Assembly (NCBI GenBank): GCA_028714335.1
Contig: JAQTMM010000005.1
Location: forward strand, 1-58,447
DNA length: 58,447 nucleotides
Origin: Dehalococcoidales bacterium
Lineage (GTDB): Bacteria; Chloroflexota; Dehalococcoidia; Dehalococcoidales; RBG-16-60-22
Direction: 5' to 3'
Under the pieces are notes generated by a model. That model was not told the DNA's origin, ran no database searches, and saw nothing but the letters and a program-made list of their open reading frames with translations. Shown piece after piece: positions 1-58,447 of this stretch (positions within the stretch are counted from its first letter, which is position 1; every line of letters starts with the position of its first letter). A program made the position numbers and the translations under genes.

Positions 1-1676
1 ACCGCTCGCCGCTGGGGGGCAGGAACTTTGAAAGCTATTCGGAAGACCCGTACCTTTCACAAAAGATGACGGTGGCGATAATCAAGGGCATCCAGAGTAA
101 AAAGGCGGGGGCATGCGTCAAGCACTTTGCCCTCAATAACTCCGAGTTCGAGCGCTTTACCATCAGCTCGGAGGTAGACGAAAGGGTCAGGCGGGAAATC
201 TACTTCCCGTCCTTTGAAAAAGCTGTCAAAGAAGCCGGGACCTGGACGGTGATGTGCTCCTATAACAAGATTGACGGCACCCACGCCTCGGAGAACCACT
301 GGCTGTTGACCGAGGTTCTCAAGGAGGAATGGGGGTTCGACGGACTGGTGATGTCCGACTGGTATGCCACCCACAGCACGGCGCCCGTCGCCAACGCCGG
401 GCTGGACCTGGAGATGCCGGGTCCGGCGCGCTTTTTTAACGAGGAGCTGACTAAAGCGGTTAAAAACGGCGAGGTAGATGAAAAGGTTATTGACGACAAG
501 GTGCGGCGGCTCTTGGACGTAATGATTAAAGCCGGAGCGCTGGATAAACCTATTACCGACGCCGCCAAAGATAAAAAATTCCCCGCCCACGGCAAACTCG
601 CCCGCGAAGTTGCCGAGGAAGCGATTGTCCTGTTGAAGAATGATAATGACATCCTGCCGTTGGACAAGAATAAAGTGAAGTCTATAGCGGTCATCGGGCC
701 TAACGCGGCAATGGCGGTAGTACAGGGAGGCGGCAGCGCCCAGGTAACGCCTTATTATGCCGTCGCTCCGCTGGACGCATTAAAGAATCTCTGCGGCGAC
801 AAAGTACAAATAACCTACGAGCCGGGCATCGGCGAAACGCCTTCCCCAGAATTACTAGAAAAAGCGGCCAAAGCCGCCGCCGGGGCGGACGTTGTTTTAG
901 TCTTTGTGGGCACCAATGAGAAGATAGAAACCGAAGGCAAGGACCGGGAGAACATGAACCTGCCGGTGGGTCAGGACGAGCTTATAGCTAAAGTAGCCAA
1001 AGCCAATCCGAAGACGATAGTAATAATGAACAACGGGTCGCCGGTGACGATGCCCTGGATTAATGACATCCCCGCTTTAGTGGAAGCGTTTTTCCCGGGG
1101 CAGGAGGGGGGCAACGCTATCGTTAACGTGCTTTTCGGTTTAGTCAACCCCTCCGGCAAGCTGCCTGACACCTTCCCCAGGCGCTATGAGGACAACCCCG
1201 CCTATAAATACTACCCCGGCGAGAACGGCAAGGTCGTCTACAGCGAGGGGCTTTTCGTGGGCTACCGCTACTACGACGCCAAAAACGTCGAGCCTTTATT
1301 CCCCTTCGGGTTTGGGCTTTCTTACACGACCTTTGAATACAGTAGCCTTAAGGTCAGCCCTCCACAGAAGGGCGGCGTGAAAGTAAGCGTGGAAGTAAAG
1401 AACACAGGCAAGGCGGCGGGTAAAGAGGTGGTGCAGGTTTATGTGGCGGACGTTAAAGCCAGCGTGCCGCGTCCGCCTAAAGAGCTAAAAGCCTTTACGA
1501 AGGTGGCGTTAAAGCCCGGCGAGAAGAAAAAGGTTGAGTTCGTGTTAAGTGAACAGGCGTTCGCTTTTTACGACGTAGCTATAAAGGACTGGGTTGCCGA
1601 GCCCGGCGACTTTGAGATACTGGTGGGCAGTTCATCGCGGGATATCAGGGTAAAGGGGAAGGTTACTTTAGTTTAG
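1..1676 (+). CDS. Glycoside hydrolase family 3 beta-glucosidase-like protein (5' truncated by window edge)
   Basis: The reading frame is open from base 3, and the residues before the first Met (SPLGGRNFESYSEDPYL) are a typical GH3 N-domain segment, so the true start lies outside the window. Counting from the Met at 66, the KHF-x-x-N motif is at residues 19-25 and the nucleophile Asp sits in MSDW at about residue 98. A TEGKDR motif in the GH3 C-terminal domain supplies the likely acid/base Glu. The last ~105 residues form the fibronectin III-like domain usual in bacterial GH3 enzymes. Such enzymes release terminal beta-linked sugars; the substrate cannot be told from sequence. The 3' end overlaps the convergent YkgJ-type gene by 14 bp. 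Confidence 0.93.
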   Translation, partial: RSPLGGRNFESYSEDPYLSQKMTVAIIKGIQSKKAGACVKHFALNNSEFERFTISSEVDERVRREIYFPSFEKAVKEAGTWTVMCSYNKIDGTHASENHWLLTEVLKEEWGFDGLVMSDWYATHSTAPVANAGLDLEMPGPARFFNEELTKAVKNGEVDEKVIDDKVRRLLDVMIKAGALDKPITDAAKDKKFPAHGKLAREVAEEAIVLLKNDNDILPLDKNKVKSIAVIGPNAAMAVVQGGGSAQVTPYYAVAPLDALKNLCGDKVQITYEPGIGETPSPELLEKAAKAAAGADVVLVFVGTNEKIETEGKDRENMNLPVGQDELIAKVAKANPKTIVIMNNGSPVTMPWINDIPALVEAFFPGQEGGNAIVNVLFGLVNPSGKLPDTFPRRYEDNPAYKYYPGENGKVVYSEGLFVGYRYYDAKNVEPLFPFGFGLSYTTFEYSSLKVSPPQKGGVKVSVEVKNTGKAAGKEVVQVYVADVKASVPRPPKELKAFTKVALKPGEKKKVEFVLSEQAFAFYDVAIKDWVAEPGDFEILVGSSSRDIRVKGKVTLV

Positions 1677-1998
1677 CCATCCCCTTTTTACACTCCGTCT
1701 TATTCGGCCCGGCCTGCCACCTGGAACAGCAGGCGGGTTTGACCTCGTGTATCTTGCAGGTGGCTAAACCCCCGTCCCACCCCAGAAAAGCGCAAGCGCC
1801 GTCTATATGGCGTATCAGGCGGTACTGGATGAACCACCAGTGTGGGTCATCGTAAAGCGCTTTCCAGTTATCCATGGTGATGCCCAGGTAGTTGATTATT
1901 CGCCGGGTGTCTTCTTCGGTGACGAAGGCCTGGTGCATCGTGCAGCAGGTACCGCAACGGCGGCACTCCATGGCTTTTTGGGTCGGCTTGTCAGGCAT
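1663..1998 (-). CDS. YkgJ-family cysteine cluster protein
   Basis: This 111-residue protein has an N-terminal C-x2-C-x2-CC cluster (residues 12-19) and later Cys residues in ATCKIHEVKPACC and near the C-terminus. That is the pattern of the YkgJ / UPF0153 zinc- or iron-binding family, whose biochemical role is unknown. It begins one base after the galT stop codon and is almost certainly co-transcribed with it. A second possible start is Met10, just before the Cys cluster. Its end overlaps the convergent GH3 gene. Confidence 0.8.
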   Translation of the reverse strand: MPDKPTQKAMECRRCGTCCTMHQAFVTEEDTRRIINYLGITMDNWKALYDDPHWWFIQYRLIRHIDGACAFLGWDGGLATCKIHEVKPACCSRWQAGPNKTECKKGMAKLK

Positions 1999-1999
1999 G

Positions 2000-3052
2000 T
2001 TAGAACCGCTTCCGCAATTCCTCGGCGACGGTTTCCGGGGGGAGGATACAGATATTCTCGTCCTGCATTATCTGGTAGTAAAACTGGTCGCTGGTCTCAA
2101 TGGGGGAATAGAGGAGCAAGCCGCGCGGCGTAATACGCGCGTGCGCCCAGAACCGGTCTTTATCAAAGCCGGAGTAGGTACTCATGTTAAAGCTGATGAG
2201 GTTCAACCCGTCTATATAATCGAAGACCTTGAGCAGCCCCCTGGCAAAATCCTCAAGGTCCAGTTTAGTCAGTTCGGCGACGGAGGCTTTGCCCGGGAAA
2301 ACCGCCACTACGTCCGATAATCTCCCTTTAGGCACAAAGCTGGTCAACCACTCGGTATGCCCCACCCGCCCTATATAGCGCTGGCCGTTTTCCTTCTCCT
2401 CTTTCAACAGGTCGCTCCAGTAGTTCGATTCGTGCTGCTGGTAGTATTTCTCGGAAGCCTGTAATAGCTGCTCCTGATAGTCGGTGGGGATATAGCCGGC
2501 GTTGCTTTGCAGGTGCGGGTGGACGAGGCTACCGCCGGAGGGCGGCATGTGATTCCAGGCGATGAAGTGATAAATCGCCCGCACATCAAAATCCTGCACG
2601 CTTTTAATGTAAGCCTGCGCCGCCAGTAAAGCATTGAGCACTGTCTCAACATCAAAGTCCTTAAGCGCGATGAAGTGCTGGTCGGAGATTGCCACCACGA
2701 CGCCGTAAACATCGTAGGGCCCGATGTTGGGAAAGGCGATGGCTTTGCCACGCCGGATTACGCCCTCCGGCACAAGGTCGGCGGGAAAGCGGGGAGTGAT
2801 TTTATCAATCAACGGTTTACAAAAGGGACAAGTCAGTTTTTTGGATTTCTTTTCCAGCGCAGAAAGGTTGGGGCGGGTAATTTTGTCCGGCGAATACTGT
2901 ACGATGCGGCAGGTACGCCCGGTCAGCGGATCGGTGCGGAACTCCAGCGGAATAACCGCCTCATTAAAGACGCCGGAGCCGTTGCGGGTCATTATCCGCG
3001 AAGACAGCACCTCACGCCGGAACTCGATAGAACTGTTCTTGTTAGTTTTCAT
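2000..3052 (-). CDS. galT: Galactose-1-phosphate uridylyltransferase-family protein
   Basis: The 350-residue protein has the HIT-superfamily GalT layout. A Cys pair CPFC is at residues 75-78, the segment AWNHMPPSGGSLVHPHLQ precedes the active site, and the HPHLQ motif at 178-182 contains the nucleophilic histidine (H180, in family terms) that is uridylylated. GalT moves UMP between glucose-1-P and galactose-1-P in the Leloir pathway; related enzymes use other sugar phosphates, so the exact substrate is not certain. No galK or galE is adjacent. It leads a two-gene unit with the YkgJ-type gene, and an isochorismatase-family gene lies 38 bp upstream on the same strand. Confidence 0.85.
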   Translation of the reverse strand: MKTNKNSSIEFRREVLSSRIMTRNGSGVFNEAVIPLEFRTDPLTGRTCRIVQYSPDKITRPNLSALEKKSKKLTCPFCKPLIDKITPRFPADLVPEGVIRRGKAIAFPNIGPYDVYGVVVAISDQHFIALKDFDVETVLNALLAAQAYIKSVQDFDVRAIYHFIAWNHMPPSGGSLVHPHLQSNAGYIPTDYQEQLLQASEKYYQQHESNYWSDLLKEEKENGQRYIGRVGHTEWLTSFVPKGRLSDVVAVFPGKASVAELTKLDLEDFARGLLKVFDYIDGLNLISFNMSTYSGFDKDRFWAHARITPRGLLLYSPIETSDQFYYQIMQDENICILPPETVAEELRKRF

Positions 3053-3090
3053 TCATTTCCAAACTAAAAGATTGGGGTTCAATCTTTCCC

Positions 3091-3645
3091 TTATTTGATG
3101 ATGCTGCTTATTTGCTTGAACTTATCACCCTGCGCTGCTTTTAGCAACTCGAAAAGCGCCATCTCGGTAGTGGTCGGGAGGATGCCCGCCAGCCCGAGTT
3201 TTGTAAGCGTCGTCTTCATATTTTCCGGGTCGCGGGAAGCCACGCAGTCGGCTACGACCTGAACGTCGTAACCCTCACGCGCCAGAGCCATCGCCGTTTG
3301 ATAGACGCAGATGTGCGCCTCTATCCCGGCGACGAGTACCTGTTTACGCTTTAGTGATTTTAGCGCCTGGTTGAACGATGCCTCGTCGGTACAGCTAAAA
3401 CAAACCTTCTCCACCGGCTTGGCATCTGGGAGGAGCTGCTTTATCTCGGGGAGGGTGGGGCCTAAGCCCTTGGGGTACTGCTCGGTGATGATTTGCGGTA
3501 TCTCCAATACCTTAGCGCCCTGGACGAGCTTTAAAACGTTTTTCAGGAGTTTTTCCTTATCGAACATCGCGGGGAAGAGCCGTTCCTGAAAGTCGATTAG
3601 GATAACAACGGTATTGGCGGCATCAAGGGCTTTAGGCACGTTCAT
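3091..3645 (-). CDS. Isochorismatase-family cysteine hydrolase
   Basis: The 184-residue single-domain protein carries the catalytic triad of the isochorismatase-like fold: Asp18 in LIDFQ, Lys80 in PVEKVCF and Cys113 in EAHICVYQT. The 'GIEAHICVYQTA' context matches the hydrolase subgroup seen in YcaC/nicotinamidase-like proteins, which cleave C-N or related bonds. The substrate is unknown. It lies upstream of galT on the same strand and may share its transcript. Confidence 0.85.
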   Translation of the reverse strand: MNVPKALDAANTVVILIDFQERLFPAMFDKEKLLKNVLKLVQGAKVLEIPQIITEQYPKGLGPTLPEIKQLLPDAKPVEKVCFSCTDEASFNQALKSLKRKQVLVAGIEAHICVYQTAMALAREGYDVQVVADCVASRDPENMKTTLTKLGLAGILPTTTEMALFELLKAAQGDKFKQISSIIK

Positions 3646-3755
3646 AGTCTAATTACCTCTTTATTACGGTATTAAAAAATAACCTTTCAAGTATAAATTC
3701 TCACCCGCCGTCTGTCAAAACAGATATATCTATGGGGGGCTTGAGATTTAAGCTA

Positions 3756-3784
3756 TTGATTCTTAAGATTTTTGGTTATATTAT
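3756..3784 (+). promoter_or_regulatory. Candidate sigma-70-type promoter for the 3828 membrane gene
   Basis: TTGATT (3756-3761) and TATTAT (3779-3784) are spaced by 17 bp in an AT-rich stretch. They lie 44 bp before the start codon of the 5-TM protein, which has an AGGAGG site. This is pattern-based only. Confidence 0.5.
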
Positions 3785-3827
3785 AATTATACTTCAAAGA
3801 CGCAACTATGTCAGGAGGTAGCGGGAA

Positions 3828-4364
3828 ATGCATATGCAACAGTGGATATTGCTGGCTATCATGGCGGCAGGTGGTGTGGCGGTCATCGGCAGTTATATTC
3901 AGGGCTTCAAGGCACACTCCGGCGGGTCAGAGGTGCTGTGGGGAGGCGTTAAAGGAAGACTGCGCATCCTTAACTACGTCACGATGCTTTTAGCGGTCAT
4001 CGGCTTTTTCGCCTTCAGCTACTGGCTGTTCTTCCAGATAAATCCGGATAACGCGCAAATCGGCGGCAGGATAGGCTACTGGATATATTACGTGATTTTC
4101 CTGCTGATACTGATACCCTCGGCTTTGTGGATGCCGCTGACCTTTGCTTATATGAAAAAGCCCAGCTTCGCCCGATGGATAGGCGTACGCCTAGCGCTGG
4201 CGCTGGTGGGCATCGGTTCGCTGGCATTGCTCTGGGCGATAATCTGCGCCACCCCGCGTGATGCCAACGTAGCCTACTGGTTCGCGGTGGGCGGCGCCGC
4301 GGCATTCAGCCTGCAGACGGCGGTGATGGATATGCTAATATGGCCGGCTTTATTTAAGGTCTAG
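3828..4364 (+). CDS. Five-helix integral membrane protein of unknown function
   Basis: I do not recognise this 178-residue protein. It shows five hydrophobic segments, at about residues 6-25, 49-70, 84-110, 118-140 and 149-172, with short polar loops. The start is supported by an AGGAGG site 9 bp upstream; a second Met is at codon 3. No catalytic motif is visible. Its stop codon overlaps the end of the convergent degV-like gene by 4 bp. The second membrane gene nearby (heliorhodopsin, 5236-6000) is on the other strand, so no operon link can be claimed. Confidence 0.7.
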   Translation: MHMQQWILLAIMAAGGVAVIGSYIQGFKAHSGGSEVLWGGVKGRLRILNYVTMLLAVIGFFAFSYWLFFQINPDNAQIGGRIGYWIYYVIFLLILIPSALWMPLTFAYMKKPSFARWIGVRLALALVGIGSLALLWAIICATPRDANVAYWFAVGGAAAFSLQTAVMDMLIWPALFKV

Positions 4365-5203
4365 CCGCCCACTCTTAAAGCCACCAGTAATACGCCCGGC
4401 CCGCCGTGCACGCCGAGTCCGGCGCCCAGCTCCAGTATGCTTATCTTTTCCGCCGGGAAGAATTCACCCAGCCTCCGGCGGAACTTATCCGCCTGTTCGG
4501 CGATGGCGCTGTGAACAACGACCATATCAACGATGTTCTTTTTGCTCTTAACAAATTCGTAGAGTTTTTCCGCACCGCGGGCAAAACTGCGCACCAACCC
4601 CGCCCGGGAAATTTCGCCATCGCGGAAGGTTAATAGCGGCTTAACGTTCATGAAGTTAGCCGCCGCGGCAATCACTCTGGGCAGCCGCCCGCCCAGCGCC
4701 AAATACTTCATCGTATCGAAGTAGCCGAACATGTGGACGTGTGAGATGCTCTCACGGATATCTTCTGCGAGCTGGGTGATGCTTTTGGCCGACTTTGCCA
4801 ACCTGGCGGCGTACATTGCCACAAGCGCCAGCCCACCGGAATTGAAACGTGAATCAATCACCTCGATGGCGCACTTATCGCTGACGGCTTTTTTGGCTAT
4901 TGACGCCGCATTACAGGTGCCGCTTATCTTCGACGATATATGAATAGAAACGATGCCGTCGCACTTGCCGCAGTATTCCTTGTAAACAGCCGTAAAGTCG
5001 TCCGGGGTAGGCTGGGAGGTGGCGGGATACCAGTGTGTCGCCGACGTCAGCATCGCATAAAGCGCCTCGCTCTGGATGTCCACGCCGTCGCGGAAAAGCT
5101 GGTCGCCAAAGCGGACGTATATCGGCACCACGCGGATGCCCAGTTCTTTAGCGGTCTCCAGCGGTATGTCAGAAGTGCTGTCGGTAATAATCTGGAAAGC
5201 CAT
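4361..5203 (-). CDS. DegV family fatty-acid-binding protein
   Basis: The 280-residue protein begins with ITDSTSDIP and has the HISSKISGT motif near residue 90, both hallmarks of the DegV/EDD fold that binds a fatty acid. In Firmicutes, FakB proteins of this family present fatty acids to the kinase FakA; no fakA (DAK2) gene is in the window. The length matches the family. It follows the heliorhodopsin gene on the same strand with a 32-bp gap, so the two may be co-transcribed. Confidence 0.88.
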   Translation of the reverse strand: MAFQIITDSTSDIPLETAKELGIRVVPIYVRFGDQLFRDGVDIQSEALYAMLTSATHWYPATSQPTPDDFTAVYKEYCGKCDGIVSIHISSKISGTCNAASIAKKAVSDKCAIEVIDSRFNSGGLALVAMYAARLAKSAKSITQLAEDIRESISHVHMFGYFDTMKYLALGGRLPRVIAAAANFMNVKPLLTFRDGEISRAGLVRSFARGAEKLYEFVKSKKNIVDMVVVHSAIAEQADKFRRRLGEFFPAEKISILELGAGLGVHGGPGVLLVALRVGG

Positions 5204-5235
5204 AATCCTTCCCCCCCGATTAAGCGTTGCTTCCT

Positions 5236-6000
5236 TTATAAAACCAGAATATTGGCAAAGACCAGCCAGGCCAGTAGTGATTTAGCCGTCAGGCTTAAGA
5301 GGATATAGACCTTCTCGCCGTAGAGGTAGTCCTTCCACGCCCCGATTTTCTTGTACTGCAGAATCATGTTGACGGCAAAGCAGTTGAAGAAGATGAAAAG
5401 GCAAATGAAGATAGCGTAAACGAATCCCGGCGGAGTGGCGCTGATGCCGGGGGCGATAAGGTAAACCAGTATAGCTATCCAGGGGATGATGCCGGCAAAG
5501 CTCCCGAACCAGAAGGGCATCCAGCCGGGTTTGCCCGGTTTTTCGTATTTTTCCTGCAGAGCGCCGAATAAAATCATACAGGCGTTGATGCCGAAGATAG
5601 TCACTAGAGCGCCAATATCGCTGATGCCGGTTATCTGGGCGATGAGCACAATCATTATAGAAGCGCTGAAGAAGTACTCAATCCACCGCCCGGGGTTGCG
5701 GTTCTGGAGCAGGTTGCGCTTATACCACGGGAAGACCCAGGGGGAAGCGATTAGCAGTAATGCCAGCGCTGATATCGCCATGAAGGCAAAGACCCCCCAA
5801 CCCGTCTGGATGCTCCAGATGTGGTGCAGGCTGGCGGCGCTGCCGGGCGGCCCCTCCATAAAGGTGGCGGTTACAGGGAGTGAAAAGTTGTTGGTCAGAA
5901 TCGCCATCAATACCGCCTGCACGGCCAAAACAATGCCGACGGCGATATTCCAGATACGAAGATTGCGTAGTTTTCCTTCGATTGCCTGGTTGACAGTCAT
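5236..6000 (-). CDS. Heliorhodopsin (retinal-binding seven-helix protein)
   Basis: The 254-residue protein has seven hydrophobic segments. Helix 7 contains LTAKSLLAW, placing a lysine at residue 240 where heliorhodopsins carry the retinal Schiff base (Lys241 in the founding member). Helix 3 contains RWIEYFFSASIM, with Glu108 at the position of the known counterion Glu107. Further family-like stretches are IFGINACMILFG, PFWFGSFAGIIPW and PGFVYAIFICLFIFFNCFAVN. Heliorhodopsins are light-responsive proteins with inverted topology and largely unknown roles, reported mainly from monoderm microbes. A strong AAGGAGGTG site precedes the ATG. No carotenoid-cleaving or carotenoid-synthesis gene is visible here. 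Identification is from remembered motifs, not alignment. Confidence 0.88.
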   Translation of the reverse strand: MTVNQAIEGKLRNLRIWNIAVGIVLAVQAVLMAILTNNFSLPVTATFMEGPPGSAASLHHIWSIQTGWGVFAFMAISALALLLIASPWVFPWYKRNLLQNRNPGRWIEYFFSASIMIVLIAQITGISDIGALVTIFGINACMILFGALQEKYEKPGKPGWMPFWFGSFAGIIPWIAILVYLIAPGISATPPGFVYAIFICLFIFFNCFAVNMILQYKKIGAWKDYLYGEKVYILLSLTAKSLLAWLVFANILVL

Positions 6001-6141
6001 GTAACACCTCCTTTTTAATTATCTTAGTTTTGCAACATTCTGGATAAAAGTCAATACCTCTAGTGATGGCTGGTTTACGGGCCAGAAATCATAAGGAAAA
6101 GAACGCAAAAAACGTTTGTAAAATAAAGACAAAAACACCTA

Positions 6142-6171
6142 TTGCCAAACGGAATTTGTTCGTTATATAAT
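6142..6171 (+). promoter_or_regulatory. Candidate promoter for the zinc-ribbon gene at 6284
   Basis: TTGCCA (6142-6147) and a consensus TATAAT (6166-6171) are 18 bp apart. A start near 6178 would give a leader of about 106 nt that contains the hairpin described next. Confidence 0.6.
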
Positions 6172-6177
6172 GTGCAT

Positions 6178-6283
6178 CAGTGGTTTTCTGTCTAGGGTAT
6201 CACATGCATTTAGGTTTACCTAAGCTCGACATGGTTACGGATGACCTAGCTCTAACCAACTAAATTAAGAAAGGAGGTCATCC
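6178..6283 (+). promoter_or_regulatory. Structured 5' leader with hairpin overlapping the ribosome-binding site
   Basis: CGGATGACCT (6239-6248) pairs perfectly with AGGTCATCCG just before and into the GTG start. The 3' arm takes in the end of the AAGGAGG Shine-Dalgarno site. The loop carries CTCTAAC. The paralogous gene at 37106-37390 has the same arms (GGATGACC / GGTCATCC), the same CTCTAAC and nearly the same spacing, which suggests a shared cis-acting translational control element rather than chance. Upstream, TTAGGT/ACCTAA could form a second small hairpin. Confidence 0.6.
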
Positions 6284-6583
6284 GTGGCGTTCGAGGATAA
6301 AACACTTACTTGTGCTGATTGTGGGGCTACTTTCACATTCTCGGCTTCCGAGCAGGAGTTCTTCCAGTCCAAGGGTTATACCAACGAACCGAAGAGATGC
6401 CCTGCCTGCCGGCAGAACAGGAAGTCCGAACGTATGGGCGGTGGCGGTGGAAGACCCCGCCAGATGTTCTCAGCCGTTTGCGCCGAATGCGGCAAAGAAA
6501 CCGAAGTACCCTTCGAGCCCCGTGAAGGCAGACCGGTATATTGCAGCGAATGTTTCAACAAGATGCGGAACAACCGCAACTAA
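6284..6583 (+). CDS. Small double zinc-ribbon protein (zf-trcl-like)
   Basis: The 99-residue protein starts at GTG, fixed by the AAGGAGG site 8 bp upstream. It has two paired-Cys ribbons: CADC with CPAC (about residues 10-42) and CAEC with CSEC (about 66-91), joined by a Gly-rich linker. The EFFQSKGYTNEPKRC segment is typical of the small bacterial zinc-ribbon family often linked to cold-shock-type proteins; the function is unknown. The paralog at 37106-37390 is about as long and clearly similar throughout. It is followed by a strong intrinsic terminator and is therefore probably monocistronic. Confidence 0.85.
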   Translation: MAFEDKTLTCADCGATFTFSASEQEFFQSKGYTNEPKRCPACRQNRKSERMGGGGGRPRQMFSAVCAECGKETEVPFEPREGRPVYCSECFNKMRNNRN

Positions 6584-6607
6584 AACATTCGTTTAGCTAA
6601 AGATAAT

Positions 6608-6648
6608 AACAGGCCGACAAGACTTATCTCTCGCCGGCCTGTTTTTTT
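6608..6648 (+). terminator. Rho-independent terminator after zinc-ribbon gene
   Basis: AACAGGCCG pairs with CGGCCTGTT and is followed by a run of seven T residues. It sits 25 bp after the stop codon of the 6284 gene. Confidence 0.85.
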
Positions 6649-6669
6649 ATGCCTGACAATAGTGATTCG

Positions 6670-7542
6670 TTATTGTTTGGTTATTTCCACCCTGGTACCG
6701 GTGGACAGATTATAAGTTGAGGCAAAGGATGCCATATTCCGCGATAGCTGGAAGAAATCAAGGCTGTTGATAAATGCCACCGCTTCGCCCTCGGCGACGC
6801 TGCTGTAGGTAACGCCGAATTTCACCGAGATGGTTTGGCCGTTAATCGTTACTTTTAGCGTATCGCCCACCGCCAGACCTGCCTGGGCGCAGTCGGCGCC
6901 GGAGATGTTGGTCAGGCAGCTGCCGAAGTGGTCGATAAAAACCACCGAGCCCTGAATCACGTTATTGGCAACTGTGACTTTCTGAATATCCAGCATCACC
7001 GGATTACTAACTTCCGGCCCGACGTCTGCCAGCGAGCGGCCAGAGGCAATCAACGCGGCCACCCTCCCCAGAATATAATGGGAAGACAGCATATTTTCCG
7101 GGCGGTCGTACAGGCCGGTGTTGGTAATCGAGTAGAGCTTTTTAATGCCGAAATCATTAATAACGTTGGTGAGAAGGCCGTTATTCGCCGCGACGAATAT
7201 CTGGTCTTTTTCGGTCAGCAGTACCAAGTACTGGACGTCTTCACTGGCCGGAGACCCAACCCCCGCCACAAAAATCACGTTGGCGGGGAATTCCTTGGCG
7301 GTTAAATCCAGGATATATGCCCCGGTAGCGACATCCATGCCGGTAATGCCGTGGGTGGCGTCAATCATCTCAACATCAGGGTAGGTGTTGTAGATAATGC
7401 CCTTTAAACGCGGCACGCGGTAGTCGTCATAGCCGTAGTCCGTCAACAGGATAACGGGCATGCCGTCTTGGGAAGGCGGGGCGCAGCCGACAAAGGATAA
7501 CAGCAGCACAACGATAAGAGCGATAAATAGGAATTTCTTCAT
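6670..7542 (-). CDS. Lipoprotein related to SAM hydroxide adenosyltransferase / chlorinase (DUF62), degenerate active site
   Basis: The 290-residue protein starts with a lipoprotein signal (hydrophobic stretch, then FVGC at residue 20). The rest follows the DUF62 layout: LLTDYGYDD near the start, DATHGI, an NNGLLTNV motif, and a C-terminal barrel with VVFIDHFGSCLTNI. Cytoplasmic members hydrolyse S-adenosylmethionine with an Asp-Arg-His set. Here the VDPGVG-x-x-R region reads FVAGVGSPASE, so the Asp and Arg seem absent, although a His is kept in SSHYILGRVAA. A surface-exposed and altered copy argues for another substrate or a binding role. It is 24 bp downstream of the acetolactate decarboxylase gene and likely co-transcribed with it. 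Confidence 0.75.
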   Translation of the reverse strand: MKKFLFIALIVVLLLSFVGCAPPSQDGMPVILLTDYGYDDYRVPRLKGIIYNTYPDVEMIDATHGITGMDVATGAYILDLTAKEFPANVIFVAGVGSPASEDVQYLVLLTEKDQIFVAANNGLLTNVINDFGIKKLYSITNTGLYDRPENMLSSHYILGRVAALIASGRSLADVGPEVSNPVMLDIQKVTVANNVIQGSVVFIDHFGSCLTNISGADCAQAGLAVGDTLKVTINGQTISVKFGVTYSSVAEGEAVAFINSLDFFQLSRNMASFASTYNLSTGTRVEITKQ

Positions 7543-7566
7543 AACAGCCTCCTTAAAGACTTTATA

Positions 7567-8355
7567 TTACTTTTCAGCCTGTTCCAGCTGGCCGGAGAGG
7601 TCGGGCGTAAGGTCCAGGTCATAAAAGTCGCTGTCCATACCGGGCAGTATCATCGTGAACACTGGTGTATAGTCAATAGAGATATCGCCGCTGATGATGG
7701 TGAAATCGAGTATATGGCCGCCGGCATTTTCAGCCGTGTTGATAAAGTGGAGGTGATACCCCACCACATTTACACCATCCACATAGGTGGGGCAGAAGAA
7801 ACCGACGATTGTCCCCGTTACCTCGGTGAACTCAAAGACGGGCTGGTTTTTGGTGACTTCCACCAGGGGCGGGTAAGGCTTTTGCTGGCCCGGCACGCTG
7901 CGGGTTTTCATGTAGCTGAAGGTGCCGGTTATTTTAATGGCGCAAAAGATATTCTCGGTGGGTAGGGAGTCGTTAATGAGTGTCTGGATTTGCGCGTAGG
8001 TCAGGTTTTCACCGGATAACGCTATCTGTTTATCAGAATCAAAATATGTAACCGAGGCGAATGGCGTCATTACGCTGGAATCTACAAGATATGCCACGCC
8101 GTCGGCTTTAACCTGATATACCTTGCCGTCCAGCACCACCATTTCACCGTCGAGGCCCTCAAATGTGCCGATGCCGAAGTCGCCGTACTCCACCAGTTCG
8201 CCGCAAGAAATCACGCCGTCATAAACACCGTTAAGAATGGCGTCTATCGTGGAAACCTGCGTTAACGTTTCCCTGTCCTGCGCTGAGCCGCAGGCGGTAA
8301 CACCCGAAACGACTAAAAGGAGAATCAAGAACAGCGCTAAGATTTTATGTTTCAT
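7567..8355 (-). CDS. budA: Alpha-acetolactate decarboxylase with lipoprotein signal
   Basis: The 262-residue protein has a signal peptide ending in VTAC (lipobox Cys at residue 22), then the acetolactate decarboxylase fold. The zinc site GYHLHF-x8-GGH and the TRSVPGQQKPYPPL segment with the conserved Arg are both present. The enzyme converts acetolactate to acetoin. Some family members are exported, but cytoplasmic versions serve 2,3-butanediol fermentation; no acetolactate synthase or acetoin reductase gene lies nearby. It is the first gene of a two-lipoprotein unit with the DUF62 relative. Confidence 0.87.
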   Translation of the reverse strand: MKHKILALFLILLLVVSGVTACGSAQDRETLTQVSTIDAILNGVYDGVISCGELVEYGDFGIGTFEGLDGEMVVLDGKVYQVKADGVAYLVDSSVMTPFASVTYFDSDKQIALSGENLTYAQIQTLINDSLPTENIFCAIKITGTFSYMKTRSVPGQQKPYPPLVEVTKNQPVFEFTEVTGTIVGFFCPTYVDGVNVVGYHLHFINTAENAGGHILDFTIISGDISIDYTPVFTMILPGMDSDFYDLDLTPDLSGQLEQAEK

Positions 8356-8417
8356 CGTTGCCTCCTGATGTGCTGTGGCGGAGGGTAGCGGGACAAAAAA
8401 GGAATATGGGTAATGCT

Positions 8418-9338
8418 TTATTCCTGATACAGAAACAGCGGATGCTTATCGGTGATGACCCTTTTTTGCTTGGCCACCGCCTCGCGGATGTATCTGGGTA
8501 TGGCAAACATGCCACGGTGAGTCTCGCCGTCGTAAAATTTTAAGCCCTTGATGCCCCGCGCCTTAATGCGTTTATCCACTTCCTCCGCCGTCAGTAAAGC
8601 GGGGTTGTGCTTTAGGGACGCCATGCAAAAGCCCCACGGCCCCCCAAAACAGGGAACATAGACCACGCACTGCACTACGGTGGGGAAGACCTTTTTCAGG
8701 GTGGTGTTCACGGCGGTCAGGTTTAAGAGTTCGGTGGGGTGGGCGGAGCCTGCCTGGACGGAGATTAAGCCTCCGCTGGTCAAATGATTATGAACCGTTT
8801 GGTAAAATTCCTGCGTAAAGAGCATTGCCGCCGGGCCGCCCTCGATAGGGTCGGGCAAATCCATAATGATAACGTCAAATTTTTCTTTGGAGTCTTCTAA
8901 ATATTTGCGCGCGTCAACATGAAAGGCGGCGGCGCGCTTATCTTTAAATGAACTACCGGCGTGGTCCGGCAGGTATTTTAGTGATAATTCGGTCACTTTA
9001 TCGTCAATGTCCACCATCTCGGCTTTTTTAACGGACTTGTGCCGCAGGACTTCGCGTAAAGTCGCCCCCTCACCCCCGCCGGCGATAAATACTTTTTCCG
9101 GTTTGGGGTGCGCTAACATTACCGGCTGCACCAGCCCCTCGTGATAGATATGTTCATCTAACTCGCTGGTCTGTATCTTACCGTCGAGGACCAGGCAAAT
9201 GCCCAGTTTGCGGGAGCGTATTACCCGGGCGTCCTGATACTTCGTCCGCCCCTGGTACAGCGTCTCGTCGATGCGGTGCAGTTGTAGAAAATCTTCGTTT
9301 ATTTTATCTTGGTACCATCTATGTGGGTCTGTATCCAT
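8418..9338 (-). CDS. speE: Spermidine synthase
   Basis: The 306-residue protein has the polyamine aminopropyltransferase signature GGGEGATLREVLRH, the acidic VDIDDKV segment that binds decarboxylated SAM, and IIMDLPDP with the catalytic Asp. It transfers an aminopropyl group to putrescine. It lies 13 bp downstream of speD, the enzyme that supplies its donor, which makes the assignment firm. Length is typical or slightly long at the C-terminus. Confidence 0.95.
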   Translation of the reverse strand: MDTDPHRWYQDKINEDFLQLHRIDETLYQGRTKYQDARVIRSRKLGICLVLDGKIQTSELDEHIYHEGLVQPVMLAHPKPEKVFIAGGGEGATLREVLRHKSVKKAEMVDIDDKVTELSLKYLPDHAGSSFKDKRAAAFHVDARKYLEDSKEKFDVIIMDLPDPIEGGPAAMLFTQEFYQTVHNHLTSGGLISVQAGSAHPTELLNLTAVNTTLKKVFPTVVQCVVYVPCFGGPWGFCMASLKHNPALLTAEEVDKRIKARGIKGLKFYDGETHRGMFAIPRYIREAVAKQKRVITDKHPLFLYQE

Positions 9339-9351
9339 AAAAATCAGTATT

Positions 9352-9708
9352 CTATACTGTAACCAGAACCCCCCTCTTTATCTCGTTCAGCGTGTGATTT
9401 TTAGACCCCAACCGCTCGATTAGCACTTGCGCCGCAACCTCGGGATTAACAGTTGTGCCGCAGGTAAAGACGTCCGCCGCCGCGTAGCCGTATTCCGGCC
9501 AGGTATGGATGGAGATGTGGCTCTCGGCGATGACCACCACCCCGCTGACACCCTGCGGACTGAACCGGTGGAAGGATTCCCCCATCACCACCGCCCCGCA
9601 GTCAACCGCGGCTTTCAGCATTACCTCGCGGATGAGGTCAACGTCATTCAAAGCTTGTCTGTCACAGTCGTGCAGCTCTACCAGTATGTGTCTTCCCAGT
9701 GCATTCAA
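9352..9708 (-). CDS. speD: S-adenosylmethionine decarboxylase proenzyme
   Basis: The 118-residue class 1B proenzyme has the self-cleavage site between Glu62 and Ser63 in AESHISIHTWPE. Ser63 becomes the pyruvoyl group. His68 and Cys83 match the processing and catalytic residues of the Thermotoga-type enzyme. It makes decarboxylated SAM for SpeE, whose gene follows on the same strand. Confidence 0.96.
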   Translation of the reverse strand: MNALGRHILVELHDCDRQALNDVDLIREVMLKAAVDCGAVVMGESFHRFSPQGVSGVVVIAESHISIHTWPEYGYAAADVFTCGTTVNPEVAAQVLIERLGSKNHTLNEIKRGVLVTV

Positions 9709-9979
9709 TCACCTGCCCCCCTTTTAAAAAATAGATTCCCGTTTGTTAAAAGCGGCACGGGTTGCCGCGTTAGTATTCAAAGAATTGTATACCCTTTTGT
9801 ACTGTCCAGCAAGACTCACCTAAATAAAAATTCCCAAGGTAATAGCTTTACCACCCCAGGAACTCCCCCGGCATTACTGCTTAACCCAAGGCCGGGGAAT
9901 ATTATTTTATACCGATGATGCCTAAGCCGGTATGTTTATAAAGCCCCTTTCAGTTTTAACCGAATACCTAAACCAGGTC

Positions 9980-10363
9980 CTACTTATATGTATCGGCCGG
10001 TTTTGCCAGTTTATTATCAATGCGCGTAACAATGTCGTTGACGGATGCCGTGGTGGTGATAATAGGGATGCCGCGGCTGTTGGCTTTTTGTAGGACGCGG
10101 TAAGCCGGCGCTTTATCCTCGCCGCTTAAGACGAGGCAGACAGTTGAGGTTTCCAGAGCGGCCAGCTGCATGTCCTCGCGCTCCTGCCGGATGATGGCGG
10201 CTTTTTTCTGCTTGCGGCTGAAGTAGTCCAGCCCGGAGTCCGGCGTTAAAGCCCCCAGCATATAATTCTCCACCACACCGCCGGTTTTATCCTGCTGGTT
10301 GATTACCTTGCCGCCGATGCTTGCCGCCAGCTCGCCTACCGTTATTCCAGTTATACCGCCCAA
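9980..10363 (-). CDS. DRTGG-domain protein
   Basis: The 127-residue protein looks like a stand-alone DRTGG domain, with LGALTPDSGLDYF near the middle and IPIITTTASVNDIVTRID near the end. In other proteins this domain sits next to CBS domains or in phosphotransacetylase-like proteins and is thought to bind ligands. No catalytic residue is evident. The 271-bp gap on its downstream side holds a possible GC-rich hairpin (CCCCGGC/GCCGGGG, 9866-9897) but no gene. Confidence 0.7.
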   Translation of the reverse strand: MGGITGITVGELAASIGGKVINQQDKTGGVVENYMLGALTPDSGLDYFSRKQKKAAIIRQEREDMQLAALETSTVCLVLSGEDKAPAYRVLQKANSRGIPIITTTASVNDIVTRIDNKLAKPADTYK

Positions 10364-10480
10364 GCTTTTAACCGCCTTTTTTCTGTATAGAATAAACCAA
10401 TATATTATAATCTTTTAAGCTGACCACGTAAAGAGGTATAATGTATCAACCCCGATGAAAAATGCGGGCTGGAATTGTAT

Positions 10481-11557
10481 ATGAAAGAAATGCTTTCCGT
10501 GGTAATCCCTACCTATAACGAAAAGGGCAACGTTACCCCCCTCATCACCGCCGTGCATGAAGCCCTGTCCGGCTGTGAACATGAAATCATCATCGTTGAC
10601 GACAACAGCAGCGATGGCACGATTGATATCGTTGAAAAGCTAAAGAAGAAATTCCCGGTCAAGCTGTTCGTCCGACGCGATGAAAAAGGATTAGCCACCG
10701 CCGTCATTCACGGCATCAGGCAGGCGACCGGCAACGTCGTCGCCGTCATGGACGCCGACTTGCAGCACCCGCCGGATATTTTACCCAAGCTTTATGAAGC
10801 GATGCTAAAAGGCGCGGACATGGCTATTGCCAGCCGCTATGTTAAAGGTGGCGGCTGCCCCAACTGGGGATTATTCCGCCGAGTTACCTCTAAAGTGGCT
10901 TTGAGGATTGCCCACATTTTACTGCCCTCCTCGCGCCGGGTTAAAGACCCGATGTCCGGCTTCTTCATGTTCCGCCCGGAAAAGGTAGACCTGACGGTAT
11001 TAAAGCCCATCGGTTATAAAATAGCGTTAGAGATTATGCTGGTTGGCGATTTCAAGAATATCGTCGAAGTTCCCTTTATCTTCCGGGAGAGGAGCGCCGG
11101 GCAGAGCAAACTTAAAGTGCAGACGCAGGTTGAGTACCTCTCTCACATTTTGAGCTTGATGTCCCGCACCGGCGAGTTCTGGCGGTTCGTTAAATTTATT
11201 GGTGTGGGCATCAGCGGCACATTGGTCAACATCGGCGTCCAGAGCCTTGTCACTACTTTTACTAATTGGGATACCAAACTTCAGCTGATTCCGGGCATTG
11301 AGGTTTCCATCATCACCAACTTTTTGCTCAACGACTTTTTCACCTTCTCCGACCGGCGTACCGGCAAGGTCGGTTCGTTCTTCGGGCGGCTGGGTAAATA
11401 CAACGTTATCGCTTTGGTCGGGGCTTTTATTAATTGGGGCGTTGCTTCTCTGTTAATCTCCCACGCGGCGCTGGATGTTTATCTATCAAACTTCATTGGT
11501 ATCATTATCGCATTCTTGTGGAACTACTTTTTTAGTATGATATGGGCCTGGAAATAA
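10481..11557 (+). CDS. Glycosyltransferase family 2 (polyprenol-phosphate mannosyltransferase type) fused to GtrA domain
   Basis: I place the start at ATG 10481; a TTG start two codons earlier is possible. The N-terminal ~230 residues are a GT2 domain with VVIPTYNE, IVDDNSSDGT and the metal-binding VMDADLQHPPD motif, in the form typical of dolichol/polyprenol-phosphate-mannose synthases. Residues from ~240 hold four membrane helices of a GtrA-like domain. The product would be a lipid-linked sugar donor. The next gene, a PMT-type mannosyltransferase, overlaps it by 16 bp, so the pair probably forms a protein O-mannosylation module. Confidence 0.9.
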   Translation: MKEMLSVVIPTYNEKGNVTPLITAVHEALSGCEHEIIIVDDNSSDGTIDIVEKLKKKFPVKLFVRRDEKGLATAVIHGIRQATGNVVAVMDADLQHPPDILPKLYEAMLKGADMAIASRYVKGGGCPNWGLFRRVTSKVALRIAHILLPSSRRVKDPMSGFFMFRPEKVDLTVLKPIGYKIALEIMLVGDFKNIVEVPFIFRERSAGQSKLKVQTQVEYLSHILSLMSRTGEFWRFVKFIGVGISGTLVNIGVQSLVTTFTNWDTKLQLIPGIEVSIITNFLLNDFFTFSDRRTGKVGSFFGRLGKYNVIALVGAFINWGVASLLISHAALDVYLSNFIGIIIAFLWNYFFSMIWAWK

Positions 11558-12753
11558 AGAATAAGCTATACCGGTTTTATAAGTGGCAGCACTTCTGGAT
11601 GGTCATAATCGTCCTGTCCACGCTGATTATGCACCTAGCCTTTATTGCTACGCCTTCGGAGCCGTTTTTCGACGAGAAACATTACGTTCCCGCCGCCCGG
11701 GACATTGCGGAAAAAGCCACCGACCTGCGCCCGGAACACCCGCCGTTAGGTAAGCTTATCCTCGTTGCCGATATGCAGATATTCGGCGACAATCCCTGGG
11801 GTTGGCGTTTCTTCGCTATCATTTGCGGCACCTCCGCCATGGTCATGTTTTATTTTTTATGCCTGCGCCTGGGCATGACGCAAAACGCCGCTAATATTGC
11901 CGTGTTTCTCCTTTCCTTTGAGAATATGACGTTCACGCAAAACGGCATGGCGATGCTGGACGTGTTCTTCTTTGTCTTTATGATGGCGGCGTTTTTGCTC
12001 TACGCCTGCCGCCGTTGGATTTCTGCGGGGTGGGCAGTAGGTCTGGCGGGGCTGGCCAAGCTCAACGGCCTGCTGACTTTACCGGCCATAGGGTTTCACT
12101 GGCTTTTCAGCAAAGGAGGCCGTTCCAAGTGGTTCTGGGTAACAATTACTTTTGCTATCGTTTCTTTTCTGGGGCTGATGATTTTCTGCGAGTGGGCGAT
12201 AGTCCGCGACTTCGGGTTGATTACTGACCCCATTCACCGCCTGATAAACATGACGGAAAGCACCTCGGCACTGACTTATCACCAATACCCGCAAGCCGCC
12301 GCAACCTATCCCTGGACGTGGCTTTACATCTACCGGATGCCGCTCTACACGATAATGCCGCACTGGTACGGCGCCATCAGCTTTTCCATCTGGGCTTTAA
12401 TTATCCCCACCTTTATCTACATGATATGGCGCTCGTTTAAAAAGGATAACGCCGCCCTCTTTGGGGTGGGGTGGTTCACCTGCGTCTTCCTTGTCTGGAT
12501 ACCCGCCACGCTGATTACCGATAGATTGACCTACCCGTTCTATATGTACCCCGCCATCGGCGCCATCTGTTTGGGATTGGGTATAGGGTTGAACCAGCTT
12601 TTGGAGTACTGGCGCGGCGACGGCAGAAAAGTGTTAAAGAGAATAGCGCTGACGGCCTTTATTATCATCATCGTGGCGCACGTGCTGTCATTCCTTATCC
12701 TTTCTCCCCTCATCCCCATTGACTGGGCTGACCTGCTGCATCTGTATAACTAG
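11542..12753 (+). CDS. PMT-family (GT39) dolichyl-phosphate-mannose-protein mannosyltransferase
   Basis: The 403-residue polytopic membrane protein has the acidic first loop FFDEKHYVPAARD followed by EHPPLGK, the catalytic and substrate-binding pattern of protein O-mannosyltransferases, then around ten hydrophobic segments. It would transfer mannose from the lipid carrier made by the preceding gene onto exported proteins. Overlapping reading frames with that gene indicate translational coupling. Confidence 0.88.
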   Translation: MGLEIKNKLYRFYKWQHFWMVIIVLSTLIMHLAFIATPSEPFFDEKHYVPAARDIAEKATDLRPEHPPLGKLILVADMQIFGDNPWGWRFFAIICGTSAMVMFYFLCLRLGMTQNAANIAVFLLSFENMTFTQNGMAMLDVFFFVFMMAAFLLYACRRWISAGWAVGLAGLAKLNGLLTLPAIGFHWLFSKGGRSKWFWVTITFAIVSFLGLMIFCEWAIVRDFGLITDPIHRLINMTESTSALTYHQYPQAAATYPWTWLYIYRMPLYTIMPHWYGAISFSIWALIIPTFIYMIWRSFKKDNAALFGVGWFTCVFLVWIPATLITDRLTYPFYMYPAIGAICLGLGIGLNQLLEYWRGDGRKVLKRIALTAFIIIIVAHVLSFLILSPLIPIDWADLLHLYN

Positions 12754-12828
12754 CACTGCCCCATATTCCCTGTGGTACTATTCGTTTCCTTCCGGTGCTA
12801 TAATGGCTTTTAAAAGGGGAGTAAGGAA

Positions 12829-13869
12829 ATGCGTGAGGCTGCGCATTATCAAAAACTACCGGAATCCAGAGTCCAGTGCAATACCTGCCAGTGGCGCTGC
12901 GCGATTAATCCGGGCAAGTACGGCGTCTGCGGCATGTATCATAACAAGGACGGGATTCTTTACAATGTAAATTACGGCCTCGTTTCTTCCATCAACGCCG
13001 ACCCCGTAGAAAAAAAGCCACTCTTCCACTTTTACCCCGGCACGCTTTGCCTTTCCTTCGGAACACTGGGCTGCAACTTCCACTGCAGGCATTGCCAGAA
13101 CTGGGAGATATCCACCGCCGACGGTGATGCGTTAAAACATACCTGCCGTAAAATTTTACCCGAGTACGCTATTATACTCGCCAAAGAGAGCGGTTGCAGC
13201 GGCATCGCCTGGACATATAACGAGCCGACTATCTGGTTTGAGTACACGCTGGATTCGGCCAAGCTGGCGAAAAAGAGCGGACTCTATACCGTTTACGTCA
13301 CCAACGGCTACGCCACGCCGGAAACGCTGGACGCCATCGGGCCTTACCTCGACGCCTGGCGGGTAGACATCAAGGGCTTCTCTGATAGGCTTTATAAAGA
13401 GTTATCGGGCGTGCCGCACTGGCGCGAGATTCTGGATATCGCCAAGCGCGCTAAAGATAAGTGGCACATGCATGTAGAGGTCGTCACCAATATCGTCCCG
13501 ACGCTGAACGACGACGATAAACAGCTGAAGGGCATCGCCGACTGGATATGCAAGGAGTTGGGCGAACTGACGCCCTGGCACGTAACGCGCTTTTATCCCC
13601 ACCACCATTTGACCGATTTACCCACCACCCCGCTAGAGACGATAGAACGTGCGGCGGATATCGGGCGCAAGGCGGGGTTAAAGTTTGTTTACGCCGGCAA
13701 CGTGCCCGGCCACGATAGTGAGAACACGCGGTGTTATAATTGCGGTAAGGTAGTGGTGAAGCGGGTGGGCTATAACACGGAGGCGGCGGGGTTGAAGGGA
13801 AGTACGTGCCGTTACTGCGGGGTGGACCTGAACTTTGTGCCTTCCGGGGCAGAAGGAGGCGCCGTATGA
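12829..13869 (+). CDS. amrS: AmmeMemoRadiSam system radical SAM enzyme
   Basis: The 346-residue protein has a radical SAM cluster, C-x3-C-x2-C at Cys82, 86 and 89 (GCNFHCRHCQNWEIS). An N-terminal Cys motif (CNTCQWRC, then GVCG) and a C-terminal zinc-ribbon-like CYNC ... CRYC segment flank it. This is the form seen in pyruvate formate-lyase activase-like AmrS proteins. The system name comes from its fixed neighbours: the MEMO1 homologue starts inside its stop codon (ATGA), and the AMMECR1 homologue follows directly. The substrate is unknown. Confidence 0.92.
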   Translation: MREAAHYQKLPESRVQCNTCQWRCAINPGKYGVCGMYHNKDGILYNVNYGLVSSINADPVEKKPLFHFYPGTLCLSFGTLGCNFHCRHCQNWEISTADGDALKHTCRKILPEYAIILAKESGCSGIAWTYNEPTIWFEYTLDSAKLAKKSGLYTVYVTNGYATPETLDAIGPYLDAWRVDIKGFSDRLYKELSGVPHWREILDIAKRAKDKWHMHVEVVTNIVPTLNDDDKQLKGIADWICKELGELTPWHVTRFYPHHHLTDLPTTPLETIERAADIGRKAGLKFVYAGNVPGHDSENTRCYNCGKVVVKRVGYNTEAAGLKGSTCRYCGVDLNFVPSGAEGGAV

Positions 13870-14681
13870 TAAGAAATCCAATCGTCGCCGGTTATTTTTA
13901 CCCCGCCTCCCCCAACGAGCTTAATAAAATGCTGGCAAAATACATTGATAAAAAAGCTAAGAAAGAAGACGCCGTCGGGCTGTTAATGCCGCACGCCGGC
14001 TACGTTTATTCCGGGGCGGTGGCCGGGGCGGCGCTCTCAAGAGTTAAGTTCAAAGGCACCTTTATCATCATCGGGCCTTCGCACTCCGGCGCGGGCAAGC
14101 CTTTCAGCGTAATGCCGGAAGGCACGTGGCGGACGCCTTTGGGGGACGTCGAGGTGGATGCAGAGATGGCGGCGGAAATCATTAAGCAATCGAAGTACGC
14201 CGAGGCGGACTACCGCGCCCACGCGGACGAGCACGCCGTCGAGGTGCAAATACCCTTTTTACAGTACATCAAGCCGGACATCAAGATTGTGCCAATCATC
14301 CTCGGCGGCTTTTCCACCGAGGCTTATAAAGAAATCGGGCGCGCCATCGTCAGGGTTTTTGAGAAACTAAAGCGCCAGGCAATCATCCTCGCCAGCGGCG
14401 ATATGACACATTACGAGCCCGCCGAAGAGGCAAGAGCCAAGGATATGCAGGCCGTGGAGGCGATGATAGCTTTAGACGCCGATGAACTGACCAGGCGTTA
14501 CAACGACTTACATATCACCATGTGCGCCTATGGCCCGGTCGTTACCGTCATCACCGCCGCCAGAGAGCTGGGGGCAAAGGAAGGAATGCTGGTAAAATAT
14601 CAAAACAGCGGCGATTCTACCGGCGACTTCTCCTCGGTGGTGGGCTACGCCGGCGTTATTTTTAAGAAGGGAGACGCCTGA
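13866..14681 (+). CDS. amrB: AmmeMemoRadiSam system protein B (MEMO1 homologue)
   Basis: I start this 271-residue protein at ATG 13866, which overlaps the amrS stop by 4 bp and has a GGAGG site 9 bp before. It begins with NPIVAGYFYPA and has MPHAGYVYSG, IIGPSHSG and ASGDMTHY, the conserved patches of the MEMO family. These patches include the His/Asp residues that resemble the metal site of extradiol dioxygenase-fold proteins. The bacterial role is unknown, but it is tied to amrS and amrA by overlap. Confidence 0.92.
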   Translation: MIRNPIVAGYFYPASPNELNKMLAKYIDKKAKKEDAVGLLMPHAGYVYSGAVAGAALSRVKFKGTFIIIGPSHSGAGKPFSVMPEGTWRTPLGDVEVDAEMAAEIIKQSKYAEADYRAHADEHAVEVQIPFLQYIKPDIKIVPIILGGFSTEAYKEIGRAIVRVFEKLKRQAIILASGDMTHYEPAEEARAKDMQAVEAMIALDADELTRRYNDLHITMCAYGPVVTVITAARELGAKEGMLVKYQNSGDSTGDFSSVVGYAGVIFKKGDA

Positions 14682-15188
14682 ATGCATCCCATTGTATCTT
14701 TAGCTAAAAAGGCTGTAGAGAACTATACCAGGACGGGGGAGAGGCTAAAACTGCCCAAGTCTTTAGGCAAAGAGATGAAGCAGCGGGCGGGGGTATTCGT
14801 TTCCATCCATAAGAAGGGCGACCTGCGCGGCTGTATCGGCACGTTTGAAGCGCAGGAGAAGAACATCGCCGAGGAGGTAATTTCCAACGCCATCAGTTCC
14901 GCCACCCGCGACCCGCGCTTTGACCCCGTGAAAGAGGACGAGCTTAAAGACCTCGACTACAGCGTGGACATTTTAACCGAGCCGGAACCGGTGCCGGACG
15001 CCAGCTACCTCGACCCGAAGAAATACGGAGTGATTGTGCAGTCGGGGTGGCGGCGGGGCTTACTGCTGCCGGACCTTGAGGGCGTGGACACGCCGGAGTA
15101 CCAGATAGATATCTGCCGCCAGAAGGGCGGCATAAGCATGGACGAGCCGGTACGGCTTTACCGGTTTGAGGTAAAGCGGCTGAAGTAA
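14682..15188 (+). CDS. amrA: AmmeMemoRadiSam system protein A (AMMECR1 homologue)
   Basis: The 168-residue protein starts at the base after the amrB stop. It carries [20 protein letters not shown], with the family signature LRGCIG, and [22 protein letters not shown] near the C-terminus. AMMECR1-domain proteins have no settled function; the invariant Cys and nearby conserved residues suggest an enzyme or a modified site. It completes the three-gene cluster. Confidence 0.93.
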
Positions 15189-15207
15189 GGGTAAGGAGGT
15201 AGAAAGA

Positions 15208-15744
15208 ATGTTTGAACACTTTATTAGTTATATGCCTGATATATACATAGCGTTATTCTCGGTATCTCTAACTTTAGCGGGACTAATTGCAGTGTTTATG
15301 GTTTTTCGTTACCAAACTATTGATAATTATGTTGATGGTTGGAAATCTGCATTACGAAAAATGTTAAGAAATATTAAGGATCAGTATTATGTACTATACA
15401 GGATTCAAGACATTGGTAAAGAAGAAAGGTTATTATTAGGTCATGAATACGATAATTTGTGTGATGAACAATACTTCCGCCTTTTTAGTCCTTATGCAGT
15501 CAAGTTTGTTAGAGATATTTTAAAGAAGCGCGATGAAAGAAGATATATAAGAAAGTGGGGTTTTGGAATTATTGCTACATGGGCGGTACTTGCAAGTCTA
15601 TATTTACTTTTTTTAGTACATTTACCTCATTTTTATTGTTGTGTAACGGTGATAGTTGATTTTGTTGCTATCATGTCCTTTATTGGTGCATTGATTTATA
15701 CTTTAGTTTATATATGTAAAGCATTGAATCCAAAACCTAATTAA
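15208..15744 (+). CDS. AT-rich membrane protein of unknown function
   Basis: I do not recognise this 178-residue protein. It has one hydrophobic segment at about residues 8-32, a charged middle (~45-125), and two hydrophobic segments near the C-terminus (~127-175). A GGAGG site precedes the ATG. Base composition is far more AT-rich than in the genes on both sides, which suggests recent acquisition. It lies between amrA and rarA, 19 bp after amrA. Confidence 0.6.
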   Translation: MFEHFISYMPDIYIALFSVSLTLAGLIAVFMVFRYQTIDNYVDGWKSALRKMLRNIKDQYYVLYRIQDIGKEERLLLGHEYDNLCDEQYFRLFSPYAVKFVRDILKKRDERRYIRKWGFGIIATWAVLASLYLLFLVHLPHFYCCVTVIVDFVAIMSFIGALIYTLVYICKALNPKPN

Positions 15745-15811
15745 CTTGAACAAGTCAATCCAAAATAATATACTTTAAGTCTCTCTCCAAATAGTAGCGG
15801 GGAGGCGCATT

Positions 15812-17179
15812 ATGAGTATGGATATGTTCGATAAGCAGGCGGATGAACAGCAGTTCCAGAACGCTCCGCTGGCTACGCGGATGCGCCCCAAGAGCCTGGA
15901 AGACTTTGTGGGGCAGGAGCATATCCTGGGGAAGGGGCGGGTCTTAAGGCGCGCCATAGAGACCGACCGCATCCCCTCCATTATATTGTGGGGGCCGCCC
16001 GGCTCCGGCAAGACAACGCTGGCGAACATCATTGCCAACAGCACCGGGGCGCATTTCTCGCCGGTCAGCGCCGTCAGCGCCAGCGTCACCGACTTAAGGA
16101 AAATCGTGGCGGAGGCCAAGGAGCGGCGTCATGGCCAGAGCCAGCGAACCATTCTCTTTATAGATGAAATCCACCGCTTTAACCGCACCCAGCAGGATGC
16201 CGTGCTGCCCTTTGTGGAAGACGGCACGGTGATATTAATCGGCGCGACGACGGAGAACCCGTCCTTTGAGGTAACGTCGCCGCTGCTTTCAAGGACGCGC
16301 GTTTTACCCCTTAAGCCCCTGACCGAAGAAGAACTGGATATCCTTATCTCCCGGGCATCTATGGATAAACTAAAGGGTCTCGGCGAGCTGAATGTCGAAC
16401 TGCCTGACGAATCCATGGAGCAGTTGATTAAGATGTCCAACAGCGACGCCCGCATGGCTCTCAACACCTTAGAGATTGCTGCCCTAAGCACCCCCGCCGA
16501 TGAAGAAACCGGCAAACGCATCATTAAGCTGGAAACAATCGAGGACGCCTTCCAAAAGCGTGCCGTGCAGTACGACCGCGCCGGCGACCAGCACTACAAC
16601 CTCATCTCTGCCCTGCATAAGTCTTTACGCGACTCCGACGTTGACGCCTCCATCTACTGGCTGGCGATGATGCTGGAGGCGGGGGAAGACCCGCTCTACA
16701 TCGCGCGGCGGATGGTGCGCTTTGCCTCGGAAGACGTCGGCATGGCCGACCCGCAGGCGCTGGTGGTGGCGATGGCCGCCCAGCAGGCGGTGCACTTCAT
16801 CGGCATGCCGGAGGGCAACCTGGCTTTGACCGAGGCGGCGGTGTATCTAGCCACCGCCCCCAAGAGCAACTCCCTCTACACGGCGTACTCCCAGGTGCAG
16901 GACGCCATAAAAAAGGGCGCCAGCGAGAACGTGCCGTATAACATCCGCAACGCGCCCACGCCCCTGATGAAGGACCTGGGCTACGGCAAAGACTATAAAT
17001 ATGCCCACGACTTCCCCGGTCACGTCGTTGACCAGCAACACCTGCCGGACCACATGAAGGGGCGTAAGTTTTACACGCCCGGCGCACTGGGGTTTGAGAA
17101 AACGGTGCAGGAACGCATGGACGACCTTGAGGCAAAGAAGCGGAAGATGGGGGAGGGGGGAAAAGGGGCGGAATCCTAG
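15812..17179 (+). CDS. rarA: Replication-associated recombination protein A (RarA/MgsA) AAA+ ATPase
   Basis: The 455-residue protein has Walker A GPPGSGKT (residues 61-68), Walker B IDEIH (~117-121), sensor 1 GATTENPS and a long C-terminal tetramerisation region ending in HDFPGHVVDQQHLPDHMKGRKFY, a signature of the MgsA family. RarA works at stalled replication forks. The start ATG follows a GGGGAGG site. Confidence 0.95.
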   Translation: MSMDMFDKQADEQQFQNAPLATRMRPKSLEDFVGQEHILGKGRVLRRAIETDRIPSIILWGPPGSGKTTLANIIANSTGAHFSPVSAVSASVTDLRKIVAEAKERRHGQSQRTILFIDEIHRFNRTQQDAVLPFVEDGTVILIGATTENPSFEVTSPLLSRTRVLPLKPLTEEELDILISRASMDKLKGLGELNVELPDESMEQLIKMSNSDARMALNTLEIAALSTPADEETGKRIIKLETIEDAFQKRAVQYDRAGDQHYNLISALHKSLRDSDVDASIYWLAMMLEAGEDPLYIARRMVRFASEDVGMADPQALVVAMAAQQAVHFIGMPEGNLALTEAAVYLATAPKSNSLYTAYSQVQDAIKKGASENVPYNIRNAPTPLMKDLGYGKDYKYAHDFPGHVVDQQHLPDHMKGRKFYTPGALGFEKTVQERMDDLEAKKRKMGEGGKGAES

Positions 17180-17276
17180 GTTTTTTCTTGACAACCAACC
17201 GCTGTCTCCACTAAACTCAACTTGGTTAATCCCCACCGCACTAAGTGGCTGGCCAGTCTTTATCGAAGGAGGAGCA

Positions 17277-17906
17277 ATGCCTAAATTTCCCTTTATGCCC
17301 AGAGAGCAGAAATTCTTTGACCTGTTTGATGAAAGCGCCCAGAACATTATAAAAGCGGCCAGGCTGCTTAAAGAAATGATTGATACCTGGCAGTTTATTG
17401 ACAGCCGTGTGGCGGAAATTACCGAACTGGAGCACGACGGCGATTCGATAACCCACCAGATAATTTCACTGCTGCACCGCACCTTCGTTACCCCCTTCGA
17501 CCGGGAAGATATCGCCATGCTGGCTCATACCATGGATGATGTGCTTGATTATATTCATTCCACTGCGGACGCTATGTTTATCTACAAAATCGCCAAGCCC
17601 ACCCAAAGAGCCAAAGAGCTGGCGGGCGTGATAGTGCAGGGAGCGATAGAGGTAGAAAAAGCCGTCTCTGGTTTAAGGCACAAGAACGAGTTTAAAAATA
17701 TGCTGGAACGGTGCGTGGAAATCAACCGGCTGGAAAACGCCGCCGACCGTATTTACCGGGCGGCCATCGGCGAATTGTTCGACAGCAAGGCGGACATGGC
17801 GGAAATTATCAAGTGGCGTGAGATTTACGAGCATATGGAAACCGCCACCGACCGCTGTGAGGATGTAGCTGACGTTATCGAAGGCGTGGCCTTAAAGAAC
17901 GGGTAG
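17277..17906 (+). CDS. DUF47 / PhoU-like protein
   Basis: I choose the ATG at 17277 because it has GGAGGAG just upstream; the frame is open further upstream, but only inside rarA. The 209-residue all-helical protein begins MPKFPFMPREQKFFDLFDE, then ELEHDGDSITHQI and DREDIAMLAHTMDDVLD, the metal-binding motifs of the PhoU-like DUF47 family. Such proteins usually accompany Pit-type phosphate transporters, but no pit gene is next to it here. Confidence 0.9.
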   Translation: MPKFPFMPREQKFFDLFDESAQNIIKAARLLKEMIDTWQFIDSRVAEITELEHDGDSITHQIISLLHRTFVTPFDREDIAMLAHTMDDVLDYIHSTADAMFIYKIAKPTQRAKELAGVIVQGAIEVEKAVSGLRHKNEFKNMLERCVEINRLENAADRIYRAAIGELFDSKADMAEIIKWREIYEHMETATDRCEDVADVIEGVALKNG

Positions 17907-17913
17907 GAATAAT

Positions 17914-18552
17914 CTAGAGTTTACAAACGCGCTGGACGGCGCGGCACTTTTCCGCAGTAATAATGGCGCTGATATCAGCGATGGTCTGGTCTATTTTCCC
18001 TTCACGGTTAATGACTACATAATCGAACATCGGTATGCTTTCAAGTTCCTTCTTAGCCGTTTTCAACCGCAGTTCCAGTTCCGCCGGTGTTTCCGTATGG
18101 CGTTTTCTAAGGCGCTTTTCCAGCTCGTCAAGAGTCATTGTAATTAAAAAGATAAGCAAAGCCTGCGGCACCTTTTTCTTAATCGTGGCGGCGCCCTGCA
18201 CGTCAATTCTTAAGATAACGTCCTGCCCGGCTTTAAGCGCTTTTTGAATCGGCTGCTTGGGAGGGCCGTAGCTGTTGCCGTAAACCGTGGCGTGCTCCAA
18301 CAGCTCGTCTTTTTTAATCATCTCCCGGAATTTATCTTGAGTAACAAAGTAATAATCAACGCCCTCTTTTTCACCGGGGCGGCGGGAGCGCGTTGTGGAC
18401 GTGACGCTGATATGGGCGGGGAACTTTGATTTTCTCAACTTGGCCAGCACGGTGTCCTTGCCGACGCCGGAAAGGCCGGAAATAACGATAAGGAGGGGTT
18501 GGACGGGGGGTAAAAGGGAGGAGACTTTCTTACTCTTCATCAATACCTTCAC
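17914..18552 (-). CDS. gmk: Guanylate kinase
   Basis: The 212-residue protein has a P-loop [10 protein letters not shown] (about residues 25-34), [17 protein letters not shown] for GMP binding, and [12 protein letters not shown]. It phosphorylates GMP to GDP. The usual GKST of the P-loop is GKDT here. Its start lies within the end of the upstream remA-like gene (23-bp overlap), which is also next to gmk in Firmicutes. Confidence 0.95.
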
Positions 18553-18832
18553 TGCCTTCCAGCGAATCGAGTTTAGCGGGGAGGCCGGAACGCCCGGCGG
18601 AAAAGCGGCTGGCGATGGTTTCCGGGGCGAGCGCCGCCAGGACGATGTGGCCGCTGTCGGTAAAAATAACGGCTTTAGTGCGGCGGCCGCTGGTCATATC
18701 GATAACCTTGCCGTTACTGCGGCCGTCATGAATAATGCGTTTGGTGGGTGCGGAATTCGGGGAGGCTATAGCGATGGTCCTGCTCATCGCCAGAATGTTG
18801 CCAAATCCAATATGCACTAATTCGATGCTCAT
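18530..18832 (-). CDS. RemA-like DUF370 DNA-binding regulator
   Basis: The 100-residue protein begins [32 protein letters not shown], which closely matches the RemA family. It forms a ring-like DNA-binding protein that regulates biofilm genes in Bacillus. The target here is unknown. The C-terminal ~15 residues past the family core overlap the gmk start, showing a tightly coupled remA-gmk unit. Confidence 0.92.
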
Positions 18833-18913
18833 AACTTCACCTCGTACAATTCCTGGGCGGGATAAAACGCGTCATTTTATGGCGGTAAAACTCGCTGGGA
18901 AAAGCCCTCCCAT

Positions 18914-18942
18914 AAACTATCACTTGCATATAATCTTGTCAA
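18914..18942 (-). promoter_or_regulatory. Candidate promoter for remA-gmk
   Basis: On the minus strand, TTGACA (18942-18937) and TAGTTT (18919-18914) are spaced by 17 bp, about 80 bp upstream of the remA start. The -35 is perfect and the -10 is partial. Confidence 0.5.
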
Positions 18943-19168
18943 GATTCTGTTAGAGAAAGGGGGATTTATCGGTGAAACTTCTATATTTATTGCGTGAGTA
19001 AACAGTCTTGACAATATAGAGGATGGGGAGTAAACTGAAAACCTCTTTACATGACCACCTGAAAGAACACGTGGAAGATGGAGGGCGGTCAATGAAAAGA
19101 ATAACGCTGATGTTGCGCACCTGAATGCAGACGTCGGCTTTTTTTATTTCTGGAACGTGGAGGTAAAT
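18943..19168 (+). promoter_or_regulatory. Promoter and long leader of the collagen-like lipoprotein gene
   Basis: TTGACA (19008-19013) and TAAACT (19031-19036) are 17 bp apart. The resulting leader is about 125 nt. Within it a 10-codon open frame ([10 protein letters not shown], from 19092) follows a GGAGGG site and ends just before ACGTCGGCTTTTTTT. A leader-peptide attenuator is possible, but the hairpin before the T run is weak. GACC (near 19053) and GGTC (near 19087) could close a larger fold. No known riboswitch pattern is recognised in this 335-bp gene-free stretch. Confidence 0.4.
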
Positions 19169-19756
19169 ATGAAAAACTTTGTTAAGGTAGCGGGTGTAAT
19201 ATTAGCGGTATTGCTGATATCGCTGATGATTGCGGGATGTACCGGGCCTCAGGGCCAACAGGGGCTTCAGGGTCCGACCGGGCCTACCGGGGCGCAAGGT
19301 CCAGCGGGCCCGCAGGGTGAACAGGGGCCGCAGGGTCCCGCCGGTCCGCAGGGCGAACAGGGGCCACAAGGGCCAGCCGGTGTGGGTTATACAGCTGATA
19401 TCGTAGTGTGTAATATGAATGCAGTCACGTATGAATACTACTCTATTTGCAGCTGTGGTATTTTCCAGACTATTTATGTTTTTGGTTCCTGCTTCACGCC
19501 GGGCGAAACAGTGACGATTACTATTTGCGACCAGAACTGCATAATAGCCAAAGTAATCGTCAACGAGTGCGGAGCCTTTAAGGTTATGGCATTCCTCGAA
19601 ATGCTGCCTGCAGTACAGTTAAACTATCTCATGTATCACTATGGCAACCAGGTTGTTTCTATTAGAGCCTGGCTTAATGCTGAGGAGGACGAGGATAATA
19701 AGGTAATTGAAGGGACGATTGTAGCTAACTGGCCGCTTTTACTTTACATTGACTAA
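19169..19756 (+). CDS. Collagen-like-repeat lipoprotein
   Basis: I choose ATG 19169, which follows GGAGG; a GTG start 12 bp earlier is possible. The 195-residue protein has a lipoprotein signal ending in MIAGC, then about 17 Gly-x-y triplets rich in GPQGEQ and GPAG, which should form a short collagen-like triple helix. The C-terminal ~120 residues form a Cys-rich domain (eight Cys, with CSCG and CDQNC). This looks like a surface stalk with a globular head. The repeats resemble those of phage tail or spore-surface collagen-like proteins; the function is unknown. Confidence 0.8.
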
Positions 19757-19928
19757 TAATAGTTTAACTTAAGGGCTTTACTAGAGCGGATATAAACAAA
19801 TAGCCGCATATAAAACAGGATGCATAAAATGGGGATTGCCCCCCTTTATTTCCGCCCCATAATATGCTATGATATATGCTGTAGCTTGAAAGAGCCCTTA
19901 AAAACCGAATAAACACTAGAGAACGAGT

Positions 19929-20050
19929 CTCTTGGTGGTTAGAGCGAGGTGGACCCACCCGTTCCCATCCCGAACACGGAAGTGAAACGCCTCAGCGCAG
20001 ACGATACTGAGGGGGCGACCCTTTGTGGAAAATATGCCACTGCCAGGGGA
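19929..20050 (+). rRNA. rrf: 5S ribosomal RNA
   Basis: The ~122-nt sequence aligns along its whole length with 5S rRNA. It has GAGGTGGACCCACCC, TTCCCATCCCGAACACGGAAG, TGAAACGCCTCAGCGC, and 5' and 3' ends (CTTGGTGG and CTGCCAGG) that form helix I. No 16S or 23S gene is next to it, so it stands alone, as unlinked rRNA genes do in Dehalococcoidia. The flanking gaps (19757-19928 and 20051-20206) hold no gene that I can see. Confidence 0.95.
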
Positions 20051-20206
20051 CTTTTCTATTTTCTAAATACATAAAAATCTCTCCTTCTTACATACCTGCC
20101 GCGCCTATCACCTGGGTGTTAACCCCCTTGCTTTACCAGTATTGATAGTATAAGATTAGAATTAGAATAGGCTATCAGAAGCCTGAATCAACACCCGGGG
20201 AAAAAT

Positions 20207-23023
20207 ATGGCCAGCAGATTTGAAAAATTTTCCGAAAGAGCCCGCCGCGTACTCACCATAGCCCAGGAAGAGGCGCGCAATCTTAATCACAGCTACATCG
20301 GCACCGAGCATATCCTGCTTGGGCTGGTACGTGAGGAGGAAGGCGTCGCCGCCAAGGTACTCACCAATCTGGGTATCGGCCTTAGCAAGGTGCGTTCGGC
20401 GGTGGAGTTTATCATCGGGCGAGGCGAAAAACCCGGCTCTACCGAGACCGGCCTAACGCCGCGTGCCAAAAAAGTCATTGAGCTGGCGATTGATGAAGCC
20501 CGCCAGATGGGGCATAACTACATCGGCACCGAGCATTTACTGCTGGGCCTGCTGCGCGAGGGTGAAGGGGTGGCGTCGAGCGTGCTGGACAGCTTCGGCA
20601 TTACGCTGGAGCGTGCCCGCGCCGAGGTTCTCCACATTCTCACCCAGGGTGTGCCTAAAGCCCGGCTTACTCGCTCCTCCAGCAAGACCCCTGCTTTAGA
20701 CCAGCTGGGTACCGACCTCACCGAGGCCGCCCGCAAGAAAAAGCTGGACCCGATTATCGGGCGGCACAAAGAGATTGAGCGCGTTATCCAGATTTTGAGT
20801 CGCCGCACCAAGAACAATCCGGCGCTTATCGGCGAACCGGGCGTGGGTAAAACCGCCATCGTTGAAGGTCTGGCGCAGCAAATCGTTGCCGGCACCGTAC
20901 CCGAGACGCTGGAAGATAAAAGACTCATCGCGCTGGACATGGGCTCGCTGGTGGCGGGCACCAAGTACCGCGGCGAATTTGAAGAACGGCTCAAGAAAAT
21001 AATCGACGAGATTAAGACTGCAGGTAACTGCATTATCTTTATTGACGAATTTCATACAATGGTCGGCGCCGGCGCCGCCGAAGGCGCGGTTGACGCCGCC
21101 AACATCTTAAAACCGTCCCTGGCGCGCGGCGAGTTACAATGCATCGGCGCTACCACCCTGGACGACTACCGCAAATACGTAGAACGGGACGCCGGCCTGG
21201 AACGGCGCTTCCAGCCGATTCTGGTCGAAGAGCCTTCCGTTGACGAAACATTACATATTTTACGCGGCATTAAAGAGAGCTACGAAACGCACCACCACCT
21301 CAAGATTAGCGAAGAAGCCCTGGCGGCGGCGGCAAGCATGGCGGCGCGTTATATCCCCGACCGCTTCCTCCCCGATAAAGCTATTGACCTGGTGGACGAG
21401 GCGTCTTCCCGCGTTCGTATCCGCCACAGCACCATGCCCGCTTCGCTTAAACAGGCTAAAGAAGCGCAGGATTCCATCCGCAAGGATAAAGACGAAGCCC
21501 TCGCCACGCAAAAATACGATAACGCCGCCGAGTTGCGGGAGCGAGAATTACAAAACGAAGAAACAATTAAAAAATTGGAAGCTGAATGGCATGAAGAGCA
21601 GGGACAGCAGGACATTATCGTGCAGAAAGAGGATATTGCCGAGGTGGTCAGCATGTGGACCGGCGTACCGATGGTTCAATTAGCCGACGACGAAGCCAGC
21701 CGCCTGCTGAATATGGAAGATTCCCTGCACCTGCGCATCGCCGGTCAGGAAGAAGCCGTCAAGGCTATCTCCAAGGCGGTACGGCGCGCCCGTTCCGGCA
21801 TTAAAGACATGAAGCGTCCCATGGGCGTTTTCCTCTTCCTGGGCCCCACGGGCGTAGGCAAGACGGAAATGGCTAAAACGCTGGCCGAATACCTCTTCGG
21901 CAGCGAGGATGCCCTAATACGTATCGATATGTCCGAGTTCATGGAAAAATTCGCGGTATCCCGCCTGGTCGGTGCGCCCCCCGGATACGTTGGCTACGAC
22001 GAGGGCGGCCAGCTGACTGAAGCGGTGCGGCGCAAGCCTTACAGCTGTATTTTACTGGACGAGATTGAAAAAGCCCACCCGGACGTTTTCAACCTGCTGC
22101 TCCAAATTTTCGATGATGGGCATTTGACCGACGCCAAGGGGCGGAGGGTGGACTTCCGCAACAGCATGATCATTATGACCAGCAACTTTGGCGCTATAGA
22201 GATTAAGCGCGGCTCGGTCGGCTTTGCTTCCCACAGCGACGAAGCTAAAGCGAGAGCGAGTACTTACGACAAGATGAAGAACGACCTCCTGACCAAGCTC
22301 AAGGATAGCCGCGAGAGTAATTTCCGTCCCGAGTTCCTCAATCGTATTGACGACATCATCGTCTTCCACACCCTGACGGAAGAACAGATACGGGCGATAG
22401 TAGACATGATGTTGTCCAACGTCAGCAAGCAGCTAGCTGAAAAGGAAATTATGCTGCGGGTTACCGACGTCGCTAAAGACTTCCTCGGTAAAGAGGGCTA
22501 TAAAGAAGAATACGGCGCGCGCCAACTGCGCCGCGTCATCCAGAACCGAGTTGAAGACAAACTGTCCGAGGCGGTGCTGCGGGGCGGCTTTAAGAGATTC
22601 GACAGGATTTATGAAATTAAGACAACCGTGAAGCGCGGGGCGCTGATGGACGACGTTATTAAATCGATTAACGAGATACCGGAAAAACGTGCCGCGGAAA
22701 AGACTACCGATAAGTTCCGCGTCGTGCCGGAGATTAAAGGTATTGGTAAAAAGGGCGAAAGCCTTACAGTTTACGCCACCGAGAGCATTAAGTACGAAGT
22801 AGAGAAAATCGTTAAGGAAGCGTTGGAAGAAAAAGCCAGGGGCAAGAGCGACAAGAGGTCCCAGCCCATGGAAGACGTCAAGGTAACCGAGAATGCCTAC
22901 GTTTCCGAAGTAGTAGTTAGCGTAGAGGATGGAGAAATTACTATCGATTCTCGGGATGAATTTACTGTTTCACCGGACTTTTTGAAACAGGTTGTAGATG
23001 CCTATCCTAAAGTAACAAAATAA
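20207..23023 (+). CDS. clpC: ATP-dependent Clp protease ATP-binding subunit ClpC, with C-terminal extension
   Basis: The 938-residue protein has two Clp N repeats (about residues 5-50 and 85-130, each with NYIGTEH-like [16 protein letters not shown]), AAA+ domain 1 with Walker A GEPGVGKT at 209-216, a UVR-containing middle region (~420-460), AAA+ domain 2 with GPTGVGKT near 546, and a ClpB-D2-small C domain. It unfolds proteins for ClpP. Bacterial ClpC is usually near 810-850 residues; here roughly 100 extra residues follow the D2 domain, containing a Lys-rich part and a predicted beta-rich end. It appears monocistronic. Confidence 0.95.
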
Positions 23024-23127
23024 ATTAGTGACATCCCAAACCGACTTTAGTATAATGGGGCGGTGGAAGTTTAATAAAGATAACTCCACCGCCTTTATAT
23101 TTAGGCTATCCAAGAAAGGAGCTTATT

Positions 23128-23349
23128 TTGGCAAGGGAAACAGTAGAAGTTCCTATCACCGGCAAAATCATCAGTGTAGAAGTTAAAGTTGGCGACGCCA
23201 TTAAAGAGGGCGACGTCATCTGTGTTCTGGAATCCATGAAAATGGAAAACCCGATTCTGGCGGCGGTCGGCGGCAAGGTGGTGGAGGTATCGGTTAAAGC
23301 CGACCAGGTAGTTAAGCCCGGCGAGACCATCGCCGTCATCGAATACTAG
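23128..23349 (+). CDS. Biotin carrier protein of a biotin-dependent decarboxylase/carboxylase
   Basis: The 73-residue protein starts with TTG, supported by the AAGAAAGGAG site. It is a lone biotinyl domain: VPITGKIISVEVKVGD, then ESMKMENP with Lys38 as the biotin-attachment site, and a second half with the quasi-symmetric hammerhead repeat. The usual AMKM reads SMKM here. Directly downstream are the gamma and beta membrane subunits of a Na+-translocating decarboxylase, so it likely carries CO2 for that complex. Confidence 0.9.
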   Translation: MARETVEVPITGKIISVEVKVGDAIKEGDVICVLESMKMENPILAAVGGKVVEVSVKADQVVKPGETIAVIEY

Positions 23350-23359
23350 CTTTATTAAA

Positions 23360-23390
23360 TGCCCCATCAGCTATCTGGTGGGGTATTTTT
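23360..23390 (+). terminator. Hairpin with T run between biotin carrier and gamma subunit genes
   Basis: TGCCCCA pairs with TGGGGTA, with CAG/CTG extending the stem, followed by TTTTT. It could reduce expression of the membrane subunits relative to the carrier. Confidence 0.65.
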
Positions 23391-23417
23391 ATAATTTATA
23401 CAAGGATATAAAAAGAG

Positions 23418-23558
23418 ATGGATTGGACCTTCGGGCTGACCATGACCATAGCCGGGATGGGCGTAACCTTCATCACGCTGTACCTGCTGACGCTCCTCAT
23501 CCGCCTGCTTAATAAGCTCTTCCCCCACAAAGAAGACCCTAAAGAGGATTCCAAGTAA
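23418..23558 (+). CDS. OadG-like gamma subunit of Na+-translocating decarboxylase (46 aa)
   Basis: This short gene encodes one N-terminal membrane helix (about residues 5-33) followed by a charged tail ending HKEDPKEDSK. That is the layout of OadG/MmdD-type gamma subunits, which anchor the complex. Its stop shares a base with the start of the beta subunit gene (TAATG), and the biotin carrier lies just upstream. Family recognition rests mainly on size, topology and position. Confidence 0.75.
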   Translation: MDWTFGLTMTIAGMGVTFITLYLLTLLIRLLNKLFPHKEDPKEDSK

Positions 23559-24709
23559 TGGAAGCCTTTCTGGACGCCTTAAGCAGCCTGGGGCAGGGAT
23601 TCCTGAACATGACCTGGGAATCTGCGGTGATGATACTCATCGGGTGCGTGCTACTTTACCTGGGTATCGGGCGCAAGGTGGAGCCGCTTTTACTGGTGCC
23701 CATCGGCTTCGGGGTGATTTTAGGCAACTTGCCTTTAGCCAACCTTTCCGCCCACGATTCGGGCGGGGTGCTTAACCTGCTTTATGTCTCCGGTATATTG
23801 ACGGAGCTTTTCCCGGTTTTGCTGTTCCTGGGGCTGGGAGCGATGATAGACTTCGGGCCTTTGCTGGCGAACCCGGTGGTGCTGATATTCGGGGCGGCGG
23901 GGCAGTTCGGTATCTTTATCACGCTGTTAATCGCCCTGGGGATTGGGTTCCAGCAGCAGGAGGCGGTGTCCATTGCCATCATTGGCGCGTGCGACGGCCC
24001 CACAGCGATATACGTCACGTCCAAGTACGCGCGGGACTTACTGCCGGCGGTGTCAATAGCGGCGTATTCTTACATGGCTTTAGTGCCCATCATCCAACCC
24101 CCCATAATGCGGGCGATGACGACCAAAAAAGAGCGCGCCACGCTGATGCCCACCGGAGAAAAACAGGTCTCCCAGAAGGTGAAGATATTATTCCCGATTG
24201 TGGCAGGCATAGCGACGATTCTGATAGCCCCCATGGGCGCGCCGCTGATGGGGATGTTGATGCTGGGGAATCTGTTGAAGGAAAGCGGGGTGGTTGGGAG
24301 GCTGGTGGACGTTAGCTCCAATACACTGGCGAATATCGTGACGCTTTTACTGGGACTGACCATCGGGGCGTCAATGCTGGGCGGCAACTTCCTGACCTGG
24401 CAAACGATACTGGTATTTTTACTCGGCTTCCTGGCGATATCTTTAGACACGGTAACAGGCATGTTGCTGGGCAAGTTGATGCGCGTTATCTCTAAGGGCA
24501 AGATAAATCCGCTTTTGGGGGCGGCGGGGACTTCCGCGTTCCCGATGTCGGCGCGGGTGGTGCAAAAGGAGGGTCAGCGAGCCAACCCGCGGAACTTCCT
24601 CTTATGGCATGCCATTGGCGCCAACACGGGCGGGCAGATAGGCTCGGTGATGGCGGCGGCGGTGATGCTGGCAATTATGAACGGCATGGGCATTATGCCG
24701 CTGGGGTAA
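23558..24709 (+). CDS. Na+-translocating decarboxylase beta subunit (OadB/GcdB/MmdB family)
   Basis: The 383-residue protein has about ten hydrophobic segments and the family signatures LYLGIGRKVEPLLLVPIGFGVILGNLP, GACDGPTAIYVTSKYA (with the Asp implicated in Na+ transport) and GAAGTSAFPMSARVVQ. It couples decarboxylation of carboxybiotin to Na+ export. The carboxyltransferase alpha subunit that would name the substrate (oxaloacetate, methylmalonyl-CoA or glutaconyl-CoA) is not in the window. Confidence 0.93.
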   Translation: MEAFLDALSSLGQGFLNMTWESAVMILIGCVLLYLGIGRKVEPLLLVPIGFGVILGNLPLANLSAHDSGGVLNLLYVSGILTELFPVLLFLGLGAMIDFGPLLANPVVLIFGAAGQFGIFITLLIALGIGFQQQEAVSIAIIGACDGPTAIYVTSKYARDLLPAVSIAAYSYMALVPIIQPPIMRAMTTKKERATLMPTGEKQVSQKVKILFPIVAGIATILIAPMGAPLMGMLMLGNLLKESGVVGRLVDVSSNTLANIVTLLLGLTIGASMLGGNFLTWQTILVFLLGFLAISLDTVTGMLLGKLMRVISKGKINPLLGAAGTSAFPMSARVVQKEGQRANPRNFLLWHAIGANTGGQIGSVMAAAVMLAIMNGMGIMPLG

Positions 24710-24756
24710 AACCCATCTCCCTTGCCTTATCTCCCTAAATCTAATAAACTCATCCT

Positions 24757-26148
24757 ATGAGTAAGTCCACGGGTAAAACCGTTTACGTTTGCAAGGAATG
24801 CGGCAAGGAAAGCACTAAATGGCTGGGGCGCTGCCCGGACTGCAACCAGTGGAACACATTTAGCGAGATGACACTTAACACTACTAAAGCCCCACTACGT
24901 TCCACCGGCACCGCCGCCTTCCCGCAGGAGCTTTCTCAGGTAGAGATAGAAGCTAAAGACCGCGCCCCTTTACCCCTCGCCGAGTTTAACCGCGTGCTGG
25001 GGGGAGGCATTGTGGCGGGGTCGTTGGTCCTTGTCAGCGGCGACCCGGGCATCGGCAAAAGCACCCTCCTCTTGCAGGCGGCGGCGTCAATCTCTAAGGC
25101 GGACCGGCGCGTGGTTTACGTTACCGGCGAAGAGACGGCGCAGCAGATAAAACTCCGCGCCAAGCGGCTGGGAGTAAAAGGGGAAGGGCTTTACGTCCTA
25201 TCGGAAACCGACCTCGACGCCATGGTGGAACAGGCAGAGCAGTCCCAGCCCTCGCTGTTGATTGTGGATTCCATACAGACCGTCTATATACCTGGCGGGG
25301 ACTCGGCAGCGGGCAGTGTTTCGCAGGTGCGGGATTGCACGATGCGCCTGATGCAGTGGGCTAAGATTCACGGCGTGCCGGTCTTCATCTCCGGCCACGT
25401 CACCAAAGAGGGCGCCATCGCCGGGCCGCGCGTTCTGGAGCATATCGTGGACGTCGTCCTCTACCTTGAGGGCGAGCCCTTCAGCGCTTACAGGTTGTTA
25501 AGATGCGTCAAGAACCGCTTCGGCTCGACCAACGAGGTGGGCGTCTTTGAAATGAAAGAAGAAGGGATGGTAGAGGTGGATAACCCATCACTGGCGTTCC
25601 TATCGCAGCGGGGGACGGAAACGGTGGGGTCGGCGGTCGTGCCGGTTATCGAGGGCAGCCGCCCGTTACTGGTAGAGATACAGGCGTTAACGACATTTAA
25701 CCAATTCAGCCAGCCGCGGCGCACCGCCAACGGGGTGGACTTTAACCGGCTGCTTTTAGTCACGGCGGTGTTATCGCGCCGGGTGGGGCTAAAGCTGGGC
25801 AACCAGGACGTCATGGTCAACGTGACGGGCGGCTTAAGAGTCGGCGAGCCGGCGGCGGATTTAGGGATGGCTCTGGCGATTGCCTCCAGCTACCGCGACG
25901 CCGAAGTCTTGCCCCATACGGCGGCAATAGGGGAGGTGGGCTTAAGCGGCGAACTCCGCCCCGCCCCGCAGATGGACCGTCGCCTTGCCGAGGCCGCCCG
26001 GCTGGGCTTCAAGAAGTGCATTATACCTAAAACCGGGGCTAAAGTTAACGCCCCCGACGATATGGAATTGATTATAGCGAGTACGCTGAAAGAGGCGGTC
26101 TTTAAGGGGCTGGGTAAAGGGACGATGAAAGAGGAGGAGGAAGCATGA
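24757..26148 (+). CDS. radA: DNA repair protein RadA
   Basis: The 463-residue protein has an N-terminal zinc finger (C-x2-C ... CPDC, residues ~12-30), Walker A GDPGIGKST near residue 90-100, the RadA-specific KNRFGSTNEVGVF motif near 250, and a Lon-protease-like C-terminal domain. It assists branch migration in recombination. The next gene starts inside its stop codon (ATGA). Confidence 0.96.
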   Translation: MSKSTGKTVYVCKECGKESTKWLGRCPDCNQWNTFSEMTLNTTKAPLRSTGTAAFPQELSQVEIEAKDRAPLPLAEFNRVLGGGIVAGSLVLVSGDPGIGKSTLLLQAAASISKADRRVVYVTGEETAQQIKLRAKRLGVKGEGLYVLSETDLDAMVEQAEQSQPSLLIVDSIQTVYIPGGDSAAGSVSQVRDCTMRLMQWAKIHGVPVFISGHVTKEGAIAGPRVLEHIVDVVLYLEGEPFSAYRLLRCVKNRFGSTNEVGVFEMKEEGMVEVDNPSLAFLSQRGTETVGSAVVPVIEGSRPLLVEIQALTTFNQFSQPRRTANGVDFNRLLLVTAVLSRRVGLKLGNQDVMVNVTGGLRVGEPAADLGMALAIASSYRDAEVLPHTAAIGEVGLSGELRPAPQMDRRLAEAARLGFKKCIIPKTGAKVNAPDDMELIIASTLKEAVFKGLGKGTMKEEEEA

Positions 26149-26723
26149 CAGCCCTGGCGGTGAACAGCTATTCCGTCTCTTTGATATTCGATGGGGAGAT
26201 TGAGCAGACCTTCCGGCGGCTGCGGCGGGAGGTTGAAAGCTGTGCCGTCTGCCCGCGCCAGCCCCACATCACCCTCATATATGATTTCCTTCCGGCGGAC
26301 AGTTTGGACGGGATAGTCGAGCGGCTGGGGGATTTATCAAAGCGCCTTAAGCCCTTCCGTCTGGAACTGGAGGGCATTAAGTATTTCAATACGGTCAACA
26401 ATGTGGCGTATGTGGGCGTTAAAAACCGGCAAAAGGTTGACGAGCTGATAACCGCCATGGTTGAGTCCATCAAAGACGCAGTGACCGGCTATTACGCGCA
26501 AAAAGAGTACAGCCTCCAGCACCATACGCCGCACCTGACCATCGGGGAGAAAATACCGGGTGAAAAGCTGGAGGAAATCCAGAGTAAACTGGCAGGTTAC
26601 AACGTCTCCCACACCTGCGACGTGCGGGAGTTCTACCTGGCGGGGGAAACAGGCGGGGAGTGGCAGGTAATTAAAAAGTTCGTGTTCGGGGATGGCGGTA
26701 AAGAGAGGGGTGATGATGAATAA
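26145..26723 (+). CDS. 2'-5' RNA ligase family (2H phosphoesterase) protein, copy 1
   Basis: The 192-residue protein has the two H-x-T motifs of the 2H fold: PHITLIYDF near residue 43 and PHLTIGEK near residue 128. Members hydrolyse cyclic phosphodiesters or 2'-5' bonds of RNA; the substrate here is unknown. Its start overlaps the radA stop by 4 bp. A second member follows directly, so this is a tandem pair. Confidence 0.85.
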   Translation: MTALAVNSYSVSLIFDGEIEQTFRRLRREVESCAVCPRQPHITLIYDFLPADSLDGIVERLGDLSKRLKPFRLELEGIKYFNTVNNVAYVGVKNRQKVDELITAMVESIKDAVTGYYAQKEYSLQHHTPHLTIGEKIPGEKLEEIQSKLAGYNVSHTCDVREFYLAGETGGEWQVIKKFVFGDGGKERGDDE

Positions 26724-27272
26724 ATGGCTAAAAAAGACAGGACCTACGCCATCGTCCTCACTTTTTCCGAGGATATTGAAAACGTATTGAGCAAAATGCG
26801 GCGGGACTTCCAGCGGTACATCGATCACTTCATCGTGCCCCATATTACGCTTGTTTACCCTTTTACGCCGGTGTTCAGCATGTACCAGATATATGATGAA
26901 CTGGGCAAGGTGGCCAAGCGCACCAGCCCATTCGATATTACGCTAAAGGGCATCAAGTATTTTGACAACGGCAACAATGTGGCTTACGCCGCCATCAAGA
27001 ACCGCCAGCCGGTAAAAAAACTGCACACGGACATCGTAAAATCGCTGGATGGGTATATTAAAGAAACTGAAACCGACGGCAAGTTCAATTTGGATAACTA
27101 TATTCCGCACGTAACCATCGGGAGCCACATACCAGACAAGGTTTTTAAGAACATTAAGCTAAGGTTTTCTAAATATAAACTATATTTTGAAGATGAGATA
27201 ACCTTTATCAATCTTTTTGTGGAGAACAAAGGCGTCTGGGAGAGGACGCGGGTGTTTGAGATGGCGGGATAA
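26724..27272 (+). CDS. 2'-5' RNA ligase family (2H phosphoesterase) protein, copy 2
   Basis: The 182-residue protein starts at the base after the stop of copy 1. It keeps both motifs, PHITLVYPFTP and PHVTIGSH. Similar segments (LKGIKYFDNGNNVAYAAIKNRQPV versus LEGIKYFNTVNNVAYVGVKNRQKV, seen as two shorter blocks each) show that the pair arose by duplication. Partners may be catalytically distinct. The last 14 codons lead into the AT-rich EVE gene. Confidence 0.85.
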   Translation: MAKKDRTYAIVLTFSEDIENVLSKMRRDFQRYIDHFIVPHITLVYPFTPVFSMYQIYDELGKVAKRTSPFDITLKGIKYFDNGNNVAYAAIKNRQPVKKLHTDIVKSLDGYIKETETDGKFNLDNYIPHVTIGSHIPDKVFKNIKLRFSKYKLYFEDEITFINLFVENKGVWERTRVFEMAG

Positions 27273-27285
27273 AAAGGAGAAAGAT

Positions 27286-28164
27286 ATGGTTACATATAGG
27301 ATGATTGTTACTACACCTGACAATTTCGAAGTAAATAAAAAAAGGAATTTTGATATAGACGGGTTTAACAATAGATGTAAGAAAGAGGTTGAAGAAATCC
27401 AACCCGGTGACAAGTTTATATATTATGTTACTAAAATACAAAAAATAGGTGCTATTTCTGAAGCCACTTCAAATGGATATTTTGATAATAAAACAAAAAT
27501 TTGGACTGAAGAAGATGAAATGTGGCCTTATCGTTTTAATATAAAACCCCTTTTGGTGTTAGATGAGGCTCAAATGTTAAATGTAAATAAATTAATTACT
27601 AAATTGAGCTTTATTACAAAAAAACAAAGAGAAACAAGCTGGGCGCTTGCTTTTCATCAAAGCCTAAGAAAAATATCAAAAGAAGATTTTGAGCTAGTAG
27701 AATCGGAAATGAGAAAAACAAACCCGGGACAACCTGTTGTTATTAATTTAAGTAAGCCTGTAATAATAGAACCGTTGACTCGCAGTACTTCAACACATAA
27801 AGAGATCGTAGAAGTAATGGAAAACATCGGAAAATGCCTCGGAATGATAGTAGAACGTGAACAGAAAATAGCCGAGTATAGACACGATATGGTTTGGAAA
27901 AAGAAACAATTTCTAGCTCCATCGGTGGTAATAGAAGTGTGTGATAGTGGGAGTTTAGAAAAAGATATTTTATCTCTTGGATGGGCAAGTGAAAACTTGG
28001 AAGCAAAAACAATCCTAGTGCTTGTGAAAGATAATGATTATTACCAAGCCAAAAGACGTCTACCCGCATCCAGCAAAATTGTTGTTGTTAAAGCAGATTC
28101 TATAAAAATCCTTGGCGATTTGGTACAGACTGATGCTGAGTTACTGAAGGCTATTTTTCAATAA
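27286..28164 (+). CDS. EVE-domain protein with C-terminal restriction-endonuclease-like domain
   Basis: I start at ATG 27286 (GGAG 9 bp upstream). Residues ~1-145 resemble an EVE/PUA-like domain (GDKFIYYVTKIQKIGAISEATS, WPYRFNIKPL), a fold that reads modified DNA bases. Residues ~195-285 have HDMVWKKKQFLAPSVVIEV: Asp201 and Glu217 are spaced as in PD-(D/E)xK-like nucleases of the D-x-V-W-K / P-x-x-x-(I/F)-E-V type. A modification-dependent restriction enzyme is a good inference. The gene is AT-rich, unlike its neighbours, and sits between the 2H pair and ispD, with its stop overlapping the ispD start (TAATG). Confidence 0.7.
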   Translation: MVTYRMIVTTPDNFEVNKKRNFDIDGFNNRCKKEVEEIQPGDKFIYYVTKIQKIGAISEATSNGYFDNKTKIWTEEDEMWPYRFNIKPLLVLDEAQMLNVNKLITKLSFITKKQRETSWALAFHQSLRKISKEDFELVESEMRKTNPGQPVVINLSKPVIIEPLTRSTSTHKEIVEVMENIGKCLGMIVEREQKIAEYRHDMVWKKKQFLAPSVVIEVCDSGSLEKDILSLGWASENLEAKTILVLVKDNDYYQAKRRLPASSKIVVVKADSIKILGDLVQTDAELLKAIFQ

Positions 28165-28844
28165 TGAATACTAAAGTAACTGCCATAATCGTAGCAGCAG
28201 GGGAGGGGCAAAGGATGGGGGGCGTTGACAAGATATTCGCGCCCATCAACGGCCGAGCCGCTCTGGCGCGTGTGCTGGATGTTTTTAACGGCTGTAAGCA
28301 AATCGATGAAATAGTCGTGGTGATGGCTCCTGCCAACATTGAAGCCTGCCGTAAACTCGTCGAAGCTGAGGGGTGGTCTAAAGTCAAAGACGTTGTGGGC
28401 GGGGGGAAAAGGCGGCAGGACTCGGTGGCGGCGGGGCTAAAGCGCATTAAAGACGCCGACTGGGTAGTCATCCATGACGGGGCGCGCCCGTTAGTCACCG
28501 TCGACCTCATCGAGCGGGGGCTGGAGGCGGCTAAAGCTACCGGCGCGGCGGCGGCGGCAATACCGGTAACGGACACCATCAAAGAAGTACACAGCGGCGA
28601 GATTGTCGTTAATACCCCATCGCGCCAAAACTTACGCGCCATCCAAACGCCGCAGGTGTTCCGCCGCGATATCATCGAAAAAGCCTACCAAAACGCCGCC
28701 GGAGATGTTACCGACGACGCGGCTTTGGTGGAAAACGCCGGTTATCAAGTTAAACTCTACATGGGCTCTTATGCTAATATTAAGATAACCACTCCCGACG
28801 ACCTGAAAATCGCGGAGGGGTTAATGAAGCAAAATGAGCGATAA
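28164..28844 (+). CDS. ispD: 2-C-methyl-D-erythritol 4-phosphate cytidylyltransferase
   Basis: The 226-residue protein has AAGEGQRMGG (nucleotide-binding), VVIHDGARPLV and VTDDAALVE, all typical of IspD. It catalyses CTP-dependent activation in the MEP isoprenoid pathway. ispF follows with an 11-bp overlap. Confidence 0.95.
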   Translation: MNTKVTAIIVAAGEGQRMGGVDKIFAPINGRAALARVLDVFNGCKQIDEIVVVMAPANIEACRKLVEAEGWSKVKDVVGGGKRRQDSVAAGLKRIKDADWVVIHDGARPLVTVDLIERGLEAAKATGAAAAAIPVTDTIKEVHSGEIVVNTPSRQNLRAIQTPQVFRRDIIEKAYQNAAGDVTDDAALVENAGYQVKLYMGSYANIKITTPDDLKIAEGLMKQNER

Positions 28845-29325
28845 TCTGCGCATCGGCATGGGTTATGACGCGCACCCATTGATAAAGGGGCGGAAGCTGG
28901 TATTGGGCGGAGTTGATATACGCTTTGACCAGGGTCTGGACGGTTGGAGCGATGCCGACGTCCTCGTTCACGCGGTGATGGACGCGTTATTAGGCGCAGC
29001 GGCCCTGGGCGACATCGGGCGGCACTTTCCGCCGGGGGCGGTGGAGTATAAAGACATCTCCAGCCTCGTGCTGCTGGCGGAGGTGGCGGTATCGCTTTTA
29101 GAGAGCGGTTACGAGGTAGTAAATATCGATGCCACGGTAGTCGCCGCCAAGCCGCAGTTAAGTAAATACATCGAAGATATGCGCAAGAACTTGAGCAATG
29201 TGCTGGCGATTGATTTAAACCAGGTAAGCGTAAAAGCCAGCAGCAATAATAAACTGGGAGATATCGGGCAGGGGAAAGGCATGGCTGCCTACGCGGTAGC
29301 TTTGATTAAAAAAGGGGAAGAATGA
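28834..29325 (+). CDS. ispF: 2-C-methyl-D-erythritol 2,4-cyclodiphosphate synthase
   Basis: The 163-residue protein begins RIGMGYDAHPL with the metal ligands of the DxH motif and has WSDADVLVHAVMDALLGAAALGDIGRHFPP and KASSNNKLGDIGQGKGMAAYAVALI. It makes the cyclic diphosphate of the MEP pathway. cysS starts 4 bp inside its end. Confidence 0.96.
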   Translation: MSDNLRIGMGYDAHPLIKGRKLVLGGVDIRFDQGLDGWSDADVLVHAVMDALLGAAALGDIGRHFPPGAVEYKDISSLVLLAEVAVSLLESGYEVVNIDATVVAAKPQLSKYIEDMRKNLSNVLAIDLNQVSVKASSNNKLGDIGQGKGMAAYAVALIKKGEE

Positions 29326-30767
29326 AAATATCCGACACCTTAACCGGCAAGAAAACGGATTTTAAACCAATCGGGGATGTGGTGACGATGTATGTCTGCG
29401 GCATCAACCCTTATGCCGATTCGCACATCGGCCACGCCATGAGCTATATATTTTTCGATACCGTAAGGCGCTACCTGGAGTTCCGCGGCTATAAAGTGAA
29501 ACACGTAGAAAACGTCACTGACGTTGAGGACAACATCATCAACCACGCCAACCGGCAGGGCATCACCGTTAAAGAGCTGACGGAAAAGTTCACCGCGCGA
29601 CACTTCGAGGACATGGACGCGCTGAACAACTTAAGGCCAACCGTCGCCCCCAAAGCCACCGAGACTATCCCTGAAATAGTCGCTACCGTGCAGGGGCTGA
29701 TTGATAAAGGGTTTGCCTATGCGGTGGACGGCAACGTTTATTTTCAGGTCAGGAAGCTAAGCGACTATGGCAAACTCTCCAAGCGCACGTTGGACCAGAT
29801 GAAAGCCGGGGCGAGGATAGAGGTGGGCGAGGCTAAACAAGACCCGATGGACTTTGTGCTCTGGAAAGCCGCCAAGCCGGATGAGCCTTCGTGGGACAGC
29901 CCCTGGGGAAAGGGAAGACCGGGGTGGCACATCGAATGCAGCGCCATGTCCGTCAAATACCTCGGCGAGCAGATAGATATTCACGGCGGGGGCCAGGACT
30001 TAGTCTTCCCCCACCACGAAAATGAGATAGCCCAGAGCGAGAGCTATACCAGCAAGAAGCCTTTCGTTAAATACTGGATGCATAACGGCCTGCTGCAGAT
30101 GGGCGCTGACAAGATGAGCAAGAGCCTGGGTAACCTGATTACGATACGCGACTTTTTAAAGAAGAACAGCGCCGACGCTTTAAGGGTGTTCATTTTAAGC
30201 TCTTATTACCGCACGCCGCTGACTTATACCACCGAAGCCATCGAAGCGGCGCAGACGGGGGCGGACAGGCTGGCGCGGGTGGTCAATAAAACCGTCGCCG
30301 CCGGCAAGGGTAAAGCGCTGGACGCTAAGCCTTATTACGATAGATTCATTGAGGCGATGGACGACGACTTTAACACGCCGCAGGCTATCGCGGCGCTATT
30401 TGATTTGGCGCGGGACATCAACCGGGCGGAAGAGGAAGGCATGAACGCCGCCAAAGCCCGCGAGACGCTTAAAGAACTGGGCGGGGTTATGGGTTTTACC
30501 TTTAAAGGCAAAGAAGAAGCACCACTGGACATCGAACCGCTCAAGAAACTGGCGGTATCTATTACGGAAAAAGCCAAAGCTGCCGGTGTAAACGCCGACG
30601 CTGTAACCGATGATATCGAAGCCATCATGGCGTCGTTAATATCCGTCCGTAAGGAACTACGCAAAGCCAAGCAGTTCCAGCTAGCCGATGAAATCCGCGA
30701 CGGCTTAAGCGCTGTAGGCATTGCGCTGGAGGACACGCCGCAAGGCACAGTCTGGAAGCGTAAGTAA
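29322..30767 (+). CDS. cysS: Cysteinyl-tRNA synthetase
   Basis: The 481-residue protein has the Class I HIGH motif (SHIGHAMSY), zinc ligands (YVCG, and later ECSAMS, HHENE), KMSKSLGN, and an anticodon-binding tail. The usual CGPTVYD reads CGINPYAD, a minor variant. It ends the radA-ispD-ispF-cysS run, an order also typical of Dehalococcoides. Confidence 0.96.
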   Translation: MKISDTLTGKKTDFKPIGDVVTMYVCGINPYADSHIGHAMSYIFFDTVRRYLEFRGYKVKHVENVTDVEDNIINHANRQGITVKELTEKFTARHFEDMDALNNLRPTVAPKATETIPEIVATVQGLIDKGFAYAVDGNVYFQVRKLSDYGKLSKRTLDQMKAGARIEVGEAKQDPMDFVLWKAAKPDEPSWDSPWGKGRPGWHIECSAMSVKYLGEQIDIHGGGQDLVFPHHENEIAQSESYTSKKPFVKYWMHNGLLQMGADKMSKSLGNLITIRDFLKKNSADALRVFILSSYYRTPLTYTTEAIEAAQTGADRLARVVNKTVAAGKGKALDAKPYYDRFIEAMDDDFNTPQAIAALFDLARDINRAEEEGMNAAKARETLKELGGVMGFTFKGKEEAPLDIEPLKKLAVSITEKAKAAGVNADAVTDDIEAIMASLISVRKELRKAKQFQLADEIRDGLSAVGIALEDTPQGTVWKRK

Positions 30768-30915
30768 AAAAATCAGACCCGGTGTTCACCGAGCCCGAAA
30801 ATTTGCCTGTGTCTATTTGTTCCGGATAGTCTAGTTAATAGTTATATTTATCCGGCACCTTTTTATATTTCCATCATACCAAGAGGGCGTTAAAAACGGG
30901 TTAATGACGTTGAAA

Positions 30916-31056
30916 TTAGCCCTTGCCGATGCGGAAAATCTTGGTTCCGCAACTGGGGCAGCTGCCCTGGGTGGCCGGTCGCTTGTTCTTCAGGGTGACC
31001 GCTTTAGGATTACTCATTTCAACTTTCTTCCGGCACTTCATGCAATAAGCCTGCAT
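30916..31056 (-). CDS. Small zinc-ribbon protein, DUF5679 family (46 aa)
   Basis: This short gene begins MQAYCMKCRKKVEM and ends CPSCGTKIFRIGKG, with two C-x2-C pairs (Cys5/8 and Cys33/36) around NPKAVTLKNKRPATQG. The pattern matches the tiny DUF5679 proteins common in Chloroflexota. An AGGAGGTGAG site lies 6 bp before the ATG. Function unknown. The surrounding intergenic stretches (30768-30915 and 31057-31229) show no other gene. Confidence 0.85.
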   Translation of the reverse strand: MQAYCMKCRKKVEMSNPKAVTLKNKRPATQGSCPSCGTKIFRIGKG

Positions 31057-31229
31057 ATCTCACCTCCTGGGCTAAAATATCTTTGCACAGAGAGTAACAA
31101 AACTGAATGTATTTGTCAATAGCGAGAGGCAGGTTTTGACAATATTTTTAGACACACGTCACTGGTGTGTGGCTTAAGCGTCTAAAACGTAGGAAACGTA
31201 CAGTACTTATTTGGTGTCTTTAGGGCAAA

Positions 31230-32081
31230 TTACTCTTCCGCCCAATGCCAATCACGGTTGCCCTTGAACACCGCCGAGTTCATCTCATTGCTCAAAAAAT
31301 TAAGGATGGAGTCCTTGTAGCGCATCGCCATGGCGTAGAAAAAGCCCTCGGTGGTGGTTTGTTTAGCCAGCTCTTCTTCCGTGGCGTAGAGGTATTCCTT
31401 GGTATACTCGCACGATGAATTATCGAAAGGCATGCCGGGTTTCTGGTGCCCGGGGATAATGACCTCGGCGCCCAGTTTCTGCAGCCGCTCGATGTCTTTA
31501 ATCCACTGCTTGCGGTCGGCGGCGGAAATTTCACAGGTGAAAGGGTGCGCCTGGTTAAAAAGCACGTCGCTGCCGTAAAGGGTTTTGATGGAAGGAATCC
31601 AGACGGCGGTATTGTATTTAAGGTCGCCCATGATTTCCGGCAGGATTTCTATGCGCTTACCTTCAAGTTCAAAGTAGTTATGCTCCATCGGCTCAAGGTT
31701 GACGGCCTTAGTAGGGGTGTTGGTAATCCCGATAATAGGCTTCCAGTAGTCCACCTTGCCGAACATCTGCTGGTTAACGGTCTGGGCTACCGATTTCAGG
31801 GCAATAACCTTAGCGCTGGGGAAGGCTTCGGTAACCGGCCCAAGTCCAAAGTAATGGTCGGGGTGGGCGTGGGTGACGTAGATATATTTAAGATTCAAGC
31901 CGGTTTCCAGTATTTCCGCCGCCACGCGGTGGCCGTTGGATAAAGACCACTGCGAATCGATTAAAGCGGCGTCTTTCTTGCCCATAACAATGACCGAAGC
32001 CACGGCAAAACCGCTCTCGTCGCTGAAGAAGGTTTTGGTTGATAATTCGTTATGCCCGTGATTATTGACTCGTACTTCCAT
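31230..32081 (-). CDS. MBL-fold metallo-hydrolase
   Basis: I place the start at ATG 32081, after GGGAGGG; the frame is open for about 100 further codons, but these overlap the divergent gene and look non-coding. The 283-residue protein has THAHPDHYFG (zinc ligands H-x-H-x-D-H), PGHQKPGMPF and other beta-lactamase-fold features. Substrate unknown. Confidence 0.88.
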   Translation of the reverse strand: MEVRVNNHGHNELSTKTFFSDESGFAVASVIVMGKKDAALIDSQWSLSNGHRVAAEILETGLNLKYIYVTHAHPDHYFGLGPVTEAFPSAKVIALKSVAQTVNQQMFGKVDYWKPIIGITNTPTKAVNLEPMEHNYFELEGKRIEILPEIMGDLKYNTAVWIPSIKTLYGSDVLFNQAHPFTCEISAADRKQWIKDIERLQKLGAEVIIPGHQKPGMPFDNSSCEYTKEYLYATEEELAKQTTTEGFFYAMAMRYKDSILNFLSNEMNSAVFKGNRDWHWAEE

Positions 32082-32205
32082 CGTTAGCCCTCCCGAAACA
32101 AATCGTTTAAAGTTTACCAAGTTTACGGAGGATACTGCAAGACTGGTTTCCTTGAGTGAGAATTTTCTTTTTACTTGTGGTATTATTACCCCTGAGGAAA
32201 AAACG

Positions 32206-33258
32206 ATGGCACAACAGGATTGGAAAAAACGCCTTAAAGCCGACCCCACCGACTGGCTGCTGGAAGAGAGCGACCCCGGCGTTAGATACCTGGCTTTAAG
32301 GGACATCGCTGACGGCGATGAAAAAGAGGTTAAAGCGGCCAGGGCCAAAGCCCACCGCGAGAGGCCGATTGCAGTAATACTGGATAACATGAACCCGGCG
32401 GGTTACTGGATAGCGGCGGGCAGTGTTTACGCCAACAAGTGCCGCGGGCCGGTATGGTCGGTAATATCATTGGCGGAGCTGGGCGCCACGGTTGAGGAGG
32501 ACAAACGCGTGGGCGTTGCCTGCGACTATATCATCAAAAACTCACTGCTAAAGAGCGGCCAGTTTTCACCAGGCCGGATACCCAACAACATGGGACTGTG
32601 TCTACAGGGCAATATGCTGATATCGTTGCCGGAGTTAGGCTGTAAAGATAAACGGCTGGAAACCGCCTACGAATACGCCGCACGACGAGTCACCGGAGAA
32701 GGGCTGCCGCAAAAAGTGAATATGGAGGGGTTGGGTGAGGGCAAAGGCGTGTCTGGCCCGTTCCGCTACATCAATTATCCCGCCAAATCGGGGTTCATTT
32801 GCCGCACTAATAAAGGTCTGCCCTGCGGCTGGGAAGCGGCAAAGGTTTTACTGGCTTTCGCCAATCTACCGGGAGAAAAACGCACGGAGCAAATTAACAA
32901 GGCGATTGATATAGGGGTTAACTTCTTCTTAAGCGGTGACCCGTCTAAAGCCGAATTCCCCGGCCACCGCGGTGGCGCGCCGGATATCAGGTGGTGGCAG
33001 TTCCAATTCCCCAGTTTTTGGGGGGCGGACATTCTACAAATCGCCGAGGCGTTAACCAAACTGGGCTACGGACAGAACCCGCGCCTGTCTAACACCATCG
33101 ACTTGATTTTAAGCAAGCAAAATGAACAGGGCCGGTGGCCTTTGGAGTGGATAGACCATAGCCACAAGATGTGGGTCAAATACGGTACCCTGGGCAAGCC
33201 CAATAAATGGGTGACGTTAAGAGCCCTGCGGGTGCTAAAAAGAGCTGCCGAATACTGA
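32206..33258 (+). CDS. Predicted alpha-toroid (terpene cyclase/prenyltransferase-like repeat) protein
   Basis: I place the start at ATG 32206, after TGAGGAAA, giving 350 residues. It contains repeated helical segments of the squalene-cyclase/prenyltransferase toroid type (e.g. PVWSVISLAELGA, LPCGWEAAKVLLAFANLP, ADILQIAEALTKLGYGQ and IDLILSKQNEQGRWPLEW, where QNEQGRW is a QW-like motif). There is no DxDD or zinc signature, so it is probably not an active cyclase. Related proteins are often mislabelled as nitrogenase-associated. Confidence 0.6.
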   Translation: MAQQDWKKRLKADPTDWLLEESDPGVRYLALRDIADGDEKEVKAARAKAHRERPIAVILDNMNPAGYWIAAGSVYANKCRGPVWSVISLAELGATVEEDKRVGVACDYIIKNSLLKSGQFSPGRIPNNMGLCLQGNMLISLPELGCKDKRLETAYEYAARRVTGEGLPQKVNMEGLGEGKGVSGPFRYINYPAKSGFICRTNKGLPCGWEAAKVLLAFANLPGEKRTEQINKAIDIGVNFFLSGDPSKAEFPGHRGGAPDIRWWQFQFPSFWGADILQIAEALTKLGYGQNPRLSNTIDLILSKQNEQGRWPLEWIDHSHKMWVKYGTLGKPNKWVTLRALRVLKRAAEY

Positions 33259-33263
33259 CTCTT

Positions 33264-34523
33264 TTAGTACTTGCCATACTCCTTGGTGAACTCAATCATG
33301 GCTTTAAGGTTTTCCGGCTTCACTTCATCGGTGGAGGAGCGGGGCGAAAGTATATAGCCGCCGCCCGGCGCACAGTAGTCAATGAGTTTCTTGCAGTGCG
33401 CGATGACGTCTTCCTTACTCCCCACCTGCAGCAGCGACGACGGCACATTGCCCTCGATGCAGATATGGCCTTTTAAGACGTCCTTGGCTCTAAAGATATC
33501 GGTGGTGTCAAAGCGCGCCAGTATCGAGCCTTTGGGGAACTCCAGCAAATACTCCAGCCTTGAGGTGAACTTGCCCTCGAAGAAGATGCAGGGCGTCAGT
33601 CCTTTATCAATCAGCCCCATGACCAGCGTTTTAAACGTCGGCCAGTAGAACCGCTTGAACTGTTCCATGGACAGGAAGTCGTCAGAACCGCGGGTGTTGG
33701 TCATGAAAATGCGGTAGTAGCCGTTTTCACTCGGCTGGGGGCTGGGCCTTTCCAGCGTTTTCTTGAGGAGAAAATCGCACAGTTCTTCAATTTTTTGCGG
33801 CTGGCGGAACATATCCATCATCGTGCCGGTCATGCCGCGCATGGAATGGGAAATTACGTCGAAGGGGGGCATGGCCGCGCCCTGGAAATAAGGCGCAAAC
33901 CCCAAGTCCAGCAGCAGCTGGTCGAATTTCTTGCTTTTCGACCTCCATTTGCGCATCTCGCGGCCGGCCTTTTGCAAGGTGGTGATAGCCTTGGAAATTT
34001 TCCTATCGGCAAAGGCGTAAGCGATAGCCTGCGCGCCCATCATGCCGGCGATATCGGAAAGCCGGGGGATATCAGCCATGCCTGCCAGATTGTTAGAGAC
34101 GCGGGAGATGAAGATGCGGAACATGAAGTCAGAGGGGTCGTTCATATAGGCGTCGTACTCATCAGCTTTAAGGTTATCAATTTCTATAGCCTGGTGGCCT
34201 TGATGTGGGTCAACGCCGTGCCCCGGCCAGCGCATCGTCTTGGGGTCGAGTATCTCTAAAGCCTTGCCGGGGTTAAACCCCTGGGGAAAAATCATATCCG
34301 CCGGGAAATCCGGCAGGGTTTTGGCATAAGCGTCGTACCAGGCGTCGAAGTCGTAATAGGCGGCGGAGCAGGGTATGCCCACGTATTTAGCCGGGAAATA
34401 TCCCATGGAGGTAATGACGGGCACCCTATCAGTCGGCTTAAGTTTGATGGCATCCATTATCCTTGTTTCGCGCTCTTTGCGCAGCTGTTTGCCGGTTTTG
34501 CCATCTAAAGTGAAGCGGGTCAT
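33264..34523 (-). CDS. URO-D-family corrinoid methyltransferase-like protein
   Basis: I start at ATG 34523, after GGAGGA; the frame is open for 19 further codons. The 419-residue protein belongs to the uroporphyrinogen decarboxylase (URO-D) superfamily, in the branch that moves methyl groups between corrinoid proteins and cofactors. Visible segments are RVPVITSMGYFPAKYVG, SMRGMTGTMMDMFRQPQKIEEL, FYWPTFKTLVMGLIDKG and YCAPGGGYILSPRSSTDEVKPEN. It resembles the 52890 protein in layout. It is probably not a heme-pathway enzyme. Substrate unknown. Confidence 0.82.
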   Translation of the reverse strand: MTRFTLDGKTGKQLRKERETRIMDAIKLKPTDRVPVITSMGYFPAKYVGIPCSAAYYDFDAWYDAYAKTLPDFPADMIFPQGFNPGKALEILDPKTMRWPGHGVDPHQGHQAIEIDNLKADEYDAYMNDPSDFMFRIFISRVSNNLAGMADIPRLSDIAGMMGAQAIAYAFADRKISKAITTLQKAGREMRKWRSKSKKFDQLLLDLGFAPYFQGAAMPPFDVISHSMRGMTGTMMDMFRQPQKIEELCDFLLKKTLERPSPQPSENGYYRIFMTNTRGSDDFLSMEQFKRFYWPTFKTLVMGLIDKGLTPCIFFEGKFTSRLEYLLEFPKGSILARFDTTDIFRAKDVLKGHICIEGNVPSSLLQVGSKEDVIAHCKKLIDYCAPGGGYILSPRSSTDEVKPENLKAMIEFTKEYGKY

Positions 34524-34547
34524 AGTATCATCCTCCGGAAGTAAAAT

Positions 34548-34576
34548 TTGATGTAATTCGCTGGCGGAATTATAGC
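34548..34576 (+). promoter_or_regulatory. Possible promoter for the cupin gene
   Basis: TTGATG and TATAGC are spaced by 17 bp, 75 bp upstream of the cupin start. An inverted repeat (TAGCA ... TGCTA) overlaps the -10. Weak evidence. Confidence 0.3.
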
Positions 34577-34650
34577 ACATATGCTACAATACTGTCGATT
34601 TAAAAAGCGGTAAAAAATCTTAAATTCCATAGCAGAAAGGGGTCTAAAAA

Positions 34651-35598
34651 ATGGCGGCATCAAAGTACGATAAAAACGCAATCAGGAAACCCATTTATGA
34701 AGTAGGGGACGGCGTTAAGAACCGGCAAAGCCCAACGATGACTTATATCAGTGAAAAGCAGACCGGCGCGCCTTACTACATAAATCTGGGGTGGATATGC
34801 GGCAAGCCTAACCCCAATCCCAGCGTCCGCGAGCACGTCCACAATTATGATGAAATACTCCTCTTTGCCGGCGGCGACCCCAAACAGCCGCAGGTGCTCG
34901 GCGGGGAAGTGGAGATGTACATCGGGGGGCAGCTTATCAACTTCCATAACACCACCAGCATGTACATCCCCAAGGGCACACCCCACGGCCTCACCACCTG
35001 GAAAAAGTTTGAATATCCCCACTTCCAGATGTCGTTCATTCTGGGCACCGGCGATCCGGCTAAAGCCTACGGCAAGGACATGACGGAGGGGCATAAACAG
35101 CCGATGATTAAAGAAAGAGATATCGACTACGAGCAGTACGTCATCCGCAGCCCGATGCGCGAAGCGGGGCCGGGGCAGAAAAACCGCCAGAGCCCGACGA
35201 TGACTTATATGAGCCGCACCCAGATAGGCGTTGCCAACACCTATATAGAGTGGGGATGGATTTACGGAGTGGTCAGCCCGAACCTGCCCAAGATGGTGCA
35301 CGATGAAAAGGACGAGATAGTCCTGCACATTGGCGGCGACTATAACAACCCGGAAGACCTTGGCGCCGATTTAGAGTTCGACCTGGGCGATGAAAAACTC
35401 ATCTTTAACACGACCTTCGGGATGTGGATTCCTAAAGGGTTGATGCACGGGCCGCTGACCTGGCACAAGTTCCGCCACCCGCATATCGAGATGGCAATCA
35501 TGCTTGATTGCGGCACGGTCAGCGAAGGCTGGGCGGGCAGCTTCTTTGGGCCGGACGGCAAGCGTATCTTCCCCGGGCAAAGACCGCCGCAAAAGTAG
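34651..35598 (+). CDS. Bicupin-like protein with internal duplication
   Basis: The 315-residue protein consists of two similar halves of about 150 residues. Each half begins KNRQSPTMTY, then a cupin-like strand pattern (REHVHNYDEILLFAGGD in the first, MVHDEKDEIVLHIGGD in the second) and a PKG-x-x-HGP/L motif (GTPHGLTTW; GLMHGPLTW). The His-x-His metal pair is present in the first half (HVH) and partly lost in the second (MVHD). A metal-dependent enzyme or small-molecule binding protein is likely. It sits among catabolic genes. Confidence 0.7.
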   Translation: MAASKYDKNAIRKPIYEVGDGVKNRQSPTMTYISEKQTGAPYYINLGWICGKPNPNPSVREHVHNYDEILLFAGGDPKQPQVLGGEVEMYIGGQLINFHNTTSMYIPKGTPHGLTTWKKFEYPHFQMSFILGTGDPAKAYGKDMTEGHKQPMIKERDIDYEQYVIRSPMREAGPGQKNRQSPTMTYMSRTQIGVANTYIEWGWIYGVVSPNLPKMVHDEKDEIVLHIGGDYNNPEDLGADLEFDLGDEKLIFNTTFGMWIPKGLMHGPLTWHKFRHPHIEMAIMLDCGTVSEGWAGSFFGPDGKRIFPGQRPPQK

Positions 35599-35624
35599 AA
35601 AATAGCATTAGGAAAATTGATGGG

Positions 35625-35651
35625 GCGCGCCGCAGGCGCGCTCCTCTTTTT
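35625..35651 (+). terminator. Terminator after the cupin gene
   Basis: GCGCGCC, a three-base loop (GCA), GGCGCGC and then CTCCTCTTTTTT. It lies between the cupin gene and the convergent flavoprotein gene. Confidence 0.8.
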
Positions 35652-36202
35652 TACGAATTGGTAATTTTCTTCGCCAAACGCTTTAAACTCGTTGCTAAAC
35701 CGGGAATACGGGAAGCATCGGTGGGGAGTTTAGCCAGCGTTTTAACGCCCCCCACCCAGCGCATCTTGAGTAACTTGCCGTAGCTTTTAAGATTGTCCAT
35801 TGTCTGGAAGGTGTCTTCCTCGGCTACCGCCAGACCGGCGAGGCGTTTACTCTCAAGACGCGGCCAGACGGCGCAGGTGCGGTCGAGGAAGTTTTTGAGC
35901 ATACCGGAGAGCATCCCCATGTAGCCGGGGGTGGCGAGGACTATAGCGTCCGCCGCTAACAGTTTTGGATAGACGCCCGCCATATCGTCCTTGATAACGC
36001 AGTCACCTTTACGGTTTTTACCGCCTTTCTCACAGGCAAGGCAGCCGCGGCACATTTTAACGTTCATTTTACGCAGCAGGAATATCTCCACATCCGCGCC
36101 AAGACGTGTCAACTCATCGCAAAGTGTGGTCAGCATCCACTCGGAGTTGCCCTTGCGCGGCGAGCCGCCGACGCCGACTATTTTCTTGGTCGCTTTTACC
36201 AT
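35651..36202 (-). CDS. Flavodoxin-fold NADPH-dependent FMN reductase / iron-sulfur flavoprotein
   Basis: The 183-residue protein begins VGVGGSPRKGNSEWML, the FMN phosphate-binding loop of this family, and has CRGCLACEKGGKNRKGDC, a compact Cys motif that resembles the Isf-type iron-sulfur flavoproteins. TPGYMGMLSGMLKNFLDR is the second flavin motif. It likely carries electrons in anaerobic metabolism. Confidence 0.85.
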   Translation of the reverse strand: MVKATKKIVGVGGSPRKGNSEWMLTTLCDELTRLGADVEIFLLRKMNVKMCRGCLACEKGGKNRKGDCVIKDDMAGVYPKLLAADAIVLATPGYMGMLSGMLKNFLDRTCAVWPRLESKRLAGLAVAEEDTFQTMDNLKSYGKLLKMRWVGGVKTLAKLPTDASRIPGLATSLKRLAKKITNS

Positions 36203-36253
36203 CGTCTAAAGTATATAATACAAAAAGCCTAATTGACTAATGAGGAGGGTTTT

Positions 36254-37027
36254 ATGGAATTAAACCTAAAAGATAAAGTGGCGATTGTGACCGGCACCGG
36301 CAGCCAGATAGGCTTCGGGCGGGGCATTGCTTTAATGCTGGCAAAAGAGGGTTGCCACGTTATCAGTGTGGATATGGATTTAGCAGGAGCAAAACAGACG
36401 GCGGAAGACGTGAAAAAGCTTGGACGCAAAGCCTTGGCTTTTAAAGTAGATATCACCAACCGCACCGACATTGACACAGTAGTCAGCGCTACTTTAAAGG
36501 AATTCGGCAAGATAGACATACTGGTGAACTGCGCCGGTAAAGCCAGCGGCCTCAGGCCCTTTGTGACCATGGAACCTGAGCAGTGGGATATGGACATTGA
36601 CACCAACCTTAAAGGCACGATTAATTTCACGCGGGCGGTGCTGCCGCATATGCTAACCAAGCAGTACGGTAAAATCGTCAACTTTTCCACCCACGCCGCC
36701 CATCAGCCGACGGGCCTGGCGGGTTCTGCCGCTTACGTGGCGGCTAAGGCGGGCACAGTGATGTTCAGTAAGACCGTTGCCGGGGAGGTTGGGCACGAAG
36801 GAATAAACATCAATATCATTGCGCCGGGGCCGGGCAACACTAATTTCCACAAAGCCTCCGGTAATGACCCGGCGATGGCTAAAATCGTGGAGACACTGGC
36901 CGAGGCCGGTAAAACCACCACCCCGGAAGACATCGCCCACGCCGTGGCATTCCTGGTATCGGACGTATCCAGTAAACTTTCCGGGCAGATACTGGAGGTT
37001 TCCGCACCGATGGGGCCGCGCCGCTAA
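36254..37027 (+). CDS. SDR-family oxidoreductase
   Basis: I start at ATG 36254, after AGGAGGG. The 257-residue short-chain dehydrogenase has the Gly motif VTGTGSQIGFGRG, NCAGKAS, and the catalytic Tyr-x3-Lys in AAYVAAKAG. It catalyses NAD(P)-linked oxidation/reduction of an alcohol/ketone; in this cluster a 3-hydroxyacyl or cyclic alcohol substrate is plausible but unproved. Confidence 0.88.
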   Translation: MELNLKDKVAIVTGTGSQIGFGRGIALMLAKEGCHVISVDMDLAGAKQTAEDVKKLGRKALAFKVDITNRTDIDTVVSATLKEFGKIDILVNCAGKASGLRPFVTMEPEQWDMDIDTNLKGTINFTRAVLPHMLTKQYGKIVNFSTHAAHQPTGLAGSAAYVAAKAGTVMFSKTVAGEVGHEGININIIAPGPGNTNFHKASGNDPAMAKIVETLAEAGKTTTPEDIAHAVAFLVSDVSSKLSGQILEVSAPMGPRR

Positions 37028-37052
37028 GTAAAGCGTACTTTGGATAAACAAT

Positions 37053-37083
37053 AAGCCGGGCCTAAAATAGACCCGGCTTTCTT
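37053..37083 (+). terminator. Terminator after the SDR gene
   Basis: AAGCCGGG pairs with CCCGGCTT, followed by TCTTGTT. It lies between convergent genes and may serve both strands. Confidence 0.7.
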
Positions 37084-37105
37084 GTTCGTTTAAACTTGGA
37101 CCAGA

Positions 37106-37390
37106 TTATCTGGCGGGGCGCATCTGCCTAAAGCAGTCGCTGCAGTAAACGGGCTTGTCACCGCGGGGTTGGAAGGGGACTTCGGTGGCTTTGCCGCATT
37201 GGGCACAGGTCGCGGGAAACATCTGGCGACTCGCTCCAAACCGCTCGGTCTTCCTTGACTGACGGCACTCGGGGCAGCGTTTGGGTTCGTTGGTGTAACC
37301 CTTGGATTGGAAAAATTCCTGGTCCTCGGCGCTGTGGACGAAGGTAGCGCCACAATCAGCACACGTTAACGTTTTGTCTTCAAAACTCAT
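37106..37390 (-). CDS. Small double zinc-ribbon protein, paralog of 6284-6583
   Basis: The 94-residue protein matches the 6284 gene product throughout: CADC/CPEC and CAQC/CSDC pairs and EFFQSKGYTNEPKRC. It lacks most of the Gly-rich linker. Its ATG follows an AGAGGAGG site in the same hairpin context. It lies divergent to the Fe-S flavoprotein gene at 42177 in the original arrangement, before the transposon inserted. Confidence 0.87.
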   Translation of the reverse strand: MSFEDKTLTCADCGATFVHSAEDQEFFQSKGYTNEPKRCPECRQSRKTERFGASRQMFPATCAQCGKATEVPFQPRGDKPVYCSDCFRQMRPAR

Positions 37391-37497
37391 TGGATGACCT
37401 CCTCTCTTACGTATTAGTTAGAGTTTGGTCATCCGCACTTGAGAAATCCAATATTAAGGTTTCTTGGAAGCGTGTCATAACCTAAACCTGAACTTAA
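37391..37497 (-). promoter_or_regulatory. Structured 5' leader of the zinc-ribbon paralog
   Basis: On the minus strand, GGATGACC and GGTCATCC (8-bp arms) enclose CTCTAAC and the Shine-Dalgarno, as at 6239-6283. A TATAAT -10 is at 37508-37503, giving a leader of about 105 nt, matching the other copy in length. A further shared block (GGTTATGACACGC versus GGGTATCACATGC) lies upstream of the hairpin. Confidence 0.6.
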
Positions 37498-37539
37498 CAT
37501 ATATTATAACATAGAAAGCAAATTATTGTATATTAGCCT

Positions 37540-37547
37540 CAAAACCT
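37540..37547. repeat. Target-site duplication, left copy
   Basis: CAAAACCT directly flanks the left inverted repeat and recurs at 42101-42108. Confidence 0.9.
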
Positions 37548-37566
37548 GGTAGTGGTGCAGTTTGAA
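37548..37566 (+). repeat. Left terminal inverted repeat
   Basis: GGTAGTGGTGCAGTTTGAA, a perfect match to the reverse complement of 42082-42100. Confidence 0.95.
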
Positions 37567-37613
37567 TTTTAGGTCTATTGTAATGCCGGATGATGTATGT
37601 TAAGTTAGAATTG

Positions 37614-37733
37614 ATGGTAAAGAAAACAATAGTTAAAAAGCCCAAGCCCGAAAAAGAGGACGTAAACCAGATTGCGTTTAGGGTCGTTAAAGAATCTACC
37701 GAAAAAGAAAATCCTCAAAAAGTTCGTAAATAA
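37614..37733 (+). CDS. Putative 39-aa Lys/Glu-rich small protein
   Basis: An open frame from ATG 37614 encodes a short charged protein with EDVNQIAFRVVKESTEK. The D-x-N-Q-x-A-x-x-(V/I)-V pattern resembles tiny proteins that I recall from many mobile elements, of unknown role. There is no clear Shine-Dalgarno, so expression is uncertain. It ends 3 bp before the convergent membrane-protein gene. Confidence 0.45.
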   Translation: MVKKTIVKKPKPEKEDVNQIAFRVVKESTEKENPQKVRK

Positions 37734-37736
37734 TTA

Positions 37737-38027
37737 TTAGCTGGTTTCCTCCACCTCTTTGTGTATAGACCTATCTCTTAGTAAACTTATCCCCAATAAT
37801 CCTATCGGTGTCAATAATCCCCAGAACATAAAAGCCCAGTGGCGATTTTTTAGTTTAGTCCAGATGTAGCAACCAAATAAGGTCAAACCTACTCCAAGTA
37901 TTATTAGCACTATACGAATCGCATAAGGTATATCGGCAATATAAAAAAATCCGTTGCCCAAATACGCCAATATCAATCCCGTCCTAACAAAATTATTTCT
38001 CCATGATTTGCTTATTAATTTATTCAT
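37737..38027 (-). CDS. Small membrane protein, transposon cargo
   Basis: I start at ATG 38027 (AGAGG 8-12 bp upstream) rather than the TTG two codons earlier. The 96-residue protein has about three hydrophobic segments (residues ~12-28, 32-50 and 58-78) and a charged C-terminus. I do not recognise it. It could be a pore or a sensor partner for other cargo, but nothing proves this. Confidence 0.6.
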   Translation of the reverse strand: MNKLISKSWRNNFVRTGLILAYLGNGFFYIADIPYAIRIVLIILGVGLTLFGCYIWTKLKNRHWAFMFWGLLTPIGLLGISLLRDRSIHKEVEETS

Positions 38028-38163
38028 TTTCAAACCTCTCTGCGTCGGATTATTCCCATCGTGTTATTTTTATAGCACTAAAATAGGGAAAATGCAATAC
38101 TTTTATGTTCGTGCTATAATTACCTAACTCTAAAATCCTCAATACTAAAGTGTGAGGTGAAAA

Positions 38164-38319
38164 ATGTCTAAACCTTATACAACACATAAAGCAGTATGCC
38201 CCTATTGTGGACGGAGTAGATTTCATAGACGGAGCGGATTTCACCCGATAGGGAGACTATATTGCCGTAATTGTAAGATGAGCTTTTTTAGGGCTAAAAT
38301 TGTTAGACAAAGACGATAG
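38164..38319 (+). CDS. Small zinc-ribbon protein (51 aa), transposon cargo
   Basis: The short gene begins MSKPYTTHKAVCPYCGRSRFHRR and has a second pair CRNC, giving a C-x2-C ... C-x2-C ribbon (Cys12/15 and Cys34/37) with many Arg/Lys residues, so nucleic-acid binding is likely. It looks like the zinc-ribbon seen at the N-terminus of IS1-type transposase InsA, but stands alone. GAGGTG precedes the ATG, and a TATAAT is at 38115-38120. Confidence 0.65.
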   Translation: MSKPYTTHKAVCPYCGRSRFHRRSGFHPIGRLYCRNCKMSFFRAKIVRQRR

Positions 38320-38473
38320 TTCTTATCTCATCGCTTCCTATCATACCTTATCGCATTTTTTTATATCATATTGTAACCTATTGTATTTTATTCTATTCCA
38401 TTTATTTTTATGTGTATTAGTCTGATATGTTTATTATCTTTAATTATCTCACGTTTTCTTTAATTAGCTCTTT
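38320..38473. other. Pyrimidine-rich, gene-free stretch inside the transposon
   Basis: The plus strand is strongly C+T-biased and T-rich here, with loose repeats of CTTATC, CCTATC and TATTC. No ORF or clear fold is seen. Confidence 0.5.
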
Positions 38474-38521
38474 AATTCGTACGAATTTATAATTGACTTT
38501 TCGGTATACCGATGATATACT
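38474..38521 (+). promoter_or_regulatory. Promoter of the NYN gene with two palindromic operators
   Basis: TTGACT (38493-38498) and TATACT (38516-38521) are 17 bp apart. A perfect 12-bp palindrome, TCGGTATACCGA (38500-38511), fills the spacer, and a perfect 14-bp palindrome, AATTCGTACGAATT (38474-38487), lies just upstream. These positions are ideal for repressor binding. The binding protein is unknown and the sequence differs from the CACAC-N3-GTGTG sites at 39516-39594. Confidence 0.65.
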
Positions 38522-38534
38522 AATAATATCATCC

Positions 38535-38585
38535 CTGACGGGTAAAGCCGTCAGCCCCCCCAAAGTTACGACTTTGGGGGTTTTT
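38535..38585 (+). terminator. Two hairpins ending in a T run just before the NYN start codon
   Basis: CTGACGG/CCGTCAG (38535-38554, six-base loop) is followed by CCCCCAAAGT/ACTTTGGGGG (38557-38580, four-base loop) and TTTTT. This has all parts of an intrinsic terminator, yet it ends 3 bp before the ATG at 38589 and downstream of its promoter. Transcripts would mostly stop as a ~55-nt RNA, and the gene would need read-through. Confidence 0.75.
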
Positions 38586-38588
38586 ATT

Positions 38589-39221
38589 ATGAAGAATATT
38601 GTTTGCCTGATTGATGGTTTTAACCTTTATCATTCAATAGAAGATATTGAAAAATCTACAGGGCAATGTTACAAATGGCTGGATTTATACGCTCTATGTA
38701 AATCATTTGTATATTTATTTGGTAAAGATTGTGTCCTAAACAAAGTTTATTATTTTACATCTATTGCATATCATTTCCCTGATAAAGTAAAACGCCATGA
38801 AGATTATATTAGTTGCGTAAAGTCAAAGGGGGTGGAGGTAGTTAGGGGAGAATTTAGAGAAAAACAACTTTATTGCTCATTATGCAAAAGAAAATATATC
38901 GGTCATGTTGAGAAGCAAACTGATATAGCATTAAGTAGTAAATTACTAGAATTGTTATATGCTACTGATAATACTCATTGCGAAACATTTTTAGTAATTA
39001 CTGGTGATTCTGATTTAACTCCCGCAATTGAAACGGCAAATATATTAAATGCTAATGTAGATATTAGATTTGCTTTTCCATATAATAGAAAAAGTAAACA
39101 TTTATTGAAGTTAGCACCTAAATCATTTAAATTGAGAAGCGGGCATTATCTAGCAAATCAATTTGGAAATCCAGTTAAATTATTGGATGGAACAATTATT
39201 CATAAACCGATGACTTGGTAA
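38589..39221 (+). CDS. NYN-domain (PIN-like) ribonuclease, transposon cargo
   Basis: I start at ATG 38589; the frame is open upstream, but only through the hairpin leader. The 210-residue protein begins IVCLIDGFNLYHS (Asp9), has EKQTDIALSSKLLEL (Asp112) and ITGDSDLTPAIE (Asp140, Asp142), the acidic metal site of NYN/DUF88 RNases. A C-x2-C pair (Cys96/99) lies before Asp112 as in related proteins. It should cleave RNA. Its leader is highly structured, which raises the possibility that it acts on or is controlled by that RNA. Confidence 0.85.
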   Translation: MKNIVCLIDGFNLYHSIEDIEKSTGQCYKWLDLYALCKSFVYLFGKDCVLNKVYYFTSIAYHFPDKVKRHEDYISCVKSKGVEVVRGEFREKQLYCSLCKRKYIGHVEKQTDIALSSKLLELLYATDNTHCETFLVITGDSDLTPAIETANILNANVDIRFAFPYNRKSKHLLKLAPKSFKLRSGHYLANQFGNPVKLLDGTIIHKPMTW

Positions 39222-39250
39222 ATATATAGCATTGACAATTGCTTTTATAC

Positions 39251-39281
39251 ATGTTAGCATTTTTATGCTAAAGGCTAACAT
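39251..39281. terminator. Inverted repeat between convergent NYN and HTH genes
   Basis: ATGTTAGC/GCTAACAT (outer arms) and TTAGCAT/ATGCTAA (inner alternative, four-base loop) can form exclusive hairpins. It sits in the 62-bp gap between convergent genes and may terminate both. Confidence 0.5.
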
Positions 39282-39283
39282 CT

Positions 39284-39502
39284 TTAAGCAATATTTCTTT
39301 TATATATCTTTTTCTTAGGTATCCTCTTTAACTCCCCAATTTTCTCTAGGGAATCCATAACTGGTTTTAAGTTAGCCGGAGACCGCACGCCTTGATTCCA
39401 CGATTCCACCGCACGGCTTGATTGACCTATGGCACGTGCGATACTGGCGAGTGTCCATCCCTTTGCCTTTAACTCGTTCAATTTATCCTGTATTTCGCTC
39501 AT
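39284..39502 (-). CDS. HTH-domain transcriptional regulator
   Basis: I place the start at ATG 39502. The 72-residue protein has an XRE-like helix-turn-helix, WTLASIARAIGQSSRAVESWNQGVRSP (seen in two short blocks: LASIARAIGQSS and RAVESWNQG), and a basic tail PKKKIYKR. The predicted -10 ends 7 bp before the ATG, so its mRNA is probably leaderless. An operator-like palindrome in its own promoter recurs in the transposase promoter, so it likely represses both. Confidence 0.75.
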   Translation of the reverse strand: MSEIQDKLNELKAKGWTLASIARAIGQSSRAVESWNQGVRSPANLKPVMDSLEKIGELKRIPKKKIYKRNIA

Positions 39503-39508
39503 GTGTTG

Positions 39509-39538
39509 AGTATAGCACACGCTGTGTGTCATTGTCAA
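39509..39538 (-). promoter_or_regulatory. HTH gene promoter with CACAC-N3-GTGTG operator
   Basis: On the minus strand, TTGACA (39538-39533) and TATACT (39514-39509), spacer 18 bp. CACAC-GCT-GTGTG (39516-39528) lies in the spacer. Confidence 0.7.
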
Positions 39539-39571
39539 TAGGAAATGGTAAAAATATTTTTCTATTAAGTA

Positions 39572-39601
39572 TTGACAAATACACACGATGTGTGTTATTA
39601 T
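39572..39601 (+). promoter_or_regulatory. Transposase promoter with CACAC-N3-GTGTG operator
   Basis: TTGACA (39572-39577) and TATTAT (39596-39601), spacer 18 bp. CACAC-GAT-GTGTG (39582-39594) sits in the same place as in the opposite promoter. The ATG at 39611 is 10 bp after the -10, giving a near-leaderless mRNA. Confidence 0.75.
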
Positions 39602-39610
39602 AGGTACGTA

Positions 39611-40474
39611 ATGAATAAGTTAAGCATAGAAAAGAGGTCTAAGGTCATATCAGCGTTGGTTGAGGGTAATTCAATCAATGCCACCTGTCGCATGACAGGT
39701 ACAGCAAAACATACAATCCTTAACCTTCTTAGGGACGTTGGTTTAGCGTGTATGAAATACCACGATATATACCTTAACAACTTGTCTTGTAAACACCTAC
39801 AATGCGATGAGATATGGTCATTCTGCTATGCTAAGCAAGCCCATGTACCGGAAAAATACAACGGCAAATTTGGGTTTGGCGATGTTTGGACATGGGTTGC
39901 GCTGGATGCTGATACCAAGTTAGTCGTTAGTTGGTTAGTCGGTCTTAGAACAATGGAATGTGCCACAACTTTTATAAACGATGTAAAGTCCAGATTATCA
40001 AATCGGGTGCAACTAACTACCGATGGGAATGTAGTCTATATAGATGCGATTGATAATGCGTTCGGTACTGAAATAGATTTTGCGCAACTGGTAAAAATAT
40101 ATGGCGAAACGCCAGAAAATGAAAAACGATATAGTCCAGCTGATTGCGTTGGTATTCGTAAACAGGTCGTGCAAGGCAAACCGGATAAGAACTTAATTTC
40201 CACCAGCTACGTTGAACGCCAGAACTTGACGATGCGTATGTGCATGAGGCGGTTTACCAGATTAACTAATGCGTTTTCTAAAAAGCTGGAATATCTGGAA
40301 TACGCCGTTGCGCTCCATTATATGTATTATAACTTTGCTAGACCGCATAAGGCGTTAGCAAATCCTTATCCTAGAACTCCGGCTATGGCAACAGGATTAG
40401 CTAATTCAATTTGGACGATTGAGGATATAGTCAAATTGATAGGTATAAATGATATACCTATCCCCTTTTACTAA
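39611..40474 (+). CDS. IS1-family-like DDE transposase
   Basis: I start at ATG 39611; no Shine-Dalgarno is seen, in line with a near-leaderless transcript. The 287-residue protein has an N-terminal HTH (SINATCRMTGTAKHTILNLL) and a DDE core: Asp66 in LQCDEIWSF, Asp138 in LTTDGN, and Glu202 in SYVERQNLTMRM. The wording WTWVALDADTKLVVSWLVG and RRFTRLTNAFSKK matches the single-ORF transposases usually labelled IS1 family. All three catalytic residues and full length are kept, so it is probably functional. Confidence 0.85.
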   Translation: MNKLSIEKRSKVISALVEGNSINATCRMTGTAKHTILNLLRDVGLACMKYHDIYLNNLSCKHLQCDEIWSFCYAKQAHVPEKYNGKFGFGDVWTWVALDADTKLVVSWLVGLRTMECATTFINDVKSRLSNRVQLTTDGNVVYIDAIDNAFGTEIDFAQLVKIYGETPENEKRYSPADCVGIRKQVVQGKPDKNLISTSYVERQNLTMRMCMRRFTRLTNAFSKKLEYLEYAVALHYMYYNFARPHKALANPYPRTPAMATGLANSIWTIEDIVKLIGINDIPIPFY

Positions 40475-40620
40475 GTCTCTGGGGAAGCTGTGTCAAACGC
40501 CTTGACCTTCATGCCGGATTGCTCCGCCAAGTGGTTAGTTGTTAACTTCCCCAGACCTAAGAATTTAGCACAGTGATTTTCCGCCGTCAAGTGAGGTAGT
40601 GTATAGAATAATTGCGCATT
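40471..40620 (-). other. Open minus-strand stretch with inverted repeat after the transposase
   Basis: CTGGGGAAG (40479-40487) pairs with CTTCCCCAG (40546-40554) around a 58-nt middle that holds GTCAA/TTGAC and CGGA/TCCG. The minus strand is open for 49 codons and reads like protein (e.g. HCAKFLGLGKLTTNHLAEQSG), but the only ATG is near the end (14 codons, 40512-40471). It may be a structured RNA, a transposon end signal or a gene remnant. I cannot decide. Confidence 0.3.
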
Positions 40621-41247
40621 TTATTTACACTAAATAGAATAGATAACTCATGGGTTATCACTTGCCCTAGTGATAAGTCTATCTCTCAATCTACCCATGC
40701 AACGATAAATGACGCTATTGATGAGATAATGAGTTTGTATCCTACATTACAGTATTTTGAAATAGTGATACCTCAATTCATACCCACGCCGATTATTTTT
40801 CATAAGCGTTTTGGTAAACGCCGGATACCCATTAAGTATAAAACAATCAAGACTACAACTATTTCAAAAAATAGTTGGGGGGATAAGCCGATACCAGAGG
40901 GTACAATTGAGTTTAGAAAAGGCATGATATGGGTAGTGGCATTTCCACCTTATGACAAAAAGAACATACGCTATTTTAGATACCCCCTACCGAACACTAA
41001 GAACATAACATCCGGCGAACATTCAAGTTATGATACACTCCAAATATTCGGCGGAAAATTAACAGCCGATGTTTATATAGACTTGGGATGGGATAAAGTC
41101 CATATATACCCCGATGGTGAAAACTTAAAAATGGAATACTTAGGTGCTAAAGAGGCAGTTAAGGCAAGGTTTGAAAAATCCCCGCCTATTCCTAAAGATA
41201 AGCGTATCCTTGAAGCCTTGAAAAAACTACTTGATGAGTATAGCTAA
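40612..41247 (+). CDS. Unknown 211-aa protein, transposon cargo
   Basis: I do not recognise this protein. The frame starts at TTG 40612 after a stop, with GAGG about 17 bp upstream, so the start is weakly supported. The N-terminal ~60 residues (RIDNSWVITCPSD ... ATINDAIDEIMSLYP) look like a small alpha/beta domain; the middle is basic; the rest is beta-rich (e.g. RKGMIWVVAFPPYDKK, KVHIYPDGENLKMEYLG). No catalytic motif is evident. Confidence 0.6.
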   Translation: MRILFTLNRIDNSWVITCPSDKSISQSTHATINDAIDEIMSLYPTLQYFEIVIPQFIPTPIIFHKRFGKRRIPIKYKTIKTTTISKNSWGDKPIPEGTIEFRKGMIWVVAFPPYDKKNIRYFRYPLPNTKNITSGEHSSYDTLQIFGGKLTADVYIDLGWDKVHIYPDGENLKMEYLGAKEAVKARFEKSPPIPKDKRILEALKKLLDEYS

Positions 41248-41340
41248 AATTCAAACGGCATTGTCGCTTGGTGCGTGATTTCCTTGTATCCCGTCCCCAT
41301 GCATTATATAATTAGCCTACTATTTTAGGAGTAATGAAAA

Positions 41341-42078
41341 ATGGCTGAAAATACAACGCTTTGGAAAGAAACCTGTGAACGCTATATAGCATTCCTAGAC
41401 ATTATGGGTTTTAAAAATTTGGTATTAACAAATGAACATGAAAAAATAAAAGGTAAACTCGATTCACTTTATTCAATTATTAAACGTATTGAAAATGATT
41501 TCCATCATCCCAAAATATCCAAAATACCTGATTTAAATATTGACACCGGTAATTCAATAATTAAGCCGGTGATATTTTCGGACTCTATCATTCTCATATC
41601 AAATGACGATAGTATCGTTTCAGCTAATTCAATAATCATTTCAATTTGCCGTATCTTCTCGAAAGCCATAAAATTTGTTCTACCAATAAAAGGTGCAGTA
41701 GCTCATGGCAAATTTAGCGCTTCTGCAAATGAACCGATTTATTTTGGCAAACCTCTTATAGATGCGTTTGAACTTCAAAGAGAATTGTCTTTTTATGGAG
41801 TTGTATTACATCATACAATGGAAAAAAAGTTAAGGGAAATTGACTCTGGGTACTTTAGTAATATGGAGCTTATATCAAAATATCCAACCCCTACGAAATC
41901 GGGAATTATCAATCATTATTGTGTAAATTGGGCATATCTTTTTAGCGATGAATTTATAATAGAGTTGTCTAATAGGCTTTATGATGATGTTTCAGGTAAA
42001 CCACGTTTGTATGTTGATAATACATTAGAATTTGCCAAGAAAATGAATAAGAGAAAAGATAACCTAAATATTCCGTAG
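41341..42078 (+). CDS. Class III nucleotide-cyclase-like protein, transposon cargo
   Basis: The 245-residue protein begins near RYIAFLDIMGFKNLV (Asp20), has VIFSDSIILIS (Asp81), IKGAVAHGKF (118-125) and YFGKPLIDAFELQ. These match the two metal-binding Asp positions, the strand with a Gly-Ala-His-Gly turn, and the helix of class III nucleotidyl cyclases. Substrate-choosing residues are not clear, so it may make cAMP, cGMP, cCMP or cUMP, or be inactive. No cyclic-nucleotide-binding effector is beside it; the small membrane protein in the same transposon is the only membrane partner. It ends 3 bp before the right inverted repeat. Confidence 0.6.
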   Translation: MAENTTLWKETCERYIAFLDIMGFKNLVLTNEHEKIKGKLDSLYSIIKRIENDFHHPKISKIPDLNIDTGNSIIKPVIFSDSIILISNDDSIVSANSIIISICRIFSKAIKFVLPIKGAVAHGKFSASANEPIYFGKPLIDAFELQRELSFYGVVLHHTMEKKLREIDSGYFSNMELISKYPTPTKSGIINHYCVNWAYLFSDEFIIELSNRLYDDVSGKPRLYVDNTLEFAKKMNKRKDNLNIP

Positions 42079-42081
42079 ATT

Positions 42082-42100
42082 TTCAAACTGCACCACTACC
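42082..42100 (-). repeat. Right terminal inverted repeat
   Basis: Reverse complement of the left 19-bp repeat (37548-37566), with no mismatch. Confidence 0.95.
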
Positions 42101-42108
42101 CAAAACCT
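42101..42108. repeat. Target-site duplication, right copy
   Basis: CAAAACCT, identical to 37540-37547. Its last T is also the first base of the -35 of the next promoter. Confidence 0.9.
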
Positions 42109-42136
42109 TGCCCCCTTTGGCCGTATATATTATAAT
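42108..42136 (+). promoter_or_regulatory. Promoter of the Fe-S flavoprotein gene
   Basis: TTGCCC (42108-42113) and TATAAT (42131-42136), spacer 17 bp. The transposon stops exactly at the edge of the -35, so the core promoter is intact and only the upstream sequence has been replaced. Confidence 0.65.
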
Positions 42137-42176
42137 TACCTTGCCTCTCTTACTCGTATGTTTTAAAGAGAAATGT

Positions 42177-44270
42177 TTGGAAATCGTCAAGCTTAACATC
42201 GACGGGCGCGACATCGAGGCGCAAAAGGGCAAAAGCGTCCTCGAGGCTTGTTTGGATGTAAATATCTATATTCCCTTCCTTTGTTACCACCCCGATTTAG
42301 GCACTACCGGCGAATGCGGCCTGTGCGCGGTAGAGGTGGAAGGGAAAGACGATTTAGTCCTCGCTTGTGAAGAAATCGTTGCCAATGGTTTAAGAATCCT
42401 CACCAGTACGCCTAAGGTAAAAGACGCCCGCCGCCAGGCTTTAGAGATACTGCTTAAGGGCCACCCCGCCGACTGCGGCACCTGCGATAAGTACCTCAAC
42501 TGCGAATTGCAGGCACTCAAGCAGTACATCAGCTCGGAAGATTATAAACCCCTCGGGCCGGCGCGGCTCTTTGCCGTGGACAATAGCAATCCCCTCTTTA
42601 CCCTCAACCCCAACAAATGCGTCATGTGCACGCGCTGTATCAGGGCATGTAAAGACTTAAGAGGGGTGGGCATCCTCGTTGAGAAAACCCAGGGCGAAGA
42701 CAGGTATTCCGGCATCGAGAACGGCGTGTCTTTAGTCGAGGCGGGCTGCCGTTTTTGCGGCGCCTGCGCCGAGGTCTGCCCCACCGGCGCTATTATGGAT
42801 AAAGAAGAACTCACCAAGGGTAAGAACCGCAAGACTGCTTCACTACCCTGCCGCTATACCTGCCTGGCAGAGATTGACGTGCCGCGTTACCTGCGCTTTA
42901 TGGGGGAGGGGGATTATACGGCGGCCGCGGCGGTGATTAGAGAGAAAGTGCCTTTCCCCGGGGTGCTGGGCTACGTCTGCGACCACCCCTGTGAGGATGT
43001 GTGCCGCCGGGGGCAGGTCAACGAGTCTATAGCGATAAGGGAACTAAAGCGTTACGCCGCGGAAAATACCGACGCTTTACCTAAGATTAACAAGAAACCT
43101 GACACCGGTAAAAAAGTAGCGGTCATCGGGTCCGGCCCGGCGGGGCTGACGGCGGCGTATTATTTAGCTCTACAGGGGCATAACGTAACCATCTTTGACG
43201 CCTTGCCGTTGGCGGGGGGCATGCTGCGTTACGGTATACCATCCTACCGCCTGCCGCGCGAGGCGCTGGACAAAGAAATCGATTATATTAAAAGCGCTGG
43301 TATCGAGATAAAAACCAGCGTTAAAGTAGACTCGGTTGAAAAGCTTTTTACAGAGGGCTTTGACGGCGTTATTGTGGCGGTGGGGACCCAGCGCGGCCAA
43401 AAACTGCCCATCCCCGGCGCCGATGCCTCCGGCGCGTTAATTGGGGTGGATTTCCTACGCGCTGTTAACTCCGGGGAAGACGTGAATATAGGTAAAAATG
43501 TTCTGGTATTGGGGGGAGGCAACGTAGCTTTTGATTGCGCCCGGGCGGCGCGCCGTTTAGGTGCACAGGTTAAAATGGCTTGCCTGGAATCCAGAGAAAC
43601 CATGCCCGCCTCCGACGACGAGATAAAGCAGGGGGAGGAGGAGGGGATAAAGCTTTATCCCGCCCGCGCCTTTACCCGCATCTTAAGCGAAAACGGCAAA
43701 ATCACTGGCGTGGAATGCCAGGAGGTTACCTCGCTGGAGTTTGACGAAGCAAACCAGCCGCAGATAGAAACCAAAGAGGACTCCACTCATGTGCTGGAGG
43801 CGGACACCGTTATCTTCGCCATCGGGCAACGGCCGGAGATACCGGAGGGCTTTGGACTGAATACTACCGACGGCGGACTTATCGAACTGGACTTATTCAC
43901 CGACGGGACCAGCCGGGAGAATGTCTTTGCGGCCGGCGACGCCGTCAGTGGCACGTCCTCCGTCATAAAAGCCATCGCCTCCGGGCGTAAAACGGCGGCG
44001 GCTTTAGATATGTATTTGGGGGGCGGCGGCAATATTGACGAGAAGCTGGCGCCCGAACAGAAAGTAGAAATCTGCATCGGCAAGATTGATGGTTTTGCCA
44101 CTTTAACACGGTGCGAAGATAAGTTAGTGACACCGGAAAAACGACTAAAGAATTTCGAGCAGGTTGTCGCAGATCTCGATAAAGATACTGTAGAATGTGA
44201 AGCAAAACGCTGCCTGCAGTGCGACCTGCGGCTAAAGATAACTCCGATCAAGTTCTGGAGCAGTTATTAA
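42177..44270 (+). CDS. Multi-Fe-S flavoprotein: NuoG-like ferredoxin domains fused to GltD-like FAD/NAD oxidoreductase
   Basis: I place the start at TTG 42177, because sequence further upstream is promoter and transposon junction. The ~697-residue protein has a 2Fe-2S domain (CYHPDLGTTGECGLCAVEV), a His/Cys cluster (HPADCGTCDKYLNC), two 4Fe-4S motifs (CVMCTRCIRAC; CRFCGACAEVCP), a Cys-rich linker (CRYTC ... CDHPCEDVCRRG), and FAD (IGSGPAGLTAAYYL) and NAD(P) (LGGGNVAFDCARAARRLGA) sites. This is the form of glutamate-synthase small-chain-like and bifurcating-hydrogenase/formate-dehydrogenase partners. It would pass electrons between NAD(P)H and ferredoxin or other redox partners. The oxidoreductase gene 13 bp downstream is probably in its operon. 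Confidence 0.88.
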   Translation: MEIVKLNIDGRDIEAQKGKSVLEACLDVNIYIPFLCYHPDLGTTGECGLCAVEVEGKDDLVLACEEIVANGLRILTSTPKVKDARRQALEILLKGHPADCGTCDKYLNCELQALKQYISSEDYKPLGPARLFAVDNSNPLFTLNPNKCVMCTRCIRACKDLRGVGILVEKTQGEDRYSGIENGVSLVEAGCRFCGACAEVCPTGAIMDKEELTKGKNRKTASLPCRYTCLAEIDVPRYLRFMGEGDYTAAAAVIREKVPFPGVLGYVCDHPCEDVCRRGQVNESIAIRELKRYAAENTDALPKINKKPDTGKKVAVIGSGPAGLTAAYYLALQGHNVTIFDALPLAGGMLRYGIPSYRLPREALDKEIDYIKSAGIEIKTSVKVDSVEKLFTEGFDGVIVAVGTQRGQKLPIPGADASGALIGVDFLRAVNSGEDVNIGKNVLVLGGGNVAFDCARAARRLGAQVKMACLESRETMPASDDEIKQGEEEGIKLYPARAFTRILSENGKITGVECQEVTSLEFDEANQPQIETKEDSTHVLEADTVIFAIGQRPEIPEGFGLNTTDGGLIELDLFTDGTSRENVFAAGDAVSGTSSVIKAIASGRKTAAALDMYLGGGGNIDEKLAPEQKVEICIGKIDGFATLTRCEDKLVTPEKRLKNFEQVVADLDKDTVECEAKRCLQCDLRLKITPIKFWSSY

Positions 44271-44283
44271 GAGAGGTGCAATT

Positions 44284-45732
44284 ATGACTAATTTACCGGC
44301 AGAAACCGATATTGTGGTAGTGGGGTCGGGGGCGGCGGGAATGGTGGCGGCTTTAACCGCGGCGGCGGGAGGCGCTAAGGTAATCGTCTTTGAAAAGGAG
44401 CGTTCGCCGGGGGGCACGTCCAACTTCTTCGAAGGCACCTTTGCCGTAGAAAGCGAAATGCAGCGTCAGCGTTACATCACCTACACCCGCGACGAGGCTT
44501 TTAAGAACATCATGGAGTACAGCCACTGGATTGCTAACCCGCGCCTGGTACGGGCGATAGTCAACGAAAGCGGCCCGACCATCGGGTGGCTGCAGGAGCA
44601 GGGCATCGAGTTCAGCGACGCCACGATTAATATGCCCGATTCCCCCCGCACTTACCACATCATTAAGGGAAAAGGGGAGGCGGTCATCAAAGCGCTGGTG
44701 ACCAAAGCCAAGGAAAAAGGCGTGGATATCCGCCTAGCCGCGCCGGTTAAAAGAGTCGTTAAGCAGGGCGAAAAAATCGCCGGGGTTGTGGTGGATGACA
44801 ACGGCGAGGATGTGCCGGTGAAGGCTAAAGCGGTGGTCATCGCTACCGGCGGCTACGCTAACAATAAAGACTGGATTAAGAAATACACGGGCTTCGACCT
44901 TGAGGTTAATTTAGTACCGGTGGGCAACATAGATAAAACGGGCGACGGCCTGCGTATGGCTTGGGAAGTTGGCGCGGGGGAGGAGGGCAAAAGCCTTTTA
45001 GAGCTTTACCGCGCCGGGCCGATAGGGCCGGAGTTTGCCATGGGCAGCCAGCTGGAACTGGCGACTATCCAGCCGGGGCTCTGGGTGAATCCCCGCGGCG
45101 AGCGTTTTTGCGATGAATCGGTGGCTTTTTACGACGCCTCCGTCGGCAACGTCAACGCCCGCTTAAAAGAAGGTTTTTCCTACACAATCTTCGACGAAGC
45201 GGCTCTGGAAAGAATGATTAACGAAGGCATTGATAAAAACGCCAACGTCAGCACCTTCCCGGGCACCAAGCCTACCGATATCCGCCGGGAACTGCAGGCG
45301 GCCTTGGAAAGAGGCACTACGGAAGTCCTGGCGGCGGACTCGGTGGCGGAGCTGGCGGGAAAAATTAACATTGCACCGGCCGTGTTGGAAGCGACCGTTG
45401 CCGAATACAACGCCTTCTGCGAAAAGAAACACGACGACCTGTTCGCTAAAGACGTTAAGTACCTCCGCCCGATTACCGGCCCCAAATATTACGCCATCCG
45501 GGCGCGCACCGTCTTCCTGGGGACGATGGGAGGCATTAAAATCAACGAGAGAACTGCAGTGCTGGATAAAAAGGATACAGTTATCCCGGGGCTTTACGCG
45601 GTGGGTTTTGACGCCGGCGGCATGTATGGTGACAGCTACCCCATTAAGTGCTCATCCGGGCTGGCTTCGGCGTTTGCGACCAATTCCGGGAGGATTGCCG
45701 GGAAGAGTATTTTGAAGTATTTGGGAAAGTAA
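44284..45732 (+). CDS. FAD_binding_2 oxidoreductase (fumarate reductase / ketosteroid dehydrogenase type)
   Basis: The 482-residue protein has an N-terminal FAD motif VVVGSGAAGMVAALTAAAGGAKVIVFEKE and a C-terminal GLYAVGFDAGGMYGDSYPIKCSSGLASAFATNSGRIAG that closes the FAD site. The middle is the fumarate-reductase-like catalytic domain. It lacks a haem or signal sequence, so it is cytoplasmic. Enone or steroid-like reduction or dehydrogenation is plausible. AGAGG lies before the ATG. It could draw electrons from the flavoprotein just upstream. Confidence 0.85.
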   Translation: MTNLPAETDIVVVGSGAAGMVAALTAAAGGAKVIVFEKERSPGGTSNFFEGTFAVESEMQRQRYITYTRDEAFKNIMEYSHWIANPRLVRAIVNESGPTIGWLQEQGIEFSDATINMPDSPRTYHIIKGKGEAVIKALVTKAKEKGVDIRLAAPVKRVVKQGEKIAGVVVDDNGEDVPVKAKAVVIATGGYANNKDWIKKYTGFDLEVNLVPVGNIDKTGDGLRMAWEVGAGEEGKSLLELYRAGPIGPEFAMGSQLELATIQPGLWVNPRGERFCDESVAFYDASVGNVNARLKEGFSYTIFDEAALERMINEGIDKNANVSTFPGTKPTDIRRELQAALERGTTEVLAADSVAELAGKINIAPAVLEATVAEYNAFCEKKHDDLFAKDVKYLRPITGPKYYAIRARTVFLGTMGGIKINERTAVLDKKDTVIPGLYAVGFDAGGMYGDSYPIKCSSGLASAFATNSGRIAGKSILKYLGK

Positions 45733-46518
45733 TTACTCTTCGTCCATCGGGCTTAGGGGCAATCCCCCGCCCACGTTAATAGCCTCGCCGGTAACGTAAG
45801 AAGACATATCGGACGCCAGGAATAAAGCCACACCGGCGATTTCTTCCGGCTCGCCCATACGGTGCATCGGGACTTTGTTGTCCAGCATCTTGAAGAAGGC
45901 TTTGGCTTCCGCCTCTGATTTCCCTTTAAACATCTCGGTGAAGAATTCCGTCTTTATCGGGCCGGGCAGAATGGCATTGACCGTGATATTATTTTGCGCC
46001 AACTCTAACGCCAGGTTGGTCGTAAGCCCCAGCACCCCGCCCTTGGCAGCATGGTAATGCACGATGGGCGCCGGCGGGTGAATCGCTCCCATAGAAGAAA
46101 CGTTGATAATTTTGCCGTACTTATTTTTCTTCATGTACGGAATAACTGCCTTACACATTAAAAACTGTCCCGTTAAGTTGACAGAAATTACCCTGTCCCA
46201 CGCCTCTTCGGTGGTGTCCCCGATTTTAGCGTCGCCGGCAACGCCGCCGGCATTATTCACCAGGATATCTATTTTCCCGAACTCTTTAACCGTCCGCGCC
46301 ACCATATCATTCACGGCGGCGCTATCCGCCACATCACAGGCAATCGCGATAGCTTTCCGCCCCATTGCATTGATTTCCGCCGCCACTTTTTCCGCCCCTT
46401 CAATATGCATTGCGTTAACAACAACGTCGCAGCCCTCTTTAGCAAACATCAGGGCGATGCCCTTCCCGATGCCCTTGGCTCCACCGGTGATGATGGCGAC
46501 TTTATCTTTAAGCAGCAT
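45733..46518 (-). CDS. SDR-family oxidoreductase
   Basis: The 261-residue protein has TGGAKGIGKG, VNNAGGVAG and the catalytic YHAAK. Its close fit to 3-oxoacyl-ACP reductase / glucose dehydrogenase-like SDRs suggests an alcohol dehydrogenase on a ring or acyl substrate. It ends immediately at the stop of the convergent FAD gene and is divergent from the next SDR (81-bp gap). Confidence 0.9.
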   Translation of the reverse strand: MLLKDKVAIITGGAKGIGKGIALMFAKEGCDVVVNAMHIEGAEKVAAEINAMGRKAIAIACDVADSAAVNDMVARTVKEFGKIDILVNNAGGVAGDAKIGDTTEEAWDRVISVNLTGQFLMCKAVIPYMKKNKYGKIINVSSMGAIHPPAPIVHYHAAKGGVLGLTTNLALELAQNNITVNAILPGPIKTEFFTEMFKGKSEAEAKAFFKMLDNKVPMHRMGEPEEIAGVALFLASDMSSYVTGEAINVGGGLPLSPMDEE

Positions 46519-46598
46519 GATTTTCTCCTAAGCTATTTGACGATATTATACCAGCTTTACTATCATAAGGGTAACCCGTTAATAGAAGGAGACATTTA

Positions 46599-47435
46599 AT
46601 GAACAGCCTTAAAGGAAAAGTAGCTTTAGTGACCGGAGCCGCCAGCAAGCGCGGGATGGGACATGCCGTCGCTTTAAAATTCGCCAAGGAGGGGGCGGAC
46701 GTTATTGTTGCCGATAAGTTCGCTATGCCCAAGAGCATGTTCCCCGGCGATGAGAACTGGGGCGGCTTGGACGAGATAGTTAAGGAGATCGAGGGAATAG
46801 GCAGTAAAGGTTTAGCCCTGACGCTGGATATCAACGTCAATAAAGAGATTGACGCCGCCATGGATAAAATCCTTAAAAAATTCGGCAAGCTGGATATTTT
46901 AGTGCACGCCGCTGCCATCCGCGGGCCGGTGGGCGTTAACGTCGTTGACCTTGAGGAAAAAGACATCCGCGCCATTATTGATATTGATTTAGTCGGGGCT
47001 TTCTTAATCTGTAAGGCGGCGGCCAAGGCCATGATAGCAAAAGGGCAGGGCGGTAAAATCGTCATCTATTGCTCGCTGGCGGGCACTCATGGCGTGCCGG
47101 GCAGCGCGGCGTATTCAGCGGCCAAGTACGGTACCATCGGCTTGACCAAAAGCCTGGCGCTGGAACTGGCGAAGCACCAGATTAACGTTAACGGCATCAA
47201 CCCCGGCATGATTGTCACCAACTTGAGGGACGAGAGCTTTAAGAAGATGGCAGAAACCGACGGCACTACCTGGGAAGAGGCACGCAAGAAAGACCACGCC
47301 ATGCTGGGACAGCGTATCCCCTGGGGGCGTTTAGGCACGCCGGAAGAAGCCGCCGACCTTACCTATTTCCTTTGCTCCGACCTTTCTACCTACGTTACGG
47401 GTGAAGTGATAGCTTTAGGTGGCGGCGTAACTTAG
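46599..47435 (+). CDS. SDR-family oxidoreductase
   Basis: The 278-residue protein has TGAASKRGMGHAVA (variant Gly motif), an insert around residues 40-55, and catalytic YSAAKYG. AGAAGGAG precedes the ATG. It leads a likely operon with the ATC-hydrolase-family and MmgE/PrpD genes (8-bp gap, then a 4-bp overlap). Confidence 0.9.
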   Translation: MNSLKGKVALVTGAASKRGMGHAVALKFAKEGADVIVADKFAMPKSMFPGDENWGGLDEIVKEIEGIGSKGLALTLDINVNKEIDAAMDKILKKFGKLDILVHAAAIRGPVGVNVVDLEEKDIRAIIDIDLVGAFLICKAAAKAMIAKGQGGKIVIYCSLAGTHGVPGSAAYSAAKYGTIGLTKSLALELAKHQINVNGINPGMIVTNLRDESFKKMAETDGTTWEEARKKDHAMLGQRIPWGRLGTPEEAADLTYFLCSDLSTYVTGEVIALGGGVT

Positions 47436-47442
47436 AAACAAA

Positions 47443-48153
47443 ATGGCACAACCGATAGATAAAGACTATTACGTCCGGAAGAAAGCAGAACTCATGGAGC
47501 AGTTCGAGAAGGGCGTTAAGCACTGGAGCCTTTCGCTCCTTGAGCGGTTCGGCGAAATACAGACGTACAAAATAAAAATCGCCGCCCGCGAGGAGTTTGA
47601 AAAACTAATTCCCCAGATTCCCTACATCGGTGGGGACGAGAACACCTTTACTAAAAGCCTGGTGGATTCGGTGCGCTACCTGGCGTTGTATAAAACCATG
47701 AAAAACTTCGGCATCCCCGTCGAGGAAATCGGCAAGACAATCTACGACGGCTTTCTTAAAAAAAGCGCCGGACGGCCAAACACATCGGCTGCAAGCAAGA
47801 AATCGTTAGAGAGGCTGCTGGCAGGTGGTAAAAAGGGCGCCGAGGCGTCGCAGGAAAAGCGCTACCCCGGCGATTACGTTTATACATATATTGCAGGCAA
47901 CGGCAAGAAGTTCGACTATGGGTTCGACTTTACCGAGTGCGCTTCCCACAAGCTTTATCATGAACATGACGCCGACGAACTTTTGCCGTATTATTGTTAT
48001 TTAGATTTCGTCGCCGCGAACGTCCGCGGCTTTGGCTTTACCCGGACGAAGGATTTATATAAAGGCGACGGGCTGTGCAACCACCGCTTTAAAGCGGACG
48101 GCAAGACGAAAGCCGGCTGGCCCCCGCCGTTTTTAAAGAGGCAAAAGAAATGA
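47443..48153 (+). CDS. L-2-amino-thiazoline-4-carboxylate hydrolase family protein
   Basis: The 236-residue protein has the family's C-terminal hallmarks: FDYGFDFTECASHKLYHEHDADELLPYYCYLDFVAAN and a final LYKGDGLCNHRFK segment, with conserved Cys, His and Asp. Characterised members open a thiazoline ring; others probably act on different cyclic amides. It lies between an SDR and an MmgE/PrpD gene, which suggests a ring-opening step in a catabolic pathway. Confidence 0.75.
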   Translation: MAQPIDKDYYVRKKAELMEQFEKGVKHWSLSLLERFGEIQTYKIKIAAREEFEKLIPQIPYIGGDENTFTKSLVDSVRYLALYKTMKNFGIPVEEIGKTIYDGFLKKSAGRPNTSAASKKSLERLLAGGKKGAEASQEKRYPGDYVYTYIAGNGKKFDYGFDFTECASHKLYHEHDADELLPYYCYLDFVAANVRGFGFTRTKDLYKGDGLCNHRFKADGKTKAGWPPPFLKRQKK

Positions 48154-49529
48154 CCGCAATAAACGAATTCGTCAAGCACTTTGTGAATACTCGTTATGAA
48201 GACTTACCCCCCGAAGTTGTAGCCGCTGTAAAACAGGAGGTTTTAGACAGCCTCGCCACTGCTTTAGGCGGCTCGACAAAGGGAGGCGTGGGGGAATTGG
48301 TGGCTATGGCCAAGGAGTGGGGTGGCGCCAAGCAAAGTACCGTTATCGGGCAGGGCTTTAAGTGCCCCGCACCCAACGCCGCCCAGATTAACGGCACGAT
48401 GATTCATGCTTTAGATTATGACGACGGCCACCAGACGGCGCTGGTGCACATCGGGTGCGTCACAGTTTCCAGCGCCTTTGCCGCGGCGGAACGAGTGGGC
48501 AAAGTATCCGGTAAAGAGCTGATTACCGCTATCGCTTTAGGCGGCGACTTCATGTCGCGGCTGGGCCTGGCCAATCGCCCGGGCGAGAGCGCTTTATCAT
48601 CAGGCTGGCATCCCACAACACTTTTCGGTTTCCTCGGCAGCGCCGCCATTGCCGGTAAATTATTTAGTCTCTACGAAGAACAGATGACCAACGCCATCGG
48701 CCTTGCTTACCACCAGTGCGGCGGCGCAGGTTCAGGAGTGGCGGACGGCGCTTTAGCGAAACGGATGGGGCCGGGGCTGGCAGCTAAGGCAGGCGTTACC
48801 TCCGCCATCATGGCGGAAAGAGGCATCACCGGCGAGCGGGACGCTTTGGAGGGGAAGGCTGGTATCTTTAAGACCTATATGGGCGGGGATTACGACCCCA
48901 AGGCACTCACGGCGGAGCTGGGCAAACGTTGGGAGGTGGTGAATATCGGGGATAAGCCGTACCCCTGCTGCGGGTTGACCCACGCCTGCATTGACGCCGC
49001 GCTGTCTTTAAAAGAAAAACACAACATTGATGCGAACAATATAAAGTCCATCGCCATCTACGGCGGGCAAGCGGTTTATGACCTGTCACAGCCGCCGGAG
49101 GTTAAGCAAAACCCCCGCACGATAATAGATGCGCAGTTCAGCGTGCTTTATGTGGTGGCTTTGGCATTAGTCAACGGCAAGGTCACTGTGGACGACTTTA
49201 CCGAGGAATCAATCAAGAGGCGGGAAATTTTAAGCGTCGCCCACAAAGCCAGCGGCAATCTGGTGCCGGCCATGAACCGGCACGGCGTGGGCCCGGGGCG
49301 CGTCAAGATTATGATGCAGGACGGCAGTGAATATATCGAGGAAGTAGAGCATTGCCTGGGCAGTGTGGAGCGTCCGATGACCTTTGAAGATGTTACTAAA
49401 AAATTCCGCGAGTGCGCTGCCTGCGCTCTAAAACCCCTCCCCACCTCCAAAATAGAAAAAGTCATTAAACTGGTGAGTAAACTGGAAACCCTATCCGACG
49501 CCACCAAAATTATCAGATTAATAAGCTAA
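48150..49529 (+). CDS. MmgE/PrpD family protein
   Basis: The 459-residue protein has LDSLATALGG near residue 30, INGTMIHALDYDDGH (the Asp/His region of the 2-methylcitrate dehydratase fold), YHQCGGAGSG and PYPCCGLTHACIDAAL. It may be a dehydratase, aconitate-type isomerase or immunoresponsive-gene-1-like decarboxylase; the substrate is unknown. Its start overlaps the previous stop by 4 bp. Confidence 0.88.
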   Translation: MTAINEFVKHFVNTRYEDLPPEVVAAVKQEVLDSLATALGGSTKGGVGELVAMAKEWGGAKQSTVIGQGFKCPAPNAAQINGTMIHALDYDDGHQTALVHIGCVTVSSAFAAAERVGKVSGKELITAIALGGDFMSRLGLANRPGESALSSGWHPTTLFGFLGSAAIAGKLFSLYEEQMTNAIGLAYHQCGGAGSGVADGALAKRMGPGLAAKAGVTSAIMAERGITGERDALEGKAGIFKTYMGGDYDPKALTAELGKRWEVVNIGDKPYPCCGLTHACIDAALSLKEKHNIDANNIKSIAIYGGQAVYDLSQPPEVKQNPRTIIDAQFSVLYVVALALVNGKVTVDDFTEESIKRREILSVAHKASGNLVPAMNRHGVGPGRVKIMMQDGSEYIEEVEHCLGSVERPMTFEDVTKKFRECAACALKPLPTSKIEKVIKLVSKLETLSDATKIIRLIS

Positions 49530-49537
49530 AAAAACAG

Positions 49538-49574
49538 CGCGGACGCCAAAAAGTATATGACGTCCGCGTCTTTT
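49538..49574 (+). terminator. Terminator after the MmgE/PrpD gene
   Basis: CGCGGACG pairs with CGTCCGCG, followed by TCTTTT. It lies between convergent genes. Confidence 0.8.
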
Positions 49575-49594
49575 GCTCGTTGATTTTCTATTAG

Positions 49595-49900
49595 TTAAGT
49601 CTGGCTGTCCCTTAATATCTTGCCGGTTTTCTTGTCCATCCAGTAGGCTCGCTGCTGCACCGGCCAGTTAAAGTAAACGGCGCCGGGGCGAGGGCAATCG
49701 TTAACACAGCAGCCGCAGTACCAGCACTCGTCGGGGTGCAGAATCACCGGCGGTTTGCCTTTAACCGGGTTGGGGATATAAACGTCGCACTGGCAGACCT
49801 CCACACAGTGGTTGCAGCCGTTGCACTTGGCCGGATTAAAGATAACGTTGGAACCAGGGGTGGTTGTATTAGGCAAAGCGTATGTTTTCTGTTGAGTCAT
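49595..49900 (-). CDS. AprB-like 4Fe-4S ferredoxin
   Basis: The 101-residue protein has two 4Fe-4S sites: CNGCNHCVEVC and CWYCGCCVNDCP, then a tail with VYFNWPVQQRAYWMDKKTGK. That arrangement is like the beta subunit of adenylylsulfate reductase. It lies 10 bp downstream of an AprA-like flavoprotein gene. No sat or dsrAB gene is visible, so sulfate reduction cannot be inferred. Confidence 0.85.
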   Translation of the reverse strand: MTQQKTYALPNTTTPGSNVIFNPAKCNGCNHCVEVCQCDVYIPNPVKGKPPVILHPDECWYCGCCVNDCPRPGAVYFNWPVQQRAYWMDKKTGKILRDSQT

Positions 49901-49910
49901 CGCTATCTCC

Positions 49911-51857
49911 TTATTTCCTTTTGTACACGCCGGTGTAGTCTTTATTATATTTTTCGTAGTTCTTCACCATGTCGCCGAAGTATCTTTGCGGCTTCGAGCC
50001 GATTTTAACTTTATCGTTGGCCAGCTTGATGGTGAGGTACTTATCCCATTCCGGCGGGTCAAGCTGCGGGTAATCAATGCGGAAGTGGTTGAGCATCCTG
50101 CTGGAAGTCTTACGCGCCAGAGCGGCGTTAATGATAATCCGGCCGTGAGTCAGCAGGCTTAAGTCCTCGACGGCGCGCATTAGTTTATGCGGGTCAAGGG
50201 CGTAGAGCCGCGGCACGTGGACTTCCTCGATTTCCTTTAAAGCATCCAAACCCATATTTAGCAGGAGGTCGGTTTTGTACTCGGAGCAGAAGTACTGCAT
50301 AGCCTTGGCAATGCCGGCGTGCAGTTCCTTCCAGTCAATACCGGAGGTGCGCTTAATCGGGGCGTAGACGCGTTTTTTCTCCTGGTTAATCTGCTGTTTG
50401 GATACCACGCCCTGGGCGACCTGTTTGGTATAGGCTGCCGCCTTGCGCCCGGCATAGCGTCCCGTAGCGGCGGCATAGGAATGGTCGCCGGCAGCGAACG
50501 TATTCTCGCCGGCAACGTAAAGCCCGTCCAGCGTCGTCTTAAGGTTCCAGTCCACCATTGGCCCGCCGCCACCGGCAGTGCGCCACTGGGTGGGGGTGTT
50601 GCCTTCGATTAAACTAAAGTTCATTAAAAGGTGCTTAGAGGGGTTGAACCCGGCCCTTTCATAGCTATCGGTGATATTCTTGGTAGTGGATTCCTCACCG
50701 AGCATCAGGTCCCAGGTGGCGCTGCGCTCGATGTCCTTCATCGCGGGGAAGTCACCGAAGAAGGGCAGTTGATACTGGCCGGATTTTAGTCCGGCAAGGA
50801 TTTTCTCCATGTCTTTCTGGGAGGGGCGCATGGCGCCGCCGTCTTCCCAGCCCTGCGTCGGCCAGGGGAGTCTCTTCCCCTTGGCGTCAACGATTGGCAC
50901 GTTCTCATAGCTGGCATCACCGGCGCCGCCGTACCAGGTGTGTTTGAAGCCGGTTGCCAGATGCATATCGCCCGTGCGCTCCATCAGCGTAAGTTCCGCG
51001 CCGGCTTTAAAAGCCATCGCATTGCCGTCGCCGGTGATAGTGCGGGAGCGGAAGGTGTTATAGCCCGCCAGCTCCGTGTTGAGCAGATAGAGCGACCAAT
51101 CGCCGGCCGTGGCGACGATAGAGGCTTTAGACTTGAATATCATAAATTCGCCGGTGCGTCCGTTAAGGCCGGTCGCCCCAACGACCCTGGCGCCCTGGAC
51201 GCCCTTCTCGGTCAGCAGGCTGGTAATCATCACACGGTCGAAAATCTTAACGCCCAGCTTTTTACATTCCTTCTTTAAGGCGGCTTTAAAGGTCGTTCCC
51301 CAGACACGGATGACGGTATTGTTCAATTTGTCCTGGGGATTGCTCTTGAACTTGCGCCGGTCGGCGGCATCAGGTCCAAAGCTTACATTGCGGGTATAGC
51401 GGGGGGATATCATAATCTTGGACTTGGTGTCGCGGCCCTTGGCGCCGACGTATTCGTCCTTGGTGTCGCGGATTTTGCCTCCCATATCCTCCATTTCCAC
51501 CAGCGTGTCCCAGTCTTCGCGGCACTGAATCTGGATACCGATGCCGTTACAGTAGGGCATGTTGGCCATTGCCGATGCCCATTCGTCCGGGTCAACGTTG
51601 GAAAGGGGGTTGGCGGGGACGTTGCACCAGTGGTCGCAGCCCGGGCCGCCGGCGCCGCTCCGCGATACATCGCCCTTTTCGGCAATCGCCACTTTAGCGC
51701 CGTTGCGCGCGGCAGCGATGGCCGCCCAGCACCCCGCAATCCCGCCGCCGATAACCAGGATATCGGTTTCAATCTCCTGCTCTTTATCGTAGTGGATGGG
51801 ATAGGGCCAGGCGGGGGCTTTGCCATCTTTTTCAATGAAATCATGCCATCGGGTCAT
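49911..51857 (-). CDS. AprA-like FAD-dependent oxidoreductase
   Basis: I start at ATG 51857, after GGGAGGT; a TTG-started frame is open five codons earlier. The 648-residue protein has VIGGGIAGCWAAIAAARNGAKVAIAEKG, a Cys/His-rich GGPGCDHWCNVP segment, and a C-terminal helical domain. It resembles AprA and fumarate-reductase flavoproteins. With the adjoining 4Fe-4S subunit it forms an Apr-like pair. Relatives in Dehalococcoidia are of unknown substrate. Confidence 0.85.
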   Translation of the reverse strand: MTRWHDFIEKDGKAPAWPYPIHYDKEQEIETDILVIGGGIAGCWAAIAAARNGAKVAIAEKGDVSRSGAGGPGCDHWCNVPANPLSNVDPDEWASAMANMPYCNGIGIQIQCREDWDTLVEMEDMGGKIRDTKDEYVGAKGRDTKSKIMISPRYTRNVSFGPDAADRRKFKSNPQDKLNNTVIRVWGTTFKAALKKECKKLGVKIFDRVMITSLLTEKGVQGARVVGATGLNGRTGEFMIFKSKASIVATAGDWSLYLLNTELAGYNTFRSRTITGDGNAMAFKAGAELTLMERTGDMHLATGFKHTWYGGAGDASYENVPIVDAKGKRLPWPTQGWEDGGAMRPSQKDMEKILAGLKSGQYQLPFFGDFPAMKDIERSATWDLMLGEESTTKNITDSYERAGFNPSKHLLMNFSLIEGNTPTQWRTAGGGGPMVDWNLKTTLDGLYVAGENTFAAGDHSYAAATGRYAGRKAAAYTKQVAQGVVSKQQINQEKKRVYAPIKRTSGIDWKELHAGIAKAMQYFCSEYKTDLLLNMGLDALKEIEEVHVPRLYALDPHKLMRAVEDLSLLTHGRIIINAALARKTSSRMLNHFRIDYPQLDPPEWDKYLTIKLANDKVKIGSKPQRYFGDMVKNYEKYNKDYTGVYKRK

Positions 51858-51973
51858 ATCTTTACCTCCCAATAATATTTACTACCGGTGGGGTGGTGTT
51901 GTGTATGGTTTGATAGATTGTACTCCCTTACTGGTAATTTATTCAACTTGAAAAATAAAAAGCCCCTCAAAAC

Positions 51974-52002
51974 TTGACATCGCTTTTGGGGTGATGTAGA
52001 TT
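51974..52002 (+). promoter_or_regulatory. Candidate promoter for the SDR gene at 52048
   Basis: TTGACA (51974-51979) and TAGATT (51997-52002), spacer 17 bp. The sequence CCCC-TCAAAA ... TTTTGGGG around the -35 forms an imperfect hairpin. Confidence 0.5.
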
Positions 52003-52047
52003 TTTCTAGGTTATTCCTATCAAACTTACAATTTTAAGGAGGACATT

Positions 52048-52815
52048 ATGCCCGGAGTATTAAAGGATAAAGTTGCCGTAGTAACCGGCGGCGGCAGAGG
52101 GATAGGTAAGGCCTTTGCCTTGAGATATGTAGAAGAAGGAGCCAAGGTGTTCTTGCCGGACATCAACCTGGCGCAGGCCGAGGAAACCGTAAAAGAAATC
52201 AACGCCAAGGGCGGCCAGGCGGCAACGGTTCAATGCGATATTTCCGACGAAGCGTCCTGCCAGAATATGGCGAATGAAGCGGTTAAAGCCTTTGGTAAAG
52301 TAGATATTCTGGTCAACAATGCCGCCATCTGGGCGGAGGTGAATATCACCCCCTGGAACCAATGGACGGTTGAGCAGTGGGAAAAAATAATGAAGGTTAA
52401 CGTCATCGGCACATGGCTGGTTTGCAAGGCTGTTGCGCCGATTATGGAAAAAGCCAAGAGCGGCAAGATTATCAATATAGCATCCAATGTTGCCAGGGTA
52501 CCGGCGGCGCAGGTTTTCCTGCCCTATGCCTGCTCCAAGGGCACGATGTACACCTTTACCCACGCCATGGCGCGGGCCTTAGGTCCTTCCAACATCAACG
52601 TCAACGCCATCGCACCGGGCTATACCACTACCCAGGCCAGCCTTAACCAGCGTGACAGCGATGGGACATTCAAGCTGGCTACCGCCGAGCAGACCTTCCA
52701 GCGCCGTGAAAGCACCGACGACCTCCTGGGGGCGGCTGTATTTTTCGCGTCCGCCGCGTCCGACTTTATCACCGGGCAGGTGCTCTTCATCGACGGCGGC
52801 ACGGTAATGATTTAA
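52048..52815 (+). CDS. SDR-family oxidoreductase
   Basis: The 255-residue protein has TGGGRGIGKAFALRYVEEGAKV, VNNAAIWAEVN and the catalytic YACSK, with a GQVLFIDGGTV end. AAGGAGGAC precedes the ATG. It is the fourth SDR in the window; its sequence differs enough to imply another substrate. Confidence 0.9.
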   Translation: MPGVLKDKVAVVTGGGRGIGKAFALRYVEEGAKVFLPDINLAQAEETVKEINAKGGQAATVQCDISDEASCQNMANEAVKAFGKVDILVNNAAIWAEVNITPWNQWTVEQWEKIMKVNVIGTWLVCKAVAPIMEKAKSGKIINIASNVARVPAAQVFLPYACSKGTMYTFTHAMARALGPSNINVNAIAPGYTTTQASLNQRDSDGTFKLATAEQTFQRRESTDDLLGAAVFFASAASDFITGQVLFIDGGTVMI

Positions 52816-52836
52816 AAACAAAAAACGGCTAAATAA

Positions 52837-52872
52837 AGAGGGGGGCGATTAGCCCCCCTCTATTTGTTTTTA
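52837..52872. terminator. Strong bidirectional terminator
   Basis: AGAGGGGGGC, a five-base loop, GCCCCCCTCT, then ATTTGTTTTT. It is shared by convergent genes (52815 and 52890). Confidence 0.85.
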
Positions 52873-52889
52873 GTTAGCTGCGGACTTTA

Positions 52890-54227
52890 TTACTTGTAAA
52901 CGCCGTACTGCTTGCAGGTGTTAATCATTGTCTTAACGTTATCGGCAGGGGTTTCTTCCATGGTGGCGCTGGTCATCATTATATAACCTCCGTCTTTACC
53001 GAAGATATCAATTTCCTTCTTAACTTCGGCAATGACGTCGTCTTTGGTGCCGACGTTGAGCACCGAGATGGGAATCGCGCCGCCGATGGCATGTTTGTTG
53101 CCGACCAGTTTCTTGGCATTATGGAAGTCAATCTTATCAAAGCCCCAGAAAATCTCGTCCGGCGAATCCTTGATGACGTCAAGGCGGGAATCGTAACCGC
53201 CTTCCGCCCACGGGAACGGGATGCAGCCTTCTTTGATAAGGCCTTCCATAACCGCGAGTAGAGTCGGCCAATAGTATTTGCGGAACTGCTGGTCGTTCAT
53301 AAAGCCGTCGGCGCCTTTGTGCAGCGGCAGGAAGACGACGGGGCAGCCGTTCTGGCGCGCGCCGTCAACGCCCATCTTTATCATGATAGGGACGAACTGC
53401 TCACAGGCGCGGACAAGTTTATCGGGGCAGCGGAACATATCAAACATCATGCCCTTGGTGCCGCGCAGCGTATCGCCGACAGTATCGAACGGGGCTTTGC
53501 AGCCGCCGCCAAAGAACCCGGGGAAGCCTTTAGCGGTCATCTTGGCGCCGTAGCCCGCTACAAATCCAATCCACTTCAGGGCCTCTTCACCGGCTTTCAT
53601 AAAGGTTTTCAGGGCTTCCTGCACCGGCGGCACACCGAAAGGCACAAACGAGGCGGCGGTAAAACTGCCGTACATTTCTGTCATGTTGGTGAAGGGCGTA
53701 AGGCTGCTAAAGGCCTCTGCTTTGCCCATGATGCGGGGCAGCCAGGTGGTCAGGAAAAAATTGGTGGGGTCGGCGATGAGGCTGTCGTATTCGCTAGCCT
53801 TCATGTATTCGCCTTCGCGGGCCTGATAAGAGACGTTCTTAGGCACGCCGTGGCCAGGCCACGAATAAAGTTTATAATCTAACAGGTCATAAACGGGTCC
53901 GGGCGGTGCCCCGAGGATGCTGCTGTGAGCGTCCGGCGAGGTCTCCACAACCATGCGGGTAAAGGCTTCGTCGGCTTTGCTGTAATCGTACATCACATCG
54001 TAGGGGGTATAGCCGCAGTAATAAGCCGCGAAGAAACCCTGCATCGGGAAGCAGGGAATCCGGTCCGGTTTTTTCTTGTTGAAGGCGTCAAGGAGACGTT
54101 GGACTCTGCCTTTATAGTCTTTTTCCGCCTGGGGGCTTTCGAATTTGGCGCCGGGGGGATTTAGCCATCTATCGCATAGGTTGGCTCGTTTTTCTGCCGG
54201 GGTCATGTCGTTCCATTCTTTAGCCAT
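52890..54227 (-). CDS. URO-D-family corrinoid methyltransferase-like protein
   Basis: The 445-residue protein begins MAKEWNDMTPAEKRANLCDRWLNPPG and has RIPCFPMQGFFAAYY, GTKGMMFDMFRCPDKL, FRKYYWPTLLAVMEGLIKEG, IPFPWAEGGYDSRLD and GKDGGYIMMTSATMEETPADN. This matches the URO-D superfamily proteins found beside corrinoid proteins in demethylation systems. The corrinoid gene lies 31 bp upstream on the same strand, so together they probably form a methyl-transfer step. Confidence 0.85.
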   Translation of the reverse strand: MAKEWNDMTPAEKRANLCDRWLNPPGAKFESPQAEKDYKGRVQRLLDAFNKKKPDRIPCFPMQGFFAAYYCGYTPYDVMYDYSKADEAFTRMVVETSPDAHSSILGAPPGPVYDLLDYKLYSWPGHGVPKNVSYQAREGEYMKASEYDSLIADPTNFFLTTWLPRIMGKAEAFSSLTPFTNMTEMYGSFTAASFVPFGVPPVQEALKTFMKAGEEALKWIGFVAGYGAKMTAKGFPGFFGGGCKAPFDTVGDTLRGTKGMMFDMFRCPDKLVRACEQFVPIMIKMGVDGARQNGCPVVFLPLHKGADGFMNDQQFRKYYWPTLLAVMEGLIKEGCIPFPWAEGGYDSRLDVIKDSPDEIFWGFDKIDFHNAKKLVGNKHAIGGAIPISVLNVGTKDDVIAEVKKEIDIFGKDGGYIMMTSATMEETPADNVKTMINTCKQYGVYK

Positions 54228-54258
54228 TTTATCCTCCTATTATTTTGTTATAAATAAT

Positions 54259-54888
54259 TTACTTGCGCAGCCACTTCTTGGCGAGGTCAACGCCTTCGAT
54301 GGCAGTCTTGCCGTAAGCATCGGCGCCGGTGTACTTTACAATATCCGAGGTTATCTGGCCGCCGCCAATCATTATCTTGAGTTTATCCCTCAAGCCGGCC
54401 GCCTTTAGGGCTTCAATGGTCTCCTTCATGGCGTCGTAAGCCAGTGTGAGGAAGCCGCTTAAGCCGAGGACCGTAGCACCGGTTTCCTTAACCTTGTCCA
54501 CGATTTGTTGGATGGGAACGTCAACGCCCATGTCGAAAACCTCAAAGCCGGCAACATCGAGCATAAAGACAAGGATATCCTTACCGATGTCGTGGATATC
54601 GCCGGCAACAGTGGCGATGATGACTTTACCCTCTTTTTTCTGCGAGGTGCCGGCGGTCAGCTTGGGTTTGACCATCTCGTTGATTCTTTTTAAAATTTCG
54701 CCGGAGTAAACCAGGTCGGGGATGAAATATTCGCCTTTGGAGAAACGTATACCGACAGTATCCATACCCTTGCCGGCTTCAGCCAGAATTGCCATTGCAT
54801 CCTCATTGGCATCCAGTTTTTCCTGTGTGATGGCGATTGCTTCATCCTCTTGCAAATCGCCTAACGCTTTCGCCAGATCCTTAGCCAT
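54259..54888 (-). CDS. Corrinoid (B12-binding) methyltransferase subunit, MtaC/MtbC-like
   Basis: I start at ATG 54888, after AGGAGGT. The 209-residue protein has a helical N-domain (~1-85), then the cobalamin domain with GDIHDIGKD (the Asp-x-His-x-x-Gly lower-ligand motif), VLGLSGFLTLAYDAM and MIGGGQITSDIVKYTGADAYG. It carries the methyl group between a substrate-specific and a cofactor-specific methyltransferase. Confidence 0.93.
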   Translation of the reverse strand: MAKDLAKALGDLQEDEAIAITQEKLDANEDAMAILAEAGKGMDTVGIRFSKGEYFIPDLVYSGEILKRINEMVKPKLTAGTSQKKEGKVIIATVAGDIHDIGKDILVFMLDVAGFEVFDMGVDVPIQQIVDKVKETGATVLGLSGFLTLAYDAMKETIEALKAAGLRDKLKIMIGGGQITSDIVKYTGADAYGKTAIEGVDLAKKWLRK

Positions 54889-55059
54889 GTTTTTCACCTC
54901 CTAATACTACTATTTTTTAAAACAATGGCTATGTAATATCTGTTTAGCTTTAGTCAGTCTCAAATATATTAGCGAGTTAAGCGAAAAAATGCAAGGAGCG
55001 TAAAAAGCAACAGGTAGAGTCGCCTAAGTGAATATATTGGACGGGAGAAAGCCGAAGGA

Positions 55060-55257
55060 TTATCGGTATTCCACTAAAGATATGCCGCCGCCGCTGCCCT
55101 TATTCGTAAAGACGGGCACCCCCGCGCCGGAAAGCTCGTCAACGTCGCGGTAGATGGTACGGGTGGAAACGTTAAAGCGGTCCGCCAGTTCCTGCGCCGT
55201 GACCGACTTTTTATTCAGAAGTATCAAAGTGATTTCCAACAGCCTGTTGATTTTCAT
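55060..55257 (-). CDS. Minimal HTH protein (DeoR/HTH_11 type), 65 aa
   Basis: The protein is a winged-helix HTH only: LLNKKSVTAQELADRFNVSTRTIYRDVDELSGAGVPVFTNKG. It resembles the N-terminus of WYL-domain YafY regulators, but a stop follows at residue 65, so it is either a truncated regulator or a stand-alone small one. Its ATG overlaps the hypA stop (ATGA). Confidence 0.7.
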   Translation of the reverse strand: MKINRLLEITLILLNKKSVTAQELADRFNVSTRTIYRDVDELSGAGVPVFTNKGSGGGISLVEYR

Positions 55258-55595
55258 TCGACTTCAATGCTTTCCACATAGAGTTCCGATCCAGATAAGA
55301 TATCAATTTCCAAAGCGTGGCATTGAGGGCATATTAAGTCAAAGGATTCGGACGTGTAGTCGCGGTTGCATTTACGGCAGTGCAGTTTTGCCGCCGGCTG
55401 GTGGAAGGCAAGGCTGGCGCCGGATGCCGGAGTATTCTGGCTTAAGACATCGAACTGCAGCTGGATGCACTCCGGCACATAGCCGGTCAGCCTTCCTACG
55501 AGTAGATCGATTTGTGTTATCTTTTTTGCCTTGGCTTCTTGAGCCTTTTCCAGAACAATAGAAAGAATGCTTTGCGTAACCGCTAACTCATGCAT
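55254..55595 (-). CDS. hypA: Hydrogenase/urease nickel metallochaperone HypA
   Basis: The 113-residue protein begins MHELAVTQSIL (His2 binds Ni) and has a zinc site made of CRKC and CPQC. HypA delivers nickel to hydrogenase. No hydrogenase gene is in the window; HypA-like proteins may serve other enzymes. It follows the Fe-S gene by 14 bp. Confidence 0.9.
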   Translation of the reverse strand: MHELAVTQSILSIVLEKAQEAKAKKITQIDLLVGRLTGYVPECIQLQFDVLSQNTPASGASLAFHQPAAKLHCRKCNRDYTSESFDLICPQCHALEIDILSGSELYVESIEVE

Positions 55596-55609
55596 AATGC
55601 ATCGATGGT

Positions 55610-56698
55610 TTACTTAAAGTGTTTATCACGGCCGGCCTGTTTCATCCGCAGGTGCAGGAAGTCATCCCACGAGTCGGGATATATATAAGGCTTGTCTTTG
55701 CGGTGCAGTTTGATGGCTTTTTCCGGGCAGGCGGCGGCGCATAAACCGCAGCCGATACACCTGGTGAGGTCAACAACAGGCCTTTGTGTTTTCTTATCAA
55801 GCGTCCAGGCTTTAACCGGGCATATCTTGATGCATTCCGGGCAAGTTCCTTTGCACTGTTCGATGTCAAGCTCGGCGTAGAAGTTGGACTTAAGAGAAAG
55901 CTGATGTGTACCGCTGACCAAAGATTTTAAAGCGCCGCAGCAGCAGGTGCAGCAGGAGCATATCACCAGCGGACGGGCGTTGGCGCTGGCCTGATGCACC
56001 AGCCCGTATTCCTGCGCGCGTTTGATTCTCTTCTTGGCTTCGTCTTTGGAAATAAGCCTGCCGGCATCAAGCTCGACGATGGTGGTGGCAAAAGCGCCCA
56101 AGAACAGACACTGGTCATCCGCCGGGGCAAAGCAGGGCTTACCCATGATTTTGGATGTCTTGCGGCAGATACATTCGGTGACGGCTATTTCGTCGTCATT
56201 AGCTTGTTCTATCAGGTGGGAGACTACCTCCGACGGCAGCACTTGAGTATCGTAAGGTAATACCGATTCCCGGGGAATTACCCGGAAGTACGAGATTACT
56301 TCATTTGGTTCATACTTATCGTCCGGCGATACCATTTTGCCGTATAAAGCCATCAGTTCTTTGCTCAACCAGGGCATCTGGAGTTCTGAAGCCCCCGGCC
56401 CGAAGGTAACCGCCGTATAGCGTCCGTTTTCTTTGGTGCCGGTACGTAAAACCCAGGTCTTATGCAGCAGGCTATCAAGCAATGGGAAAATTTCTTTTTT
56501 GGGGCGGCCGAGCCTTTTAGCGATGTCATCAATGTGTTCGGAGTAGGGCTTTAACTGACAAAGGAGTTCGCCTTCTTCGTCCGTGACGGAAAAAGGAACT
56601 TCCAGCAGTTTCCATTCGTCGTTGTCCGGTGACGTTGGAAAGTTAAAGGGGAACTTCCGCAGATGCTCGATGACGTTCCTGGCAATTTCAATACGCAT
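55610..56698 (-). CDS. Fe-S protein with winged-helix-like N-terminus and 2x4Fe-4S C-terminus
   Basis: The 362-residue protein has an N-terminal region (about 1-120) with a possible winged-helix fold (DDIAKRLGRPKKEIFPLLDSLLHKTW), then a middle Cys-rich part (VTECICRKTSK, PCFAPADDQCLF, VICSCCTCCCGAL) and a C-terminal ferredoxin module (CKGTCPECIKICP; CIGCGLCAAACPEKAI). It may be an activator or electron donor for the methyltransferase system. Not closely identified. Confidence 0.75.
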   Translation of the reverse strand: MRIEIARNVIEHLRKFPFNFPTSPDNDEWKLLEVPFSVTDEEGELLCQLKPYSEHIDDIAKRLGRPKKEIFPLLDSLLHKTWVLRTGTKENGRYTAVTFGPGASELQMPWLSKELMALYGKMVSPDDKYEPNEVISYFRVIPRESVLPYDTQVLPSEVVSHLIEQANDDEIAVTECICRKTSKIMGKPCFAPADDQCLFLGAFATTIVELDAGRLISKDEAKKRIKRAQEYGLVHQASANARPLVICSCCTCCCGALKSLVSGTHQLSLKSNFYAELDIEQCKGTCPECIKICPVKAWTLDKKTQRPVVDLTRCIGCGLCAAACPEKAIKLHRKDKPYIYPDSWDDFLHLRMKQAGRDKHFK

Positions 56699-56773
56699 AT
56701 AGAAAAAACTAGCCTCCTTATGCCAATCTATTACTTTCCGGCTTACCCCGTCAAACCCGATTGAATATTTAGT

Positions 56774-58093
56774 TTAGCTTTTCAACGGGTCCGGCAGCTT
56801 GCCCGGCCCGAAGGATGAGTAATCAAGGTCGTAGAACTGGCGGCACACGGCAAAGTAGCCCAGGTGGCTGCCCCCCATGACCAGCTTGGCTACAGGGGCG
56901 TCGCGGTAATACTTTTCGTAGTGATTGACGCGGGTATAACCGTAGCAGCCCATCAGCTCCATCCCCTTAAGAATAAGGTTGGGGGCGGTGCGGGTAATCA
57001 TGGAGTGCACGGCGTGGGCTTTAGCCACCATGCTAGTGGTCGTCCAGTCGCCGTAGATTTCCGGGTGGTCGAATTGATGTGCCAGCTCCAGGTAAGCGCC
57101 CCTGGCGAGGGTGATGAAGGAAGCCATCTCGCCAAGAATCATAGCGGCGTCCAGGTGCTGGTAAATCTTTCTGCCGCCGGCCACGCGCTGGCTGGTGTAG
57201 TCCAGCAATACATCAAAAGCGCCCTGGAGGATGCCCACCATGTGCCCGGTATTAAGCGGGAAAGGCGCTGCCATCGAGGTATCGAAAAGCTGCCAGGCCA
57301 CCGGACCCTGCAAGCCCCATTCTTTAGGGACGCGGACGTTATCGAAGTAGGTGGAATTGTTGTGGTCGGCCTGCATGCCGCACTTTACTTCCGGCTTGCC
57401 GTGAGAGACGCCGGGCCAGGGCTCGGGGACGTATATTAAAGCAAAGGCGTCCTTGCCCAGCTTGGGGTCCATATTGCATATCACGCAATTGAGGTCGGCG
57501 ACGCCGGAATTAGATGCCCAGAACTTGTTGCCGTTGATGACCCACTCGTTGCCTTCAAGTTTAGCCCTGACTCTTATCGTCTTGCCTTCGTTGGTCAGGT
57601 TCTCGATGTCGGCGGCGGATTCGGGCTCGCTCATGTTAAAGCAGCCGGCTTTGAGTTCGCTGCCGGTGAACATCGGGGCGAACTTTTCCAGTACCGTTTT
57701 GCCCCACACCTTGGCCTCCGGGCTGGGGGCGGTAAGGTACGCTAAAGTTGCCGGCGTCCAGCACCAGTCGGTGACGGCGCTGTGCATGCTGATGCCGTAG
57801 TCGCCCCGCCCCACCTGCTCCTGCTTTAGAGCGCCGGTGACTATGGATAACAATTCGTTGCCGCCGAATTCTTTAGGTATCATGTTCTTCTGGCAGCCCA
57901 GGTCCACCTGCAGTTTTTTAAGGATAGGGTTGATGATGTTCTCATGTGTCAAATCGTCGTCGATTTTGTCACGGACGGGGATAATTTCGTTGTCGGTAAA
58001 ATCCGCCAGCATTTTTTGTATCATACGCTGTTCTTCATTCACAAAGCATTCGGGATACTGTAGCTTATACCATTGGCTGGTCTGGTCTAGCAT
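56774..58093 (-). CDS. Acyl-CoA dehydrogenase family protein
   Basis: The 439-residue protein has the acyl-CoA dehydrogenase arrangement: helical N-domain, FNMSEPESAADI (FAD/substrate strand), WVINGNKFWASNSGVAD, a C-terminal helical domain with QHLDAAMILGEMA and GCYGYTRVNHYEKYYRDA. GAGGAGG precedes the ATG. The catalytic Glu cannot be fixed without alignment. It is the first gene of the minus-strand run 58093-52890, which ends in the corrinoid system. Confidence 0.88.
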   Translation of the reverse strand: MLDQTSQWYKLQYPECFVNEEQRMIQKMLADFTDNEIIPVRDKIDDDLTHENIINPILKKLQVDLGCQKNMIPKEFGGNELLSIVTGALKQEQVGRGDYGISMHSAVTDWCWTPATLAYLTAPSPEAKVWGKTVLEKFAPMFTGSELKAGCFNMSEPESAADIENLTNEGKTIRVRAKLEGNEWVINGNKFWASNSGVADLNCVICNMDPKLGKDAFALIYVPEPWPGVSHGKPEVKCGMQADHNNSTYFDNVRVPKEWGLQGPVAWQLFDTSMAAPFPLNTGHMVGILQGAFDVLLDYTSQRVAGGRKIYQHLDAAMILGEMASFITLARGAYLELAHQFDHPEIYGDWTTTSMVAKAHAVHSMITRTAPNLILKGMELMGCYGYTRVNHYEKYYRDAPVAKLVMGGSHLGYFAVCRQFYDLDYSSFGPGKLPDPLKS

Positions 58094-58232
58094 GGATATA
58101 TCCTCCTCGACTTATTTTTAGGGCTTCTAGATAATATACGCTTTATGAAGGCAACGTCAAGGTAAAAAGAGAAAAAGGGCGGGCGGCTTGATTTTGGGGG
58201 GATTATTCCTTAGAATTTAATGGCAACCCCGC

Positions 58233-58309
58233 GGGCGGTTAGCTCAGCTGGTTAGAGCGTCAGTATCACACACTGAAGGTCACAGGTTCGAGTCCTGTAC
58301 CGCCCACCA
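58233..58309 (+). tRNA. tRNA-Val (anticodon CAC)
   Basis: GGGCGGT pairs with ACCGCCC in the acceptor stem; the D arm is AGCTCAG ... GAGC; the anticodon stem TCAGT/ACTGA encloses ATCACAC with anticodon CAC; the T arm is CAGGTTCGAGTCCTG. The 3' CCA is encoded. Confidence 0.95.
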
Positions 58310-58317
58310 TTTTCATC

Positions 58318-58348
58318 AAAAAAAGGGCTGGCGTTATTAGCCAGCCCT
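58318..58348. terminator. Terminator between tRNA-Val and the minus-strand URO-D gene
   Basis: GGGCTGGC, a seven-base loop and GCCAGCCC; a run of seven T on the minus strand makes it strongest for the URO-D gene. Confidence 0.85.
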
Positions 58349-58369
58349 CTATTTTAAAACGATTTTTTT

Positions 58370-58447
58370 CTACTTATAGTAACCGTACTCGTTGACGGCT
58401 TCTACCATCGCTATGAGGTTTTCCAGCTTGGGATTATCGGGGTTGGC
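58370..58447 (-). CDS. C-terminus of a third URO-D-family protein (partial)
   Basis: The last 25 codons read ANPDNPKLENLIAMV and end EAVNEYGYYK. They align with the C-termini of the URO-D proteins at 33264 (KPENLKAMIEFTKEYGKY) and 52890 (DNVKTMINTCKQYGVYK). The rest lies beyond the window. Confidence 0.75.
   Translation of the reverse strand, partial: ANPDNPKLENLIAMVEAVNEYGYYK

Follow-up and report, generated by a model that had tools for sequence, protein, structure and literature searches.

The locus examined here raises the question of what a photoreceptor might do in a bacterium of an anaerobic lineage in which no recognised route to retinal is found. The window, a stretch of 58,447 nucleotides representing contig C5 of a Dehalococcoidales draft genome (1.74 Mb, 88.8% complete), had been annotated in a first pass as encoding a seven-helix heliorhodopsin (HeR) of 254 residues, followed by a DegV-type gene and divergent from a zinc-ribbon gene with a regulatory leader. 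The features concerned are the following.

3828..4364, forward strand: 178-residue membrane protein, representing an undescribed family (c4), whose gene converges on the DegV gene (profiles, model)
4361..5203, reverse strand: DegV-family protein (fatty-acid-binding EDD domain), 280 residues (TIGR00762, 6.5e-76)
5236..6000, reverse strand: heliorhodopsin, 254 residues, with retinal-site Lys240, counterion Glu108, Ser236 and Leu25/Leu81 (profiles, alignment, model)
6001..6283, no strand assigned: divergent intergenic region with the HeR ribosome-binding site AGGAGGTG and a presumed promoter (sequence reading)
6150..6302, forward strand: conserved 5' leader of the zinc-finger gene together with a promoter-like TATAAT element, also conserved (four-genome alignment, fold z = -3.1)
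6284..6583, forward strand: treble-clef/CxxC zinc-finger (zinc-ribbon) protein, 99 residues, GTG start, divergent from HeR (zf_Tbcl, 7.2e-22)

Identity of the heliorhodopsin

The gene is a genuine, intact and full-length heliorhodopsin, and no artefact. The open reading frame has exactly the annotated length, and its product matched the heliorhodopsin profiles of both Pfam (PF18761; 1e-94, 242 of 242 positions, 316.9 bits against a cut-off of 26.7) and NCBIfam (NF038020; 7.5e-94, 313.8 bits, cut-off 100), as well as the structurally solved heliorhodopsins 48C12 (2.4e-69) and TaHeR (1.9e-56). The two residues singled out in the first-pass annotation were borne out by alignment to 48C12, in which Lys240, the helix-7 lysine, corresponds to Schiff-base Lys241 and Glu108 to the counterion Glu107; Ser236 likewise corresponds to Ser237. 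The equivalents of K241, E107 and S237 were invariant across 107 aligned heliorhodopsins, including all 42 from the order.

The AlphaFold2 model of the protein (pLDDT 85.5) comprised seven helices and the A-B beta hairpin specific to heliorhodopsins, the latter formed by two antiparallel strands (residues 40-48 and 56-65). The closest fold was that of 48C12 (6SU3, TM 0.92). The protein is not closer to type-1 rhodopsin pumps or channels in sequence or fold, the best fold match outside the heliorhodopsins having an E-value of 4.7e-4, a TM score of 0.58 and 13% identity. By analogy, the protein is expected to have the inverted topology, with a cytoplasmic N terminus.

Variant Schiff-base cavity

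The resemblance to 48C12 (6SU3, 6UH3), the host of which is a surface actinobacterium, extends from the fold to 47% sequence identity, the GPPG motif of the A-B loop and the Lys/Glu/Ser set around the Schiff base. The two proteins differ, however, in the Schiff-base cavity, where H23 and H80 of 48C12 are replaced by Leu25 and Leu81. Leucine occupied both positions in each of the 27 proteins that make up the window protein's clade and in L037 and L039, the two Actinomycetota rows closest to that clade, while nearly all of the remaining heliorhodopsins of the set kept both histidines. The double leucine is a newly recognised feature of this clade. A role as proton acceptors was once suggested for the histidines, which are typical of heliorhodopsins rather than defining; in 48C12 mutants at these positions the pigment still forms, with an unchanged absorption maximum (PMC6951262).

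Anaerobiosis of the host and retinal supply

The first-pass annotation had described the organism as probably strictly anaerobic. The anaerobe lineage and the lack of any match to COX1, the haem-copper oxidase, in the host draft are consistent with this description, although COX1 exceeded the cut-off in 16 of the 156 genomes of the order; strict anaerobiosis of this particular organism is therefore likely rather than proven. Among the HeR-bearing genomes of the order, 41 of 47 lacked a haem-copper oxidase at the cut-off. Oxidase status and HeR presence were not associated (P 0.57), and oxygen respiration was dropped as a predictor of HeR. Dehalococcoidales contains one family rich in reductive dehalogenases, Dehalococcoidaceae (f10), assigned here by at least 13 reductive-dehalogenase matches in every genome. 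Members of this family inhabit subsurface sites. They are strict anaerobes (PMC3475024).

No retinal synthesis gene had been seen in the window, and the same result was obtained for the entire draft genome with models for the carotenoid cleavage enzymes BCD/Blh and RPE65 and for phytoene synthase. Neither BCD/Blh over the cut-off nor an RPE65 match was detected in any of the 156 genomes of the order, and the single-contig Dehalococcoidaceae genomes also lacked retinal-synthesis matches. Phytoene synthase exceeded the cut-off in three genomes of the order, two of which carry HeR (G061 and G127); the host is not among them. The BCD search was sensitive enough to detect the enzyme in three HeR-bearing genomes of other groups (4e-36, 6e-36 and 9e-27), and the RPE65 and phytoene synthase searches were positive in control genomes. 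The other 42 of the 45 HeR-bearing genomes tested from other groups lacked BCD over the cut-off, so that absence of retinal synthesis appears to be the rule among HeR hosts. In Dehalococcoidales, the lack of a recognised retinal-forming enzyme implies that any retinal would be either imported or made by an unrecognised enzyme.

The presence of a photoreceptor in such a lineage had been called puzzling. The observation holds, but its novelty had been overstated, since heliorhodopsins of anaerobes and of hosts lacking retinal synthesis, among them those of Dehalogenimonas and Bellilinea, were characterised earlier (PMC7807009, PMC9385722, PMC8612252). TaHeR (6IS6, 7U55), which is about 45% identical to the window protein and derives from a Thermoplasmatales archaeon, also belongs to a host without retinal synthesis, for which uptake of exogenous retinal via a fenestration was proposed (PMC9385722). 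MORN-HeRs occur in strictly anaerobic Firmicutes (PMC8612252). A counterpart from the same order is DaHeR of Dehalogenimonas alkenigignens, whose genus is strictly anaerobic; the purified protein absorbs at 539 nm (PMC7807009), and a heliorhodopsin from this order thus does bind retinal. As judged by the FDEI motif reported for its A-B loop, DaHeR would fit another HeR clade, one that keeps the histidines and is about 44% identical to the window protein.

Distribution, acquisition and selection

HeR was found in 47 of the 156 Dehalococcoidales genomes, some of them single-contig genomes, and in 10 of 11 Dehalococcoidaceae (3 of 3 Dehalococcoides and 7 of 8 Dehalogenimonas). The literature searched on Dehalococcoides in connection with rhodopsin, retinal or light yielded nothing on its HeR. 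In a tree of the 107 heliorhodopsins (a quick tree with SH-aLRT support only), the proteins of the order fell into four clades of 27, 9, 3 and 3 rows, and its well-supported branches forced at least three changes. The window protein lies within the 27-row clade, whose closest neighbours are Actinomycetota, the Dehalococcoides proteins lie in the 9-row clade, and those of three f4 genomes are nested inside Bacillota. The tree thus indicates that Dehalococcoidales acquired HeR at least three times, which has not previously been described.

Also new is that the retinal site is intact in all of the examined copies of the order, which evolve under strong purifying selection: dN/dS was 0.03-0.11 in the 13 pairs of relatives with measurable dS, the three Dehalococcoides species included. 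Remnants with stop codons in two genomes (G104 and G048) show that HeR can be lost. These remnants and the patchy spread (47/156) might suggest that the gene is a binning artefact, or that it was acquired horizontally and is now neutral or decaying, but this reading is highly improbable, being largely refuted by the dN/dS values and by the conserved gene order described below and, as regards binning, by the presence of HeR on single-contig genomes.

The DegV gene and the 178-residue membrane protein

The DegV-type gene placed after HeR by the first-pass annotation was confirmed by its TIGR00762 match; it lies 32 bp downstream on the same strand and belongs to a subfamily that adjoins HeR and/or the 178-residue family across the order. 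The 178-residue protein had no Pfam match over the cut-off and no NCBIfam match. Its model (pLDDT 88.4) comprised five long helices, and the family carries conserved motifs such as SALWMPLT. Foldseek returned no match under an E-value of 0.001, and VIA-align returned generic helical bundles (best Z 9.6); as no specific fold match was obtained, neither a known fold nor TspO kinship is claimed for the family.

The 178-residue family was present in 29 of the 156 genomes of the order. In a sample of 400 genomes from the phylum, eight had a match; seven of these belonged to the order and the eighth match was partial, so that the family is nearly confined to Dehalococcoidales. The family co-occurred with HeR (odds ratio 16, P 1e-9), and of its 30 copies in genomes with HeR, about 12 lay within 10 kb of the HeR gene (chance about 1e-15, treating related genomes as independent). 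In loci that lack HeR, the gene is likewise found next to this DegV subfamily, so that DegV and the 178-residue protein look like a resident pair, with HeR as the newcomer.

The order HeR-DegV-c4 recurred in G103 and G099, both of the window's genus, and in G099 the identical slot holds a HeR of another clade. Across the order, DegV lies downstream of heliorhodopsins from three clades. However, it is the immediate downstream gene in no more than about 11 of 41 loci, and in Dehalococcoides DUF2177 and peptide deformylase genes are found instead. DegV was reported as a HeR neighbour by an earlier survey, which, as cited in PMC9385722, lists DegV or Blh, and the adjacency itself is therefore shared with known HeR neighbourhoods. 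What is new is the occurrence of different HeR clades in one slot before DegV and an undescribed five-helix family; neither this slot nor the replacement of HeR within it was found in the literature searched.

Staygreen, tetrapyrrole and redox neighbours in relatives

In relatives of the host, the neighbours of HeR or of the 178-residue gene included Staygreen (Mg-dechelatase), a small ArsC-like protein, SOUL, TspO, DUF1295, DUF2177, peroxiredoxin, MsrA and a Fur-family regulator (MsrA and the L128 peroxiredoxin were named by reading their sequences). Redox and two-component genes have also been described as enriched around heliorhodopsins (PMC8612252).

Staygreen directly follows HeR, or is separated from it by one small gene, in G046 and G102, and lies within 5 kb of it in G101. 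Seven genomes of the order carry Staygreen, six of which also carry HeR (P 0.003), and three of the eight copies in HeR-bearing genomes were within 10 kb of HeR (P 1e-4, related genomes being treated as independent). In two Lokiarchaeota genomes, Staygreen is located directly downstream of HeR and a TspO-like gene upstream, the latter related to one in a Dehalococcoidales cluster of Staygreen, DegV and 178-residue genes. The catalytic D34 and D62, which are essential in the Anaerolineae Staygreen homologue AbSGR-h (PMC8531759), were kept in all of these proteins from both groups; the window's relatives carry genes of the AbSGR-h type beside HeR. The association of HeR with Staygreen in Dehalococcoidales and Lokiarchaeota is new: no paper on it was found in a literature search that scarcely covered subscription papers.

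The haem-binding SOUL protein adjoins or lies near HeR in three genomes and TspO in two; a TspO-like gene also shares the contig stretch of HeR in Anaerolineaceae. TspO did not co-occur significantly with HeR (P 0.33), and the two adjacent cases involve near-identical heliorhodopsins and hence represent one event. In the window, no Staygreen, SOUL, TspO or receptor-transducer gene lies beside HeR; no Staygreen was detected in the window or the host draft genome, and the TspO gene of the host is on another contig.

Two further arrangements were observed. The Lokiarchaeota cluster (L104, 1887-3196; L105, 4269-9081) comprises genes for a TspO-like protein, an ICMT/PEMT-like methyltransferase, an SDR, HeR, Staygreen and a methyltransferase. 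In G152 (L229, 1203-7118), TspO-like, DegV, 178-residue, ArsC-like and Staygreen genes run on the same strand and face PNPOx, DUF1731 epimerase and methyltransferase genes, an arrangement reminiscent of a photo-defence island that lacks HeR.

The divergent zinc-finger gene and its leader

The divergent zinc-ribbon gene of the first-pass annotation was supported by its zf_Tbcl match, and it is also found beside HeR in G103 and G084. Strong conservation of its leader was seen in four genomes, and pairing of ACGGATGACC with GGTCATCCGT is predicted to give a long hairpin that would cover the ribosome-binding site and start codon. Nothing near HeR, the leader included, reached the Rfam gathering threshold; a new translational switch or thermosensor is possible. 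In G104, the HeR remnant with a stop codon (L249, 5956-6078) lies beside the same zinc-finger gene and resembles a different HeR clade. Two reverse-strand genes of the window, encoding a SAM hydroxide adenosyltransferase-like protein (6670-7542) and an alpha-acetolactate decarboxylase (7567-8355; 4.3e-83), have signal- or lipoprotein-like starts.

Functional interpretation

The best explanation, to which about an even chance may be assigned, is that the protein is a working photosensor that uses scavenged retinal and is coupled to a photoprotection kit for membrane lipids and tetrapyrroles. The protein, its intact site, the selection, the repeated acquisition and the company of the gene were observed; uptake, light response, partner and direction of effect are what we infer. 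All-trans-retinal would be taken up from outside, with debris of phototrophs or animals supplying retinal or apocarotenals, since no recognised retinal-forming enzyme is present in the host draft or in any genome of the order. Light would then switch HeR and, through it, modulate membrane-side proteins encoded by adjacent genes, in the window presumably the DegV-type fatty-acid-binding protein and the 178-residue membrane protein, and in relatives perhaps Staygreen, SOUL, TspO or TspO-like, DUF1295/DUF2177 membrane proteins, peroxiredoxin and MsrA. A cell sensitive to oxygen could in this way respond to light exposure by adjusting its membrane lipids and disposing of tetrapyrroles that act as photosensitisers. 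This mechanism is least certain as to which protein is the direct partner and in which direction the effect runs. Precedent for coupling to a neighbour-encoded protein is provided by the reported outputs of other heliorhodopsins on glutamine synthetase (PMC9529153), a photolyase (PMC9769723) and an ABC transporter (PMC11109279).

Alternatively, the protein may be an ordinary photosensor, acting as in surface Actinobacteria in a host that meets light in shallow freshwater or fen sediment and obtains retinal from its neighbours; the assumption of a dark life would then be mistaken. The position of Actinomycetota as the clade closest to the main HeR clade of the order, sample names of HeR-bearing relatives such as fen_1014, and the lack of BCD in 42 of 45 HeR-bearing genomes elsewhere all fit this possibility, which is nevertheless on the unlikely side, given that HeR is carried by nearly all Dehalococcoidaceae, which are known from subsurface sites and are strictly anaerobic (PMC3475024). 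A role independent of retinal, as a membrane scaffold or a lipid-binding or redox-linked protein for which light is irrelevant, would accord with the order-wide lack of a recognised retinal-forming enzyme, the lipid-related DegV neighbour and the failure of oxidase status to predict HeR (P 0.57). It is improbable, since all 42 proteins of the order retain the Schiff-base lysine, the counterion and the equivalent of Ser237 even though one clade replaced both histidines, and since the Dehalogenimonas protein is pigmented (PMC7807009).

The preferred reading, that of a photosensor with scavenged retinal, can be extended to a wider proposal, which is speculative and rather doubtful as a whole. HeR would serve as light sensor in a photo-defence kit of anaerobes, common to Dehalococcoidales and Lokiarchaeota, of which one part (Staygreen, TspO-like, SOUL) would dechelate and handle chlorophyll or other photosensitising tetrapyrroles and another (DegV, DUF1295, the 178-residue family) would adjust the lipids of the membrane. 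The physiological role of bacterial Staygreen homologues has been stated to be unknown (PMC8531759); if the proposal is true, such a kit would give bacterial and archaeal homologues one, and the link to HeR would be a first testable role for prokaryotic Mg-dechelatases.

The protein itself is of a known type, and the value of the finding resides in the order-wide pattern and in the Staygreen/178-residue neighbourhood. The role of heliorhodopsins is still largely open, and the search for an output is narrowed by intact, selected copies that were acquired repeatedly by organisms with no apparent means of making retinal and that lie beside the same lipid- and tetrapyrrole-related genes. Most of the Dehalococcoidaceae genomes examined carry HeR, and the question is therefore testable in isolates.
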